Shown one piece after another: positions 1 to 64,000 of a stretch of DNA of 64,000 nt. The notes below the pieces were generated by a model, which made no database searches, was not told the DNA's origin, and saw only the letters and a program-made list of their open reading frames with translations. Positions within the stretch are counted from its first letter, which is position 1. Every line of letters begins with the position of its first letter. Location: the NCBI GenBank assembly GCA_945878555.1, contig CAMDWI010000022.1, positions 1 to 64,000 of the forward strand. The letters run 5' to 3'. This stretch comes from Klebsiella pneumoniae. Its GTDB lineage: Bacteria; Pseudomonadota; Gammaproteobacteria; Eutrophobiales; Eutrophobiaceae. The position numbers were made by a program, and so were the translations under genes.

Positions 1-210
1 AGACGAACCAAGTCACGTTTTCCGTTATAAGCCAGTGACTAAATAGCCGATACTATTCTCCATACACCACGCATTTTCATGCAAAGGTCATCACTCACGG
101 GAAAATGAAAACCCTATCCATAAATTACATTGCTTTATGGTGATACACATATTATTAGTGTCGCGTTACATGCAACTGCTTACACAACCGTTCAAACTTG
201 TTTACTCCTC

Positions 211-320
211 ACTATTTTTTCACCACGGATATAGACCGCATTAATCTAGCGCGTATTGGTAATGTCATCCAGCGGATTCGCATCCAGCACGATGAAGTCA
301 TCAATTATGTCGGGTTTGCT
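211..320 (-). pseudogene. Remnant of the C-terminus of an amidohydrolase related to the gene at 4446-5687
   Basis: Minus strand reads ...ANPLDDITNTR*INAVYIRGEKIV..., nearly matching the C-terminus of the 4446-5687 product (ANPLDDITNTRKINAVYIRGEKIAR) with an in-frame TAG at 246-248; the homology stops near 320. Confidence 0.8.
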
Positions 321-473
321 CTATTGTAGAATCTCTCAGTACTGTATTTCCTGGTTAATCGCGGCGAGGGCGCCGCCCCTATCACCCACCGCCAGCTTTT
401 TGTGCGCATTCAGCATAGCGGTATTCTGGTTCGCCCTGCAATGGATTCGTATTCATTGGCGTCATCTCTACCC

Positions 474-1553
474 CTAGGCGACTTCACCACCATCCGACCA
501 ATCCGCATGTAAATCATATATCTCCCGAAACTGCTCCGCATCGCGCTTGAATACGGCGAGCACATCCGGATCAAAATGTTCCGGTAGTGTGCGGCCGTCG
601 CCTTCGACGATGATGGAGACGGATTTATCGTGATCGAAGGCGGGTTTGTAGGGGCGTTTTGATCGCAAGGCGTCGTAGACATCGGCGAGGCAGACGATGC
701 GTGCGGCGAGTGGTATCGCCTCGCCCTTTACAGCTTGCGGGTAGCCGCCGCCGTTCCAGCGTTCATGATGGCCCAGCGCGATTTGTGCGCCCATCTTGAT
801 AAAGGGTGATTTGCCACCGGAGAGGATGGCGGCGCCGACCTGGCTGTGGGTCTTCATCGTCTCGAATTCCTCAGTGGTATGTGTGCCGGGTTTCAGCAGG
901 ATGGCATCCGGTATGCCAATCTTGCCGATGTCATGCATGCGGCTGGCAAAGAAGATCGTCTCGTTGAACTCTTTAGCCATCCCGAGTGCGCTGGCCAGGT
1001 GGCGGGAGTAATAACTCATGCGGCTGACATGGGCCCCGGTATCCTCGTCCTTGTGTTCGGCGGCGCGGGTCATTGTCATGATCGTGTCGATATTGCTTTC
1101 ATATAATTCTGCGGTGCGCGCTGCCACTTCATTATTCAGTTGACGGTTGTAGTTATCCAGTAAGTCGTTGTATTCCTTCAGGCGCAGCAGGTTGCGGACG
1201 CGGACCAGCAACTCGGCCCGGTCTACCGGTTTGATGAGAAAGTCCTCGGCCCCGGCATTCAGTCCTTTCAGTCTGGAGGCACGATCATCGAGCGCGGTCA
1301 CCATAATGATGGGGATATTACGGGAGGACGGATCAGCCTTGAGTTGTGCAGCGACCTGGTAACCGTCCATGCCGGGCATCATCACGTCAAGCAACACCAG
1401 GTCCGGCGCTTGTAGCGCCACGGCGGCCAGCGCCTCTTCGCCATTGGCGGCCATGCTGACCCGGTAGGTTGTCAGCTGCAAATAGGCCTGGAGCAGCTGA
1501 CGATTGACGACTTCATCATCGACGATCAGTATATTGATTTCATCCCGGGTCAT
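474..1553 (-). CDS. Response regulator with receiver and HD-GYP domains (putative c-di-GMP phosphodiesterase)
   Basis: Receiver motif ILIVDDE...[19 protein letters not shown] motifs [26 protein letters not shown] at 1553 overlaps the upstream stop (ATGA). Confidence 0.92.
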
Positions 1554-1951
1554 GGCTTGGCACCTCCTTGTATAGTCTGCGTATTGCTGCCCGGCAACCA
1601 CGTCGCAATAATCTGCCAGAATAGCTTGTAGTCCAGCGGTTTGGATATATAGCCATTACAACCTGCCGCCAGGATACGATCTTCATCACCCTTCATCACC
1701 AGTGCGCTCAGCGCAATCACCGGGATTTCCCGGGTCAGGCTGTCCTGCTTCAGGATCGCCGTGGCCTGCAGGCCGTCCATGCCGGGCAGGTTGATGTCCA
1801 TCAGGATCAGGTCTGGTCGGGTTGTTTTTACCATCTCCAGTCCGGTCTCGGCATCGTAGGCACACATTACGGTATGGCCTATCTTCTTGAGCAACAGACT
1901 GGTCAGTTCCATGTTGGTCAGGTTGTCTTCAATGATTAGCACCTGTGCCAT
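1550..1951 (-). CDS. Single-domain response regulator (CheY/DivK-like)
   Basis: [21 protein letters not shown]...[14 protein letters not shown]...[27 protein letters not shown]. Confidence 0.92.
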
Positions 1952-1952
1952 A

Positions 1953-4241
1953 TCACGATATCCGGTCTTTTGCTGCCATCGCGCGCCGAACCTCGCCGAT
2001 GAAACGGCCGTGGTTGAACTCGGCCTTGCTCATGACACGGGTCACATGTCCGTTTAACAACGCACGTTCATCAGCGCTGATATCGCTAGCTGTCACTATC
2101 AGCACCGGGATATTGGCGGTGTCGGCAGATTCCTTCAAGGCCTCCACGACATCAAAGCCGGTAACGTCAGGCATCATCAGATCCAGTACGATCATATCCG
2201 GGCGTACCGAGCGCGCAAGCTCGATTGCCTCGCGACCACCGTAGGCACGCACCACATGATAGGACGGTGCAGGCAGATGTTGTGCGACGAGCTCAACCGC
2301 AGCGGGGTCATCATCGACCACCAGCGTGGTAATGGTTCGATCCAGTCCCGGATGCATGCCGAGCTCAGCAAGTGAGGATTGCAGATCAGTACGCGAAATA
2401 GGTTTTTGCAGGACGGCAGAGGCGCCCATTGAAAAGCCCTTACGGCTGTCCGCCACGATGGAGATTATCACTACAGGAACGTGAACCAGGGCAGGGATCT
2501 GTTTGATTCTGGACAGCAACTCCCAACCATCCATGTCTGGCAGGATGATGTCGATTGTAATCAGGTGGACATGGATGGATTGTTCCAGAAATTCCAGGGC
2601 CGCCTCGGCGCTGTTGGTGCGATAGACCTGCATGCCTTCGGTCTGCAACTGCATTCTGATTAGTTCTGCGGCCTGATCATTATCTTCCACAATCAGGGCG
2701 GTGACCTCGCCAGTCGCGGTGTTGGGTATGCCGGCGGTTTGTTGTTCCTCCTCGACCAGCAACCCGGGTACCGCTCTTAATGGCAACCATACTGTAAACA
2801 GACTGCCCTGTCCCGCAGCGCTCTCTATCGACACCGTCCCGCCGTGCAGTTCACTCAACTGTTTGACCATGACCAACCCGAGTCCGGTCCCCTCGAACTT
2901 GCGCGACAGGCCGGAATCAACCTGGGTGAACGGTTGAAATAACTGTTGCAGACCCGTTTCAGAGATCCCTATACCGTTGTCCTCCACCCGGATTTGCAGA
3001 AACGTGCCATCACTGCTGTCGGCCAGCGGAAATATACGGGCAGGCCAGTTGTGACCGGACAATGCGCCTACGCCAGCTCGGGGTACAACGCTCGCACTCA
3101 AACTGACCTTGCCACCATCCGCAGTAAATTTCACCGCATTGGAAAGCAGGTTATAGAGTATCTGCTTGGACTTGCGCATGTCGGCGAGACACAATCCGAT
3201 TTCCTTGCCAATATGCGACTGCAAGCTGATGCGGTGCGTTGCGGCCTTTTCGCGAACGATGGAGAGGCTGTTATGAATCAGTGTCGCCATATCGACCGGT
3301 GCCAGCTCAATGACCATCTTGCCCGCCTCGACCTTGGTCAGGTCCAGAATGTCATTAATCAACGCCAGCAGGTGTTGGCCGCTGCTGAAGATGTTAGTGA
3401 TGTAGCTATGCTGCTGTTCCGTCAGTGGACCGGCCAAACCGTCCTTCAGCACGTCGGAAAAACCGATAATCGCATTCAGTGGCGTTCTTAATTCATGTGA
3501 CATATTGGCCAGAAATTCAGACTTCATCTGGCTGGCCTCTTCGAGCTGGCGGTTTTTGATGGTAATCTCGCGATCACGCTGCATCAGGGTCTCTTCCGTC
3601 TTTATCCTTTCGACCTCCCGCTGCGCAATTTCCTCCATAGCTTTTTTCAGCGCGCGATTGACGTCCTTGACCTCGTGAGCACGGTGCAGCACCTCCGCCT
3701 CCATCCGCTCGGCACGTGCCTCAATCTTTCCCAGTCGGTCCGCGTTTTCCTGATTCGCAGTTTCACGGCTGAGGATATAATCGGTCACGTCCTTGACGTG
3801 ATGTATAATCAGGATGACTTCACCGTTCTGATTGAATACCGGTGTATTGACCGGGCTCCAGTATTTGACCTCGTATTGATCGCTACCATCACGCAACGGG
3901 ATATCATAGCGCTGCACTCCCATGATATCCGGGCAACCTTCGGTGGTGACACGGTTCAGGGAGCTGCGCAGGTCGCTGGTGCCACTGGCGCGGGTATCGT
4001 CGGGATTATCGGGAAAAACCTCAAACAAGCCACGACCGACAATGTCCTCACGACGAGTACCGGTGTTTGTAAGGTAGCGCTCGTTGACGGCGATGATCGT
4101 GTACAGATCATCCGGTTTCAGGATCAGGTAGGCATGTGGACTGGCATCAAATAACGCCTTGTACAGTTCCACAGCCGATAAATTGCTGTCGACAGACATA
4201 CTATACCCCCCACCCTTCAGCGTAGTCGCAGAACCGCGCAA
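1953..4241 (-). CDS. PAS-containing hybrid sensor histidine kinase with two C-terminal receiver domains
   Basis: FLANMSHELRTPLNAIIGFSDVL (H-box), VEDNGIGI / FEGTGLGLVMVKQL (HATPase), two receivers (ALIVEDNDQAAEL..., TLVVDDDPAAVEL...). Confidence 0.93.
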   Translation of the reverse strand: MRGSATTLKGGGYSMSVDSNLSAVELYKALFDASPHAYLILKPDDLYTIIAVNERYLTNTGTRREDIVGRGLFEVFPDNPDDTRASGTSDLRSSLNRVTTEGCPDIMGVQRYDIPLRDGSDQYEVKYWSPVNTPVFNQNGEVILIIHHVKDVTDYILSRETANQENADRLGKIEARAERMEAEVLHRAHEVKDVNRALKKAMEEIAQREVERIKTEETLMQRDREITIKNRQLEEASQMKSEFLANMSHELRTPLNAIIGFSDVLKDGLAGPLTEQQHSYITNIFSSGQHLLALINDILDLTKVEAGKMVIELAPVDMATLIHNSLSIVREKAATHRISLQSHIGKEIGLCLADMRKSKQILYNLLSNAVKFTADGGKVSLSASVVPRAGVGALSGHNWPARIFPLADSSDGTFLQIRVEDNGIGISETGLQQLFQPFTQVDSGLSRKFEGTGLGLVMVKQLSELHGGTVSIESAAGQGSLFTVWLPLRAVPGLLVEEEQQTAGIPNTATGEVTALIVEDNDQAAELIRMQLQTEGMQVYRTNSAEAALEFLEQSIHVHLITIDIILPDMDGWELLSRIKQIPALVHVPVVIISIVADSRKGFSMGASAVLQKPISRTDLQSSLAELGMHPGLDRTITTLVVDDDPAAVELVAQHLPAPSYHVVRAYGGREAIELARSVRPDMIVLDLMMPDVTGFDVVEALKESADTANIPVLIVTASDISADERALLNGHVTRVMSKAEFNHGRFIGEVRRAMAAKDRIS

Positions 4242-4384
4242 CCTTATTACCGCGCTGATACCGGGTGACCTTGTTTATTATTTTTCTTTGATTAAAGGAT
4301 GGTACAATCGTAGAGGAAAATCAACTTAATCAGCAGATATCACATATTTTTACTTATTTGGTATCTGCTGCATTGCAACGCGGG

Positions 4385-4409
4385 CGGGGGCAGACCGGGT
4401 CTGCCCCCG
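4385..4409. repeat. 25-nt perfect palindrome CGGGGGCAGACCGGGTCTGCCCCCG between the amidohydrolase and kinase genes
   Basis: Self-complementary by direct reading; no clear T-tract on either side. Confidence 0.75.
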
Positions 4410-4445
4410 TTACTACATTATTACCTGTTTGTTATTTCAGCGTTA

Positions 4446-5687
4446 CTATCTCGCTATCTTTTCACCCCGGATATACACCGCGTTTATCTTGCGCGTATTG
4501 GTGATGTCGTCCAGCGGATTCGCATCCAGCACAATGAAGTCAGCAATATTGTCGGTTTCGATCACGCCAGAGTCTGACAGCCCCAGCAACTCGGCCGAGG
4601 TTTTGGTCGCGGCAACGATCACTTGTGCCGGTGTCAATCCGGCAACAACCATATTCTCCAGTTCCATGTGGTGTTCCCAGAGGACACCACCATCGGTGCC
4701 GAAGGCGGTCTTCACACCGGCCTTGTACAACTTGTCCAGGTTACGCGCCTGTATGCCATAGAGCTTCTGCGCCTCGGGCTTATCGGTGGTGGCGGCCTGG
4801 ATCTTGTCCAGTTCAGCCTGTGGCAATGAACCCTTCAGCCAGCTCATGTCTGCGGCCACACCGCGATCCGGCAAGTTGGGGATCAGGAACACATCAGGAT
4901 GCGTCTTGAACAGACTGACAGTCTCATCATCAATATCACGGTCACGTACGCCGTGGGCAAACACATCAATACCTGCCTTTAACAGTCCCTTCGCATCTTC
5001 CATCGCAAAGATATGGGCAGCAACCTGTATCTTGTTCTTGTGTGCCTCATCGATGATCGCCTTGTAGATGGCAGGCGGCATCTTTTCGAACTGACCTTCA
5101 CGGTCATCCACCCAGATCTTGAGCATGTCGACATGTCTGGCCACCTGCCCATGTACGGCCTGCAAGGCCTCTGCTTCATTTTTCACCCAGATGGGTGCCT
5201 CGGAACGACCCGGCTCCGGCATGGTGATACCACGGCCCGCCGTATAGATGCGTGCGGTGCCCGGTATCATTTCCTCATGCACCTCAAACGGAACATCGGT
5301 GACATCCTGCCCCAGGCTCAAGACTGACCCGACGCCAAAATAGGCCAGTTGTTTTAATTGCTCGATCAGTTTTTCGCGCTCACCGGACAGGTGTTTATGT
5401 GTATCGATAATCGCCGGCATGACCGTCTTGCCTGTCAGGTCTACCCGTGTCGCACCGTCCGGTACGGTCAGTTCACCACGACGACCGACCGCGGTGATCA
5501 GTGCACCCTGCACGATCAAAATACTGTCTTCAATCGGTGCATTACCGTTGCCGGGTATCAGACGCGCGCCTTCAAACACCGTGACCGCTTGTGCCAGTAC
5601 AGATGTGCTGCCGAGACAGACCGTCATCCACATCAGAAATTTGACTGCACCCCGCATTCCGCTACCACGCATTGTGTTCATGCGCAT
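4446..5687 (-). CDS. Amidohydrolase family protein with signal peptide
   Basis: MPAIIDTHKHLSGE (metal-binding HxH), AHIFAMEDAK, AFGTDGG, ADFIVLDANPLDDI. Confidence 0.9.
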   Translation of the reverse strand: MRMNTMRGSGMRGAVKFLMWMTVCLGSTSVLAQAVTVFEGARLIPGNGNAPIEDSILIVQGALITAVGRRGELTVPDGATRVDLTGKTVMPAIIDTHKHLSGEREKLIEQLKQLAYFGVGSVLSLGQDVTDVPFEVHEEMIPGTARIYTAGRGITMPEPGRSEAPIWVKNEAEALQAVHGQVARHVDMLKIWVDDREGQFEKMPPAIYKAIIDEAHKNKIQVAAHIFAMEDAKGLLKAGIDVFAHGVRDRDIDDETVSLFKTHPDVFLIPNLPDRGVAADMSWLKGSLPQAELDKIQAATTDKPEAQKLYGIQARNLDKLYKAGVKTAFGTDGGVLWEHHMELENMVVAGLTPAQVIVAATKTSAELLGLSDSGVIETDNIADFIVLDANPLDDITNTRKINAVYIRGEKIAR

Positions 5688-5738
5688 TCCCCCGCTCGTT
5701 GTTGACTGGTTATAAATTAAATTATGGTTTGCCCGGTA

Positions 5739-6533
5739 TTATTTCGTCGCCGCCTTCATCTTCGCCTGTATCGCCGACTGCAATGATTCAAACGTACCCG
5801 GATAATAGTTCACATTATGATACGGCGAATCAGCCATTGCGTCAGCCAGCTTGCGGGCCTGCGCGCCATCGCTGCCGAACAGGATAATCCGGGTATTCAG
5901 ATCCTGTCGTGGTTTTGGTGCCTTGTCGAGCACGCCGGCCTCAATCTGATCGGCAGGTACATTATGTGCACCGGGTATAGATCCTTTGGCAAACTCTTCC
6001 GGACTGCGACCATCGAAATAGACCGCAGTACGATCGACATCAAAAATACGCACCACGCCTTCGAGCTCCATCACGGTAGGACCGCCCATCGTGCGCCAGA
6101 ACGGGATCCCAAGCTGGAATCGACGTACATTGGTAAACCCGGCAGCGACCAGTTTCTTGCCGAGCACACGGCTGGCACCGCAGTTCGGGCCGTTGCAATA
6201 CAGCACCAGCGCCTTTGTCTTGTCTCCACCGAGCAGCTTTTCTACCTCGGCCACATAACCGGCGGCATCCGGTTCCATATCAATATTGTTCGCCCCGGGG
6301 ATATGACCGGCGACAAACTGCTCACGTGCGCGTGAGTCCAGCAAGATGGCGCTGCCATCGATCAGCAATTGTCTGACCTCGGCAATACTGGCCTCCGGTG
6401 TCGGGACGTCTTCACCCATGGTGGCGTTGAGCACGTTTACGTCTTGTGCATTCGTCTGATATGGCAAGAGGCTAACGGACAGTGCCAGCAGCACAGCCGA
6501 CAACCATCCGCTCATTCCTTGTGTATTTCTCAT
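5739..6533 (-). CDS. Secreted tandem rhodanese-like protein
   Basis: Signal peptide from 6533 (MRNTQGMSGWLSAVLLALSVSLLPYQTNAQ); rhodanese repeats with LLDSRAREQFVAGHIPGANN / LYCNGPNCGAS and YFDGRSPEEFAKGSIPGAHN (second lacks the Cys). Confidence 0.85.
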   Translation of the reverse strand: MRNTQGMSGWLSAVLLALSVSLLPYQTNAQDVNVLNATMGEDVPTPEASIAEVRQLLIDGSAILLDSRAREQFVAGHIPGANNIDMEPDAAGYVAEVEKLLGGDKTKALVLYCNGPNCGASRVLGKKLVAAGFTNVRRFQLGIPFWRTMGGPTVMELEGVVRIFDVDRTAVYFDGRSPEEFAKGSIPGAHNVPADQIEAGVLDKAPKPRQDLNTRIILFGSDGAQARKLADAMADSPYHNVNYYPGTFESLQSAIQAKMKAATK

Positions 6534-6556
6534 ATGACCCCCCTCTGTTGTTGACA

Positions 6557-6982
6557 TTATGATTCCAGTTTTGCATCCATCGTGATGGTGGCGTTTAACA
6601 CTCGGGATACCGGGCAACCGGCCTTCGCATTGTTCGCGGCAGTCTCAAACGCGGCCTTGTCGGCACCGGGGACCTTTGCGACCACATCCAGATGCACCGC
6701 CGTGATGGTGAAACCGGCCTCCAGTTTTTCCAGTGACAGTGTGGCCGTAGTGGAAATACTTTCCGGTGTGATACCGGCGTTGCCGAGTTGTGCAGACAGT
6801 GCCATCGAAAAACACCCGGCATGGGCGGCGGCGATCAACTCTTCCGGGTTCGTGCCCTTGCCTTCTTCAAAGCGGGTACCGAAAGAATATTGTGCGTTGA
6901 CCAGCAATTCACTGCCGGTTGATACGGTGCCCTTGCCTTCTTTCAGGTTGCCTTTCCATACAGCTGAACCTTTGCGTTTCAT
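6557..6982 (-). CDS. OsmC family peroxiredoxin
   Basis: KGTVSTGS...GTNPEELIAAAHAGCFSMALSAQL...AKAGCPVSRVL. Confidence 0.95.
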   Translation of the reverse strand: MKRKGSAVWKGNLKEGKGTVSTGSELLVNAQYSFGTRFEEGKGTNPEELIAAAHAGCFSMALSAQLGNAGITPESISTTATLSLEKLEAGFTITAVHLDVVAKVPGADKAAFETAANNAKAGCPVSRVLNATITMDAKLES

Positions 6983-7022
6983 AATCTACTCCTTACAAAC
7001 AGGGTTTAATAATCAATACACG

Positions 7023-8519
7023 TCAGATAAATACGGATGCGCCCGGACCGATGGGTATACCAAGCAGTATCCACAACAAGAGGAACAGTGACCAGCCGAT
7101 CAGGAACGAGACCGAGTAAGGCAACATAATCGCGATGATCGTCCCGATGCCGGTACTCGGGTCATGTTTTCTGGCAAAGGCGACAACAACACCGAAATAC
7201 GGCATCAACGGGGTAATAATGTTTGTTGAGCTGTCGCCGATACGATACGCGACCTGGGTGGCCTCCGGCGAAATACCCGACAACAGAAACATCGGCACGA
7301 AGACCGGCGCAATCAGCGCCCACTTGGCCGACGCACTGCCGATAAACAGGTTGATAAAGGCAACCAGCGGGATAAACGAGACCAGCAGGAACGACTGGTT
7401 CAGGTGCAATTGCTCCAGCAGTTTTGCACCGCTAATCGCGATGATGCTACCGAGGTTACTCCACGAAAAATAGCTGACGAACTGCGCGGCAAAAAACATC
7501 AACACCAGATAGCCCGCCATTGTCGCCATGTTCTGTTCCATGCCATCGACAAAGTCACTGGTGCGCTGGTAACTGCCGCTGACACGGCCGTAGAGGATAC
7601 CGGCCAGCGCGGCATAAAAGGCAATGATGGTGACGATGCCCTTGATAAAGGGCGAGGTAAGCACGCCGCCAGTCTGCGGATCACGTAACACACCGTCGCC
7701 GGGCAACAAGCCTGCGAGCAGTACGCCCACAAACAGCGCGGTAAATGCGGCGACATATTTCAGTCCGCGCGATTCGGCAGCGGATATCTGCTCACTCTGA
7801 TCCTCGCCGGTATCTTTACTGACGGGCAAACGGGGTATCACCAGTTTCTCGGTGACCCAGGTGCCGAGTAAGGACAGCAGGACCGTTGAAGCAACCATAA
7901 AATAATAGTTTGCCGCCGCAGTGACCTCATAACCGGGCTGCACCAACGCCGCCGCCTCGGTGGAGATACCACCCAGCAAGGCATCGACCGGCCCTATCAA
8001 CAGGTTTGCACTGAATCCACCCGATACACCCGCAAACGCGGCGGCGATACCGGCAAGCGGATGACGGCCCGCACTGGCAAATACAACGGCCGCCAGCGGT
8101 ATCAATACGACATAACCGGTATCGACGGCCATGCTCGACATCACACCGGTAAAGACAATGATAAAACTGAGAAACTGGCGTGGTGCCTTTAATACGGTGG
8201 CCCGCAACATGGCCTTCAACAGTCCGGAGTGATCGGCGATACCGACACCCATGATGGCGACCAATACGGTACCCACCGGTGCAAACCCGGTAAAATTGGT
8301 GACGGATTCAAGCAGTATCCGGTGCAAACCGGCCACGCTGAGCAGGTTGACCGCTGCAATTGTCTTGCCGTCCAGCGGATGAATTACCTCAACGGCGAGG
8401 GCCGCGCAGATTGCAGATACCAGCAACACTGTCAGGCACAGATACACAAATAACATCGCCGGATTAGGTAATTTGTTTCCGGCGCGTTCAATTGAATCAA
8501 GGATGGCTTGGAGTTTCAT
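7023..8519 (-). CDS. AbgT family transporter
   Basis: Length about 498 aa, many TM segments; AGVSGGFSANLLIGPVDALLGGISTEAA, GDSSTNIITPLMPYFG motifs. Confidence 0.92.
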   Translation of the reverse strand: MKLQAILDSIERAGNKLPNPAMLFVYLCLTVLLVSAICAALAVEVIHPLDGKTIAAVNLLSVAGLHRILLESVTNFTGFAPVGTVLVAIMGVGIADHSGLLKAMLRATVLKAPRQFLSFIIVFTGVMSSMAVDTGYVVLIPLAAVVFASAGRHPLAGIAAAFAGVSGGFSANLLIGPVDALLGGISTEAAALVQPGYEVTAAANYYFMVASTVLLSLLGTWVTEKLVIPRLPVSKDTGEDQSEQISAAESRGLKYVAAFTALFVGVLLAGLLPGDGVLRDPQTGGVLTSPFIKGIVTIIAFYAALAGILYGRVSGSYQRTSDFVDGMEQNMATMAGYLVLMFFAAQFVSYFSWSNLGSIIAISGAKLLEQLHLNQSFLLVSFIPLVAFINLFIGSASAKWALIAPVFVPMFLLSGISPEATQVAYRIGDSSTNIITPLMPYFGVVVAFARKHDPSTGIGTIIAIMLPYSVSFLIGWSLFLLLWILLGIPIGPGASVFI

Positions 8520-8641
8520 AAGCAGGCAGATTTAATTTCCGTCAGTCAGGCTGATACCAGGACTGACAATAACATTATAAGGTGGCGGATGAAAAGGCCT
8601 GCGATTTGGCAGACAGGAGCGGGACCGCTGTCCCGACACAT

Positions 8642-9355
8642 TCAGAGCAAATTCTGGATAAACTCGCCGTATTGTATGTCGGGGATCCGGTTGTACGGCG
8701 GGAAAAATGCACCGTGTCTGGAGTGCAGGCCATACAGGTAGGTAAAAGGCTCATTATATATGTCATTTGGCGGGGGGTTGTGCCATTGCGACCCGGCGCT
8801 ATTTTTTGCGTAGCGGTGAATCTGCCGGATCGAAACCGGTGTCCTGTCGTCCGCCATTGCGACCCAGTCTGTATTCGAATCAATCACCATCCAGCTTTTC
8901 CGGGTTAAAACCTCGGTGACGGCGTGTGACATCACATCGGACGATAAAAATGAACCCCATGGGCTGGCATTCTGTTCGAGTGCGATAATAAATACATGAC
9001 GGGTCTGAAAACCGGCGTAGTGCAGGATTTTTTCGATCACCCGACTGCGGTCATAACAAAGTCCGGAACCTGACAGATATAACTGCATCGGCTCGCGGCG
9101 CCGACCTTCCGGTACACCTGTATTTCCGGAGGCGATATCGAGGACGGCGTGCTGGACTGCCCTGATGTAAGCCAACTCCGCCTCGTAATCCGCATCAACG
9201 GGCAGCGGGTCAACATCCGCTAGGTACAAGGGGATAGATATCAGGTCTTCTTCCGTCAGGTCGTTATTTACGGCGTTTCCATACAGTAGCGAACTTACCA
9301 TCAGAACCAGAGAGGCAGTTGACCCGGAAACAATTTGCTTGCCTTGTGTAGTCAT
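8642..9355 (-). CDS. Transglutaminase-like secreted protein
   Basis: Candidate Cys-His-Asp triad: SGSGLCYDRSRVIEKILHYAGFQTRHVF ... SHAVTEVLTRKSWMVIDSNTDW; signal-like N-terminus from 9355. Confidence 0.6.
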   Translation of the reverse strand: MTTQGKQIVSGSTASLVLMVSSLLYGNAVNNDLTEEDLISIPLYLADVDPLPVDADYEAELAYIRAVQHAVLDIASGNTGVPEGRRREPMQLYLSGSGLCYDRSRVIEKILHYAGFQTRHVFIIALEQNASPWGSFLSSDVMSHAVTEVLTRKSWMVIDSNTDWVAMADDRTPVSIRQIHRYAKNSAGSQWHNPPPNDIYNEPFTYLYGLHSRHGAFFPPYNRIPDIQYGEFIQNLL

Positions 9356-9502
9356 TATCCACCTCATACCGGTATAACGGACAGGTCGAAAATACGATGA
9401 CTGGACGAACAAATACGTCCATATCCAGACTATAGTCAGTCAGTACCGGGATATCAAGAATACTTTATACTGTCCCCTCCGGGCTGATCAGGCAGATTAT
9501 TG

Positions 9503-10594
9503 TTATCGGGTGACGCGATTAATCTCCATCAGTTGTTTGCTGATCTGCGCGGCCTTGCCCGCCTCTTCCAGCTTCAGCCATAGTTGTTTTACGGTGCGTT
9601 GATCCACATAACCCTTGACCGGTGTTCCCCAACCCTGGGCTGTACGGAAACTGTCTACCGCTGCGATCGCCTCGGCGTCATAGATACGCAGCGAGGGATC
9701 CTGCAAGGAGAGCTCACGGTTACCGGCCTTGAAAAAACCGAGCGCATGCAACATGACCTTCAACTGGACGATGTCGTTGCCCTGGAACTGACTGAGCGTG
9801 CGGAACCCGAGTGTCTCGGCCAGGGTGTTATAGATACGGCGTAACTCGGCAACCGGTTCCGGGTTCTCGCACACATTGATATCAACGCTGATCTGATCGG
9901 GACGACGTGAGGTACCGGGGCGTGGGTCGGCAACCAGCACGGCAGCGGACTGGGTCTCGCCGTGACGGCCATCACCTCCGAGTGCCTGTCCGGCAGCAAT
10001 CGCCTCGATCATGCGGTCGGCCAGGTGCCGGTTCTTGCCTGCACTTTTCTCGAAGGTATCAGCGACGGCATCAACGACCTCGGGTCCGACCAACGAATTA
10101 CCCTGCACGGCATAACTGGTCCCGTTGCGCACCTTGACCCAGTCGCCCTGCGCCTCCGAGCCGTATTGCTGTTTACCGGTCCATTGCGCGGTACGGCCCT
10201 GCATATCAATCACACCGACCTGACGGTTTTCCCTGCCCTCATCGGCGGCGACAACACGGTCGAGCGCTTCCTGTGCGGACAACCCCTGCTCCAGCAGATC
10301 CAGTACATCGTTTCCATATTCAATGCGGGTACCACCCTGGGTCGCCACCGCACCTACACCGGGCCGGGTCCAGGGCACGGCATTGCCCACACAGGGTCGG
10401 CGCGTGGTCACAGTGACGCCGGACTCGCCGGTCAACGGGTCAATGGCCACGATGGAAAAGGTATGGAATTCGATCTCGGCACCGGAACCCCAGCCGACCG
10501 GTTCCTGGGCGGTAACAGGAGCACTCCCCAGAACCAGTGCACCAACGACCAGTGTATGCAGAAAACCAGGGCTAACTTTTATAAACAGCGGCAT
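9503..10594 (-). CDS. DUF1028 protein with C-terminal putative peptidoglycan-binding domain
   Basis: FHTFSIVAIDPLTGESGVTVTTRRPCVGNAVPW...GVGAVATQG; C-terminal LKVMLHALGFF...AEAIAAVDSFRTAQGW; signal peptide from 10594. Confidence 0.85.
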   Translation of the reverse strand: MPLFIKVSPGFLHTLVVGALVLGSAPVTAQEPVGWGSGAEIEFHTFSIVAIDPLTGESGVTVTTRRPCVGNAVPWTRPGVGAVATQGGTRIEYGNDVLDLLEQGLSAQEALDRVVAADEGRENRQVGVIDMQGRTAQWTGKQQYGSEAQGDWVKVRNGTSYAVQGNSLVGPEVVDAVADTFEKSAGKNRHLADRMIEAIAAGQALGGDGRHGETQSAAVLVADPRPGTSRRPDQISVDINVCENPEPVAELRRIYNTLAETLGFRTLSQFQGNDIVQLKVMLHALGFFKAGNRELSLQDPSLRIYDAEAIAAVDSFRTAQGWGTPVKGYVDQRTVKQLWLKLEEAGKAAQISKQLMEINRVTR

Positions 10595-10834
10595 GGCAAT
10601 TTCCTTAAATGTAGTTGATAGCGAAGTCTTGCATTTACCGGCCGTATCTTGCAAGGGCAAAAGCGCATCAGCCTACTGATTTTTATAAGATTTCAGCATG
10701 ATAATATGCAACATATTGGTGCATATAGATCGTCCAGATAAAACAGGCTATTCTGACCAGAGGTTCATGTCATAGTGTCAAAACTATGACTGACTGCAGT
10801 TATACTTTCTTTTGACTGTACCAGGGGTGAGTCT

Positions 10835-11278
10835 ATGAACCGTACATTAATAGTGCTGCTACTCGTTGTCATCGTGTTGTCATGGAATTTTGTCTTTACC
10901 GACAAACAGGTCGGGCTGACAGACGAAGCGAGAATACTACAGGGCCTCAGCACGGCGCTGCCCTATAAAACCGCCATCACCGATTACTGGAAAAAGAACG
11001 GTGTATTGCCTGCAGAGGTAGACTGGCAAAAGTCCGGCACTGTCATCACTCCGGATCTCAGCCAGACCATCGTTGACTCGATAGACGTTGGCGTTGACGG
11101 CCCCGGCGTCATCAGTGTGCACTTGACTGCCAGGCCCGGACTGGAGGCCCCCGAACGAATAGCGGGGAAACAAATCAACCTCATCCCGGCCATCGTAAAT
11201 ACCAGTGTTGAATGGACTTGCAAAGGCACACTGGAACCCGCCCTGCTCCCAAAGAATTGCACTGCACTCCCGAGATGA
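10835..11278 (+). CDS. Membrane-anchored protein with type IV pilin-like C-terminal region
   Basis: N-terminal hydrophobic helix; C-terminal ...IVNTSVEWTCKGTLEPALLPKNC resembles the two-Cys D-region of PilA-type pilins. Confidence 0.55.
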   Translation: MNRTLIVLLLVVIVLSWNFVFTDKQVGLTDEARILQGLSTALPYKTAITDYWKKNGVLPAEVDWQKSGTVITPDLSQTIVDSIDVGVDGPGVISVHLTARPGLEAPERIAGKQINLIPAIVNTSVEWTCKGTLEPALLPKNCTALPR

Positions 11279-11293
11279 CTGTAGCGTATTCCG

Positions 11294-11327
11294 TGGGATC
11301 TGCCATCTGGCTATAACCGTTCAAGAC
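11294..11327 (-). repeat. Partial inverted copy (one arm) of the palindromic element at 11372-11483
   Basis: TGGGATCTGCCATCTGGCTATAACCGTTCAAGACC matches the reverse complement of the element's right end (TGGGATCAGCCGTCTGGCTATAATCGTTCAAGACAC) with few mismatches. Confidence 0.75.
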
Positions 11328-11371
11328 CAAGGTGGTATAACTGATACTTCCAGTTTCTGATAATGTCTGAA

Positions 11372-11483
11372 ATCAGCCGTCTGGCTATAATTGTGAAAGA
11401 CCGTTAGCCGCATGGATGCGGCGCTCGAGCGTACATGGATGTATTCACAGCGTGTCTTGAACGATTATAGCCAGACGGCTGAT
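11372..11483. repeat. MITE/REPIN-like palindromic element, copy 1
   Basis: 20-bp perfect terminal inverted repeats ATCAGCCGTCTGGCTATAAT / ATTATAGCCAGACGGCTGAT around a 72-bp core with internal hairpins GCCGCATGGATGCGGC and TACATGGATGTA. Confidence 0.9.
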
Positions 11484-11613
11484 CCCACAGCAAATTGATA
11501 ACAGACCTTTTCAACCACTCCCCTGCCCTTGATTTGCACAATTTAATCACTGGACGATATTGAACAGGGTTGGGATACTTGAGGGCTGAAATCGCTTTTT
11601 TATCGGGGGAGTA

Positions 11614-13743
11614 ATGAAGGTCTGGGGTAACCGCTTGTGCATCGTAATCGCTACCGGAATGTTACTGCCGGGTATCGTCCGGTCTCAACCACAAACCGAA
11701 CAGACCACAGCCGCAGAACCCGTAACATCCGCCGATGAGGTGATGAGTTATGAGGCGGTGTTCTTCAGTCGCTACCAGCCTCGCAACGCGCTCGACATGG
11801 TACGCCAGGTACCGGGATTTCTGCTGGATGACGGTGAAGACAACCGTGGATTCGGTGCTGCCGCCGGTAATGTGCTGATCAATGGTCGCCGCCCGAGTGC
11901 AAAACAGAATACCCCTTCCGAATTTCTGACACGTATCTCAGCCGGTCAGGTTGAACGTATTGAACTGATCCGCAACCAGGTCCGCGGTATCGACATGCTG
12001 GGTCATTCCGCGCTGGTCAATATCATCCTGCATGGCGATATGCCAGCCAGGGTGCGTTATGAAACAACGCTGCGGCACAATAACCGTGGCCCGATCAAAC
12101 CCTCGGTTGATATTTCACTGACCGATCGCTGGGGTGATATCGACTATACCGCCGGTTTTTATAGTGAGCGTGAGGCAAATGGTGAAACCGGTGACCGCAT
12201 CCTGCTTGACGGCCTGGGTAATGTGGTTGAAACCAGTGATACCGGCCAGAAATCGACCGGCATCGAGGTGGTCGGGACGCTGAGTGGCTCCACCTGGATA
12301 GGTGAAAGCCTGATCAATGCAAACGGAAAAATCAGCTCGGATTCGCGTAATCCCCGACAACGTATCGACATCAGCCCGCAGAGCCCACCCGGTGGCGTGC
12401 GTCAGGAATTTATCGAGGATGAACTCGTTATTAAAGGTGTGGAGGTCGGCACCGATGTCGTGCGCAATCTGAACGAGGACCTCCTCGGCAAGGCGATATT
12501 CCTGTTGTATATGGAAAAAATTCCGAAGACCTCCACGCGTCGGCTGGTCAATACGTCGGGCATTGAGACCTTGCTGCGCATCGCCGAGACGGATACAGAT
12601 ACCACCGAAGGTATCGCCCGTCTTGAATTCAACTGGTCCGGTATGGAAGGTCATGCCATCCAGCTGAATATGGAAGGTGCCTACAATGAAGTGGATGGAA
12701 GTCTGGTCCAGACCGATGACCGGGGTACAGGTCCGGTGGTCGTAAATGTCCCCGGCGCGAACTCACGCGTTGATGAGGTACGCTGGGACCTGCAATTAAA
12801 AGACAACTGGTCGCTGGGTAGTCTGGAGTTTGATTACGGACTCGGGGCCGAGTTCTCGACCATCTCCCAGACCGGTGACAGCGAACAGGAGCGCAGTTTC
12901 CGCTTTCTCAAACCGATGGCCAGTGTGATCTGGTCGGCGGGACAAGGTCAACGCCTTCGTTTCTCACTGGAACGCGAGGTCGCGCAGCTGAACTTCAATG
13001 ATTTTATCAGTGCAACCGTCTTTGAAGATGATGACATCCTGCTCGGCAACCCGGATCTGCATCCTGACGCCACCTGGGTCACCAGCCTCGGTTACGAGAA
13101 ACGCTACGGCAAGATCGGGGTCGTCAAGGTAACGGCCTATCACCACTGGATCGATGACGTGCTGGATCTGCTGCCCGTGACGGCCACGAATGCAGTTCCC
13201 GGTAACATCGGGAACGGACGGCGCTGGGGTGTGGATTTCGAGAACTCCATTCCGCTCGAATGGCTGGGGCTGACCGGCTCAAAGCTGAGCTTCACCGCAC
13301 GCTGGCAGGATTCCACTGTCGTTGACCCTGTGACCGGTGAGAATCGGTTCCTCTCGGGGCAAGGTGGCAATACGGCTTACCGCAGCCTGATGACGGGCAA
13401 CCGGAACATGCACTATTTTCTCCGGCTGGATTTCCGTCAGGACCTTGAGGCATCAAGGGTGGCCTGGGGCTGGACGGTTGCAGAGCGCGACAGACGTGAT
13501 CTGTTCAAGGTGGATGAGCTGGACAGTTATGACGAAGATGTTGCCGTCGATGCGTTTGTCGAAACGACCCGCTGGTGGGGACTGAAGCTGCGCATACTTG
13601 GCGAGAATCTGCTCGACTTCAAGGAATGGCGTGACCGCACCGTGTTTGAGGGTGAGCGTGATCTGTCACCGGTAGACTTCCTCGAGACCCGCAACCGCTA
13701 CAATGGCCGCAAGATTACCTTGTCGGTCAGTGGCAGTTTTTGA
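11614..13743 (+). CDS. TonB-dependent receptor
   Basis: Plug domain (MVRQVPGFLLDDGEDNRGFGAAAGNVLINGRRPS), beta-barrel repeats, C-terminal aromatic residue (KITLSVSGSF). Confidence 0.88.
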   Translation: MKVWGNRLCIVIATGMLLPGIVRSQPQTEQTTAAEPVTSADEVMSYEAVFFSRYQPRNALDMVRQVPGFLLDDGEDNRGFGAAAGNVLINGRRPSAKQNTPSEFLTRISAGQVERIELIRNQVRGIDMLGHSALVNIILHGDMPARVRYETTLRHNNRGPIKPSVDISLTDRWGDIDYTAGFYSEREANGETGDRILLDGLGNVVETSDTGQKSTGIEVVGTLSGSTWIGESLINANGKISSDSRNPRQRIDISPQSPPGGVRQEFIEDELVIKGVEVGTDVVRNLNEDLLGKAIFLLYMEKIPKTSTRRLVNTSGIETLLRIAETDTDTTEGIARLEFNWSGMEGHAIQLNMEGAYNEVDGSLVQTDDRGTGPVVVNVPGANSRVDEVRWDLQLKDNWSLGSLEFDYGLGAEFSTISQTGDSEQERSFRFLKPMASVIWSAGQGQRLRFSLEREVAQLNFNDFISATVFEDDDILLGNPDLHPDATWVTSLGYEKRYGKIGVVKVTAYHHWIDDVLDLLPVTATNAVPGNIGNGRRWGVDFENSIPLEWLGLTGSKLSFTARWQDSTVVDPVTGENRFLSGQGGNTAYRSLMTGNRNMHYFLRLDFRQDLEASRVAWGWTVAERDRRDLFKVDELDSYDEDVAVDAFVETTRWWGLKLRILGENLLDFKEWRDRTVFEGERDLSPVDFLETRNRYNGRKITLSVSGSF

Positions 13744-13756
13744 TCCCGGGAAAAGC

Positions 13757-14374
13757 ATGCATCCGGGTAAACTGCTGAGACTGATCAAAAGCCGATCGCT
13801 GGGGTCCACACTGTTACTGCTGGGGGCATTAAGTGCCTGGCAGTATTTTGACCAGGGACGGGTCAGTTGGCACGAGGACCTCGTCAGCGAACTTCTGGGC
13901 GATGCCAGTCCCACTCGCCAGCGCAACACAACTACACCCTCCGCGTTACCACCGCGGGGCCAGCAACTGTCCGGCACGGTCGATAGCGTTACCGACGGCG
14001 ATACCTTAAGGCTGGTCACCCGGGATTTGAATGAATACAAGATCCGCCTGTACGGTATCGATGCACCCGAACGCGATCAACCCCACGGCGACACCGCCTC
14101 GCTGGCACTGGATGCACTGGTAGACGATCGGGAGGTCACCGTTATGGTACAGGACATCGATGACTACGGACGTCTGGTCAGCACCGTTTATCTGGAAGGC
14201 ACGAATATCAATGTCGCGATGGTGCGCGACGGTCATGCCTGGTGGTATAAATATTTTGCGAAATCAGATACCACATTGGCTGAGGCAGAAACCGCCGCCC
14301 GTGTGGCACGGACAGGTCTGTGGGCAAGGACCAAGCCGGTGGCACCGTGGGATTGGCGACGTCGGCACAAATAG
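13757..14374 (+). CDS. Thermonuclease-family (SNase-like) nuclease
   Basis: VDSVTDGDTLRL...KIRLYGIDAPERDQPHG...LVSTVYLEGTNINVAMVRDGHAWWYKYF. Confidence 0.93.
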   Translation: MHPGKLLRLIKSRSLGSTLLLLGALSAWQYFDQGRVSWHEDLVSELLGDASPTRQRNTTTPSALPPRGQQLSGTVDSVTDGDTLRLVTRDLNEYKIRLYGIDAPERDQPHGDTASLALDALVDDREVTVMVQDIDDYGRLVSTVYLEGTNINVAMVRDGHAWWYKYFAKSDTTLAEAETAARVARTGLWARTKPVAPWDWRRRHK

Positions 14375-14416
14375 CGAAGCTATTAAAAAGAGCTGTTCCG
14401 GATGCCAATGAAGATT

Positions 14417-14534
14417 GGTATCAGCCATCTGGTTATAATTGTGAAAGACCGTTAGCCGCATGGATGCGGCGCTCGAGCGTACATGGATGTATTCACAGCG
14501 TGTCTTGAACGATTATAACCAGATGGCTGATACC
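14417..14534. repeat. MITE/REPIN-like palindromic element, copy 2
   Basis: 23-bp perfect terminal inverted repeats GGTATCAGCCATCTGGTTATAAT / ATTATAACCAGATGGCTGATACC; 72-bp core identical to copy 1. Confidence 0.92.
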
Positions 14535-14556
14535 ACAGGGATTTCAGAACCGTTCT

Positions 14557-14823
14557 TTAAAACCGTCTGGATTTCTTCAGTGCCGGATTGACCTTGTCGA
14601 GCTCTGCCTGTACCTGCTCACGTGAATGACGGTAGACAATTTCCCTGCCCATTACCGTACCAGCATAGGCCTGTCCATTCCGTGTCGGAGTCAGTTCACA
14701 TTGCACACTGTGCACACCCTTGCCGATAACGACATCGATACGCTCAGGCCGTTTATGCAGCACGACCACCTGCATTGATTGTCCACTCTCGGTCACTTCT
14801 ACGGTAATCGTGTCATTGCTCAT
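14557..14823 (-). CDS. Hypothetical protein (88 aa)
   Basis: Intact ORF between a repeat and the next gene; no family recognised. Confidence 0.6.
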   Translation of the reverse strand: MSNDTITVEVTESGQSMQVVVLHKRPERIDVVIGKGVHSVQCELTPTRNGQAYAGTVMGREIVYRHSREQVQAELDKVNPALKKSRRF

Positions 14824-14936
14824 GGCTCAACTCCCCTGGACTGGCGATAGATGATTCAGCATAGAGTATCACGCGGGAATTGTCTGGAATTATTCAGCGG
14901 GCAAACGGGTGTTGTGCCTGTGCCTGTACTGCGGAC

Positions 14937-14970
14937 AAAAAATAGCCCTGTGACCAGGGCTGAATTTTTT
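14937..14970 (-). terminator. Rho-independent terminator-like hairpin
   Basis: AGCCCTG-tgac-CAGGGCT with T-rich tracts on both sides (minus strand: ...CAGGGCTATTTTTTG); downstream of the 15048-17801 gene. Confidence 0.75.
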
Positions 14971-15047
14971 CCATGCTGCCGGGCGAGGCCCGGCATGGAC
15001 AGTCAGCCTACCGGCACCCGAGACGGGGGCCGGTAGACATACTGTTT

Positions 15048-17801
15048 CTAGTTATACTTGTACTGTAACTGCACGCCGTAGCTAAACCAGTTGCGCGGGC
15101 TGAGTGCATTGTCTATACGGCCTTCAGGGTCGACGTGGAACTCAGGGAAATACTTCATGCCGGTCTCGAGAATATTGCGGCCCCAGAACATCACACTCCA
15201 GGTATCATCAATATCGCCGAAGCCTGCATTCAGGTTTGCAATCACACCGGCATCATACTTGACGACCTCATCGAAATCCTCGACACTCCAGATATAACCG
15301 TCGCGATAGGTAGCCGTCGTATTGAACATATACTTGTAGTTATCACCAATCGGGTACCACCAGTCAAGATTGAATACGACTTTCCAGTCCGGTGTCCGCG
15401 GGGCCTTCTGCCCGCTACGGTCAATAAGGGCTTCGCCGGAGTCGTCGCCAAACAGGGCAATCGATTCTGCCTCGGAGATACACGGCCCGGTGTCTGCTGC
15501 CTCATACTCGGCATCCGTACAGCCGGCACCCTCGAATTTGACCATCACACCGTCCATCAGTGCGCCGTTGATACCCAATGTCAGCCGATCCGTGGCGGCC
15601 CAGCGGCCGTCGAACTCAATACCTCGCGTGCGCTGCTCGCCGGCATTGGTCGAGAAACTGGACTGCGTATTGAGCCCTTGCGGTACCGTGGTGGCAATCT
15701 GCAGGTCAGAAATCGTAACCTGGAACAGGGTGATATTGAAGTTGGCCGCCCCGTCGAGCAGGCTACCCTTCGCTCCGAGTTCGAAGTTCTCCGCATTCTC
15801 AGCCAGCAGCGGGAATTCCTCTGGAGTGTTTGGCAAGGAACCGCTTGAGATGTCAGCACCACCGCCCTTGAATGCACGGGCCCATTTTGCATAAACCGAG
15901 AGGTCATCGGAGAATTTATAGCGCAAGGTCACCTGCGGATCCAGGCTGTCATCGCGGTATTCGTTCAGATATGGACCCGAATCGTTACTATTATTCATCG
16001 CACGTGTGGCGGCAGTGATCGGGCCAATATCGATCGGCGCCAGCGTATCCCACGCATCCGGCACACCACGGCGAGACTGGCCTGAATTATATTGATAGGT
16101 CCAGAACCCGGCACCATAGTTGCCGCACATGTATTGATTTGGGCCTGCCACACTGCAATCGACTATCTGGCTGGCGAGATTCGTCGGACCACGACCGCCT
16201 GCAGCAAACACGTTTCTATTATCTGCAGGGGATCGATGACCATTGGCCATTGCCGTGGCTGGATTGCCATCACCGTCATTGGTAAACGGGTTGACGTTAT
16301 AGATGAACGTCGAGGCCAGACCAAGGATATAGGAATCCTTCTTGATATCGGTATAACGCGCGCCGACATCGATCGCGGCCTTGTCAGTAACGTTCCAGGT
16401 CAACGAGGCAAACGCACTCTTCCAGGTCGTGTCCTGCCAGCTTTCGTGGAAACGCATCGGCTGGCGCAGATTGGCGCGCAGAGACATGGTCTGGTATTTC
16501 AGATTGCCGAGATTACCAAGGTCGAGGTCCTCATTCTGGTAGAACAAACCGGTCTCCCACTCGATTGTGCCGCCACGAGGCGACAGGAAACGAAACTCCT
16601 GGCTGACCATATCGAAGATCTCGCCACGGTGCTGCAGGTTGGTCGGTATCGGCGAACTGGAATTGTCGAAATTGGAGGACCGCTGGTAATCAACGTAGGC
16701 GGTGTTAGAATCGATATTGACCCCGTTGTCCATCTGGTAGTTCAGACCCAGCCTGTAGCTGTAGGCATCCATATCATCGTGTGCATCAGGACGCTCCATC
16801 ATCTTCGGCCAGATGGTCGTGATATCGACGATACCGGCATTATTGTCTTCCTGGTCTATGCCATGCACCGGCTTGAAGAATGGAAGTTGACCTTCGCGGA
16901 TACCAATCCGCTTGAAACCATTCTCGCAATCGTTCGGAAAGGCCAGCACCTGCTTGAATTGGTCAAACGCGGGTACCAGACCCGGTATCGTGACCGCGCG
17001 CTCGGTCTGTGGTACCGTCCCGGCGACGCGGCATACCGCCATACCATCACCGTCGCGACGACGACGGGAATATTCGCCCTTCAGGGTCGCCTCGAAGTTT
17101 TCGGTCGGTCTCCATAACAGCGTTGCCCTGGCCGCCTTTTCATCGCTGTCGGGAAACATATCACCGGTTATGACGTCACGTAGATAACCACTCATCCTGT
17201 CGATCTGTCCGGCAACACGTATCCCCAGCGTATCGGTGATCGGGCCACCAATACCGCCCTCGACGCTCATGCGACCCCAGTTACCGAATTCGGAGGTCAC
17301 ATCACCCTGCCATTCCTCGGTCGGCTTTTTCGAGATGATGCTGAAGGCACCGGCGGTGGCGTTCTGGCCAAAGGCGATTGGTTGTGGGCCACGCAATACC
17401 TCCAGACGTTCCACATCGAGGAACGCACCCATGATCATCGAGGTACGGCCGTAATGGACGCCATCGGAGAAGGTTGGTACGGCTTGTTCCAGACCGAGGT
17501 TATTACCGGTAGTACCCATACCGCGAACAGCGATATCCTGGTCCTGGGTACGGATGTCGATCTCGACACTGGGCGAGAACATCGAGACGTCCTCCATCGA
17601 GCGCAAGCCCTGTGTCGCCAGCGTTGCACCGCTAAATGCCTCCAGCGATATCGGAACCTCCTGGATGGACTGCTCACGACGCTGGGCCGTAACGACGATC
17701 TCTTCAAGTGCCTGAGCGGCTACAATGGATGGGTTAAAAACAGTGGATGAAACTACTGAGGCTATGGCTACACCTAGAACACGTCTTTGAATCAACAGCA
17801 T
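15048..17801 (-). CDS. TonB-dependent receptor
   Basis: LEEIVVTAQRREQSIQEVPISLEAFSG TonB box/plug; C-terminal NWFSYGVQLQYKYN. Confidence 0.95.
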   Translation of the reverse strand: MLLIQRRVLGVAIASVVSSTVFNPSIVAAQALEEIVVTAQRREQSIQEVPISLEAFSGATLATQGLRSMEDVSMFSPSVEIDIRTQDQDIAVRGMGTTGNNLGLEQAVPTFSDGVHYGRTSMIMGAFLDVERLEVLRGPQPIAFGQNATAGAFSIISKKPTEEWQGDVTSEFGNWGRMSVEGGIGGPITDTLGIRVAGQIDRMSGYLRDVITGDMFPDSDEKAARATLLWRPTENFEATLKGEYSRRRRDGDGMAVCRVAGTVPQTERAVTIPGLVPAFDQFKQVLAFPNDCENGFKRIGIREGQLPFFKPVHGIDQEDNNAGIVDITTIWPKMMERPDAHDDMDAYSYRLGLNYQMDNGVNIDSNTAYVDYQRSSNFDNSSSPIPTNLQHRGEIFDMVSQEFRFLSPRGGTIEWETGLFYQNEDLDLGNLGNLKYQTMSLRANLRQPMRFHESWQDTTWKSAFASLTWNVTDKAAIDVGARYTDIKKDSYILGLASTFIYNVNPFTNDGDGNPATAMANGHRSPADNRNVFAAGGRGPTNLASQIVDCSVAGPNQYMCGNYGAGFWTYQYNSGQSRRGVPDAWDTLAPIDIGPITAATRAMNNSNDSGPYLNEYRDDSLDPQVTLRYKFSDDLSVYAKWARAFKGGGADISSGSLPNTPEEFPLLAENAENFELGAKGSLLDGAANFNITLFQVTISDLQIATTVPQGLNTQSSFSTNAGEQRTRGIEFDGRWAATDRLTLGINGALMDGVMVKFEGAGCTDAEYEAADTGPCISEAESIALFGDDSGEALIDRSGQKAPRTPDWKVVFNLDWWYPIGDNYKYMFNTTATYRDGYIWSVEDFDEVVKYDAGVIANLNAGFGDIDDTWSVMFWGRNILETGMKYFPEFHVDPEGRIDNALSPRNWFSYGVQLQYKYN

Positions 17802-17979
17802 TGGACACCCCCCCTTAAGAAATGAATCCGCTTTGATATTTGCGACTATCAGGATTGATTTACGTCTGTTAATAGATGATTACAGGTTTCCTCTTTTATA
17901 AGTTAACACAATACTTGCACAATTCTTACATAGTTTTTACACGATTTAATTGATGGGATCAACCGACTTTTTCAGGCCT

Positions 17980-18861
17980 TCAGCTAATCAGTGTCGGGCT
18001 CCTGTTCAATATGGTGATAAACGCACTTGCCGCATTCGAGAGTGTATGGTCGCGATGATAGATGTATCCCAGCTTGCGACTCAGCCGGATATTATCCACC
18101 GGCAACACGACCAGACTGTCATCCAGCATCGTCAACGGCAGGATGCTCCAGGCCATGCCAACCGAGACCATCATCTTGATCGTCTCCAGATAGTTCGTCG
18201 ACATATCCACTTCAAGACGAATCCGGTGATCCTTGAAGATCGTTTCGACCAGCTGTCGGGTGAATGTATTGGCTGCCGGCAGTATGGTCGGATATTCGAG
18301 CAGATCGTTCAGCGTCACCTTGTCCAGTCGGGTCAGCGCATGATCAACAGCGGTCATGATGCACAACTGATCGTCCCATACCGGCTGACTGACAATATTC
18401 TCCACAGTGACCGGTGCGAGTGTAACGACCGCCAGTTCAATCTTGCCGTGTGCCACTTGCTGGTAGGCCTGTTCTGAATCCAGAAACGAGATATCAATCG
18501 ACACCCGTGGATACAGACTGGAATATTCCTTAAGCACCGGTGGCAGGCGGTGCAGACCGATATGGTGACTGGACGCCACGGATAATCGCCCGCTTACGGA
18601 TGTGCCGAGATTATGGATTGCGGTGCGCGTATCCTCGATCTCGCGCAGGATCTTCATCGCCCGCGGCAGCAGTATCTGTCCGGCCTCGGTCAGGATGACC
18701 CGTTTACCGATACGATCAAACAGGCTGTTGCCTATCATTTGTTCGAGCACAGCGATGCGCTTGCTGATGGCCGGCTGGGTCAGGTGCAGGCGTTCCGCTG
18801 CCAGCGAAAACGAACTGGTCTCGGCGACGGCAATAAAGGCGGCTAACTGATTTGTATCCAT
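17980..18861 (-). CDS. LysR family transcriptional regulator
   Basis: MDTNQLAAFIAVAETSSFSLAAERLHLTQPAISKRIAVLEQMIGNSLFDRIGKRVILTEAG; divergent from leuC. Confidence 0.95.
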   Translation of the reverse strand: MDTNQLAAFIAVAETSSFSLAAERLHLTQPAISKRIAVLEQMIGNSLFDRIGKRVILTEAGQILLPRAMKILREIEDTRTAIHNLGTSVSGRLSVASSHHIGLHRLPPVLKEYSSLYPRVSIDISFLDSEQAYQQVAHGKIELAVVTLAPVTVENIVSQPVWDDQLCIMTAVDHALTRLDKVTLNDLLEYPTILPAANTFTRQLVETIFKDHRIRLEVDMSTNYLETIKMMVSVGMAWSILPLTMLDDSLVVLPVDNIRLSRKLGYIYHRDHTLSNAASAFITILNRSPTLIS

Positions 18862-19004
18862 AAATAAAAGGTAGAGTATTCCTGATTGTTATTCAATTAA
18901 TAAAATATATGAATTTGAGTTATTTTTATAACTGACTAGAATACTCCCCAGATTTATTCTGTTATTTGGCAGTTACCTAATACATATAAGGAATGGACAG
19001 TATT

Positions 19005-20408
19005 ATGAAAAAGACCATGTATGAAAAGATCTGGGATGCGCATCTGGTGCATGAAGAACCCGGTCAGGCCCCGATAATTTATATAGACCGCCATCTGGTC
19101 CATGAAGTCACCAGCCCGCAGGCGTTTGAAGGTCTGCAAATGGCCAAACGCCCGGTGCGTCAGCCACATGCGATCATGGCAACGCTGGATCATTGTGTGC
19201 CGACGAAAGACCGGGATCTGCCGATCAAGGACCCGATAGCGCGCAAACAGGTCGAGGTGATGATTGAGAATTGCCGCGTGCACAATCTGAATCTGTACGA
19301 TATGAAGAGCCCGAACAACGGCATCATTCATATCGTCGTTCCCGAGCATGGCTTTGTCCATCCGGGCATGACCGTGGTCTGCGGTGACAGCCATACCGCG
19401 ACCCACGGTGCCTTTGGCGCACTCGCGTTCGGTATCGGCACCTCCGAGGTCGAACATGTACTCGCCTCGCAGACGCTGCGTCAGTCCAAGTCCAAATCGA
19501 TGCTGGTCAAAATTGAAGGCAAGTTGTCCCCGTTCTGTACCGCGAAAGACATCGCACTCGCGATCATCGGCCATATCGGTACCGCCGGAGGCAACGGCCA
19601 TGTGATCGAATACGCCGGTTCTGCCATTACTGAGCTCAGTATGGAAGGTCGTATGACCCTGTGTAACCTCGCCATTGAAAGCGGTGCCCGTGCCGGTCTG
19701 GTCGCCCCGGATGAGAAGACGCTCGCGTTCATAAAAGGCCGTGAGTTTGCCCCGAAAGACGCTGATTGGGATGCGGCCGTGGCCTACTGGAACAGCATTG
19801 CGACCGATGAAGGTGCAAAGTTTGACAAGGTCGTCACCATCCATGCAAACGACATCGCCCCGCAGGTCACCTGGGGGACCTCACCGGAACAGGTTATCGG
19901 CGTGAATGGCACTGTGCCCGCACCGGAAGATTTTGACGATGATATCAAGCGCAAGGCCTGCGAAAGCGCCCTCTCCTACATGGGATTAAAGCCACGGACA
20001 AAGATCACCGATATCCCGGTCGAGTTTGTGTTTATCGGTTCATGCACCAACGGCCGTATTGAAGACCTGCGTGCGGCAGCACATGTCACCCGCGGCAAGA
20101 AGGTCGCCAAAAATGTGACCGCGCTGGTCGTCCCCGGCTCCTACCTGGTCAAGAAACAGGCAGAGCAGGAAGGTCTGGACAAGATCTTTCTGGACGCAGG
20201 CTGGGAATGGCGTGACCCCGGTTGTTCGATGTGTCTGGCCATGAACGGTGACCAGCTCGAACCCGGTCAGCGTTGTGCCTCCACCTCGAACCGTAACTTC
20301 GAGGGCCGTCAGGGCAAGGGTGGGCGTACCCATCTGGTGTCCCCGGCCATGGCAGCCGCCGCCGCGACCGCCGGGCATTTCGTCGACATACGCAATCTTG
20401 ATATCTGA
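19005..20408 (+). CDS. leuC: 3-isopropylmalate dehydratase large subunit
   Basis: [16 protein letters not shown]...[32 protein letters not shown]...[17 protein letters not shown]...GCSMCLAMN. Confidence 0.97.
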
Positions 20409-20422
20409 GAGGAAGCACAACC

Positions 20423-21034
20423 ATGGAACCCTATGTAAAACATGAAAGCATCGCGGCACTGATGGATCGCAGCAATGTTGATACCGATCAGATCATCCCG
20501 AAGCAGTTTCTGAAAGAAGTACAACGTACCGGTTTTGGCAAGCATCTGTTTTTCGACTGGCGTTATCTGCCGGACGGCTCACCAAATCCAGACTTCGAGC
20601 TGAACAAGCCCGCGTTCAAGGGCGCGCGTATCCTGGTGGCCGGCGACAATTTCGGCTGCGGTTCCTCACGTGAACATGCACCGTGGGCGATCGATGACTA
20701 CGGCATCAACACGATCGTTTCAACCAGTTACGCCGATATCTTCTACAATAACTGTTTCAAGAACGGCATCCTGCCGATAGTGGTTACCCGGCCGGAACTG
20801 GATAAACTGATGGACGAGATCCGCCACAATGAAGGCGTCAAGTTTACGGTCGATCTGGAAAATCAGACGCTAAGCACGCCTGGCGGTATCCGCATCCGCT
20901 TTGAAATCGATGGGTTCCGCAAGGAAACCATGCTGAAAGGTCTGGACGATATTGCGTTGACCTTGCAGCATGTCGACAAGATCACGGCATTTGAACAGAA
21001 ACAGAAACAGCAACTGCCCTGGTTGTGGAATTAA
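20423..21034 (+). CDS. leuD: 3-isopropylmalate dehydratase small subunit
   Basis: NVDTDQIIPKQFLKEVQRTGFGKHLFFDWRY...GDNFGCGSSREHAPWAI. Confidence 0.97.
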   Translation: MEPYVKHESIAALMDRSNVDTDQIIPKQFLKEVQRTGFGKHLFFDWRYLPDGSPNPDFELNKPAFKGARILVAGDNFGCGSSREHAPWAIDDYGINTIVSTSYADIFYNNCFKNGILPIVVTRPELDKLMDEIRHNEGVKFTVDLENQTLSTPGGIRIRFEIDGFRKETMLKGLDDIALTLQHVDKITAFEQKQKQQLPWLWN

Positions 21035-21059
21035 TAAAACGCCCCATATATATACCGAG

Positions 21060-22607
21060 ATGACGACTACGCCACGACATATTGAACTGATGGATACCAC
21101 CCTGCGTGATGGTGAACAAACGCAGGGTGTATCGTTCACGCCTGACGAAAAGGTCAATATCGCCCAGGCACTGCTGAAGAAGCTGAATGTCGATCGCATC
21201 GAGGTTGCCTCGGCCAAGGTGTCCAGTGGTGAGATGGACGCGGTCAGCACAATTAACGGGTGGGCAACTGACCAGGGTTTCCTGCACCGGGTCGAGGTCC
21301 TCGGATTTGTCGATTTCAACCGCAGTGTTGACTGGATACGCCAGACCGGCGGCCAGGTGCTGAACCTGTTGACCAAGGGCAGTGAAAAACACTGTCGTAT
21401 GCAGCTGAACAAGACCCATGAACAGCACATCGCCGATATCTACAAGACACTCGACTATGCACAGGAACAGGGTCTGAAGGTCAATATGTATCTGGAAGAC
21501 TGGTCGAACGGCTACAAGGACAACCGCGATTATGTCTATCGCCACATGGAGGCAATGCAGGAACGCGGCATCTCCCATTTCCTGTTGCCGGACACGCTCG
21601 GGGTGATGGGGCCGGACGAGGTCCATACCAGTATCAGCGATATGGTTACGCGTTATCCGGGTAACCTGTTTGATTTTCATCCGCACAATGACTACGGTCT
21701 GGCAACGGCCAATGTGATGGCGGCGGTCAAGGCCGGCGCGGCCGCCGTGCACTGTACGATCAACTGTCTTGGCGAACGGGCCGGCAATGCCTCGCTGGCC
21801 GAGGTCGCAGTAGTGCTGAAGGACAAGCTCGGCATGCAGTTATCCATCAATGAACACCACATCTTCGACCTCAGTAAACTGGTAGAGAATTTCTCCGGCA
21901 AGTGGATAGCCGCGAACATGCCGGTCGTCGGCACCGATGTATTTACCCAGACCGCCGGCATCCATGCCGACGGCGACAAGAAGGGTGGCCTGTACGAAAG
22001 TACATTGACGCCGGAACGGTTCCAGCGCAAGCGTACCTATGCACTCGGCAAGATGAGCGGCAAGGCCTCGTTGCTGAAGAATCTTGAGGCGCTTGATATG
22101 ACGCTGAGTGAGGAAAACCAGCAGAAGGTTTTGAAACGCATCGTTGAACTCGGTGATTCGAAACAGATGATCACACCGGAAGACATCCCGTTTATCATCG
22201 CCGATGTGCTGGAGAGCAAGGACTACAATCATGTGGTGCTGGAAGGCTGCTCCATCGCCAGTGACCTGTCGAAAGAGTCGACAGTGAAAGTGGTAGCCTC
22301 CGTGTTCGGGAATCGCCACGAGGCGACCGGTACCGGTAATGGCGGGTTTGATGCCTTTATGAATGCGATCAACCAGATACTGGCAAACTACAATTACAAA
22401 CTGCCGAAACTGGAAGATTATGAGGTGCGTATCCCCCGCGGTGGCGAAACCAGTGCGTTGACCGAGTCTATCATCACCTGGCAGAGTACCAGCCGACGGC
22501 TGAAGACCCGTGGCGTGCATGCCAACCAGGTGTTTGCGGCGATCAATGCCGCATTACGATTGATCAATCTGCAATTACAGGAAAGAGTCGACGGGCCGCT
22601 CGGTTAA
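21060..22607 (+). CDS. 2-isopropylmalate synthase / homocitrate synthase family protein (LeuA-like)
   Basis: IELMDTTLRDGEQTQGVSFTPDEKVNIAQALLKKLNVDRIEVASAK...HPHNDYGLATANVMAAVKAGA; C-terminal regulatory-like domain. Context supports LeuA function. Confidence 0.9.
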   Translation: MTTTPRHIELMDTTLRDGEQTQGVSFTPDEKVNIAQALLKKLNVDRIEVASAKVSSGEMDAVSTINGWATDQGFLHRVEVLGFVDFNRSVDWIRQTGGQVLNLLTKGSEKHCRMQLNKTHEQHIADIYKTLDYAQEQGLKVNMYLEDWSNGYKDNRDYVYRHMEAMQERGISHFLLPDTLGVMGPDEVHTSISDMVTRYPGNLFDFHPHNDYGLATANVMAAVKAGAAAVHCTINCLGERAGNASLAEVAVVLKDKLGMQLSINEHHIFDLSKLVENFSGKWIAANMPVVGTDVFTQTAGIHADGDKKGGLYESTLTPERFQRKRTYALGKMSGKASLLKNLEALDMTLSEENQQKVLKRIVELGDSKQMITPEDIPFIIADVLESKDYNHVVLEGCSIASDLSKESTVKVVASVFGNRHEATGTGNGGFDAFMNAINQILANYNYKLPKLEDYEVRIPRGGETSALTESIITWQSTSRRLKTRGVHANQVFAAINAALRLINLQLQERVDGPLG

Positions 22608-22660
22608 AAGATTGTGACGGCCACCCGGAGGGGTGACCGCCACGAAGTAACAGCGGGGGC

Positions 22661-25603
22661 CTAGTTAAAGAAGTTGTACTTGAATGTCAGTGCGACTGAC
22701 TTGACCTGGTTCGAACGCAAACCTTCGTTGGCCAGTTCGGTAATGTTGGAGGTCTGCGCCGGATCAAAACTCGCCCTCGGTTCAAGCAGGTTACGCAGGG
22801 CGAGGCCCACGTGCCACTTGTCATCCATTGCACCGATACCCAGATGCAGGTTCATATCCGCAGCGGCCTTCTGGATTGTGGACTTGTCGAATTCGCGGAA
22901 GTCGGTGTAATACGAGCTCGACGCGATCACACGGGTACCCATGTCCACCTTGTATTCATGGAACGGTAGCCAGTAGTCGACACTGAAACTGCTACTGAAC
23001 TCGGGTGCAAATGCCGCCGTCTGGCCTGCGCGGTCGATGGTAGATGAAAGCGCATCGTCCGGGTTGGTTATATCCCCCCCTCCCGCCGGGTCAAGCACGA
23101 TGACACAACCTGATTCCGGCGCAGTACGGAATTCGTGCAGGGTACAGTTTGCATTGGGAAAGTAGGTGAACTTGCTGTCCAGGTAGGAAAAATTGAGACC
23201 TAACAACAACTGATCTGTGGCAGCAAACTGGCCGTCCAGCTCCAGCCCCTGGGCACGCTGCGCGCCGATATTAATAACCTGTGTACTCTGGTTTTCGGTA
23301 CCTGGGTCCGTCACTGTTGTGGCTATCAGGTCATCGAAGTCAACCCGGAACAGGGTGGCGTTGTAGCGGACTCGTCCATCGAGCAAGGTTCCGCTGGCAC
23401 CGAACTCAAAGGTCTCGCTGTACTCCGGATCAATGACCAGTTCATCGAAACCTCCCGGGTCATCGCTGCGTGGTTGCGAACCACCAAAGCCCAGGTCATA
23501 CGCGCCCGCCTTGAACGCGGTGGCGTACTTGAAATACGTCGACAACTCATCAAAGGGTCGGTAGCGCAACACCACTTGCGGGTCCCAGTGGTCCCAGCTC
23601 AGCTCGACATCCGACCATTGCTCGAACCGACGCTGGTCTGTGCTCCAGGGGGTCATACCAACTGCCGCCGTGTAGTTGCCGCGCCAGGTAACCGGGATGT
23701 TTCGCTGCGTACTGGCAGGGACGAACCAGAGATTACTCGTATTGACATTACGGCCATTCAGGCTCGGGACCAAATACAGTGCATCTTCCGCATCGATGCG
23801 CTGTGCCAGCGGTTCGAGACCCTTGATGCAGTCCGTCGGCGTCACATCCTGTACCGGGATACCTCCCCAGTCTGTGGTATCACCCCGCCAGGCATTTACA
23901 TTGGCGCGGTTGCCAACCGGGCCCGTGGATCTGCCCGTACAGGGCGTGATGTCGTAGATCCAGGAGGAATTATAGCTGACCAGCCGCGGATCCTTCTTCG
24001 CTTTTGAATAACGCACACCGGCATCGACCGACATCTTGTTGTCCCAGAAGTTATAGGTCAGGTTACCGAAGTAACTGTTCCAGGTGGCCTGCTGATAGTT
24101 GTCGTTCAGGCGATTATTGAACCGGATTTCAGCACGTGCATCGATCGTGGTAAAGTGCAGGTCCTCCTTCTGGATGAACGCACCAACCATCCATTCGATC
24201 CTGCCTGGCTCAAACGAGGAGAGTCGGACCTCGGAACTCCACTGATTATAGTCCTCCAGACGATTACGGATATTTTCGGCAAACGGCGTGTTTCGATCCG
24301 CAGACGCATCCTGATAATAACTTTCCATATAGTTGTTGGTCCACTGCACCTCAACATTACTGTCGAAACGGTAATTCACGTCGATCTGGAAGTTCTTCGG
24401 CTCCATGAACTGATCGTCCATATAACCGTTATTGGTAATACCGCTCCCATTGCCCTTGAATCCGTTCAGGTTTCCGGTGCCGAACACTACAGGTGTGGTA
24501 TTCCAGTCGCCTCCGGCTACATTGTTAAGGAAGTAGGCAGAAGCCAGCCGGATATCCGGAAAACCGGTTACCGTATCCCGGGTACGTACAAACACGGTCG
24601 GTGCTTCACGGACGACGGTCTGCCCGGTATAGGCATAACTGTCACCACAGGTATCAAGTTCGTGGATCGGGGTATTCCAGCCGGTACCTCCTTCTGCATA
24701 ATCCAGCCACATTGCCGTCGGATCCGTTTCCACATCAGCAAGCGTGGGGGAACCGGTACGGGTAAAACGGTTGGGATAATCATCCTGATCACGCCGACAG
24801 ACCCGGCTTGCAGCCGCCCACTGTTGCTGGGCCAGTTCGATCTTGCTGAACACGGTCAGGTTATCGGTTGGTTGCCACTGTAATGACAGACGACCACCGA
24901 CGAAGTTACGGTAACCCATCGGATACCCGGTCACGGCATCCCGAAGATGACCGTCTCGCGAACTGTAGATACCGGCCAAACGAAATGCCAGAGTATCGGT
25001 GATCGGGCCACTGACAGCTGCCTCCAGTTCCTTGTCACCAAACCGTTTCCAGGCGGACATATCGCCGGTCTGCCCGGTCTCGGCATTCACAAAGCCGTCC
25101 CACTCCTGCGTGGGCCTCGCGCTGACGATACTCATGGCCCCACCGGTGGCGTTCATACCGAAGTGGATCGGCTGTGGTCCTTTCAGCACTTCAACACGCT
25201 GCACATCCATGAAGCCGAGTGCGCCCATCGATCCCTGACCCAGATTGACGTTATCCAGAAACAGGGGTATCGCCGAGTCGTTGGCCCAGTTACGACCGAC
25301 GGTACCAAACCCACGGATGAACACATCGGACCCCTGGTCGCCTCCCTCATTCACAAACACGGCCGGTGTGAATGCAGTGAGTTCCTCAAGGTTGTCAAAG
25401 CCCTCTTTCTGCAGTATATCTGCTGCATAGACGTCGATGGCAATCGGCACATCCTGCAGGGACTGTTCACGGCGTTGGGCGGTTACAATGATCTCCTCCA
25501 GTGCCTGACCGATGGCCGGTGCTGGAGCGAGTAGTATGGTAGTTAACAGGATGGTTATAAGGTAAAGCCTTGGTATAAAGCGTGTAAATTTAGACATCAT
25601 CAC
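22661..25603 (-). CDS. TonB-dependent receptor
   Basis: LEEIIVTAQRREQSLQDVPIAIDVYAADILQKEGF plug; C-terminal VKSVALTFKYNFFN. Confidence 0.95.
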   Translation of the reverse strand: MMMSKFTRFIPRLYLITILLTTILLAPAPAIGQALEEIIVTAQRREQSLQDVPIAIDVYAADILQKEGFDNLEELTAFTPAVFVNEGGDQGSDVFIRGFGTVGRNWANDSAIPLFLDNVNLGQGSMGALGFMDVQRVEVLKGPQPIHFGMNATGGAMSIVSARPTQEWDGFVNAETGQTGDMSAWKRFGDKELEAAVSGPITDTLAFRLAGIYSSRDGHLRDAVTGYPMGYRNFVGGRLSLQWQPTDNLTVFSKIELAQQQWAAASRVCRRDQDDYPNRFTRTGSPTLADVETDPTAMWLDYAEGGTGWNTPIHELDTCGDSYAYTGQTVVREAPTVFVRTRDTVTGFPDIRLASAYFLNNVAGGDWNTTPVVFGTGNLNGFKGNGSGITNNGYMDDQFMEPKNFQIDVNYRFDSNVEVQWTNNYMESYYQDASADRNTPFAENIRNRLEDYNQWSSEVRLSSFEPGRIEWMVGAFIQKEDLHFTTIDARAEIRFNNRLNDNYQQATWNSYFGNLTYNFWDNKMSVDAGVRYSKAKKDPRLVSYNSSWIYDITPCTGRSTGPVGNRANVNAWRGDTTDWGGIPVQDVTPTDCIKGLEPLAQRIDAEDALYLVPSLNGRNVNTSNLWFVPASTQRNIPVTWRGNYTAAVGMTPWSTDQRRFEQWSDVELSWDHWDPQVVLRYRPFDELSTYFKYATAFKAGAYDLGFGGSQPRSDDPGGFDELVIDPEYSETFEFGASGTLLDGRVRYNATLFRVDFDDLIATTVTDPGTENQSTQVINIGAQRAQGLELDGQFAATDQLLLGLNFSYLDSKFTYFPNANCTLHEFRTAPESGCVIVLDPAGGGDITNPDDALSSTIDRAGQTAAFAPEFSSSFSVDYWLPFHEYKVDMGTRVIASSSYYTDFREFDKSTIQKAAADMNLHLGIGAMDDKWHVGLALRNLLEPRASFDPAQTSNITELANEGLRSNQVKSVALTFKYNFFN

Positions 25604-25971
25604 TCCCCCTCTACTGTTAAATTAAATTAATCGCGACCGTTCCTTTTGCTGTTATTGACCAACAGGAGCCGGCTTACGAACTTTTTTTACAGATGAAGAT
25701 GTAACTTGACTAATAAAACACTTGCTTTTGCGGGGCTGTTATTTCAGGTGCGCACCTCCTTTCAGGTTTTTTGTTGATGACAAGCGCAGGTTAGCGCGTG
25801 ATTCATCCTGTCGCAAACTTCTAAAAATGTGTAAGCAATAATTGCTACATAAGCATTGCAGCTGATCAATATGGTAGCGTTGCTGGAGTCGCTGTATTGA
25901 ACTGCCTGTTGTTAATATAGACAAGATTCAGGCATAAAACAGAAAGATTATCGATTACGTAAAATACAGTG

Positions 25972-26008
25972 AGGCATACCGGACCTGTATGACAGGTCCG
26001 GTATGCCT
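25972..26008. terminator. Strong hairpin downstream of the DUF2279-like gene (possible terminator)
   Basis: AGGCATACCGGACCTGT-ATG-ACAGGTCCGGTATGCCT, 17-bp perfect stem; only a weak T-tract. Confidence 0.55.
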
Positions 26009-26045
26009 CCACTGCATTGGAATCAGCCAGGTGGGCTTTTTGAAC

Positions 26046-26852
26046 CTACAGCTTCGACTTCGCCGTCACTGAGGTGAATGGTGGCTGATAATAATGGAAC
26101 ATCTTGCAGAAGCTGCCACAGCCTGCGGCGGTCAATATCTTGCCGATATCCAGCCCAACGCCCACGTAGAGATTTCGCTCGCGATCCGGATCGTTGTTAT
26201 CGAAGCCGCGGATATAATAACCTGCCTGTAACTCCAGATACTCCAGCGGTGAGCCATCCAGCTGATCGAAACCGTCCAGTTGCAATGCTACCAGATAGCG
26301 TGCGTGCTGATAGTCAGTAAAGAAATCCGTCTCCTCACTATTCGGCTTGTACTCCCAACGCAGGTCCAGCTTTTTGTCGAGTTCCGGGTATTTGTAAAAC
26401 AGGTAGCTCGCTGCGGCACCGGCGGTGTTCATCAGCATGTCTTCATACGAGAATCCGTAATCGCTGAACGAGTCACCCAGCTCCATAAATCCCATGATCG
26501 CAAATGAGGACAAGGCACCATTGACAGCAGCGGCATCGGGTGCATAGCCCCAACCCTTATACATATATGCGAGACTGTCGGCTACGGTATAGGTCGACCA
26601 CAGATGTCCAATCTTGTCTGCGCCACCCTCATCGGTGTTATGACCAAACCAGCCTTCCGGTTGCGCGTGCGGGCTACGATCAAAGTAGTCCCATTTGGCC
26701 ACACCCCAGGCAGTGATAAATCCCATCACTCCCAGATTGACCGTCCAGAGTTTCTGCTCTTTCTCCAGCTCCGAGAACCCCAGATCCAGAGTATATGCCC
26801 GGCCAGATACGCTCAGCGCAAGCAGGCAGATGATCAGCGATTTATACTTCAT
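26046..26852 (-). CDS. DUF2279-like predicted periplasmic/membrane protein
   Basis: KIGHLWSTYTVADSLAYMYKGWGYAPDAAAVNGALSSFAIMGFMELGDSFSDYGFSYEDMLMNTAGAA resembles the DUF2279/YfiM-like family; overlaps the leuB stop. Confidence 0.65.
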   Translation of the reverse strand: MKYKSLIICLLALSVSGRAYTLDLGFSELEKEQKLWTVNLGVMGFITAWGVAKWDYFDRSPHAQPEGWFGHNTDEGGADKIGHLWSTYTVADSLAYMYKGWGYAPDAAAVNGALSSFAIMGFMELGDSFSDYGFSYEDMLMNTAGAAASYLFYKYPELDKKLDLRWEYKPNSEETDFFTDYQHARYLVALQLDGFDQLDGSPLEYLELQAGYYIRGFDNNDPDRERNLYVGVGLDIGKILTAAGCGSFCKMFHYYQPPFTSVTAKSKL

Positions 26853-27946
26853 TTTTTCAGTTCCTCGATCACCTTGTCGCCAAACTGGTCGGTCGCAATC
26901 ATTTTTACATTGCTGCCAGGCTTTGAGAGATCCGGCGTGGAATAGCCCTGACTGAACACGCTTTGCATCGCATGCCAGATGTTCCTTGATTCGGCGGTCA
27001 TGCCAAAACTGAGATCAAGCATCATCGCCACCGAGCCTATCATCGAATACGGATTGGCAATGTTCTTGCCACCGATGTCGGGGGCCGATCCATGCGAGGG
27101 TTCATAATAGGCCTTGTCATCACCAAGACAGGCCGAAGGCATCAGACCGAGTGAACCGAGGATACCACCACCCTGATCACTGAGGATGTCACCAAACATA
27201 TTCTCCATCACCATCACATCAAACTGGCCCGGATTCAGACACAGCAGCGTCGCGGCAGCATCAACGAGCACATGCACAACCTTGACCTCAGGGTAGTCCC
27301 TGGCGACCTCTTCCAGAACCTCGTTCCAGAGCACGCTGGATTTGAGTACGTTGTTCTTGTGGATGTTATGCAGGACCTGCTTGCGGCTCATCGCTGTTTT
27401 AAAACCGACGTGCAGGATACGCGCAATCTGCTCTTCGTCGTATTCGAGCGTTTCCTTGACATAACGCAGGCCGCGCTCATTCACACCCACTTCCTTCGCG
27501 CCGAAATAAAGACCACCAACCAGCTCGCGGATCATCATGATGTCGATACCATCACCGATGATTTCCGGTTTTAACGGGGAGAAATGCGCCAGTCCTTTCG
27601 GCAGATAGACCGGACGAAAATTTGCATAGGTATTCAGCCATTTGCGCAACGGCAGGATCGCACCGCGTTCCGGACGCAGATCGACCGGGATCTTTTCGGT
27701 CTCCGCATAATTCAGTCCGACCGGTCCTTTCAGGATTGCATCAGCCTGACTGCATATCGCCTTTGTCTCCTCTGGAAACGGATGGCCTTTTTCAAAATAG
27801 GCACTGGCTCCAAACGGAGCCTCCGTCAGTTCAAAGGAGACATCCGGATTACGCTCGTCTATGACCTTCAGTACCTTGACGGCCTCGCGCATGATCTCGG
27901 GGCCGATACCATCACCTGGCAATATTGCTATCTTGTATTTTTTCAT
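26849..27946 (-). CDS. leuB: 3-isopropylmalate dehydrogenase
   Basis: KIAILPGDGIGPEIMREAVKVL...LLCLNPGQFDVMVMENMFGDILSDQGGGILGSLGLMPSA...EPSHGSAPDIGGKNIANP; likely start 27946. Confidence 0.95.
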   Translation of the reverse strand: MKKYKIAILPGDGIGPEIMREAVKVLKVIDERNPDVSFELTEAPFGASAYFEKGHPFPEETKAICSQADAILKGPVGLNYAETEKIPVDLRPERGAILPLRKWLNTYANFRPVYLPKGLAHFSPLKPEIIGDGIDIMMIRELVGGLYFGAKEVGVNERGLRYVKETLEYDEEQIARILHVGFKTAMSRKQVLHNIHKNNVLKSSVLWNEVLEEVARDYPEVKVVHVLVDAAATLLCLNPGQFDVMVMENMFGDILSDQGGGILGSLGLMPSACLGDDKAYYEPSHGSAPDIGGKNIANPYSMIGSVAMMLDLSFGMTAESRNIWHAMQSVFSQGYSTPDLSKPGSNVKMIATDQFGDKVIEELKK

Positions 27947-28170
27947 GAGTTGTCGTTCTGCTTGTTGATTGGATTGCAACCGCTAACCGGTTGGGTAAAG
28001 TGTCGCATTATATATAAACGGTGCGTCTGATTGTAATTATTATGACGCACTTGCAGCATGAATCCGGTGTGGATGGCTGACTTGACGCATAGCCAAACGG
28101 GTGATAACTTGAAATTCCACTAAAATCCCGGTCCGACCGTCCAGCGTCTGACTCAACCGGAGCATAGAAA

Positions 28171-29697
28171 ATGAAACTGACCCGTTTTATTCATCTACCC
28201 TTGATTTCCATAATGCTGACACTCTTGTTGTCAGCCTGTAGCCCGGATAATCAGGGTCAGACCCAGGTACAAACGCCGACCGTCGTCGCTCCAACCGTGC
28301 CTGTGGTGGCTGAACCCGAACCTGTACCCGAGGCAGAACTGTTGATCCAGGGTGGCATCTTGCTGGATATGGTCGCAGATGAACCGGGCCCGAGACCGAT
28401 CAAGGGTATCGTCATACGTGATGGCAAGATAGACAGTATTATTGCGGCGGACTCGACTGATCACTTGCCACCTGCCGCCAGAATCATCAATGCTGATACA
28501 AACTATATCCTGCCCGGTCTGATCGACGCGCATGTCCATTTCCGCCCGTTTGTCCCGGATGCGGCTATCTGGCGCAGGTTGAGCCTCTATTATGGCGTCA
28601 CCACATTGATGGATACCGGGCCCTGCGGTGAAACCTGTGAGGAGACTGGACAGGATGCCAACCCCTGGATAATGGAATACAAGGACTTCATGAATAATTC
28701 TCCCGCAACCAGTGGTCCTGGCCTGTATGTAACCGGCAAACGCATTGATGGGCCTGCCGAAGGCGGGCATCCGCTCGCTGTACAGGTAAAAAGCCAGGAA
28801 GAGATAGCCCAATATATGGATCTTCTGGTAGAGATTGGCTCAGATGGTATCAAGGTGGAGAGTACCTTACCGGCTGACCTCCGGGCACTTGTCATGCAGG
28901 AAGCGAATAAACGTGGACTGCCTGTCGTCGGACACTCCAAGGACGCACGTGAATCAATTGAAGCAGGTATGAAATTCATTGAACACATGTGGCCGGTTGT
29001 ATCTTCTACACTTTCAGGTGAGCAGCCCAAGGATATGTCATCTCCCCAACATGATCACCTGATGGATTTGGAAAAAGCCCCCGAAGTAGTCAAGCTAATG
29101 GTCGACAATGGCGTTTATCTTAATCCGACGATGGTCGGGCGTTACGGCTATTTTTCCCCACATCTGGCCGATTGGGCCCAGGAAGACGAGAAAAACATGC
29201 AGTTCGGTGGCCTGTTCAGTGACCTGTCGGAAGAAAAAAAGGCGCCCATCATTGCACTGTGGAAACGCTCGGAAAAGATCAGCGCAAAAGACCTGGCCAA
29301 CTACAAGATTGGACTTGAAAAGGTAAATACCTTTATCAGGCTGCTCAGCGAGGCCGGGGGCAAGGTACTTGCGGCAACTGATGCCGGCCAGGAAAGGTTG
29401 ACCGGAATATCGCTGCACCGCGAGATGCAAATGATGGTTGATGCCGGCATTACTCCCTACCGTACGCTGCTCGGCGCCACACGCTGGCCTGCCGAGATGA
29501 TTTACAAGGACAAGTTGATTGGCACAGTCGAGGTCGGCAAGCAGGCCGACTTCGTCATCACTGCCTCGAATCCGGCTGAAAACATCACCGCGGCACAAAA
29601 CATCGTCTATGTCGTCAGCAAGGGTAGCGTCCAGCGTACACCAGAGGATTGTTCCACTGTATTTCCACCGATTTCCATGTCCTGTAACAAAAACTGA
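28171..29697 (+). CDS. Amidohydrolase family lipoprotein
   Basis: Lipobox LLLSACSP; YILPGLIDAHVHFRPF, GLPVVGHSKDA, IEHMWPV, AATDAGQE. Confidence 0.9.
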   Translation: MKLTRFIHLPLISIMLTLLLSACSPDNQGQTQVQTPTVVAPTVPVVAEPEPVPEAELLIQGGILLDMVADEPGPRPIKGIVIRDGKIDSIIAADSTDHLPPAARIINADTNYILPGLIDAHVHFRPFVPDAAIWRRLSLYYGVTTLMDTGPCGETCEETGQDANPWIMEYKDFMNNSPATSGPGLYVTGKRIDGPAEGGHPLAVQVKSQEEIAQYMDLLVEIGSDGIKVESTLPADLRALVMQEANKRGLPVVGHSKDARESIEAGMKFIEHMWPVVSSTLSGEQPKDMSSPQHDHLMDLEKAPEVVKLMVDNGVYLNPTMVGRYGYFSPHLADWAQEDEKNMQFGGLFSDLSEEKKAPIIALWKRSEKISAKDLANYKIGLEKVNTFIRLLSEAGGKVLAATDAGQERLTGISLHREMQMMVDAGITPYRTLLGATRWPAEMIYKDKLIGTVEVGKQADFVITASNPAENITAAQNIVYVVSKGSVQRTPEDCSTVFPPISMSCNKN

Positions 29698-29719
29698 TAC
29701 TACGTAACCGAGGTCTGTC

Positions 29720-30475
29720 ATGAATAAATCTTTTTTAAAAATTAACCTGTTAATAGCTATCGCGATATTCCCACTGACATCCATGGCGCAGGCGGACATC
29801 AAGGCCGATGTGCAGAAGGCCATGGCCTCCTCCATCCGGGAAGATACCGACCGTGCAGCAGATGTCTACCGCAAACCGGATGTCGCCCTGTCATTTTTCG
29901 GTCTGAAAAACGATATGCGCGTCATCGAACTGATACCGGGCGGCGGGTACTACACCAAAATTCTCGGCCAGGTACTGAACGACAAGGGGCAGTTATACCT
30001 GGGTGCCGGTGGTGATGCGGTTGCCGATAAACTCGCCGGCTGGGGACTTGGCAAGGTACAGGTACTCGACGACAAGTTCGTGTCTACCAAGACCGACAAA
30101 AAAGGGTATAACACCGTTGCCCCGTTCGCCTTCCCGGTCAAGGATGTAGACATGGTATTGACCTTCCGCAACATGCATAACATGTCGCCGGAAGGCCGCA
30201 AGGTGCTGAATACGGCTGTATTCAATGCGCTGAAATCCGGTGGCATTTATGGCGTGGTTGACCATACCCGTCGCCATATGGAGGAATGGAATGAGGTGCG
30301 CTGGCGCCGTGTTGATCCGGTTGCCATGATCAAGGAACTTCAGGACATCGGTTTTGTGTTTGTTGATTATTCTGATCTGGCTGCACAGCCGAATGACAAC
30401 CTGACGCTGGACAGTACACATGAGTCACTGAAGCGTAACAGCGACAATTTCACCCTGAAATTCCGCAAGCCCTGA
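29720..30475 (+). CDS. Predicted SAM-dependent methyltransferase with signal peptide
   Basis: N-terminal FLKINLLIAIAIFPLTSMAQA; VIELIPGGGYYTKIL, NMHNM, ALKSGGIYGVVDH. Confidence 0.85.
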   Translation: MNKSFLKINLLIAIAIFPLTSMAQADIKADVQKAMASSIREDTDRAADVYRKPDVALSFFGLKNDMRVIELIPGGGYYTKILGQVLNDKGQLYLGAGGDAVADKLAGWGLGKVQVLDDKFVSTKTDKKGYNTVAPFAFPVKDVDMVLTFRNMHNMSPEGRKVLNTAVFNALKSGGIYGVVDHTRRHMEEWNEVRWRRVDPVAMIKELQDIGFVFVDYSDLAAQPNDNLTLDSTHESLKRNSDNFTLKFRKP

Positions 30476-30488
30476 CTGTATAAACAAT

Positions 30489-30528
30489 AAAGGGGAGTCA
30501 CCCTGACGGTGACTCCCCTTTTTTTTGT
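30489..30528 (+). terminator. Rho-independent terminator, possibly bidirectional
   Basis: GGGGAGTCACC-ctgac-GGTGACTCCCC followed by TTTTTTTT; lies between convergent genes. Confidence 0.92.
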
Positions 30529-30544
30529 GCCTGATTTATAACAA

Positions 30545-31204
30545 TTACTTCGGTTGATCCACCAGACGCAGGTATGGCTTTTTCGTCTCCCAGCCCTGCG
30601 GGTACTTCTCTTTTGCCTTCTCGTCGGTCACTGACGGGACGATGATGACGCGATCCCCGTTCTTCCAGTTGACCGGGGTGGCCACCTGGTGTTTTGCGGT
30701 CAGTTGCATCGAATCAAGCACACGCAGCACTTCATCAAAATTACGACCGGTCGTCATCGGGTAGGTCATCGTCAGCTTGATCTTCTTGTCCGGGCCTATG
30801 ACAAATACCGAGCGTATGGTCTGGTTGTCTGCCGCCGTCCTGCCCTTGGCCGGGCCGCTGGCATTCGGGTGAATCATGTCATACAACTTGGCAACCGCCA
30901 TGTCGGTATCGGCTATCATCGGATAGGAGACCGGAGAGCCCTGGGTCTCTTCGATGTCCTTTTTCCAGTTGCGGTGGTCTTCAACCGAATCAATACTGAG
31001 GCCGATAACCTTGCAATTGCGTTGGGCAAACTCGTTTTTCAGACGGGCCATATAACCCAGCTCGGTCGTGCATACCGGGGTGAAGTCTTTCGGATGGGAA
31101 AACAACACGGCCCAGCCATCACCCAGCCACTCGTGAAAATGCAGGGTACCTTCAGTCGTTTCTGCAGTGAAATCCGGTGCTTCGTCGCCTATACGTAATG
31201 ACAT
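30545..31204 (-). CDS. Peroxiredoxin (1-Cys Prx6-like)
   Basis: WAVLFSHPKDFTPVCTTELGYMARL...TYPMTTGRNFDEVLRVLDSMQLTAKHQVATPVNWKNGD. Confidence 0.96.
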   Translation of the reverse strand: MSLRIGDEAPDFTAETTEGTLHFHEWLGDGWAVLFSHPKDFTPVCTTELGYMARLKNEFAQRNCKVIGLSIDSVEDHRNWKKDIEETQGSPVSYPMIADTDMAVAKLYDMIHPNASGPAKGRTAADNQTIRSVFVIGPDKKIKLTMTYPMTTGRNFDEVLRVLDSMQLTAKHQVATPVNWKNGDRVIIVPSVTDEKAKEKYPQGWETKKPYLRLVDQPK

Positions 31205-31434
31205 GCCATTGCCTCCTTCGCTTTAGATTATGTAACAGAATGGGGTATAATTTATATCTTAGCAGCTATCATGCTGTTTGCAAAAAACGCCGGGGTTAGA
31301 TGCCCTTTTTGCGCAATACACCGCCGACAGCGGATTGGCAACCCGGCACTGAATAAATTGAAATTAGCAGGACAACTGGTATAAGTAATGGCAGAAACAC
31401 TGTCTGCCCCATCGCAATACAGAGGTAAAACACT

Positions 31435-32007
31435 ATGAACATGATTAAAGCCGCCTTGTTGATCCCGTTACTGGCAATAACCGGTTGTGCGCTGAGTCCA
31501 CAAACCGTCACCATCATGCCGGACATCAAGGTGGCGAATGCCAATAACGACCAGCAACAAAAGACCATCCAGATCGGTGTAAATGACGCACGTGCCAACA
31601 AGGTCATCGGTACACGCGGCGGCATCTACGCGGATACTTCCGCCATTACGGCCGATGCAGACATCACCCAGTCGGTACGCAACAGCCTGACCGCCGCCTA
31701 TCGTGTACTTGGTTATAATGTATTGAACAGCGGAGCAACCGTACAGATCATTGTCGATATCACCGACCTGAAATACACCGCCTCGGGCGAGACGACCATC
31801 CGTGCGGTTGAGACCGCCGCCGCATTGAAGGCCACCTGCCAGAGCGGTACCTATGTCGTGACGAACGAATATCGTATTACCGACAAGGCCGATGTATTGA
31901 AGCCGCCTACCGTCGGTGAGAACCAGGACTATATCAACGGCACCTTGTCGTCGACCCTGCAAAGACTGGTCAACGATGCCACAATACTTGACTGTATCAA
32001 CAGATAA
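31435..32007 (+). CDS. YajG family lipoprotein
   Basis: Lipobox ITGCAL; length and pattern (DARANKVIGTRGG...) fit YajG-like lipoproteins. Confidence 0.75.
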   Translation: MNMIKAALLIPLLAITGCALSPQTVTIMPDIKVANANNDQQQKTIQIGVNDARANKVIGTRGGIYADTSAITADADITQSVRNSLTAAYRVLGYNVLNSGATVQIIVDITDLKYTASGETTIRAVETAAALKATCQSGTYVVTNEYRITDKADVLKPPTVGENQDYINGTLSSTLQRLVNDATILDCINR

Positions 32008-32022
32008 ACCGACTTATCTGGC

Positions 32023-32790
32023 ATGATGCGGTTCTCTTGGGGGTTACGTCGCTGTCTGTCCGTGCTGCTACTGGCGGCAGGGTGGCTGACACAACCGGTG
32101 GCGGCGGACCCCGGGTTGCAACAACGGCTGTATTCCGCGATAAACGCGCCCGACCGTCCGCAGGAAGACATCTTTCTCGACGAAGGCCGCCGCCCGACAC
32201 AGGTCCTGGAGTTTCTCGGCGTCAGCGAAGGCATGACCGCGCTCGACCTGATGGCCGGAACCGGTTATTACACAGAGCTGTTATCTGCTGCGGTCGGTGT
32301 CAACGGCAAGGTCTACGCACAAAATGACGTGATGGCGCTGCGCATGCGTTACGGTGCGATACACAAGGCAATCAACCAGCGTCTGTCGAACAACCGCTTG
32401 CCCAATACCCAACTGTGGATCAAACGGATTAATGAACTCGACATGGTCGAACTCGCTGATTTCGCCACACTGATGCTGAACATGCATGATCTTTATATCT
32501 ACGGTGGTGAACCGGCCGTCCTGTCGGCGCTGTCCAGTATCATGGAGGCGTTAAAACCCGGCGGTATCCTCGGTGTCGAGGATCATATTGGCAATCCCGG
32601 TAATAATAACCAGCTGCACCGCATCGATCCGGCGATTGCCGAGCAACTGCTGGTACGCGCCGGTTTTATCATCGTCGACAAATCGACCCTGCTGTCCAAT
32701 ACGGTTGATGATCACACATTGCATGTGTTTGACCCGATGATACGCGGTAACACCGACCGCTTTGTGATCAAGGCGATGAAACCTCGCTAG
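32023..32790 (+). CDS. Predicted SAM-dependent methyltransferase with signal peptide (paralogue of 29720-30475)
   Basis: Signal-like N-terminus LSVLLLAAGWLTQPVAADP; ALDLMAGTGYYTELLSAAVG, LNMHDLYIYG, ALKPGGILGVEDH. Confidence 0.85.
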   Translation: MMRFSWGLRRCLSVLLLAAGWLTQPVAADPGLQQRLYSAINAPDRPQEDIFLDEGRRPTQVLEFLGVSEGMTALDLMAGTGYYTELLSAAVGVNGKVYAQNDVMALRMRYGAIHKAINQRLSNNRLPNTQLWIKRINELDMVELADFATLMLNMHDLYIYGGEPAVLSALSSIMEALKPGGILGVEDHIGNPGNNNQLHRIDPAIAEQLLVRAGFIIVDKSTLLSNTVDDHTLHVFDPMIRGNTDRFVIKAMKPR

Positions 32791-32794
32791 AACG

Positions 32795-32983
32795 ATGGAA
32801 CTGCAACAGACGATCGAAATAGAGTGCCCTTATTGTGGCGAAACGATCAGCGTAATCGTCGATTGCAGCATCGAATTTCAGGATTATATTGAGGATTGCA
32901 GCGTGTGTTGCCGGCCCGTCAGTCTGGCCGTGACTGTTGACGGCGAACAGGTGCATGTCGTGCCACGTCACGAAAACGAATAA
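32795..32983 (+). CDS. CPXCG motif-containing cysteine-rich protein
   Basis: IECPYCGETISVIVDCSIEFQDYIEDCSVCCRPV. Confidence 0.92.
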   Translation: MELQQTIEIECPYCGETISVIVDCSIEFQDYIEDCSVCCRPVSLAVTVDGEQVHVVPRHENE

Positions 32984-33604
32984 TCAGGCCGCCTGCCATA
33001 CCGGGTGCTTGTGCATGATGGCCCGAAACAAATCCGTCCTTTCCCAGGTAGCGAGCCAGCGCACCACGTGTACATAAGCCGTGCCATCAAACCATTCCCG
33101 ATCAACGGCGGCAAACTGCCTGACAAACGGAAAAATGGCCGCATCGGCCAGCGTCCAGCGCTCATCGAACAGGCCTGCCCCGCCCTGCACTGACAGTAAC
33201 TGATCCAGCTGCTGGATAAATTGCACGGCCTGGTCACGATACTCCCGTTCCGTCTGTTCCGGATAACGTATATGGTATTTGTAGCGATCCAGCCAGTGCT
33301 TGAATTCCGTATCATTCTGTTTAATCAGTGCCCGGCAAATATCCGTGTCCCCTCGCAACCACCCGTCCGGATCCTGTATGCGCAAGGCCCATAACATCAC
33401 CTCCAGACTTTCCTCAATCACGGTGCCCGATTCGAGCTGGAGCACAGGTACCGTGCCTTTTGGTGAAATGAGCAGCATCGCGGCCGGTTTGGTCTTCAGG
33501 GCGACTTCGCGCGGTTCGTAAGCGACGGCGGCCTGATGCAGCGCCAGTCGGGCCCGCATGGCATAGGGACAACGCCGAAAGGTATAGAGTACTGGCAGTG
33601 TCAA
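32984..33604 (-). CDS. Glutathione S-transferase family protein
   Basis: LPVLYTFRRCPYAMRARLALHQAAVAYEPREVALKTKPAAMLLISPKGTVPVLQLESGTVIEESLEVM; TTG at 33604 is the suggested start. Confidence 0.9.
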   Translation of the reverse strand: MTLPVLYTFRRCPYAMRARLALHQAAVAYEPREVALKTKPAAMLLISPKGTVPVLQLESGTVIEESLEVMLWALRIQDPDGWLRGDTDICRALIKQNDTEFKHWLDRYKYHIRYPEQTEREYRDQAVQFIQQLDQLLSVQGGAGLFDERWTLADAAIFPFVRQFAAVDREWFDGTAYVHVVRWLATWERTDLFRAIMHKHPVWQAA

Positions 33605-33623
33605 GATTGCACAGTTAAGGTGC

Positions 33624-34553
33624 TTAACCTGCGGGGTCCGGGTTGAACGGGACCCCGATATGGCGTTGGTGACGCTGCTCGGCCAGTTTGATCTGGCGCT
33701 GGCGCTCTTCAAGGCTGGCACGTCGTTCTGCGGTCAGGCCATCGTAACAGGCTGGGCACGATACCCCGAGTTCATATTTTTCGGACTCACGCTCTTCCGG
33801 GGACACCGGTTTGCGACAGGAGAAACACATCTGGTGTACACCGGGGTGTAACTGCTCGTCGACGGCCACGCGCCCGTCAAACACAAAACACTCGCCCTGC
33901 CACAGGTTCTCCGCCGGGCTGGCCTCCTCAAAATAACGCAGGATGCCGCCGTTCAACTGGTAGACCTCGCTGAATCCCTGTTTCAGCATATAGGCACTCG
34001 CCTTCTCGCAGCGGATACCACCGGTACAATACATCGCGATCTTTTTGTTTTTCTGCGGGTCCAGGTTTTTGGCTACATACTCAGGAAACTCGCGAAACGT
34101 GTCGGTCACCGGGGAGACCGCATTTTTGAACATACCGATGTCACACTCGTACTGGTTACGGGCATCAATGACGACAACATCCGGGTCATTCAGTAAGGCA
34201 TTCCATTCTGCGGGCCCGACATGTTTACCGGCGATGCGCTGTGGTTCGGTCTCGGGCATACCCATCGTGACGATCTCTTTTTTCAGCCGGACCTTCATCC
34301 GGTAAAACGGATAGTCCTCCGCCAGCGACTCCTTGTATTCGAGCCCGTCAAACCGGCCATCGGCACGCAGAAAATGTCCCAGTGCATCAATGCCCGTACG
34401 GCTGCCCGCAATCGTCGAGTTTATCCCCTCCGGGGCGAGCAGGATGGTCCCGCGCAGTTCATGTTGCTGACACAGTGCCAGCAAGGGTGCGCGTAACTGC
34501 TGATAATCATCCAGCAGGACAAACTTGTAAAAGGCCGCAACAACAATATTCAT
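33624..34553 (-). CDS. trhO: Rhodanese-domain tRNA uridine hydroxylase (TrhO/YceA family)
   Basis: LCQQHELRGTILLAPEGINSTIAGSR...VVIDARNQYECDIGMFKNAV...KKIAMYCTGGIRCEKASAYMLKQGFSEVYQLNGGILRYFEE. Confidence 0.95.
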   Translation of the reverse strand: MNIVVAAFYKFVLLDDYQQLRAPLLALCQQHELRGTILLAPEGINSTIAGSRTGIDALGHFLRADGRFDGLEYKESLAEDYPFYRMKVRLKKEIVTMGMPETEPQRIAGKHVGPAEWNALLNDPDVVVIDARNQYECDIGMFKNAVSPVTDTFREFPEYVAKNLDPQKNKKIAMYCTGGIRCEKASAYMLKQGFSEVYQLNGGILRYFEEASPAENLWQGECFVFDGRVAVDEQLHPGVHQMCFSCRKPVSPEERESEKYELGVSCPACYDGLTAERRASLEERQRQIKLAEQRHQRHIGVPFNPDPAG

Positions 34554-34558
34554 AAGGG

Positions 34559-34628
34559 GGACAGACCACGGTTTTCAGATGGTCATAGTTTAACCGATTG
34601 CTGTGCTGATAAAAACCGTGGTCTGTCC
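34559..34628. repeat. REP-like palindrome, GACAGACCACGG family, copy 1
   Basis: GGACAGACCACGGTTTT (34559-34575) / AAAACCGTGGTCTGTCC (34612-34628), 17-bp perfect inverted repeat in a divergent intergenic region. Confidence 0.9.
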
Positions 34629-34654
34629 GGGGGTCGATACGGCATAATCACGCC

Positions 34655-36418
34655 ATGAGTGAATTTAATGAGGCAGTCATCTTTCTCTCGGCCGCGGTCA
34701 TTGCCGTGCCGATATTCAAGCGGCTGGGCTTTGGGGCGATCCTCGGCTATCTGACCGCCGGTATTTGTATCGGCCCGTTTGCGCTGAATCTGATTTCGGA
34801 CGTCGACAACATCCTGCATTTTGCCGAGCTCGGCGTGGTCTTGTTGTTATTCATCATTGGCCTCGAGCTGCAACCAAGTCGCCTGTGGACCTTGCGTCAC
34901 TCCATTTTTGTCTGGGGCACGATCCAGATGCTGGCCACAACGCTGGTATTCGCCCTGCTCGGACGGCTGTTTGGCCTGTCGCTGACGATCGCCATCCTGA
35001 CCGGATTTACCCTGTCGCTGTCCTCGACCGCGTTTGCCTTGCAGATGCTGGCCGAGCGCCACGAACTGACCACGCGCCATGGGCGCACCGCGTTTTCCAT
35101 CCTGTTATTCCAGGACATCGCTGTGGTCCCGGTACTGGCCATTCTGCCGCTACTGGCCATGAATAAACCGGAGACTGCCGCGCCATTTGCGTGGATGCCG
35201 TTAATGACCGGCACGGCCGTCATCCTGACCATCCTGTTTGCCGGGCGCCTCTTGTTGCGCTATTTCCTCGGGGCCGTGGCACGTACCGAGATCCGCGAGA
35301 TTCTGACCGCCGCGACGCTGTTGATTGTGGTCGGCGTCGGGATCATCCTTGAGCACATCGGTCTGTCGATGGCGATGGGCGCGTTCATCGCCGGGGTGCT
35401 GCTCGCCGATTCGGAATTCCGGCACCAGCTGGAGACGGACATCGAGCCGTTCAAGGGCCTGCTACTCGGCCTGTTTTTCATGGCGGTCGGTATGTCGGTC
35501 AATATCTCATTGATCCAGAACACGCCGGGCCAGGTCATACTGGCGACGTTGCTGCTGATCAGCGTCAAGGGTGTGGTGCTCTTTATCCTGGGCAAGTTGC
35601 AGGGTCTGAATACCCGGGCCGCCAAAAATCTCGCGCTGTCGATCTCGCAAGGCGGTGAGTTCGCCTTCGTCGTCTTTGCCTCGGCCGTCTCCATCGGTCT
35701 GCTGGAGACTTCCCTGTCTGACATACTTATCGTCGCCGTCACCTTGTCGATGGCCGTTACCCCGCTGCTGCTGAAGCTGGATGATTATCTCTCCAGCCTG
35801 CAGGCGAGGCCGGAACGCGAGTTTGATGCGCTCGACGAGGAACATAACCAGGTCATCATCGCCGGATTCGGCCGCTTCGGCCAGATTACCGGCCGTTTGC
35901 TCCGGGCCAAGAAGATCCCGTTTACCGCGCTTGAGATCAACCCGGACCAGGTCGATTTTGTGCGCAAGTTTGGCAACAAGGTGTTTTATGGTGATGCGAG
36001 CCGACTCGACCTGCTGCGCTCCGCCCATGCGGAGAAGGCCAGCATCTTTGTGCTGGCGATAGATGATGTCGAGGCCTCGGTCAAGACCGCCGAAATTGTG
36101 AAGCACTATTTTCCGAACCTGACCATCTACGCACGCGCACGCAACCGCCAGCATGCCTATCGGCTGATGGAGCTTGGCGTTACGCTGCTGCGCCGCGAGA
36201 CCTTCGCCTCGGCGCTGGAGATTGCCGGCATGGTACTGTCTGGCCTCGGCCTGAATGAGGCCGAGGTCAAGCTGGCGGTAAACCGGTTCAAGGAATACGA
36301 CGTCAGGCGCCTGCATGAAAACCTGAAATTCCACACCGACGAAGAAAAGCTGATTGCCCTGAGCAAGTCCGCCGCAAAGGAACTCGAGGAACTGTTCGAC
36401 ACGGACAATAATAAATAA
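34655..36418 (+). CDS. CPA2-family monovalent cation:proton antiporter (KefB/KefC-like) with TrkA-N domain
   Basis: VIFLSAAVIAVPIFKRLGFGAILGYLTAGICIGP...FQDIAVVPVLAILPLL...VIIAGFGRFGQITGRLLRAKKIPFTALEIN. Confidence 0.95.
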   Translation: MSEFNEAVIFLSAAVIAVPIFKRLGFGAILGYLTAGICIGPFALNLISDVDNILHFAELGVVLLLFIIGLELQPSRLWTLRHSIFVWGTIQMLATTLVFALLGRLFGLSLTIAILTGFTLSLSSTAFALQMLAERHELTTRHGRTAFSILLFQDIAVVPVLAILPLLAMNKPETAAPFAWMPLMTGTAVILTILFAGRLLLRYFLGAVARTEIREILTAATLLIVVGVGIILEHIGLSMAMGAFIAGVLLADSEFRHQLETDIEPFKGLLLGLFFMAVGMSVNISLIQNTPGQVILATLLLISVKGVVLFILGKLQGLNTRAAKNLALSISQGGEFAFVVFASAVSIGLLETSLSDILIVAVTLSMAVTPLLLKLDDYLSSLQARPEREFDALDEEHNQVIIAGFGRFGQITGRLLRAKKIPFTALEINPDQVDFVRKFGNKVFYGDASRLDLLRSAHAEKASIFVLAIDDVEASVKTAEIVKHYFPNLTIYARARNRQHAYRLMELGVTLLRRETFASALEIAGMVLSGLGLNEAEVKLAVNRFKEYDVRRLHENLKFHTDEEKLIALSKSAAKELEELFDTDNNK

Positions 36419-36419
36419 G

Positions 36420-36464
36420 AGGGACCAACCACAGATTATTCCGGAATAACCGTGGTCTGTCCCC
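36420..36464. repeat. REP-like palindrome, GACAGACCACGG family, imperfect copy 2
   Basis: GGGACCAACCACAGATTATT-CCGG-AATAACCGTGGTCTGTCCCC; right arm intact, left arm degenerate. Confidence 0.7.
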
Positions 36465-36490
36465 GGTTCTGGATGGTAAAGTATCGCCCC

Positions 36491-37906
36491 ATGTCGAACA
36501 GTGAATCCCCCTTGCAAAATACCGATAGCCCGGAGGTCATACGCAGGCGCGTCATCAGTGCCAGCATGATAGGAACGACCATCGAGTTTTTTGATTTTTA
36601 CATATACGCAACCGCGACTGTATCCGTCTTTCCCTTGCTGTTTTTTACCCCGGGTGACCCCGGCGCGGCGCTGCTCGCCTCGATGGCAACGTTCGGCGTC
36701 GCCTTTGTAGCGCGTCCGATAGGCTCGGTATTATTTGGTCATTTTGGCGATCGCATCGGTCGCAAGGCCACGCTGGTAGGTTCGCTGCTGTTGATGGGAC
36801 TGGCCACCTTCCTGATTGGTCTGCTACCCACCTACGAACAGATCGGGCTGTTTGCGCCGGTGCTGCTGACGATACTGCGGTTCTGCCAGGGCCTCGGGCT
36901 CGGTGGCGAGTGGTCTGGTGCCGCCCTGCTCGCGCTGGAAAACGCACCGGCAGGTAAACGCGCCCAGGCAGCGATGTGGCCACAGCTCGGGGCACCGTTC
37001 GGTTTTATCCTGGCAAACGGATTCTTTCTGCTGCTGACCATCTGGTTTGACTACGATTCAAAGACGGCCGCGATGACCGACCCGTTCCTGATCTGGGGCT
37101 GGCGTACCCCGTTCCTGATGTCGATATTGATGGTTGTGTTCGGCCTGTATGTGCGCCTGAAACTACATGAAACCCCGGTCTTTGCCCGCGCTATCGCCCG
37201 GGGTGAACGCGTGAAGACGCCGCTGACGGTGATATTCAGATATCACTTGAAGACGCTGATGCTCGGCACGTTTATCATGGTCGCCACCTACGGACTGTTT
37301 TATCTGATGACCACCTGGGTGCTTTCCTACGCAATAGGCAGCCCCACCCTGGGATTTCTGGGGATCGGCTACCGCGAGTTTCTGGTATTACAGATCATCT
37401 CGGTGCTGTTTTTCGCCGGTTTCGTACCCGTCTCCGGTCATCTGGCCGACCGGTTTGGTCGGCGCAAATTCCTGCTCGTGATCACGTTTTTAATCATCGT
37501 GTTTGGACTTTCCTTCAGGCTGTTCATCTCACCCGAGGTGATAGGCACCGGTGCGAATGCCAACAAGGTGATCATGCTGCTGTTTCTCAGCATCGGTATG
37601 ACATTGATGGGCCTGACCTTCGGCCCGATGTCCGCACTGTTGCCCGAGTTATTCCCGACCAATATCCGTTATACCGGCTCCGGCGTCTCCTACAACCTGG
37701 CCTCCATCCTCGGTGCCGCACTGACACCGTTTGTCGCCGCCTGGCTGGTTCGGAACCACGGCCCCGGCTCGGTCGGCTTCTATCTGGCGGTATTGGGCAG
37801 CATGACCTTCATCGCACTGTGGCTCAGCCGTGAAACCGGCCACCTGGATCTGGATACGATGGCAGACGCAGCGGTGACGACAGGGATAGAGACTACGTCA
37901 CCCTGA
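36491..37906 (+). CDS. MFS transporter, metabolite:H+ symporter-like
   Basis: GTTIEFFDFYIYATA...FGVAFVARPIGSVLFGHFGDRIGRKATLV...LPELFPTNIRYTGSGVSYNLASILGAALTPF. Confidence 0.95.
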   Translation: MSNSESPLQNTDSPEVIRRRVISASMIGTTIEFFDFYIYATATVSVFPLLFFTPGDPGAALLASMATFGVAFVARPIGSVLFGHFGDRIGRKATLVGSLLLMGLATFLIGLLPTYEQIGLFAPVLLTILRFCQGLGLGGEWSGAALLALENAPAGKRAQAAMWPQLGAPFGFILANGFFLLLTIWFDYDSKTAAMTDPFLIWGWRTPFLMSILMVVFGLYVRLKLHETPVFARAIARGERVKTPLTVIFRYHLKTLMLGTFIMVATYGLFYLMTTWVLSYAIGSPTLGFLGIGYREFLVLQIISVLFFAGFVPVSGHLADRFGRRKFLLVITFLIIVFGLSFRLFISPEVIGTGANANKVIMLLFLSIGMTLMGLTFGPMSALLPELFPTNIRYTGSGVSYNLASILGAALTPFVAAWLVRNHGPGSVGFYLAVLGSMTFIALWLSRETGHLDLDTMADAAVTTGIETTSP

Positions 37907-37913
37907 TCCGGAT

Positions 37914-38663
37914 TCAAACCCCGAACTCCAGTCGACGCTTGTCAGTTTCGGACTTGTCCTCATCCAGCAATTCGTAGACACGGGCACTGGCCTGATAAAA
38001 CTCCAGTCGATCAAAGGCCTTGCCTTCCGAGATGATCAGTGCCTGAATCACAGTTTGCAGGTCCACGTAATGATTCGTCAGCAGTTCGTCAATGATCCGG
38101 GCCTTGTAACGATCGCGCTTGTCGGCACCGCGGTCCAGCGTCTTGTCGTAAGACTCTTCCTTTTCATGTATACGTGCCAGATACTCGTGATATTTTTTCC
38201 GGATCCGCTTCTGTATCTTGATGTCATCAGGCAGTTCCACCCGGGCTGAAGTCGCCAGAATAGATTCAAACAATTCCTTGTTAAAGAATCTGGAAGCACC
38301 TGTGGTATGCGCCCCGCCGCTCTTCAGATAGTCATCAATCACGTTAATCGCGTTGAGAAAAAGATCGTCGAGTATGTACCCGTTGAACTCGTGCTTCAGA
38401 CGTTCCCGCAATGCCCCAATATTGACCTTGCCGTCTATCAGCAAGGACTTGACAATCGCGTGCTTGTAAATGGCGTCCAGCAGGTTATCGTTACGATCGA
38501 TTACAACACCAACAGACGCAACATTATACTCACGCTTGTATTTATCGATGCGGTTCTGATACTCCCCCAGCTTGTGCTCAAAGCGCTTTCTGAAAGCTGG
38601 CCCTTCCGGCAGATCGACCCATTCGTTGAGATAATTAAAACCGGTAGATTTCATGTTTTTCAC
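37914..38663 (-). CDS. Hypothetical charged alpha-helical protein (about 249 aa)
   Basis: Long intact ORF with high charge content; no family recognised. Confidence 0.7.
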   Translation of the reverse strand: MKNMKSTGFNYLNEWVDLPEGPAFRKRFEHKLGEYQNRIDKYKREYNVASVGVVIDRNDNLLDAIYKHAIVKSLLIDGKVNIGALRERLKHEFNGYILDDLFLNAINVIDDYLKSGGAHTTGASRFFNKELFESILATSARVELPDDIKIQKRIRKKYHEYLARIHEKEESYDKTLDRGADKRDRYKARIIDELLTNHYVDLQTVIQALIISEGKAFDRLEFYQASARVYELLDEDKSETDKRRLEFGV

Positions 38664-38930
38664 CTTGTCTGGAACAGGTAATAATTCAGGTACATCGATA
38701 TAACACTGACACAGTTGTATTTAATACCTGAAAGTGTAGTGATTAATTGCGTAGTACTCTGTGCGACAAGCAACACAGGACGTCCAGATGCTACAAGTCG
38801 ATAGAACTATCCGTGTGGTGGCTTCCGGCGGGCAGAGGGTGCCAGGGATTTATAGCCACCACTCTAGTCCGGACTTGTTATGTGTGTAACCGTACAGATG
38901 TGGCCGTGCCGTTGGCATCATCATTGCAAC

Positions 38931-39818
38931 ATGAAAATATTACTTACTACCAGACGGCTGCTACCGCTTATTATTGCCGTCCTGATGACGGACAATATAT
39001 ACGCTGCCGAAAACAATCATCAGGAATTGATCGACGACATGACCGTCCTGCTCGATCAGGCCGAAAAGGATCGCAGCGCAAACACCCGGTTTCTCAAACA
39101 GGCCCGCGATTTGCTGCGTAGTTATGAATGGCCCTGGCAAACCAGCCTGCTGGAAGAAACCTTTCGCGATGGAGACTATACGCGTAGTCCGGCATGGGTG
39201 GTCGACTCGGGTAAATTCCAGGTTGTAAGGGGTCAAGGCTTGCGCTCCCAGACCTCAACACAGTCTACCGCGCCAACGACAGTGACCCAGGGGCAACCTC
39301 GCGACGCTGTCTCGCAGATCCTGGATATCCTGCGCCAGGGGACTGCCGGCAACCAGACCCAGCAAGCCGCTCCGGCAGCTACCCGGACAGTTCCTGCGGC
39401 TATACATACTGTTGTATCTATCACCAACAGCTTCCTGATAGAGATAGATGTGTCTTCGCTTGTTAACAGCGCGGATTCCGGTTTCAGCATCGGACCCTAC
39501 CAGGGTGAACGTCGTGACACGGGTTACCAGCTGGTATACCGCGGCGGTACCAGACCTGCGCTGGAATTGCATCGTTTTACTGCCGGACGAAATGCGATAG
39601 TCGAGGTACGTGAAGACATCACCTTACTGGATGACACCATCCATACATTGATCTGGCTGCGCCGTAATGACGGTGAAATGAGTGTTTTACTGGACGGCAG
39701 TGAAATGTTCACAACCAGTGACCGCGGCCTGCGTGACACGTTCAGTGGATTCATGCTGGTAGACGAAACCGGAGAATTCAGCTTCAGTCGCGTGAGTATC
39801 CATGGTGAAGGCAAATAG
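38931..39818 (+). CDS. Secreted hypothetical protein, possibly concanavalin-like fold
   Basis: Signal peptide MKILLTTRRLLPLIIAVLMTDNIYA; C-terminal ELHRFTAGRNAIVEVREDITLLDDTIHTLIWLRRNDGEMSVLLDGSEMFTTSD beta-rich pattern. Confidence 0.65.
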   Translation: MKILLTTRRLLPLIIAVLMTDNIYAAENNHQELIDDMTVLLDQAEKDRSANTRFLKQARDLLRSYEWPWQTSLLEETFRDGDYTRSPAWVVDSGKFQVVRGQGLRSQTSTQSTAPTTVTQGQPRDAVSQILDILRQGTAGNQTQQAAPAATRTVPAAIHTVVSITNSFLIEIDVSSLVNSADSGFSIGPYQGERRDTGYQLVYRGGTRPALELHRFTAGRNAIVEVREDITLLDDTIHTLIWLRRNDGEMSVLLDGSEMFTTSDRGLRDTFSGFMLVDETGEFSFSRVSIHGEGK

Positions 39819-39942
39819 ACGGGTGACCCTTCATCTATACCCGGTAGTTTTTTATGTATCCATGCAGGTTTGCATCACCGCACATCCGGATTCAGTTCGC
39901 ATTCCGTTATAACCACCCGTTTAACCAGGAGAGTAATTAATA

Positions 39943-40149
39943 ATGTCGAATATTCTGAAAGTGATCGAAGTGTTAGCCGAGTCAGATAAAGGCTGGGAAG
40001 ATGCCGCCAAAAAGGCTGTCAAACACGCGCACAAATCGGTCCGTAATGTAAAGTCGATCTATATCGAGAGCTTCAAGGCAACTGTAAAAGACGGCAATAT
40101 TACCAGCTATCAAATCAATGCCAAGATATCGTTTCTACTGGATAAATAG
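39943..40149 (+). CDS. Dodecin family protein
   Basis: 68 aa; KVIEVLAESDKGWEDAAKKAVKHAHKSVRNVKSIYIESFKATVKDGNITSYQINAKISFLLD. Confidence 0.95.
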   Translation: MSNILKVIEVLAESDKGWEDAAKKAVKHAHKSVRNVKSIYIESFKATVKDGNITSYQINAKISFLLDK

Positions 40150-40168
40150 ACCGTCCATAATCAGCATA

Positions 40169-40221
40169 GCAGGCAGACCACGGTTAACAACAACACAGGT
40201 TGCTAACCGTGGTCTGCCTGC
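40169..40221. repeat. REP-like palindrome, GACAGACCACGG family, copy 3
   Basis: GCAGGCAGACCACGGTTA (40169-40186) / TAACCGTGGTCTGCCTGC (40204-40221), 18-bp perfect stem that extends inward with one mismatch; between convergent genes. Confidence 0.92.
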
Positions 40222-40232
40222 CTTGTTAAAGT

Positions 40233-40961
40233 TCAAAGCCGGTGATGGTACTGAAAATCGGATAACAAGCGGGCGGATTCTTTCTTGACGACGGCGTAAC
40301 ACTCGCAGGTCGCGGCTTCGAGTCCGCAACGTTCGAGCACAGATATATGGCCACGACGGCAACTAATCACCCCCGTGCGCTGCAATTTCCCGATTGCCTG
40401 GGTGATACCTTCACGACGCACGCCAAACATATGGGCGATAAGTTCCTGGGTGATGACCAGATCCCCGGTGGGAAGTCTGTCGAGAGTCAATAACAGCCAC
40501 CGACACAACTGTTGTTCCAGCAAATGATGCCTGTTGCAGGCGGCGGTCTGGCTCATCTGGGTAAACAGTGCCTGGGTATAGCGAAGGAGTAACTTGTGCA
40601 ATACACCACCGCGCTGGAATTCCGCTTTCAACACTCGGCTTGGCAATCTATAGGCATACCCTGCCGTCAACACCACGGCCGAACTCGAGGTGGTATCACC
40701 ACCCATAAACAGGGCGATCCCCACTACCCCCTCGTTACCCACGCCGGCAGATTCTGCCGAGGCACCTGACTCGGTTACATAGTGCAGCGATACTATCGAG
40801 GTCGTCGGAAAATAGGCGTGTGATAACATTTCTCCGGGGTGATAAAGCATTTTACCGAGTGGCATGGACACCAGCTCCAGATGTTCCGCCAGACGTTTAT
40901 ACTCTTCGAGAGGTAGTGCCCCCAGCAGATGATTCTGGTCCGGACGATGGGTTAATAACAT
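40233..40961 (-). CDS. Crp/Fnr family transcriptional regulator
   Basis: cNMP-like N-terminal domain; HTH ITQELIAHMFGVRREGITQAIGKLQRTGVISCRRGHISVLER. Confidence 0.92.
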   Translation of the reverse strand: MLLTHRPDQNHLLGALPLEEYKRLAEHLELVSMPLGKMLYHPGEMLSHAYFPTTSIVSLHYVTESGASAESAGVGNEGVVGIALFMGGDTTSSSAVVLTAGYAYRLPSRVLKAEFQRGGVLHKLLLRYTQALFTQMSQTAACNRHHLLEQQLCRWLLLTLDRLPTGDLVITQELIAHMFGVRREGITQAIGKLQRTGVISCRRGHISVLERCGLEAATCECYAVVKKESARLLSDFQYHHRL

Positions 40962-40967
40962 CGCTGA

Positions 40968-41810
40968 TTACATTCCATTTTCGCTATGCCCGTCGGTAGT
41001 GATTTCCACACCGATACCCCGGTAGCCCATATAACGGCAGGCATGATTAAACATGGGCTCACCACTGACCCGATATTTACGCTTGATGCCCTCCGTATTC
41101 ATATGGCTGAAAGTAAAATCCAGAAATGGCTGACGGTCAGCAATTTTTTTCCGTAACAGTTCGCGTTCGGCTTCATTCCACCCGTCATTCCCGACAACAG
41201 GAACTTCACCGATAAGCGTACTGACCTGAATACCCAGCATTTCCAGTACCGGCCCTGATACACGGGTAAAATCCCCGTTATCATCCTGCTCCCAGTACCA
41301 GTCTGATGACAGCTCGGTCAGACTGCGGTAACGCGCCTCACTCTCACGCAATTCGGCTGTCCTTTCATGCACCTGTTTTTCCAGATCCTTGTTGTAATTT
41401 TCCAGCTTCTTGTAGAGCAACCTGACCTCAAGCATATTATAAATACGCGTCTTCACTTCCAGCAGATCAAACGGTTTGCTGATGAAGTCCCTTGCGCCGG
41501 AGCGCAATGCCTGCAGCTTGTGACCGGGTTGGGCTGTGATAACAATGATAGGGGTATAACTGTCAGCCAGATTCGTCTTCAGCGCCTCCATGACCTGGAA
41601 TCCGTCCATGACGGGCATCTGCAAATCGAGCAGGATAAGATCATAAGAGTTTTGGCGGTGGAGTTTACAGACTTCGACCGGATCCATTGTGGAGGTAACT
41701 GCTGTATATCCTCTCGACTGCAGCATGTCCTTCAGCAACATGACGTTCGGTTCCTGATCATCCACAATCAGGATACTGGCCTTGAGAATTTCCGCCTCTG
41801 TAACTTTCAT
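40968..41810 (-). CDS. Response regulator with C-terminal PAS domain
   Basis: ILIVDDQEPNVMLLKDMLQSRGY...DLILLDLQMPVMDGFQVMEAL; PAS SLTELSSDWYWEQDDNGDFTRVSG. Confidence 0.92.
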   Translation of the reverse strand: MKVTEAEILKASILIVDDQEPNVMLLKDMLQSRGYTAVTSTMDPVEVCKLHRQNSYDLILLDLQMPVMDGFQVMEALKTNLADSYTPIIVITAQPGHKLQALRSGARDFISKPFDLLEVKTRIYNMLEVRLLYKKLENYNKDLEKQVHERTAELRESEARYRSLTELSSDWYWEQDDNGDFTRVSGPVLEMLGIQVSTLIGEVPVVGNDGWNEAERELLRKKIADRQPFLDFTFSHMNTEGIKRKYRVSGEPMFNHACRYMGYRGIGVEITTDGHSENGM

Positions 41811-41824
41811 TTCAAATTATTCCT

Positions 41825-43651
41825 TCATTCTGCGCGATTTGGTTGAGTTTTTAAAAAGTCTATTGCCGTGTCCAGCGTATCCATAAATTCGTTCATCTTT
41901 ATTGGTTTGGTCAGATAGCGGAAGAATCCTGCCTCCAGCCCTTTTTCAATATCATGCGGCATCGCATTGGCGCTGAGCGCAATGATCGGGATCTGTGCTG
42001 TAGAACTGTTGTGGGCCAGGATGCCGAGTGCGGTTATGCCGTTAATACCGGGCAGGTTTATATCCATCAGGATCAGATCCGGCAGATACGCCATCGCCAT
42101 CTCGACGCCCTGCTTGCCATCTGTCGCGCTTAGCAAGCGTAAATCCGGACGCCTGCTAATCAGTTCCTCTACCACCATCTGGTTTGCATCATTATCCTCG
42201 ACATAAAGCAGGGTCCGGATTTCCTGATTACTCTGCAGATTTGGCAAGACTAGTGACATCGGCGTGCCATCTGTGACCAGAATTTCATCCATGCTCAGCT
42301 TCAGTTCAAACCAGAAGGTACTGCCGATGCCAACGCTACTGTCAACGCCGATTTTCCCTGACATCAATTCAACCAGTCGCTTGCTTACCATCAGGCCGAT
42401 ACCGGTACCTTCCTCGTTGGTGAACTCCTGTCCCAGCCGATTGAACGGCTGGAATAGTTGACCAAGCTTGTCTGGAGGGAGGCCATAGCCAGTATCCTGC
42501 ACACTGATACGCAGGTGACCTGATGAAACTTCCGCGTAGCTGATAACGACAGTACCACCTTCCCTGTTATATTTAATCGCATTCGACAGCAGATTAATCA
42601 GCACCTGTTTCAAACGTGTTTTATCTGCCCTGACGAAACACGGTGTCGAAAACTGTGGAAAGATCTTGCTGATACCGTATTTTGTTGACTGGGGTTCGAT
42701 CAAGGTACGGCATTCATTCATGATATCAGCCAGTGATACCGGCTCCATCGACAGCGAGAGTTTGCCGGACTCGATCAGGGACAGGTCCAGAATTTCGTTA
42801 ATGAGTTCCAGAAGATACCAGCCTGCCTTGAGTATCTGACTGACACCGCGCTTCTGCGAGGGTGTAGGCGGTGGCATCGCAGTTTCCAGCAACTGTGCAA
42901 AACCGAGTATGGCATTTAGCGGTGTACGTAATTCATGGCTCATGCTGGAAAGGAAGTCAGATTTGGCGAGATTTGCCTTTTCTGCTACGGATTTCGCCAT
43001 ATCAGCGACTGACCTGGCAATCTCAAGCTCGACATTTTTTTCCCGCAATATTGTATCCAGCCGTTGCTGCTCTGCTTCAACCTGTTTGCGTGCTGTATTA
43101 TCGGTACCGATCAGCAGATAGCCGATAATGAGCCCCTGGTCATCGCGCAAGGCCGTTACAGATACCACGGCGGGGAGTCGGCTGCCATCTTTGCGTATAT
43201 AGGTGATCTCGTAGATGTCCTCAATACCCCGCGAGGCCTTGAAGACCAACTCCTCAAATCCCGGCGTGATTATGGTGTCGAGCTCATCACTCAGTGCGCT
43301 GGCGCGGACAATCAACTCTTCCGGATCAGAAAAGTCCGCCGGAGTAAACTTGTCTGTTACCTCAGCCGCCAGATAGCCTGACATGCGTTCTGCACCGACA
43401 TTGAATACCTGAATCACACCGAAGGAGTCGGTCGCTATAATCAGAAAATTCGAGCTATTGAAGATCGCCGTCTGTAGCGGCCCGGCCTTTACCTGCGCCT
43501 CTTCCGCGTTCCTGAGACCGAGGATCTCGGCACGCAGCTGTTCGTTCAGCTTTTCCGTCGATTCCCTGTGCTTGTATTGATATATAGCCCCTGGCGACGG
43601 CGCTTCGTGGGTTGCCCCCACGATTTCATCCATGCTGACACGGTTATCCAT
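41825..43651 (-). CDS. PAS-containing hybrid sensor histidine kinase with receiver domain
   Basis: FLSSMSHELRTPLNAILGFAQLL; NEEGTGIGLMVSKRLVELM; receiver LLYVEDNDANQMVVEEL...[14 protein letters not shown]. Confidence 0.95.
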   Translation of the reverse strand: MDNRVSMDEIVGATHEAPSPGAIYQYKHRESTEKLNEQLRAEILGLRNAEEAQVKAGPLQTAIFNSSNFLIIATDSFGVIQVFNVGAERMSGYLAAEVTDKFTPADFSDPEELIVRASALSDELDTIITPGFEELVFKASRGIEDIYEITYIRKDGSRLPAVVSVTALRDDQGLIIGYLLIGTDNTARKQVEAEQQRLDTILREKNVELEIARSVADMAKSVAEKANLAKSDFLSSMSHELRTPLNAILGFAQLLETAMPPPTPSQKRGVSQILKAGWYLLELINEILDLSLIESGKLSLSMEPVSLADIMNECRTLIEPQSTKYGISKIFPQFSTPCFVRADKTRLKQVLINLLSNAIKYNREGGTVVISYAEVSSGHLRISVQDTGYGLPPDKLGQLFQPFNRLGQEFTNEEGTGIGLMVSKRLVELMSGKIGVDSSVGIGSTFWFELKLSMDEILVTDGTPMSLVLPNLQSNQEIRTLLYVEDNDANQMVVEELISRRPDLRLLSATDGKQGVEMAMAYLPDLILMDINLPGINGITALGILAHNSSTAQIPIIALSANAMPHDIEKGLEAGFFRYLTKPIKMNEFMDTLDTAIDFLKTQPNRAE

Positions 43652-44049
43652 CAGTCAGAAATGCTGGGAATTTGGGGCGGTTGCGGGAACACTCTGGGAT
43701 TTTTTGTCTTTATATTGAACAGCTTGGCAGCATAAAAAACCTGTCCCGCGTCGGTCTGTGCGCTACCGAACATAACGATGGCTTTTGGCATCTCGCTGTA
43801 CTCCATACCATTGCTCTGGAATCGTTGCATTAAAGCTGTAACTGTTGCATCAAATAAACGGCACAGAATTCAGGCCAGATCAGGGTTATAAATCTGCAAC
43901 ACACTTTTACCCAAAAGCTACAAAACTGCTGTCACTTACATGTCATCAAAAATTGATTTAATTCTGCTGGCATGTTGGTCCAATGTGGACTAGCTTTAGA
44001 TACAGGAACATCAATTAATTTTTGCGTCTTAACAGTGCGGGGGTGTGAT

Positions 44050-44250
44050 ATGCCACAGTCAGGACAAAAACCCGGTCAGGGATATTTTCAATGCACAGGC
44101 TGTGATGAATTCATGTTATTAACTAACGATGACGATGAACTTCCACCATGCCCTTATTGTAAATCCAGCGACTTTTCCACGATCGATACCCCGGATTCTT
44201 CTGTATCCGACGGGATGATGGCACGACGGTTTTATAGCGGATACTTCTAG
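44050..44250 (+). CDS. Small zinc-ribbon protein
   Basis: YFQCTGCDEFMLLTNDDDELPPCPYCKSSDF; ATG at 44050. Confidence 0.75.
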   Translation: MPQSGQKPGQGYFQCTGCDEFMLLTNDDDELPPCPYCKSSDFSTIDTPDSSVSDGMMARRFYSGYF

Positions 44251-44264
44251 TCAACCTGCAGACG

Positions 44265-45255
44265 GGGGTCAGGTCTTGAAACTTGAATCTGCCGGTTTAC
44301 CATACAGTTCCCGCTTTAATATTTTGCTTACAGTACTGTAATGTATACCAAGGTAATCAGCCAATTCCTTTTGGGTGTATTCACCAGATTGACAAGCCAT
44401 AACGATTGCCTCGTTTCGATTGGCCGCTTGCGCCAAATATTCGCCGATGGGCAGCCCGACTTTTCTGGCCTGGATTCTCGGGACTTCGGGGAGTTCCCCC
44501 TTCAGACCTGATTGTATATGGGCTGATTCTATAAAATTCTTTCCCCCCAGGTAGATCTGATTTCTTAAGTTGTCCCAAATCTGCCCTTGCTTCATGCCCG
44601 ATTTTACGAATTCAACAAAGCCTTTTCTGGCTACTGCAATAGGGTAGCCAAAATGAGTTAATATCAGACCGGTGTTTAACCAGTCAGGCGTCGAAGCCTT
44701 TCCAATCATTATCCGGTAACTGCTCCATGGATATTGTCCCGCAGTTTTTGTTATCCCCGCACGCGCCGGATTAAGCACCACATACCGTACCAATTCAAGC
44801 AGATAACTGTCCTTGTCGACCAGAATTGCCTTATATCGGCCTTGAAAGAGATGGCCGACACGATGATGTTTTCGATTAAACCTCTGGGTGTATACCCCAT
44901 TCAGATGACGCATTCCTCTGGAAAGGTTAGCTTCAGCTGTTTCCATAACCAGATGATAGTGGTTCGTCATCAGGCAATACGCATAACCGCACCAGTTATA
45001 TCGCTCACAAACGTTACCCAAAACATCCAGGAAGATATTCCTGTCGTTTGCGTCCAGATAGATATCACCCCGGGCATTACCACGGCTGGTAATGTGGTAA
45101 ACAGCACCTGCGAACTCGAGTCGTAAGGGACGTGCCATAATAAACCTCCATGTTTATTCTATGGACAACTAGACAAGCATTAATAATTACCTATAACCAG
45201 CCAATGATACAACCTGCTCATTCGCCCTTTGACTCAAGATTCAAGACCTGACCCC
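44265..45255. mobile_element. RAYT-associated element bounded by inverted GGGGTCAGGTCTTGAA repeats
   Basis: Left end GGGGTCAGGTCTTGAAACTTGAATC at 44265; right end ...GACTCAAGATTCAAGACCTGACCCC is the inverse of the same motif. Confidence 0.75.
44269..45138 (-). CDS. REP-associated tyrosine transposase (RAYT, Y1_Tnp/IS200-like) with C-terminal HTH
   Basis: MARPLRLEFAGAVYHITSRGNARGDIY...CLMTNHYHLVMET (HUH histidines)...VGHLFQGRYKAILVDKDSYLLELVRYVVLNPARA; C-terminal YTQKELADYLGIHYSTVSKILKRE. Confidence 0.95.
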   Translation of the reverse strand: MARPLRLEFAGAVYHITSRGNARGDIYLDANDRNIFLDVLGNVCERYNWCGYAYCLMTNHYHLVMETAEANLSRGMRHLNGVYTQRFNRKHHRVGHLFQGRYKAILVDKDSYLLELVRYVVLNPARAGITKTAGQYPWSSYRIMIGKASTPDWLNTGLILTHFGYPIAVARKGFVEFVKSGMKQGQIWDNLRNQIYLGGKNFIESAHIQSGLKGELPEVPRIQARKVGLPIGEYLAQAANRNEAIVMACQSGEYTQKELADYLGIHYSTVSKILKRELYGKPADSSFKT

Positions 45256-45283
45256 ATTGTTTATTTATGACCCCATTGTTTAT

Positions 45284-45713
45284 TTAGACCTGACCCCGTT
45301 GTTCTTGTTGTCCCGCAGTTTTTGTTATCCCCGCACGCGCCGGATTAAGCACCACATACCGTACCAATTCAAGCAGATAACTGTCCTTGTCGACCAGAAT
45401 TGCCTTATATCGGTCTTGAAAGAGATGGCCGACACGATGATGTTTTCGATTAAACCTCTGGGTGTAAACCCCATTCAGATGACGCATTCCTCTGGAAAAT
45501 ATTAGCTTCAGCTGTTTCCATAACCAGATGATAGTGGTTCGTCATCAGGCAATACGCATAACTGCACCAGTTATATCGCTCACAAACGTTACCCAAAATA
45601 TCCAGGAAGATATTTCTGTCGTTTGCGTCCAGATAGATATCTCCCCGGGCATTACCACGGCTGGTAATGTGGTAAACAGCACCTGCGAACTCAAGTCGTA
45701 AGGGACGTGCCAT
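45284..45713 (-). pseudogene. Truncated, frameshifted tandem copy of the RAYT transposase
   Basis: 45308-45829 nearly duplicates 44734-45254; GGAAAATATTAGC versus GGAAAGGTTAGC adds 1 nt and shifts the frame (AEANIFQRNASSEWG); the C-terminal HTH part is missing. Confidence 0.92.
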
Positions 45714-45809
45714 AATAAACCTCCATGTTTATTCTATGGACAACCAGACAAGCATTAATAATTACATATAACCAACCAATGATACAACCTGCTCATTCGC
45801 CCTTTGACT

Positions 45810-45890
45810 CAAGATTCAAGACCTGACCCCGAAGACGCCCGCAAGATTCAAGACCTGACCCCGAAGACGGACCCCGAAGACGCCGAAGAC
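45810..45890. repeat. Short tandem repeats of CAAGATTCAAGACCTGACCCCGAAGACG
   Basis: Near-identical units starting at about 45810 and 45842, followed by GGACCCCGAAGACGCCGAAGAC. Confidence 0.85.
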
Positions 45891-45907
45891 CGCACGCCAA
45901 AATGAAT

Positions 45908-46108
45908 TCATGGCATTGGCTTATAAGGTTCCCAGCCCAGAAACTTGTGCTTCTTCGCTTGCGCTTCTTCCCATGATGAAGCTTCACAAGTCCAGATCAA
46001 TTTTTCATTTGGCTTGAGGAGATTGCGCGCTGAGTCATTGTCATCAGGAAAAAAACTGTAGCAGTTATCTCCTTGCCAAAGCTCATATCTTTTCCCAGGC
46101 TCAGACAT
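45908..46108 (-). CDS. Small hypothetical protein (66 aa)
   Basis: Intact ORF MSEPGKRYELWQGDNCYSFFPDDNDSARNLLKPNEKLIWTCEASSWEEAQAKKHKFLGWEPYKPMP; plausible composition, no family recognised. Confidence 0.6.
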   Translation of the reverse strand: MSEPGKRYELWQGDNCYSFFPDDNDSARNLLKPNEKLIWTCEASSWEEAQAKKHKFLGWEPYKPMP

Positions 46109-46163
46109 CTACCATCAAATTGCAAGTTTGATGAGTGCGTCGGTTGCGTCCATGGAACGCCTG

Positions 46164-46367
46164 TCAGGTTGTTGTTCTTTTCGAGGAAGCGTATTCACGA
46201 AGAGCACGATTTACAGCGTCAGAATCAGGAAATATTTTGTGCAGGTCCGGATCGATGAGAACGATATTCGTGCCTTCACGATAGCGTTTCGTGAACTTGC
46301 CGCGGATACCTGATTTAATCAGATCTTCTGGATATTCTTGTCTAAGTGTATCTTTGTCACTGTTCAT
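46164..46367 (-). CDS. Putative antitoxin partner of the BrnT-like toxin
   Basis: 67-aa ORF overlapping the end of the BrnT ORF; DPDLHKIFPDSDAVNRALREYA resembles small antitoxins adjacent to DUF497 toxins. Confidence 0.75.
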   Translation of the reverse strand: MNSDKDTLRQEYPEDLIKSGIRGKFTKRYREGTNIVLIDPDLHKIFPDSDAVNRALREYASSKRTTT

Positions 46368-46626
46368 AAGCTTTCTGCTCCTGCCGGGTCATTTCTCGTG
46401 CAGATATTAATCGTATTCTATCACCACGTTCAGTATAAGACACAACCAGATATTTTCTGTTTTTGGACATTCCGAATATCAAAAAACGATCTTCATCACG
46501 CGAATGATCAGGATCGCGTACAGAAGACGAAAGTTCATCGTCAAATACTTCGCATCCTTCAAAGAAGGATACTCCGTGTTTTTCTTCATTTGCCAGGGCC
46601 TTTTCCGGGTCCCATTCAAAATCCAT
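46357..46626 (-). CDS. BrnT family (DUF497) toxin
   Basis: FEWDPEKALANEEKHGVSFFEGCEVFDDELSSSVRDPDHSRDEDRFLIFGMSKNRKYLVVSYTERGDRIRLISAREMTRQEQKAYE. Confidence 0.93.
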   Translation of the reverse strand: MDFEWDPEKALANEEKHGVSFFEGCEVFDDELSSSVRDPDHSRDEDRFLIFGMSKNRKYLVVSYTERGDRIRLISAREMTRQEQKAYEQ

Positions 46627-46631
46627 GGCAT

Positions 46632-46760
46632 CTATCCTTGAGGCTGCTTAACAGTTGAAATCACCGGCGCCGACCGATGACCTGGATGAAGATTGTATCT
46701 ATAGCCGCGGGCTATCTTCAGCCAATTTTCTGCTTCAGCGGGCCATTTCAGATGCGCCAT
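46632..46760 (-). pseudogene. Probable truncated ParE/RelE-type toxin
   Basis: Minus-strand reading MAHLKWPAEAENWLKIARGYRYNLHPGHRSAPVISTVKQPQG*; start resembles ParE N-termini (xWxAEAExWL) and overlaps the antitoxin-like stop by 13 nt; far shorter than a full ParE. Confidence 0.5.
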
Positions 46761-46954
46761 GATCTGATTCGCTGGTGCATCTCATCATTGGATATGACTT
46801 TATTATTGTCCGAATCAGAAAGTCCCTGCTGTACCATCGCACTGAATGCGAGTTCACGTACAAGTTCCGTATAGGAACTGTCATCTGGTTGGTGCGCCAG
46901 GATCTCAGCAAGTACATCTTTTGCAGTCGCGATTAGTCGATTCTCCGAATCCAT
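46748..46954 (-). CDS. Putative antitoxin (68 aa) of a type II TA pair
   Basis: MDSENRLIATAKDVLAEILAHQPDDSSYTELVRELAFSAMVQQGLSDSDNNKVISNDEMHQRIRSWRI; small size, C-terminal (N/H)xEMHQRIxSW pattern, coupled to the toxin-like remnant. Confidence 0.6.
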   Translation of the reverse strand: MDSENRLIATAKDVLAEILAHQPDDSSYTELVRELAFSAMVQQGLSDSDNNKVISNDEMHQRIRSWRI

Positions 46955-47087
46955 ATTTTTTCCGTAGCCAAATCGTAACTTATTGTAGCTTGTTTAGACT
47001 AGTCCAGATTATATTGTGGCTACGCTTCAGCATTTGCGAGCGTCGCAAGGTGTTGATTTATTGAACGCCTTTATTCTCGGGGAAAAT

Positions 47088-47132
47088 CTTCGAACCCGAG
47101 GGTTACAGGTTCAAGTCCTGGCAGGCGCACCT
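47088..47132 (+). tRNA. 3'-half fragment of tRNA-Arg(TCG); candidate att-site remnant, not a complete tRNA
   Basis: CTTCGAA-CCCGA-GGGTT-ACAGG-TTCAAGT-CCTGG-CAGGCGC-A-CC fits anticodon loop (TCG), 3' anticodon strand, variable loop, T arm and acceptor 3' strand; no D arm or 5' half upstream; one T-stem mismatch. Confidence 0.75.
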
Positions 47133-47205
47133 ATTCTGAGTTCGCTAATCTATTTTAAGAAATGTAAGATTCCCGTCCCCCGTTGCCACAGAACCATAGC
47201 AACGC

Positions 47206-49935
47206 TCACTTCCTCGACTGCTCCACCATATCCGCCAGCCTTTTGCCGAGGATATAACTGATATTGAAGTTCAGCTTGGCCACGATGTTCGGAAAATATT
47301 TCAGATCTTTCTGCATCCGCTGATAGTCGAACTTCAGGGCGGTGATGTCGGATGTGGCTATCACATCGGCGGTGCGGTGGGTTTCCCGGATATAGCCTAT
47401 CTCACCGAATACCTGGCCGGGGCCGAGTGTGGCGAGCACGTGGGATTCATCACCTTCGCGGCGGACCACGTCGGCGATGCCGGTCAGGATCAGGTACATA
47501 CTGCGGCCGGTGGTGTCCTGTTCAATCAATAATTCGCCTTCACGAAACTCATGCAGTTCCGAGATCAGGATCGCCTTGCGGCGCTGGTATTCGGTCATGC
47601 CGTGGAACAGTGTCGATTTGGCGAGCATGTCCTCGTCGAGTGACATGGTCAGGATCTGGTACAGACCGACCAGGCGTATCCGGGTCATCAATACCGGCGT
47701 GATCAACAGGTTGGCGAGGATGGAGAACAGCATGGTCGCGGTCAACAGCGCGCCAAACTGGGCAATCACGGTGAAGCCGGAGAAGATCAGGATACTAAAG
47801 CCCAGTGCCAGCGCGAGGCTGGAGATGATCAGCGGTGGGGCAACGTCGGTGACGGCAATGGCCACAGCGGCGGTGTAGTCAGAGGTCTTGCGGCAAAGTT
47901 CATTATAACGACTGAGCAGATGGATCGTGCCGTCAACTGCAAGACCGATCGCGATCACCGCGACCATGACCGAACCGGGATTCAGCGGGATACCCAGCAA
48001 GCCCATCATGCCGAACATCAGTGCGATGGGCACGATGGCCGGGACCAGTGCAATCAGTCCGCCCTTGATCGAGGTAAACAACACCGAGACGATGATAAAG
48101 ATCAGGGTCAGCAATACCAGTAACGCATTGATCTGGGCCGACTTCAGTGTGTCTGCGGCCTGGTTAATCATCAGGTTCTGACCGACGATGTGCGCGACCA
48201 GGCCACCTCCAGCGATATGATTGACCACACTATGCAGCTCGTTTGCATACTGATTCAGCAGGCGGGAGTCGTTGATATTATGGCGGACGATGATATTGGC
48301 CCGGCTATAGTCCTGGCTGACATAACTGTCGACCTCACTGCGATGGAACAACAACATATACTGGGTGACCAGTTGTCGTGTGGCCGGTAACGCTGAGCCG
48401 GGTTGTTCACCTTGCAGTTCACGATGGACCAGCGACAGATAATCAGCAAACGAACGACTCTGATCAAATACGCCCTGCTGGGTTAAGAACGCCTGTATCT
48501 CGGCCAGTTTCTCGATATTGCGCGGGTCGAGAAATGCACCCTCGGCATTGGACTCCAGCGTGATGTAAAACTGGTTTACCCCGGCCAGTTCGTCATGGAT
48601 CAGGTTGATGTCCTGCACCAGTGGATGACGTGCTGAAAAATAGGACACCGGGTCATTGGTCACATACAGCGTAGAGGCGTGGTAAAAAAAGAAACCGCAG
48701 ACCAGCACAGTTAATAACAGGATTCGGCGCGGAAACCGATCCTGGGTCTTGCGCAGCGTACGAATGATGATACCGGGAAAACGGCTGTTGTCGCTGCGCT
48801 GTTGAAAGTAATGTCTTGGTGCCCGGCTGAACAGCGACAACAAGGTCGGCACCAGTAACAAGGTCAGGATACCGTTGGCCAGCACCGCCAGCCCGGAGGT
48901 GATAGCAAACTGCTGGACCAGGCCGATATCATTGAAAATATTACTGACAAATCCGAGCACGATGGTCAGCATGGTCAGCAGCAAAGGCAAGCCGGCCTGC
49001 CGTGCGATCAGCGTCAGGATCCCGGTGTGGTCCTGCTGGTCGGTCTGTGCATGCGCACGCATATAGGCAAGCACCAGCTGGATATTGCCGGTGGCGGCAA
49101 TGACCATGATTAACGACGGTAACATCGCGCTGAGTATATTGACCGGCATACCAACCCAGGCGAGCAGGCCAAAGGTCCAGATCATTGCCAGCACCGAGGT
49201 AATCAGCGGTATCAATGCAGCAAGCAGGCTGCGGATGCTGAGCAGGATGGTCAACACCAGTACCAGTGCGGATAAGGAGCCCAGCACCAACAGATCCCGG
49301 TACAGGTTCGTGCGCAGTTCGGCATTCATCCGCGCCGGGCCGGTCTGGAACAGACGTGAGAATTGCGGTCGTTCGGCCACAAGGACTGTTTCAATCTGCT
49401 GATACAGTTGTTCAACGTCCTCGCCTTCCAGTCGCGCATTCTCGACTGAAATAACCAGTGCCGTGGCATGTCCGTTTGCCGAGATGAAACTTCCGCGTAG
49501 CAGTGGATCTTGCAGGGCGGCATCACGCAATTGCTGGGCCTGTTCGTTTGATGCGGGTAGTTCGCTGATGACCGGTCCGGAAGATATCTTGCCGGCATTA
49601 CGCCTCAGCGTACGCACATTCAACAGGCTCTCGACCTCGGTCACGCCGGTCACACCGGCAATCGAATGATGTAATTCACCCAGGGCGGCAAGCTTGTCCG
49701 GTGTCCACAACTGTTCATCCTGGACAAAGATTATTATCTTGTTGTCCGGACCAAACTCTTCCTGCACACGCTGGTAACTGAGTCTGTCGATATTATTTGC
49801 AGGCACCAGACTGTCCAGATCCGTATTCACTTGCAATTTTGGCAATCCTGCCAGCAGGAATACAGTCAGCAACAGCACGGCAGGCACGACGATGTGCCGT
49901 TGTTTATATCCGAGCAGGAACAGGTTCAATAACAT
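47206..49935 (-). CDS. RND/MMPL superfamily transporter with C-terminal cyclic nucleotide-binding domain
   Basis: Two MMPL-like repeats (VNTDLDSLVPANN..., AIGLAVDGTIHLLSRYNEL); C-terminal ELHEFREGELLIEQDTTGRSMYLILTGIADVVRREGDESHVLATLGPGQVFGEIGYIRETHRTADVIATSDITALKFD is a cNMP-binding fold. Confidence 0.93.
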   Translation of the reverse strand: MLLNLFLLGYKQRHIVVPAVLLLTVFLLAGLPKLQVNTDLDSLVPANNIDRLSYQRVQEEFGPDNKIIIFVQDEQLWTPDKLAALGELHHSIAGVTGVTEVESLLNVRTLRRNAGKISSGPVISELPASNEQAQQLRDAALQDPLLRGSFISANGHATALVISVENARLEGEDVEQLYQQIETVLVAERPQFSRLFQTGPARMNAELRTNLYRDLLVLGSLSALVLVLTILLSIRSLLAALIPLITSVLAMIWTFGLLAWVGMPVNILSAMLPSLIMVIAATGNIQLVLAYMRAHAQTDQQDHTGILTLIARQAGLPLLLTMLTIVLGFVSNIFNDIGLVQQFAITSGLAVLANGILTLLLVPTLLSLFSRAPRHYFQQRSDNSRFPGIIIRTLRKTQDRFPRRILLLTVLVCGFFFYHASTLYVTNDPVSYFSARHPLVQDINLIHDELAGVNQFYITLESNAEGAFLDPRNIEKLAEIQAFLTQQGVFDQSRSFADYLSLVHRELQGEQPGSALPATRQLVTQYMLLFHRSEVDSYVSQDYSRANIIVRHNINDSRLLNQYANELHSVVNHIAGGGLVAHIVGQNLMINQAADTLKSAQINALLVLLTLIFIIVSVLFTSIKGGLIALVPAIVPIALMFGMMGLLGIPLNPGSVMVAVIAIGLAVDGTIHLLSRYNELCRKTSDYTAAVAIAVTDVAPPLIISSLALALGFSILIFSGFTVIAQFGALLTATMLFSILANLLITPVLMTRIRLVGLYQILTMSLDEDMLAKSTLFHGMTEYQRRKAILISELHEFREGELLIEQDTTGRSMYLILTGIADVVRREGDESHVLATLGPGQVFGEIGYIRETHRTADVIATSDITALKFDYQRMQKDLKYFPNIVAKLNFNISYILGKRLADMVEQSRK

Positions 49936-49937
49936 GG

Positions 49938-50846
49938 CTAGCGCACCCCGGTCCCGAATACTGACTGTTGCAGTTCCGGTGATATCGCCGGTTCAATGAG
50001 CGGATTTTCGACCTGTTCGTCCAGTCTATCGGCGAGTACAGCCGGAGGCTGGTTGTGATACAGCCATTCGCGGGTGAACACCTCCTCCGGGACATACTCG
50101 TCCGAGAAGATGGTACGGTTGACCTTCAACAAGGTGCTGTGATGCTCCGCAAGATTCTCCATCATCACCATACCGGCACGCCAGGATTCCGGCCCGGTCT
50201 GACGCAGGTCGTACAATGTGCGTTGTTTCTGCAAACGTCCGTCCCCGTCCAGAAAATCGGTACGACTGATGTAATAAGTGTCATCCCGCACGAAATGTCG
50301 ACGCACCGGGCGTGTGGTGGCGATATTACTGTCGGCTGCGTATACATCGAGGATGTAATGGCTGATATTGCCGATCTTGATCTGGCCTGCAAGCACATAC
50401 TGCCAGGCAGTCATCTGCTCGCCTATCATCTGTTCCAGCGTAAAGTCGGTACCCATCAAGGTCCCCCCCGGGCCGGGGTCAATCTGCTGCATCCCGGTTT
50501 TGCCGGATGCGGGCAGGTAAACCGCCAGGTTTGTTTCGCCTCCGGGGTCGCGGCTGGCCAACAGGGCGACACCGTATACCTCGGCCGGTGTATCAAACAA
50601 CAACAGCAGGCGGGTGTTGCCTGTGTTATCGCTACGGTAATAGCGGCGCAGATTGCGTGTATCCCGGTTACCCAGCCGATCGGTCAGGATCAGTGTCAGC
50701 TCTTCATAAATACTGGTCCCGAGCAGATGCCGGCGCTGCACCTCCTGCATGATCTCTGTGCCGGTGGGTGCCTGCGCAGTCTGGGCCAGCAGCAGACCGC
50801 TATGAAACAGCGATATCAGCCACAGCATGAGGATAGCCCGTTTCAT
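49938..50846 (-). CDS. Outer-membrane lipoprotein-sorting protein (LolA-like)
   Basis: Signal peptide; EIMQEVQRRHLLGTSIYEELTLILTDRLGNRDTRNLRRYYRSDNTGNTRLLLLFDTPAEVYGVALLASRDPG...LMGTDFTLEQM. Confidence 0.85.
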   Translation of the reverse strand: MKRAILMLWLISLFHSGLLLAQTAQAPTGTEIMQEVQRRHLLGTSIYEELTLILTDRLGNRDTRNLRRYYRSDNTGNTRLLLLFDTPAEVYGVALLASRDPGGETNLAVYLPASGKTGMQQIDPGPGGTLMGTDFTLEQMIGEQMTAWQYVLAGQIKIGNISHYILDVYAADSNIATTRPVRRHFVRDDTYYISRTDFLDGDGRLQKQRTLYDLRQTGPESWRAGMVMMENLAEHHSTLLKVNRTIFSDEYVPEEVFTREWLYHNQPPAVLADRLDEQVENPLIEPAISPELQQSVFGTGVR

Positions 50847-51478
50847 CTACCGACCTGTCCTCCCGGCGCGGCTGTTGCAGCGCGGACGGAATCAGCAATC
50901 TGCTGGCTCAGCTGTCCGTACAGTTGCTGCATCGTGGCGACGATATTGTCATAATCGTTTTCTGCCAACTGGGTGCTGCCCTGCAACTCCGCCTTGTGTG
51001 TCGTCAGTGGTGTGCTCTTGTCACCGCCGGATACCTGCCAGCGTGCCACCAGACTGACGATACCATCACTGCCACGTTCAAACTGCTCGATGTGGACCTG
51101 GATACGAAAATCGGGAATGCTCATCGAACGGTTCAACGGAGTGGACACATCATTCGATCCCAGCAACACCGACAAGTTACGCGCCAGTGTGCGCAGCAGG
51201 TTCTTGCGCAGGTTCTCACCCCATTGATTGGTCTCGGCGAAATTCAGCCGGTTTGCTGCACTACGGGTGGCGATGTGGAAACGCTCCAGATACTGGGGCA
51301 CCTGCACCTCCAGGATTTCGACGGCAAGCTTGTTCTCACCCGCTGTGGGCACATCCTGGTATTCAACCGGGTCAACCAGATAATAGCGCACAACCGTGCC
51401 ACCACCGCCGCAGGCCGCCAGCATCAGTAGCAGTATCAGTACAGGGACACGTGTCAGGACTGCTAGCCTCATAATCAT
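50843..51478 (-). CDS. pqiC: PqiC/YmbA-family ABC-type transport auxiliary lipoprotein
   Basis: Lipobox LMLAACGG; YYLVDPVEYQ...VEILEVQVPQYLERFHIATRSAANRLNFAETNQWGENLRKNLLRTLARNLSVLLG. Confidence 0.88.
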   Translation of the reverse strand: MIMRLAVLTRVPVLILLLMLAACGGGGTVVRYYLVDPVEYQDVPTAGENKLAVEILEVQVPQYLERFHIATRSAANRLNFAETNQWGENLRKNLLRTLARNLSVLLGSNDVSTPLNRSMSIPDFRIQVHIEQFERGSDGIVSLVARWQVSGGDKSTPLTTHKAELQGSTQLAENDYDNIVATMQQLYGQLSQQIADSVRAATAAPGGQVGR

Positions 51479-53127
51479 TCTCCTTCAGGTTGCTTGCCGA
51501 ACAACATCGACTGCGGGTTACGTTCGAGCATTTCCACCAGAGCGCGGATAGACCGTGCCATTTCCTCCAGCTCGCTGGTCATCTGGATGACGTTATATTG
51601 CATGGGCGAATTGGGCTGCAACATATTATTGGTCAGATCAACTGTTTCACGCAGCTTCTCCAGCACATCGCGTCCGGCGGTGATAGTCTGGTTCAGATTC
51701 TCGCTGTCGAGCGCATCGAGGATATTGCGGAACGACCTCATCGAGATTTCAAGATCCTCAAGCGAGGCATGGATCGCCTCTGAATTTGCCAGCTTGTTAG
51801 TACCTTCGAGCGTACCGAGCAATTCCTTGCTGATACTGGCGATATCCACTGTGTCCAGTTTTGCCACAATCGATTCGAGTGAACGGGTAATCGAGTCTAT
51901 ACCAACCGAGATTAACGTCGGCATCTCCGGTAGATCGCTGCGGGTTGCGACATAGCGCGCATTGGTGTCCGGCTCCATCGTCAACTCGACGAACAGCATG
52001 CCGGTCAACAGGCTGCCACTCTGCAGGCGTGCTCGCAGGCCCTTGCGGATCATTGCGGCTATTGTTTCCGCGCTTGACGGGACCGCATCGGGGTCGCTCT
52101 GGACGATGCGTTCCAGTTCTATCTCGAACGTGACAGGGATTCGGAAGTCGGAACGCGTGGCATCATATTCGAGACGGTAATCAACTACCGAGCCTATACG
52201 GATACCCTGGAATTCGACCGGTGCACCGATGCCGAGGCCGCGGATCGAATTGTCAAAATAGGCGACGTAACCTATCTTGCGAGTATAGGAATAATCCTGA
52301 ATCTTGCTGTGATCATCGTACAGCGTATAGACCAGGTTCTGCGTATCATCCTCTTCTGCGGGCTGTTCAACAGATTCCGGCGTTTCGAAGGCGATACCGC
52401 CAAACACGAGCGACTGCAACGACTCGGTACTGACCTTCAAACCGTCTGCATCCAGTGAGACATCCATGCCGCTGACATTCCAGAAACGCGTGTTGCCCTT
52501 GATCAGCTGGTCGTACGGGTCCTGGATGAACGCATGGACATACACATTCTGGTGATCATTGGCCAGTTCATACCCGAGTACTTCACCGGCGAGTATGCCT
52601 TTGTAATAGACCGGTGAACCGGTGTCGATCGATCCCAGTCTTGATGCGACCAACACGATGCGTTTGCCGATTGTCCCGGACAACACGACCGGTGGTTTTT
52701 CCAGACCGATAAAATGCAGCTGCGCGGCACCCTGCCCCGGTTCAATCTCGATATAGGCACCGGACACCAGTGTATCGAGCCCGGATACACCGCGAATACC
52801 CAGTTGCGGTCGCACGACCCAGAACCGGGTATTGCGACGCAGGAACGATTCGGTACCCTTGTTAAAATCGGCGGTCAGGATCACATGCGAGAAGTCCTCG
52901 CTGAACTCCATTGAATCAACTACACCGATATTCACATTCTTGTATTTGATGCGGGTCGTACCGGCCTCGATGCCGTCTGCGGTCAAAAAGCTGATCGTGG
53001 CTACCGGCCCCTGCTCCGACACAGTCTTGATAATCAACCAGCCACCGACCAGCGCGGTCACCAGCGGGATGATCCACACCAGCGAGATACCGGGCCGCAC
53101 ACTGACTTTCGGGGTTGAAACTTCCAT
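51475..53127 (-). CDS. pqiB: PqiB-like intermembrane transport protein with multiple MCE/MlaD domains
   Basis: SLVWIIPLVTALVGGWLIIKTVSEQGPVATISFLTADGIEAGTTRIKYKNVNIGVVDSMEFSED; further MCE-like repeats (DTGSPVYYKGILAGEVLGYEL; GIGAPVEFQGIRIGSVVDYRLEYD). Confidence 0.93.
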   Translation of the reverse strand: MEVSTPKVSVRPGISLVWIIPLVTALVGGWLIIKTVSEQGPVATISFLTADGIEAGTTRIKYKNVNIGVVDSMEFSEDFSHVILTADFNKGTESFLRRNTRFWVVRPQLGIRGVSGLDTLVSGAYIEIEPGQGAAQLHFIGLEKPPVVLSGTIGKRIVLVASRLGSIDTGSPVYYKGILAGEVLGYELANDHQNVYVHAFIQDPYDQLIKGNTRFWNVSGMDVSLDADGLKVSTESLQSLVFGGIAFETPESVEQPAEEDDTQNLVYTLYDDHSKIQDYSYTRKIGYVAYFDNSIRGLGIGAPVEFQGIRIGSVVDYRLEYDATRSDFRIPVTFEIELERIVQSDPDAVPSSAETIAAMIRKGLRARLQSGSLLTGMLFVELTMEPDTNARYVATRSDLPEMPTLISVGIDSITRSLESIVAKLDTVDIASISKELLGTLEGTNKLANSEAIHASLEDLEISMRSFRNILDALDSENLNQTITAGRDVLEKLRETVDLTNNMLQPNSPMQYNVIQMTSELEEMARSIRALVEMLERNPQSMLFGKQPEGE

Positions 53128-54362
53128 TAGTGGCTCACCCCACTGTCGCGTGGGTGCAGATTGTCCCAGATCAGACGCGGGTCAAAACTGTGGGCGGCAA
53201 ACATTGTGATCACCACGGATGCACCGAAGAAGGAGGCGCCGATACCGGGCCGTATTGTCGACAGCGCGTCCAGACTGACCAGTGCCGACAGGATACCGAC
53301 CAGGAAGATATCAACCATCGACCACGCCCCGACGACCTCGGTGATGCGGTACAGGCGTGTGCGGTCACGTGGTCGCCAGTCCGACTTGTACTGTACCGAG
53401 ATCAACAGGTAGGCGAGGATCATCAGTTTCATTAACGGGATGATGATGCTGGCGATAAACACTATCATCGCCAGTCCCCACATACCGCCCTCAATCAGAT
53501 GTAACACACCTGCCAGTATCGTGCTCGGCTCTCCCTGTCCGAACTGGATGACGGTCATGACCGGATACAAATTGGCCGGTAACAAAAGTATCGCCGCGGT
53601 GGCCAGCAGCGCCCAGGTACGGGTGATGCTGTTGAGTTTGCGGTGGTGGATCGGTGCTGTGCACCGTGGACAATGTTCGGTCTGTGCGTCAGCACGGGTC
53701 AACAGCCCGCAGGTATGGCAGTTCAGATGCGGTGTATCGGCCTGTACCTCTGTATGATCGGACGGGTCCCACAGTACCGACGGGTCGAAACTGGCCCGGG
53801 CAGCGGCGAAACTGATGAGCAGCCCCGTCAACGCATACAGCGAGACACCCGGTATCACATTGGCGATGTCCTGCAACTTGACGATGGAGATGAGCACAGC
53901 CAGCATGAACACACTGACCAGTCCCCACGGATTTATCGCCTCGATAAACCGGTATACCGGACCGATAGCCGCCGGACGAAACCCGAGGCGTATCGGCACG
54001 AGCAGATACAGCATGCCAACAATGGTCACAAACGGGAATACGATACTGGTCAGCAGGATCATCACACCGATATCCGGCATGCCGGTCTCGATCATCTCAA
54101 GGCCACCTGAGATCAGGATATTTTGCTCGACCCGACCACCGAGTTCGAGCGACAGAAACGGCCAGGCGTTCGCCATAACAAACAGCATCAGCGCGGTCAG
54201 GTAGAAGGCTATAGTGCGATCCAGGCTGTTCGGCACTGAACGATACAATACAGAACCACAGCGATGACAACTTGCCTTGCCACCCGACGCCAAGGGCAAC
54301 ATACGATACAACTGATCGCAATGTTGGCAGGCAATGAGTGTTGAATTCATGGTGACAGGCAC
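53127..54362 (-). CDS. pqiA: PqiA family integral membrane protein
   Basis: Two Cys4 motifs (ACQHCDQLYRM...CHRCGS; CHTCGLLTRADAQTEHCPRC) each followed by TM segments. Confidence 0.93.
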   Translation of the reverse strand: MPVTMNSTLIACQHCDQLYRMLPLASGGKASCHRCGSVLYRSVPNSLDRTIAFYLTALMLFVMANAWPFLSLELGGRVEQNILISGGLEMIETGMPDIGVMILLTSIVFPFVTIVGMLYLLVPIRLGFRPAAIGPVYRFIEAINPWGLVSVFMLAVLISIVKLQDIANVIPGVSLYALTGLLISFAAARASFDPSVLWDPSDHTEVQADTPHLNCHTCGLLTRADAQTEHCPRCTAPIHHRKLNSITRTWALLATAAILLLPANLYPVMTVIQFGQGEPSTILAGVLHLIEGGMWGLAMIVFIASIIIPLMKLMILAYLLISVQYKSDWRPRDRTRLYRITEVVGAWSMVDIFLVGILSALVSLDALSTIRPGIGASFFGASVVITMFAAHSFDPRLIWDNLHPRDSGVSH

Positions 54363-54493
54363 GGTTGATCCCCGGATGCGCTAATTATTAGAAACTTGTT
54401 ATAGCAAGGTTGATTCTGCCCATGCTCGCAGAAAAAGCCAAGTTTTTTAGCAAGTTATACCCGGATTGACGTCGCCACTCCGCCTGACCCGCA

Positions 54494-55408
54494 CTATGGT
54501 TGTGCAGGTGCGGGGGTCAGCAGCTGTTTCAGGTTAAACAGCGCCATACCGAAAATGACCAGCAAAAGACCGGCAAAGTGGTACCAGCTCAGGGTTTCAT
54601 CAAGAAACACAGCCGCCATAATCGCCGTCAGGATCGGGATCAGGTTCAGGTATAACCCGGCCCGGTTTGCCCCGACCAGTTCAATGCCCCGGTTCCAGAG
54701 CATATAGGCCAGGACCGAGGGAAACACGGCAATGTATAACAGGCCGGACACTACCCCGCCGTTGACAGTCACGTAGTGCCCCTGCCACAGGTCGAGCAGG
54801 TACAGCGGCAGCGAGACCACCATGCCGAGCAGGATGATGATCGTCAGCAGGCTGAGTGGATGGATAGCCGGTTTTTTGTGTAACAGCACCGGATAAATCG
54901 CGCCGCATATCACGCCGAGAAACATTAACAGGTCGCCTTCGACAAACACCAGACCGGTCAGTGTGGACAGATGGCCCCGGCTGATGACAAGCAGGATGCC
55001 GAGAAAACTGATCACCATGCCGGTGATCTGGATACGGTTCAGGCGAATCTTCAGAAGTATCCAGGAAAACATGGCAATCGCGGCCGGGAAAAAGCTGGAG
55101 ATCAAGCCTACATTTACCGCGCTGGTCGTCTGTACCGCCATATACAACAAGGTATTAAACGCCGAGATACCGAGCACGGCTATCAGTGTCAGACGTACCC
55201 ACGCCTGTCTGGCCGTGCGCCAGTCGCGCCGCACGTATGACCAGGTAAACGGTAACATGATGAGCGAGGCCATCAACCAGCGCAGAAAGGTAAAACTGTA
55301 GGGCGGGACATCGGCGATGATGGCCTTGGCCACTACATTATTGCCCGACCAGAACAATACAGCGCCCAGTAACAGCAGTACTGATTTACCCTGGTTTCCC
55401 GTCAACAT
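54494..55408 (-). CDS. DMT superfamily (EamA) transporter
   Basis: Ten TM-like pattern; LLLGAVLFWSGNNVVAKAIIADVPPYSFTFLRWLMASLIMLPF. Confidence 0.93.
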   Translation of the reverse strand: MLTGNQGKSVLLLLGAVLFWSGNNVVAKAIIADVPPYSFTFLRWLMASLIMLPFTWSYVRRDWRTARQAWVRLTLIAVLGISAFNTLLYMAVQTTSAVNVGLISSFFPAAIAMFSWILLKIRLNRIQITGMVISFLGILLVISRGHLSTLTGLVFVEGDLLMFLGVICGAIYPVLLHKKPAIHPLSLLTIIILLGMVVSLPLYLLDLWQGHYVTVNGGVVSGLLYIAVFPSVLAYMLWNRGIELVGANRAGLYLNLIPILTAIMAAVFLDETLSWYHFAGLLLVIFGMALFNLKQLLTPAPAQP

Positions 55409-55440
55409 GCCGATCTATCAGTCTTCCACTACGCCCATGC

Positions 55441-56751
55441 TCAAAGCATGTGCATGAACAGCGTGGCTATGCCGAGAAAACTGAAAAATCCGGCGATGTC
55501 GGTCACCGTGGTCAGGAAGATGGATGACGACTGCGCCGGGTCCTGCCCGGATACGGTCAGCATGATCGGAATCAATGCACCGGACACGCTGGCGATTGCC
55601 ATCGACAACACCATAGAGATCATGATCACGATAGTCAGGCCGATCGATTTGCTCCAGATATACACACCGAGGCCGGTAGTCACAGCAACCGCGATGCCGT
55701 TCATTACCCCGACGAGAAACTCCTTAAGCAGGATCCGTGGCCACATGCGCGGGTAGATCTCGCGCAAGGCCAGCCCGCGCATGGTGACAGCGAGTGATTG
55801 TGCACCGGTATTACCCGACTGGCCGGCAACGACCGGTAACAACACGGCAAGTGCGGTGTACTGGGCAATGGTATCTTCAAACAGGCCGACTACAGCAGCA
55901 GCCATGAAGGCGGTTGCCAGGTTTATCTGCAACCAGGGCAGGCGTTTGCGCGTAGCGAACCCGGCCGGCGACAGGGCGCGTTCGTCCTTGCTCACACCGA
56001 CCATCGTCTGCATGTCCACGCTGGATTCTTCCAGCGCTGCACCGACCAGTACATGGTAACGCAGGATACCGATAAAGCGCCGGTTGATGTCTATCACCGG
56101 CAGGTCAGTCACCTTCTGGCTTTCAAATACCTGCACCAGTTCCTCGCGGCTTGCATCTGCATCCACACAAACCGGGTTATGTCGTTCCAGAGTTGAAAGA
56201 TTATCATTGTGGTCAGCAAGTGCTACGTCTTCCATATCAATAATGCCATGCAACTGGTTCTCATCATCGACCGTATACAACTTGCGATACATGCCGTGCG
56301 GACGGCCGCGCAATACGGAGATGACCTCACCGACTGTCATGTCCGGACGAAAATACATCGCGCGGGCATCCATCAATGCACCGGCGGAATCCTCCTGATA
56401 GGTCATCGCCCGGATCAAATCATTTTTTACAAAACGCTCCTTGATCAGTTCGAGTGTTTCAAGCCGGGTCTGCTCGTCCAGTGCTTTCAGAAAACTTGCA
56501 CCAAAATTCGGTTCGATCTGGGCGAGCAGCATCAGGCGATATTCCGGGTCCATCTCCATCAGAACCTTCGATCCAAAATACGGTGAAAACCGGCGCCAGA
56601 CTTTTAATGCTGTACCCAGCGGTTTTGTTTTCAGGATGGCGGCCGCTTCATCCGGTTTGAGCTGCTCGATCTTGCGCACCGCATCGGCCGGATAGCGGTC
56701 CATAAAGATATGATTCAGCGCATTGTCTATATCAGGATTAAGTTCGCTCAT
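55441..56751 (-). CDS. mgtE: MgtE-type magnesium transporter
   Basis: MgtE N domain, CBS pair, AVVGLFEDTIAQYTALAVLLPVVAGQSGNTGAQSLAVTMRGLAL; likely start MSELNPDIDN at 56751. Confidence 0.93.
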   Translation of the reverse strand: MSELNPDIDNALNHIFMDRYPADAVRKIEQLKPDEAAAILKTKPLGTALKVWRRFSPYFGSKVLMEMDPEYRLMLLAQIEPNFGASFLKALDEQTRLETLELIKERFVKNDLIRAMTYQEDSAGALMDARAMYFRPDMTVGEVISVLRGRPHGMYRKLYTVDDENQLHGIIDMEDVALADHNDNLSTLERHNPVCVDADASREELVQVFESQKVTDLPVIDINRRFIGILRYHVLVGAALEESSVDMQTMVGVSKDERALSPAGFATRKRLPWLQINLATAFMAAAVVGLFEDTIAQYTALAVLLPVVAGQSGNTGAQSLAVTMRGLALREIYPRMWPRILLKEFLVGVMNGIAVAVTTGLGVYIWSKSIGLTIVIMISMVLSMAIASVSGALIPIMLTVSGQDPAQSSSIFLTTVTDIAGFFSFLGIATLFMHML

Positions 56752-57577
56752 TTTTCCGATCTTCCAGTCGCGTGTCCGATTTGGGCATGACGATATTGAT
56801 ACAGATTTCCCAGAACAGGTCTGCCACCTCCATGACCGTGTCCATGAATGTCTCTTCGACATGGTCAGGATTATGGTCACCGGACAGCGCCTCGAACATG
56901 ACCGAGCGTTTCAATACACCGACAAACACGTTGTTATGATCAACCACTGGCAGGATTTCCTTGAACCGCCACTTCGGATTATCCTTTACATAATCAATAT
57001 TCGAGCGGGCATTCAGCACCACATCCGGCAGACGCATCAACTTGCTGACCTCAAGCCCGGGGTCGGCAAAGACCAGATGTTTGACATCAATCAGTCCAAC
57101 CAGACGCTGGGCATCACCGATAATAAAAATGTCTCCCTGCAGTTCACTGGTCGCATGTCTGGCCGTCGTGATCACATCACTGGCCAGCATGGTATCAGCA
57201 GCGGTAAACACATTCGGACTCATGTATTGACCGACAGTACCGGCCGGATAGCGCAGCACCGAGCGCAAGCGATAGGCATAACCGGCGGGAAGTGTGTTCA
57301 GCAGCGTGACCTGGTCCGCACCTTTCATCCTGCGTAACAGGCGGGCTGCCGTGTCCATACCCAGTTGTTCAAGGATATCTGCCGCACGACGCGTTTCCAT
57401 GCCCAGCAGACAGGCAACCGCACTGCCCGGCAGGAAATAACGCAATACATTGGCGACCAGGTCATCATCATGCAAGTCAAAATAGGAGACCAGTTCGTCC
57501 GCCGGAAAACCTTCCAGCACCTTCGCTGACTCGCGCGGATGCTCCTCCAGAAAATGGCGTGACAGATTATTTATCAT
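56738..57577 (-). CDS. Soluble MgtE N-domain/CBS-pair protein without a transmembrane domain
   Basis: ESAKVLEGFPADELVSYFDLHDDDLVANVLRYF...AGTVGQYMSPNVFTAADTMLASDVI...RFKEILPVVDHNNVFVGVL; ends without TM helices, overlaps mgtE start. Confidence 0.85.
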   Translation of the reverse strand: MINNLSRHFLEEHPRESAKVLEGFPADELVSYFDLHDDDLVANVLRYFLPGSAVACLLGMETRRAADILEQLGMDTAARLLRRMKGADQVTLLNTLPAGYAYRLRSVLRYPAGTVGQYMSPNVFTAADTMLASDVITTARHATSELQGDIFIIGDAQRLVGLIDVKHLVFADPGLEVSKLMRLPDVVLNARSNIDYVKDNPKWRFKEILPVVDHNNVFVGVLKRSVMFEALSGDHNPDHVEETFMDTVMEVADLFWEICINIVMPKSDTRLEDRKNERT

Positions 57578-58406
57578 CTTTTATGGCGGCATTATCGAGC
57601 AGGACGGAGGCATTTTCGTCAAACATACGCGCCGGGACAAACGTCCTGCCGGTGTCGGTATCCAGTACCACACCGGTTGGCAACAGTTCCAGGATCTCGC
57701 CCTCGAAATTATTGATGTTGATACGCTGGCCCACCGCATAGGTCTTGCGCACATAACGGCCTGAGATGACATTCGACAAGGATGGTCCGGCACCCAGTCC
57801 AAACGCGAGCGCAATGGACAGCACCACAGCGGCAATAATAATGACCAGGATCAGTTCGAACAGCGACACATCCAAACCGAGCTGGTCGAGTCCGGTAATG
57901 ACCGAAAAGATTATAATAATGACCTTTAACGTGGTACCGAGCATCTCTGCCTGACGCATACCGGAAGACTGTGCGGTCGACTGGATCCGGTGACGTACAT
58001 AATTTCCCAGTATCACACCGCCAACCACACACAGCGCTGCAACCAGATACAGTGGCAGATTGTTGATGAATTTTTCAAGCCAGTCTGCCAGACCCGGCAG
58101 ACCAAGGCTGTCTACGGCGGCAGTGACAAAAAACAGGATGATCAACCAGAATGCAAGCCAGCCAAAGATGATGCCGAACGGCCAGTCGCGCAGTACAGGT
58201 ACAGATTTTATACCTATCGCATGGACTACCCGGTCAAGACCAGCACCGAGCCGTATCAGGACCCACTTGGTTGCCCAGGCAAGCACCAGACCGATAACAA
58301 GCAAGGTCAACGCACTGACCAGGTTTGGCAGGTAATTACTGATGGTCTGGATCAGCTCGTTAAAACTGTCGATCAGTAATTGTTTAATCTGATTGAAATA
58401 CTCCAT
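57567..58406 (-). CDS. Small-conductance mechanosensitive channel (MscS-like) family protein
   Basis: Conserved TM helix region; AVVLSIALAFGLGAGPSLSNVISGRYVRKTYAVGQRININNFEGEILELLPTGVVLDTDTGRTFVPARMF. Confidence 0.88.
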   Translation of the reverse strand: MEYFNQIKQLLIDSFNELIQTISNYLPNLVSALTLLVIGLVLAWATKWVLIRLGAGLDRVVHAIGIKSVPVLRDWPFGIIFGWLAFWLIILFFVTAAVDSLGLPGLADWLEKFINNLPLYLVAALCVVGGVILGNYVRHRIQSTAQSSGMRQAEMLGTTLKVIIIIFSVITGLDQLGLDVSLFELILVIIIAAVVLSIALAFGLGAGPSLSNVISGRYVRKTYAVGQRININNFEGEILELLPTGVVLDTDTGRTFVPARMFDENASVLLDNAAIKDDK

Positions 58407-58572
58407 TCTTGTATTGCCCCGTTGCGGAAAGACGCGTAAGCGACTACGACATGCGATGCGGCAGATTAACCGATCGCATGAACACGAGGCAAATTATAAT
58501 ACGGGGAAACCACCTGACCCACCTGGACTGATTATTCCAGTCGGGGTGGGCCCGTCGCTACTGTGTAAACTG

Positions 58573-59652
58573 TCAGTCCTTGTTACCTGAAACCAGTCCG
58601 CTCTCTCCATTACGGACATAATGTAATTTCAGGTCCCGAAGGAAGTCCGTCTGCTCGCGCAAGGGCAAGGAAACTGTCTTCATTCCAGCCTTCAGACGGT
58701 AGACCAGTCCGGGCACCATCCACAATTGCTGCTGGCGTTTATCCCGGTCGGACGTATACCGGGTACAGTCCTGCAGATCCACTACCACCTGCATAACCCG
58801 GTCCCATTCAGGTGCATGCGCGCCGAAACGCTCGTATACCCGTTCGAGTACCTGCGACCAGGAATTATATAAAAACTCAATGACAAAGGCGGGGACCTCA
58901 TCACCGGCCACCTGGGTGCGGATGATTTCCCGCATCAGTTTGCCGACCAGCAGGGAGGACGACTGCTCCTGAGCTGCTGTTGAGGCTTCAGGGACATTCG
59001 GTACAGACGCGGTTGTTGAGGCCGGCCCACAATTGTAATTCTGGAACAGACTGTTCAGATCGGTGTACACATCCTGCAAGGCGGGCCCGATATACTTGTC
59101 AAAACGCTCCATTAATATCTGTCGGATGTCGGCACCAATCTGGATGTCCCGACAGGATTCACGGAATGCATTGAATACTGTCCTGGGTTCGAGTGGATTA
59201 TCAAATTTTTCTTCGGGGGTGGATTGCAGTAACTCGCTGACATGGCGATCCAGCTCTGACAGTGCAGTCCGGCATTCGCCCCGCATTTTCTCGATACGTT
59301 GTTCAAACAACTCCGAACGCACCTGGTTTATATCGACGACCCAGGGTGGATAAACCGGATTGGGTTGTTCTCCGGCATGATGAGGGACCGCTTTTCTGGA
59401 TTCGAGCACACTGTAATCAAACTGCTCGAGAAACCGGTTTTCAAACCGGATTTGTATCTCGCGTTTTTTCATCCGGATTTCCCGGACAGCTTCAATATAA
59501 TGGGAGGTCTGTGCAGTGGCATGGCCTGAGGTTGCCTTTTCAAACAATACATCTTCAACCTCACCCAACATCCTCGACATCGAGGTTCGCATCCTGTTTG
59601 TCAACAATTCACGACAGTCCCGTAATAGATGTTCTGCTTCCACCTGTTTCAT
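58573..59652 (-). CDS. DUF1631-like protein
   Basis: C-terminal WSQVLERVYERFG...DKRQQQLWMVPGLVYRLKAGMKTVSLPLREQTDFLRDLKLHYV resembles DUF1631 proteins. Confidence 0.75.
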   Translation of the reverse strand: MKQVEAEHLLRDCRELLTNRMRTSMSRMLGEVEDVLFEKATSGHATAQTSHYIEAVREIRMKKREIQIRFENRFLEQFDYSVLESRKAVPHHAGEQPNPVYPPWVVDINQVRSELFEQRIEKMRGECRTALSELDRHVSELLQSTPEEKFDNPLEPRTVFNAFRESCRDIQIGADIRQILMERFDKYIGPALQDVYTDLNSLFQNYNCGPASTTASVPNVPEASTAAQEQSSSLLVGKLMREIIRTQVAGDEVPAFVIEFLYNSWSQVLERVYERFGAHAPEWDRVMQVVVDLQDCTRYTSDRDKRQQQLWMVPGLVYRLKAGMKTVSLPLREQTDFLRDLKLHYVRNGESGLVSGNKD

Positions 59653-59993
59653 AAAATCTTCCTCTGGTCCGTCTGCGGTACCGGCGCGCTGTAGACTCGA
59701 AAACAGCATTAATTACCGGTAGATAGAATGATTTTGATTATCAGACAAACCTGGGAGTCTGGATGGATGGATACCTGTTCCTGAGCACCAGGTCACACTG
59801 TAATACCGGTGGTTGTGACCAGTATCACAGCCCACCCGGAGCCGCTGTCTTTGGGCGCCGACAAAACCGGTATGCGCCTGCCGGCAAACAGGCCCAAAAC
59901 GCGTTGTTTTACTGGATCAGGCCAGTGGCACGCTGCTTGCTGGGTAATTGGCATCAAGCACACAGTTACATTTACAAGAGGGAGTCAGGCAAT

Positions 59994-60308
59994 ATGAAAA
60001 TTGGCAATCCGGAAATCCAGTTACTGAAACGCCGCGAAGCGGAATTCCTGGATCTCGTTGAAAACAGCAGCCATGCCGAACTTGCCCGCTGCGCGAAGTT
60101 CCTCGCCATGTATCTGGCGCTCTATCGTGAACAATTTGGCGAGATCCCGGTAGCAGACTATAACCGCTTGTTGCAACCTGCGGCGCTCGACAAGGAGCTG
60201 CTTGAGATTATTGGTGCAGGTATGCAGGAGGCATCCGCGATGTTAAGGATGGTGATACAACAGGGGATAAGTGAATCGGTAACAGCAGAAAGGCCATTAT
60301 TGAACTAG
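59994..60308 (+). CDS. Hypothetical protein (104 aa)
   Basis: Intact ORF from ATG 59994 (MKIGNPEIQLLKRREAEFLDLVENSSHAELARCAKFLAMYLALYREQFGEIPV). Confidence 0.65.
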   Translation: MKIGNPEIQLLKRREAEFLDLVENSSHAELARCAKFLAMYLALYREQFGEIPVADYNRLLQPAALDKELLEIIGAGMQEASAMLRMVIQQGISESVTAERPLLN

Positions 60309-60312
60309 GCGC

Positions 60313-62259
60313 TTACCAGCCTCCCCCACCACCTCCACCACCTCCGCCCCCTGATGAACCGCCACCTCCACCGCCGGAAGACCTGCCGGGTGCAGTGGAT
60401 GACGCGGCGATGGCATGGGTAACGCCACTCGCAAGGGCGGAGGAAAACCCGCCGATGTGATTATTGTTCCAGGCGGCCCCGGAGTACCAGACCGGATGAT
60501 AGGTTGGTTCTCCCGTCGCTGACACCTTCGTCAGTACATCAGTAAATTTTTCCGCCCAGTGTTGCTCTACCCCGAGCGCAAGTGCATAGGGCAGATACGC
60601 TTCAAACAGTTCTGCACTCCGGCCTTGTGGATGCCGGGTGGCGAGTTCCTGTTTTTCTGCGACATCAAGATACAGCCGGAACCCCGCTATCTGATCCATC
60701 AGTTTGCGCCCGGAGAGTGTAGGCGCCTTCATCCACTCATAGAACAGCACGTTCGTAAGGATCGCGGTCAGAAACAACACCCAGACACCCGGTTCAATCT
60801 CTGTAAACATTGTGGTGATTGCAATCACCTCGGCGCCCGTAAAAATAGCAGCGAATACTGTCGCATATAAGGCGGCAAAAATACTGCTGATCCCGTCTAT
60901 ACGTCTCCAGGCCTGGATCGCCATCTTGTTCAGGAAGAACACCGCAAAACTCCAGATCGATAACCACACAGTGGCAAACAGGGTCAGCCCCATCCGCCGG
61001 GTGTCCTCCTGCAGGAAAATCGTCAGTAACAATGTAATCAGCGTCAGTACCAGTCCGATGGCAAAATAACGCGAGTTGGTAACAAAATAATTGTACTCAT
61101 AGTTGCGACGCAAGGAGGCCTCATGCGCCTTCAGTGCGGGGCGTACCCAGAAATGGCTGCCTTGATCCAGCTTGCGCCGCTGCGCACCGGAAAAAAGTAA
61201 CTTCTCCAGCACGGCTTCACCCGGCGACATCGTGACGCTTGTACCGGTGCGCTCCAGCGTATAGACCCCGTCGTCTTCAATGATACGCAGGTAACCCTTC
61301 ACCGCCAGATTGATAATTGCCGCGGCGAAACAGCCGTGGTCATATTTCATGTTTTCGATAAAGCGCAACGAGGCCGGGGAAAATCCGGTTGGCGGCTGGT
61401 AGAGCGGGATGATCACTCCGGCTACGGGGTCGCGGCCCACCCTGCTCCAGGTCGTCAAATAATAAACGAGCACCATCACCAGACCGGCCAGGCCGGCCAG
61501 TAAATGGCGATTATCGTCTATGAAATAACCCAGCTGTTCTCCATAACCCGGCTCCATGACATAACCTTTCGGCCAGCCAACCACAATGGTCAGACCCTGC
61601 TGTGCCAGTAGTGGTCGGCTGGTTTCGATATAGATTGTCCCGCCCCTGAAGCGATCCTGGTTGTAATCCTGTTCGGTACTGCCCTGAACACCGGTATAGG
61701 CCTCCAGGGTCACACTGTTTGTCGGGATCTCCGCAGGGAGAAAGACCCGGGCACTGGCACGATCTATCGGAAACTCCCAGCCATTACCGGTGACATTCCA
61801 GTACAGCTCATCGTGGTCCTCATAAAAGCCGAGTTGTCTGCCGGTTGTGTAGGTAAAGGTGTAGGTATATTCGCCGGGCGGCAGGATCACTGCCTCATTC
61901 CCGATATAAGTGCGTACCCCGTTGACCTGTGATTCCGAAAAATAATTCTCGTCGCGCCCATCACGCTGTACCGACTGCACCGTGTAATCGACCCGGTAGC
62001 GGTTGCCGTAGGTGTCCTCATAGGTGGTTGGAAAATCGCGATAGATACCTCGCCGAATCCGATCCTGTTCAGCCCGGACCCGGATCGTTTCCACCACCTG
62101 CATGGTACTGTCCGGATGGATGGTAATGTCACTGTGGAATGACAGGATACGTTCGTCAGCGCGCAGGGTGGTACATACCAGCAGCAAAAGTAATGACACA
62201 AAAATATGTACCGGAGTTTTTATGAACACGGTCTCAGCCCGGGACATCATCAAAATCAA
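60313..62259 (-). CDS. DUF2207 family membrane protein
   Basis: ERILSFHSDITIHPDSTMQVVETIRVRAEQDRIRRGIYRDFPTTYEDTYGNRYRV; C-terminal Gly-rich tail SSGGGGGGSSGGGGGGGGGGGW. Confidence 0.93.
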   Translation of the reverse strand: MILMMSRAETVFIKTPVHIFVSLLLLLVCTTLRADERILSFHSDITIHPDSTMQVVETIRVRAEQDRIRRGIYRDFPTTYEDTYGNRYRVDYTVQSVQRDGRDENYFSESQVNGVRTYIGNEAVILPPGEYTYTFTYTTGRQLGFYEDHDELYWNVTGNGWEFPIDRASARVFLPAEIPTNSVTLEAYTGVQGSTEQDYNQDRFRGGTIYIETSRPLLAQQGLTIVVGWPKGYVMEPGYGEQLGYFIDDNRHLLAGLAGLVMVLVYYLTTWSRVGRDPVAGVIIPLYQPPTGFSPASLRFIENMKYDHGCFAAAIINLAVKGYLRIIEDDGVYTLERTGTSVTMSPGEAVLEKLLFSGAQRRKLDQGSHFWVRPALKAHEASLRRNYEYNYFVTNSRYFAIGLVLTLITLLLTIFLQEDTRRMGLTLFATVWLSIWSFAVFFLNKMAIQAWRRIDGISSIFAALYATVFAAIFTGAEVIAITTMFTEIEPGVWVLFLTAILTNVLFYEWMKAPTLSGRKLMDQIAGFRLYLDVAEKQELATRHPQGRSAELFEAYLPYALALGVEQHWAEKFTDVLTKVSATGEPTYHPVWYSGAAWNNNHIGGFSSALASGVTHAIAASSTAPGRSSGGGGGGSSGGGGGGGGGGGW

Positions 62260-62761
62260 AAAAGGACGCCGGCATGAACCGGAATAAACGTGCCACCAGC
62301 ATATCGGGAAAAGAGTCGATACGGATATTCAGGTTTCTGACCGCACCATTGTAGTAACGTCGCGCAAACTGGATCTGGTTTTCAGTGTCGGTCAGGTTTT
62401 TCTGCAGATCGAGATACGACTGGTTTGCCTTCAGATCCGGATAGGCCTCGGCCACGGCCAGCAGTTGGCGGAGGTCGTTACCCAGTCTGGTTTCAGTCGC
62501 ACTGACCTCGGCGACCCGGGTCAGGCTTGCCTGTTGACCACGAAGTCCGGTAATCGCTTGCAAGGTGGCCGACTCATACCCGGCATATTGACGAACCGCC
62601 TCTACCAGTTTGGGAACGAGGTCGTGCCGACGTTTCAGCTGGACATCGATATCACTCCAGGCGGCGAGTACGCGATTTCGGTCAGCAACCAGGCGGTTAT
62701 AAATGACCACAGCCCAGATCAGCAGGAGCGAAACAGAAACGAACGCGATTTCAGCAAACAT
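62234..62761 (-). CDS. LemA family protein
   Basis: YNRLVADRNRVLAAWSDIDVQLKRRHDLVPKLVEAVRQYAGYESATLQAITGLR...ARRYYNGAVRNLNIRIDSFPDMLVARLF. Confidence 0.96.
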   Translation of the reverse strand: MFAEIAFVSVSLLLIWAVVIYNRLVADRNRVLAAWSDIDVQLKRRHDLVPKLVEAVRQYAGYESATLQAITGLRGQQASLTRVAEVSATETRLGNDLRQLLAVAEAYPDLKANQSYLDLQKNLTDTENQIQFARRYYNGAVRNLNIRIDSFPDMLVARLFRFMPASFFDFDDVPG

Positions 62762-62951
62762 CGGTTGAATATAGCATCACATTGGCGGTTTTCTAAAGTC
62801 CTTATGTGTCTTATAGCACAGACTCTCAGGGCAGTCAGAATGAAAATGACACCATCATTATTTCTGGACGTCCCGATAGCCTGCCAGAAGGTCGCCCTGG
62901 TTCGGGAATTAAAGTATCCGCGATATCCCCTTTTAACAGAGAGTAAATATT

Positions 62952-63698
62952 ATGCAACATCCTATAATCAAATTGGCCCTTTCGACTACTGCACTTGTTG
63001 TGTTAAGCGGATGCAGTAATTACCAGGTACGCACCAGTGATCCAAATTCAGCCTTCTGTACGTTGGCCGGGGCTGCCATTGGTGGTGGTTCAACTGCATT
63101 GGCAAGTGCCGGTGGCCCGGTCGTTGCCGGCGCCGTAATGTTAGGCGCCACGGTTGGTAATTATATCTGTAGTTCAGCTGGAAGACCGGTTACCCCGGCT
63201 GTGGCCGCTCCCGCACCAACTCCGGCGCAAAAACCGGCCGAGGTGGTAGCGGATGTAGATGGTGATAACGATGGTGTCATTGATCGGCTGGATCGTTGCC
63301 CGAATACACCTGCAGGCAGCAAGGTAAATGCGAATGGATGCCCCGCCGTGTTGTTAACATTGACCGGTATAAACTTTGCCTTCGACAGTTCACAGATAGC
63401 ATCGGGTTCAGAGAACATCCTTGACCGTGCTGTTACGAGCATGAAAGAGGCATCAACAATCAGAGTCCGTGTGACCGGTCATACCGATAGCCGGGGCAGT
63501 GATGCCTATAATCTGAAGCTGTCGCAAAGACGTGCCGATGCCGTTCGCGATTACCTGACTGCGAATGGTATCGCGGCGAACCGTCTGGACACAGTTGGTC
63601 AAGGCGAAAGTCAACCTGTGGAATCCAATAATACGGATGATGGACGTTTTAAAAACCGTCGTGTCGAACTGCATGTGGATGACAGTAGCACCCGATAG
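62952..63698 (+). CDS. OmpA family lipoprotein with thrombospondin type 3-like repeat
   Basis: Lipobox VLSGCSN; DVDGDNDGVIDRLDRCPNTPAGSKVNANGCP; OmpA motif VTGHTDSRGSDAYNLKLSQRRADAVRDYLTANGI. Confidence 0.94.
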   Translation: MQHPIIKLALSTTALVVLSGCSNYQVRTSDPNSAFCTLAGAAIGGGSTALASAGGPVVAGAVMLGATVGNYICSSAGRPVTPAVAAPAPTPAQKPAEVVADVDGDNDGVIDRLDRCPNTPAGSKVNANGCPAVLLTLTGINFAFDSSQIASGSENILDRAVTSMKEASTIRVRVTGHTDSRGSDAYNLKLSQRRADAVRDYLTANGIAANRLDTVGQGESQPVESNNTDDGRFKNRRVELHVDDSSTR

Positions 63699-63712
63699 TC
63701 AATAATATACAG

Positions 63713-63751
63713 CGGGGCTGGTACAGCTTGAAAATAGCGGTACCCGCCCCG
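63713..63751 (+). terminator. Possible terminator hairpin downstream of the OmpA-like gene
   Basis: CGGGGCTGGTAC ... GTACCCGCCCCG, stem with one mismatch. Confidence 0.5.
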
Positions 63752-63831
63752 TCTGATTTCTCCGGAACAAATCCGGGGTATTCGCTGAATTGTTCGCGAT
63801 AGCAGATGTAATTCAGGCGTAGAATCATACT

Positions 63832-64000
63832 ATGCCAGTCGGTTCTGACCTTCTTCCCCACCCATCACGTGCAAAAGCACGCTTACTGTTTAATTTCATT
63901 TTAACCGCTCTGGTTTTATCCCCGCCCCTCTACGCAGTAAACGATATCTCGCTCAGTCTCGGTCGTATCGAAATACAGAGTTTTGCCGCAGAAAATGTCA
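63832..64000 (+). CDS. 5' part of a secreted protein gene, truncated by the window edge
   Basis: MPVGSDLLPHPSRAKARLLFNFILTALVLSPPLYAVNDISLSLGRIEIQSFAAENV...; open to the end of the window. Confidence 0.55.
   Translation, partial: MPVGSDLLPHPSRAKARLLFNFILTALVLSPPLYAVNDISLSLGRIEIQSFAAENV

Follow-up and report, generated by a model that had tools for sequence, protein, structure and literature searches.

What powers MCE systems that have no ATPase, such as PqiABC and LetAB, and which way these systems move lipid are the questions raised by the locus described here. If PqiA is a transporter, it would have to work passively, via an unidentified ATPase, or via the proton-motive force, and in 2024 its energy source was regarded as open (PMC10897342). 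In the window, meaning the whole 64,000-nucleotide stretch of DNA that was analysed, pqiABC is followed directly by genes for a LolA-like carrier and for an RND/MMPL transporter that ends in a cyclic-nucleotide-binding domain (CNBD). A search of the open PMC literature, with preprints and subscription papers outside its range, found no description of this five-part combination.

Layout of the Locus

A preliminary description of the window listed five directly adjoining genes on the minus strand, and an ORF check agreed with it to the base: pqiA (53127..54362), pqiB (51475..53127), pqiC (50843..51478), lolA-like (49938..50846) and the RND/MMPL gene (47206..49935). Its account of the junctions was equally accurate when these were read directly. 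Base 53127 is common to pqiA and pqiB (TAATG), pqiB/pqiC and pqiC/lolA-like each overlap by 4 nt (ATGA), and a 2-nt gap separates lolA-like from the RND gene (TAG CC ATG). The pqiA start codon is GTG, with an in-frame ATG 12 nt downstream, and the sole non-coding room for a promoter is the 131-nt intergenic stretch upstream of it (54363..54493, minus strand), within which a simple sigma-70 scan found no site.

The Encoded Proteins

PqiA, of the inner-membrane PqiA/LetA family, has two PqiA domains fused in one gene (PF04403, E 2e-94) and two CxxC pairs, the four motifs lying at residues 12, 32, 215 and 231 and being of the zinc-ribbon type. The MCE tunnel protein PqiB (550 aa) carries three MlaD/MCE domains (Pfam, E 6e-35) and a C-terminal helical region; it aligned with the NCBIfam PqiB model over 537 residues (11-547), from which a helical needle is predicted to be present. 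PqiC is an outer-membrane lipoprotein of the ABC_trans_aux family (PF03886, E 5e-34) with a lipobox, LAAC, at residues 20-23. PqiA scored 292.8 bits against TIGR00155, above the cut-off of 260.35. All three fell below NCBIfam equivalog/exception cut-offs (PqiA, 257/562 bits for PRK15103; PqiB, 452.7/525 for the equivalog NF008070; PqiC, 53.7/200 for NF033620), and by these scores they appear to be family members, not equivalogs of the E. coli proteins. The E. coli system shares the gene order, the PqiA domains with zinc-ribbon cysteines, the three MCE domains with a needle region, and the outer-membrane lipoprotein (PMC10897342), but there pqiC is followed by rmf, and carrier, RND protein and CNBD are absent. 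The chimeric Mla-Pqi system Mpc of Brucella (PMC12436622) likewise combines an MCE bridge, a PqiC-like lipoprotein and an energised inner-membrane component; however, a Mla-type ABC transporter takes the place of PqiA, and RND, carrier and CNBD are again absent.

The fourth gene specifies a periplasmic carrier with an N-terminal signal peptide, which matched PF17131 (LolA_like, E 4e-23) and was the only LolA-type Pfam hit, no match to canonical LolA (PF03548) being reported. Its AlphaFold2 model (pLDDT 88.7) was closest in fold to Porphyromonas gingivalis LolA3 (9tp6, TMt 0.86) and to 3bk5 (TMt 0.88). LolA3 is the nearest solved fold, but the paper describing it (PMC13103446) mentions neither RND nor MMPL proteins and reports no MCE/RND operon. 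The LolA fold and the name of the Pfam family would fit a lipoprotein chaperone serving PqiC or other lipoproteins, with the RND protein aiding lipoprotein release. This is a very improbable reading, as a separate true LolA with a PF03548 match is encoded elsewhere in the genome (contig C4), LolA3 itself barely binds its LolB and is thought likely to have a separate function (PMC13103446), and the RND partners of LolA-like proteins that turned up in the open PMC search are proposed to transport lipid-like pigments and not lipoproteins.

The RND protein has 12 TM helices followed by a cytosolic C-terminal CNBD. Two MMPL domains were matched (Pfam, E 1e-38), as were sterol-sensing and Patched families, and the AlphaFold2 model (pLDDT 86.0) showed an RND fold resembling MmpL5/MmpL4, NPC1L1, HpnN and MmpL3. 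With the MMPL/HAE3 family (MmpL3, MmpL4/5, HpnN and eukaryotic NPC1) it shares the fold, the 12 TM helices, the periplasmic domains and the TM10 aspartate, but it differs in the added CNBD and scored under the curated cut-offs of both HAE3 (TIGR00921, 211 bits against 351.9) and HpnN. The TM10 residue, Asp668 (47932..47934, minus strand; helix 653-681), is a candidate proton relay, and among 65 RND proteins of five-gene loci this position holds an aspartate in 62 and a glutamate in the other three. A second acidic site lies in TM4 (residues 283-284; 49084..49089, minus strand), where most relatives have Glu-Asp (E283 in 59/65, D284 in 54/65). The pair is gone in the genus of the window, being Gly-Asn in the window and Thr-Thr in two congeners, so that proton coupling may be altered there.

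That the RND protein ends in a cyclic-nucleotide-binding domain, as the preliminary description had it, was borne out by Pfam (cNMP_binding, residues 795-875, E 1e-17; 64.2 bits against PF00027, cut-off 27.5). The domain covers residues of about 782-908 (47212..47592, minus strand), and its relatives in the PDB are the CNBDs of PKG, PKA and SthK. The phosphate-binding cassette (residues 843-860; 47356..47409, minus strand) reads FGEIGYIRETHRTADVIA. Its ligand residues Glu845 and Arg854 are present in 63/63 five-gene RND proteins that have the region, and Thr855 in 59/63. The nucleotide-binding motif is intact, and the domain probably binds cAMP or cGMP. Class III cyclases were considered as a guide to the ligand and proved uninformative: they are encoded in all 28 five-gene carrier genomes tested, but also in 21 of 24 genomes without the cluster, and so do not discriminate. 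RND-CNBD cousins outside the cluster carry degenerate GGDEF domains at their ends.

Could the RND-CNBD protein be mainly a sensor, a transceptor of the Patched/NPC1 type that reads membrane lipid and cyclic nucleotide and regulates PqiABC instead of pumping? The Patched and sterol-sensing matches, the lost TM4 acids of the window's genus and the GGDEF remnants of the cousins all point that way. The acidic TM10 site in 65/65 and TM4 Glu in 59/65 of the five-gene proteins, and the dedicated soluble carrier gene adjoining the RND gene, argue for a transporter and make the sensor reading improbable.

Conservation of the Unit

A scan for the RND protein gave 77 loci, to which four loci from a class sample were added; a frameshifted metagenome contig with PqiA, PqiB and RND in broken pieces (L131) was left out. 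The five genes are collinear at 53 loci, with a median junction of -4 nt, and this layout occurs in Pseudomonadota, Nitrospinota, Desulfobacterota, Planctomycetota and Verrucomicrobiota. Across 53 genomes of one order, the co-occurrence of RND and PqiB gave Fisher p = 1.7e-10, a value that is only a rough guide because the genomes sampled are related.

As the loci had been found through the RND gene, PqiB-only searches that ignored it were made to check for bias. In the window's order, 18/18 close PqiB loci had either the five-gene layout or a contig end, and in the class the same link held for all five PqiB proteins at ≥53% identity. In one phylum-wide PqiB sample, it was present in only 12/60 loci, all at ≥47% identity, the remainder being mostly plain pqiABC. 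The RND link thus holds inside the clade and fails outside it, so that the adjacency put forward in the preliminary description is common among these relatives but is no property of PqiB generally. The rarity of such an RND neighbour beside PqiB at large is what would be expected of a chance neighbourhood, or of unrelated genes hitch-hiking together; conservation, joint inheritance (below) and the RND-blind sampling rule this out for practical purposes.

An all-against-all comparison of flanking ORFs at 62 loci revealed no conserved sixth gene, the best-shared family being present in at most 12/62 and at scattered distances. Two loci (L106, L135) have no PqiC match and pqiB leads directly into lolA-like, so PqiC seems to have been lost there, while in rearranged Magnetococcales (L084, L116) RND and pqi adjoin but are divergent, the L116 PqiB being a member of another Pqi lineage. 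An apparent natural LolA-RND fusion (L108) was not used, since the joined ORF lacks the RND start and an inner stretch and looks like a deletion or an assembly error.

Joint Inheritance, Transfer and Loss

The linked PqiB proteins form one clade of 79 rows (support 99), and RND and PqiB distances are strongly correlated (r = 0.86; the maximum among 2000 permutations was 0.22). Nitrospinaceae fall within Gammaproteobacteria in the RND and PqiB trees alike, indicating that the block was transferred whole. Nested within the same clade, two Zetaproteobacterial groups have lost LolA-RND and kept pqiABC, and the bridge can therefore persist without that arm. The RND-CNBD/LolA pair also occurs elsewhere without pqi.

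These losses and separate occurrences bear on a rival reading in which the PqiABC bridge and the RND/LolA-like shuttle are two self-sufficient routes, co-transcribed for a shared envelope stress and never touching, perhaps with different cargo or opposed directions. Each module does occur alone, whether as pqiABC-only relatives or as LolA-RND pairs, and one alone was lost in the Zetaproteobacteria. There is also a precedent in the MCE-free trio ApeL, ApeM and ApeN, proposed for the aryl polyene lipids of E. coli (PMC8253772). As in the window, a LolA-like carrier and an RND protein are encoded together there, and a lipid-like product is proposed to reach the outer membrane; but that system has a LolB-like protein (ApeN) and biosynthetic genes, neither found here, and has no MCE bridge, and the available part of the source does not mention a CNBD. 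On the other side, gene order and tight coupling are kept across several phyla, the block moved whole, and there is no conserved LolB-like sixth gene to accept the carrier's load. Two separate routes are, in our estimate, a serious but rather unlikely alternative.

Discussion

The locus is a conserved and jointly inherited five-gene unit whose domain content combines a PqiABC bridge with a carrier and an RND-CNBD protein. The preliminary description went further, suggesting that it may be one envelope lipid transport system, with the RND protein as a motor working with the MCE tunnel and a nucleotide as a possible gate. The operon-like unit, its inheritance and transfer as a block, and its lipid-transport families support that view in part, but the loss of LolA-RND in two Zetaproteobacterial groups and the occurrence of the pair without pqi elsewhere speak against strict unity.

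The reading we favour, with modest confidence, is that this is a clade-specific PqiABC variant with a fixed proton-driven, nucleotide-gated RND-carrier arm acting in the same lipid pathway. Taken alone, the sharing of a pathway by the two arms is likely. PqiA in the inner membrane, the PqiB tunnel and the PqiC outer-membrane ring would form the conduit, and the LolA-like carrier would hand to, or take from, this conduit or the outer membrane. Since its CNBD forms the cytosolic end, the RND pump could be tuned by bound cAMP or cGMP; such gating is presumed from the domain, just as family membership suggests the lipid cargo, the proton drive and the carrier role. Contact between the two arms, the direction of transport and the identity of the nucleotide are matters of speculation, and a hand-over by direct contact between PqiABC and the LolA-like/RND arm is conceivable but on balance doubtful. 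Points against the favoured reading are the Zetaproteobacterial losses, the RND-CNBD/LolA pairs without pqi and the loss of the TM4 acids in the window's genus; the functioning of pqiABC alone in E. coli (PMC10897342) also counts against it.

A bolder and rather unlikely extension would make the RND protein the missing energy source of the PqiA-type, ATPase-free MCE bridge: docked with PqiA/PqiB, it would use the proton gradient to load lipid via the LolA-like carrier, and a cytosolic cyclic nucleotide would switch outer-membrane lipid flow on and off.

A clade whose PqiABC is genetically tied to an RND protein of the proton-driven type, a soluble carrier and a cytosolic sensor is natural material for the question of how ATPase-free MCE bridges are powered and which way they move lipid. 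Second-messenger control over outer-membrane lipid supply would be suggested as well, and the travel of the five genes together across groups might hint at how the bridge could be powered and controlled.

Results

The five genes lie on the minus strand of the window (54362 to 47206) in the order pqiA, pqiB, pqiC, a LolA-like gene and an RND/MMPL transporter gene (RND), with no real gap between them. This arrangement, reported in the preliminary description, was confirmed by coordinates, Pfam assignments, conserved linkage and the junctions it had listed (one shared base, two 4-nt ATGA overlaps and one 2-nt gap). All five proteins exceeded the curated Pfam cut-offs; PqiA carries four CxxC motifs, PqiC has an LAAC lipobox, and the LolA-like protein begins with a signal peptide. 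In the RND model, 12 membrane helices precede a terminal cyclic-nucleotide-binding domain (CNBD), which places this domain in the cytosol. NCBIfam returned the same families but with scores that reached neither the E. coli cut-offs for PqiB and PqiC nor that for HAE3, so PqiB, PqiC and RND are diverged family members.

Downstream of the cluster is a REP-type Y1 transposase gene (44269-45138, minus strand, PF01797). Two adjacent MgtE-type genes occupy 55441-57577 (minus strand), one with only MgtE_N and CBS domains (56738-57577), a stand-alone regulatory half adjoining its channel, and the next a full MgtE with a likely start near 56749.

Among 274 genomes of the class, 16 carried an RND relative (E <= 1e-80). 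All five relatives at about 50% identity or more, the window counted, showed the five-gene layout; relatives of lower identity had no partner beyond a LolA-like gene. Within the order (53 genomes), RND hits occurred in 17 genomes and PqiB hits in 18, the genome sets being identical but for three; one contig begins within the RND gene (G275), another stops within the LolA-like gene (G298) and a third retains a 411-nt RND fragment at its end (G323). A wider scan, with one genome per species and the RND alignment as query, gave 77 loci, to which four class loci were added. All five genes were collinear and closely spaced at 53 of these, and many of the remainder were truncated by contig ends. The 53 were from Pseudomonadota (Gamma-, Beta- and Zetaproteobacteria, Magnetococcales), Nitrospinota, Desulfobacterota, Planctomycetota and Verrucomicrobiota, according to database labels that belong mostly to metagenome assemblies and may individually err. 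At two Betaproteobacterial-type loci (L106, L135) pqiB ran directly into the LolA-like gene and pqiC was not detected. In a few Pseudomonadales-type genomes (L071, L073, L077, L081), a second MCE-like gene, of single PqiB/MlaD type, and a PqiC-like lipoprotein ORF lay convergently to the cluster on the opposite strand, some 600-800 nt beyond the end of the RND gene.

These loci had been retrieved with RND as query, so a search with PqiB alone was run as well. Within the class, every PqiB at 53-56% identity sat in the five-gene layout, and those checked at 43% or less carried pqiABC alone, with pqiA frequently divided into two genes. Across the phylum (398 genomes sampled, 60 PqiB loci read), 12 loci included the LolA-like gene, followed by RND if the contig extended that far, and none of these fell below 47% identity; pqiABC stood alone at about 44, and about four were too short to judge. 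The adjacency of the RND/LolA pair to pqiABC, on which the preliminary description had staked its proposal, is thus nearly constant in one clade and rare for PqiB generally. At L255:1649-5353, a gene for a distant, different RND (E 2e-24 to the cluster RND profile) lies about 440 nt downstream of pqiC in the same orientation and may represent a further RND-pqi pairing.

A tree of 139 PqiBs placed the linked sequences in one clade of 79 (SH-aLRT 99), except L116 of Magnetococcales. The clade also held ten Zetaproteobacterial rows, in two groups, with pqiABC only; no RND-CNBD orthologue was found in ten genomes of this kind, where the best matches were 21-24% identical and ended before the CNBD. 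One acquisition and two losses of the LolA-RND arm fit this pattern. The RND and PqiB trees agreed (r = 0.86 for the 62 loci in common, against at most 0.22 in 2000 permutations), a correlation inflated by kinship of the rows and so taken as supporting evidence only. Nitrospinaceae were placed inside Gammaproteobacteria in both trees, which, with this agreement, points to transfer of the cluster as a whole block. At two Magnetococcales loci (L084, L116) the pqi genes adjoin RND in divergent orientation, and L116 represents a second juxtaposition, as its PqiB belongs to another lineage.

Discussion

The RND model (pLDDT 86) was closest to MmpL5 and MmpL4, then NPC1L1, HpnN and MmpL3, proteins whose substrates are lipids or resemble lipids. 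Glu283-Asp284 in TM4 and Asp668 in TM10 occur in most five-gene RNDs and are the kind of pair that serves proton coupling in MmpL proteins; the TM4 pair was kept in at least 54 of 65 relatives. The window RND has Gly-Asn at this site (49084-49089) and two congeners (L188, L189) have Thr-Thr, all with the TM10 Asp retained; given this loss of Glu-Asp, the genus may have a modified or uncoupled pump.

Cyclic nucleotide binding by the CNBD is plausible from its sequence, with the phosphate-binding cassette retaining its Glu and Arg in 63/63 five-gene RNDs. A Thr follows the Arg in 59 of the 63; going by kinase CNBDs, it would allow cGMP as a ligand in addition to cAMP. Class III nucleotidyl cyclases were encoded in all 28 cluster-carrying genomes tested, and also in 21/24 non-carriers. 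Four RND-CNBD cousins outside pqi clusters (L034:93-3335, L035:2216-5437, L036:9567-12815, L127:1000-4182) have an added C-terminal GGDEF-family domain in which the GGDEF motif is not intact, forming RND-CNBD-degenerate GGDEF fusions of about 1060-1080 aa.

The LolA-like model (pLDDT 88.7) had as its closest folds a V. parahaemolyticus protein and LolA3 of P. gingivalis, which barely binds LolB and for which a function of its own has been proposed (PMC13103446). A canonical LolA is encoded elsewhere in the window's genome, so the cluster protein probably does not serve as the general carrier of lipoproteins. Precedents for a LolA-like protein with an RND are an MMPL/LolA-like protein of Thalassolituus, induced on long alkanes (PMC6304351), and the ApeL-ApeM pair encoded in the aryl polyene cluster, which includes a LolB-like ApeN (PMC8253772). 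The five-gene cluster has no LolB-like sixth gene; PqiC or PqiB is therefore a candidate acceptor of the carrier's load.

The five-gene combination was not described in the open-access papers searched. A functional link between PqiABC, an inter-membrane MCE bridge, and the LolA-like/RND module is strongly supported. It is likely that both serve one shared lipid pathway, while direct contact between the RND/carrier arm and PqiABC is a more doubtful proposition. The main rival, two parallel routes under common control, seems rather unlikely. We lean towards a reading in which the RND/carrier arm would be proton-driven, would act in the lipid pathway of PqiABC, and would be tuned by a cytosolic cyclic nucleotide.
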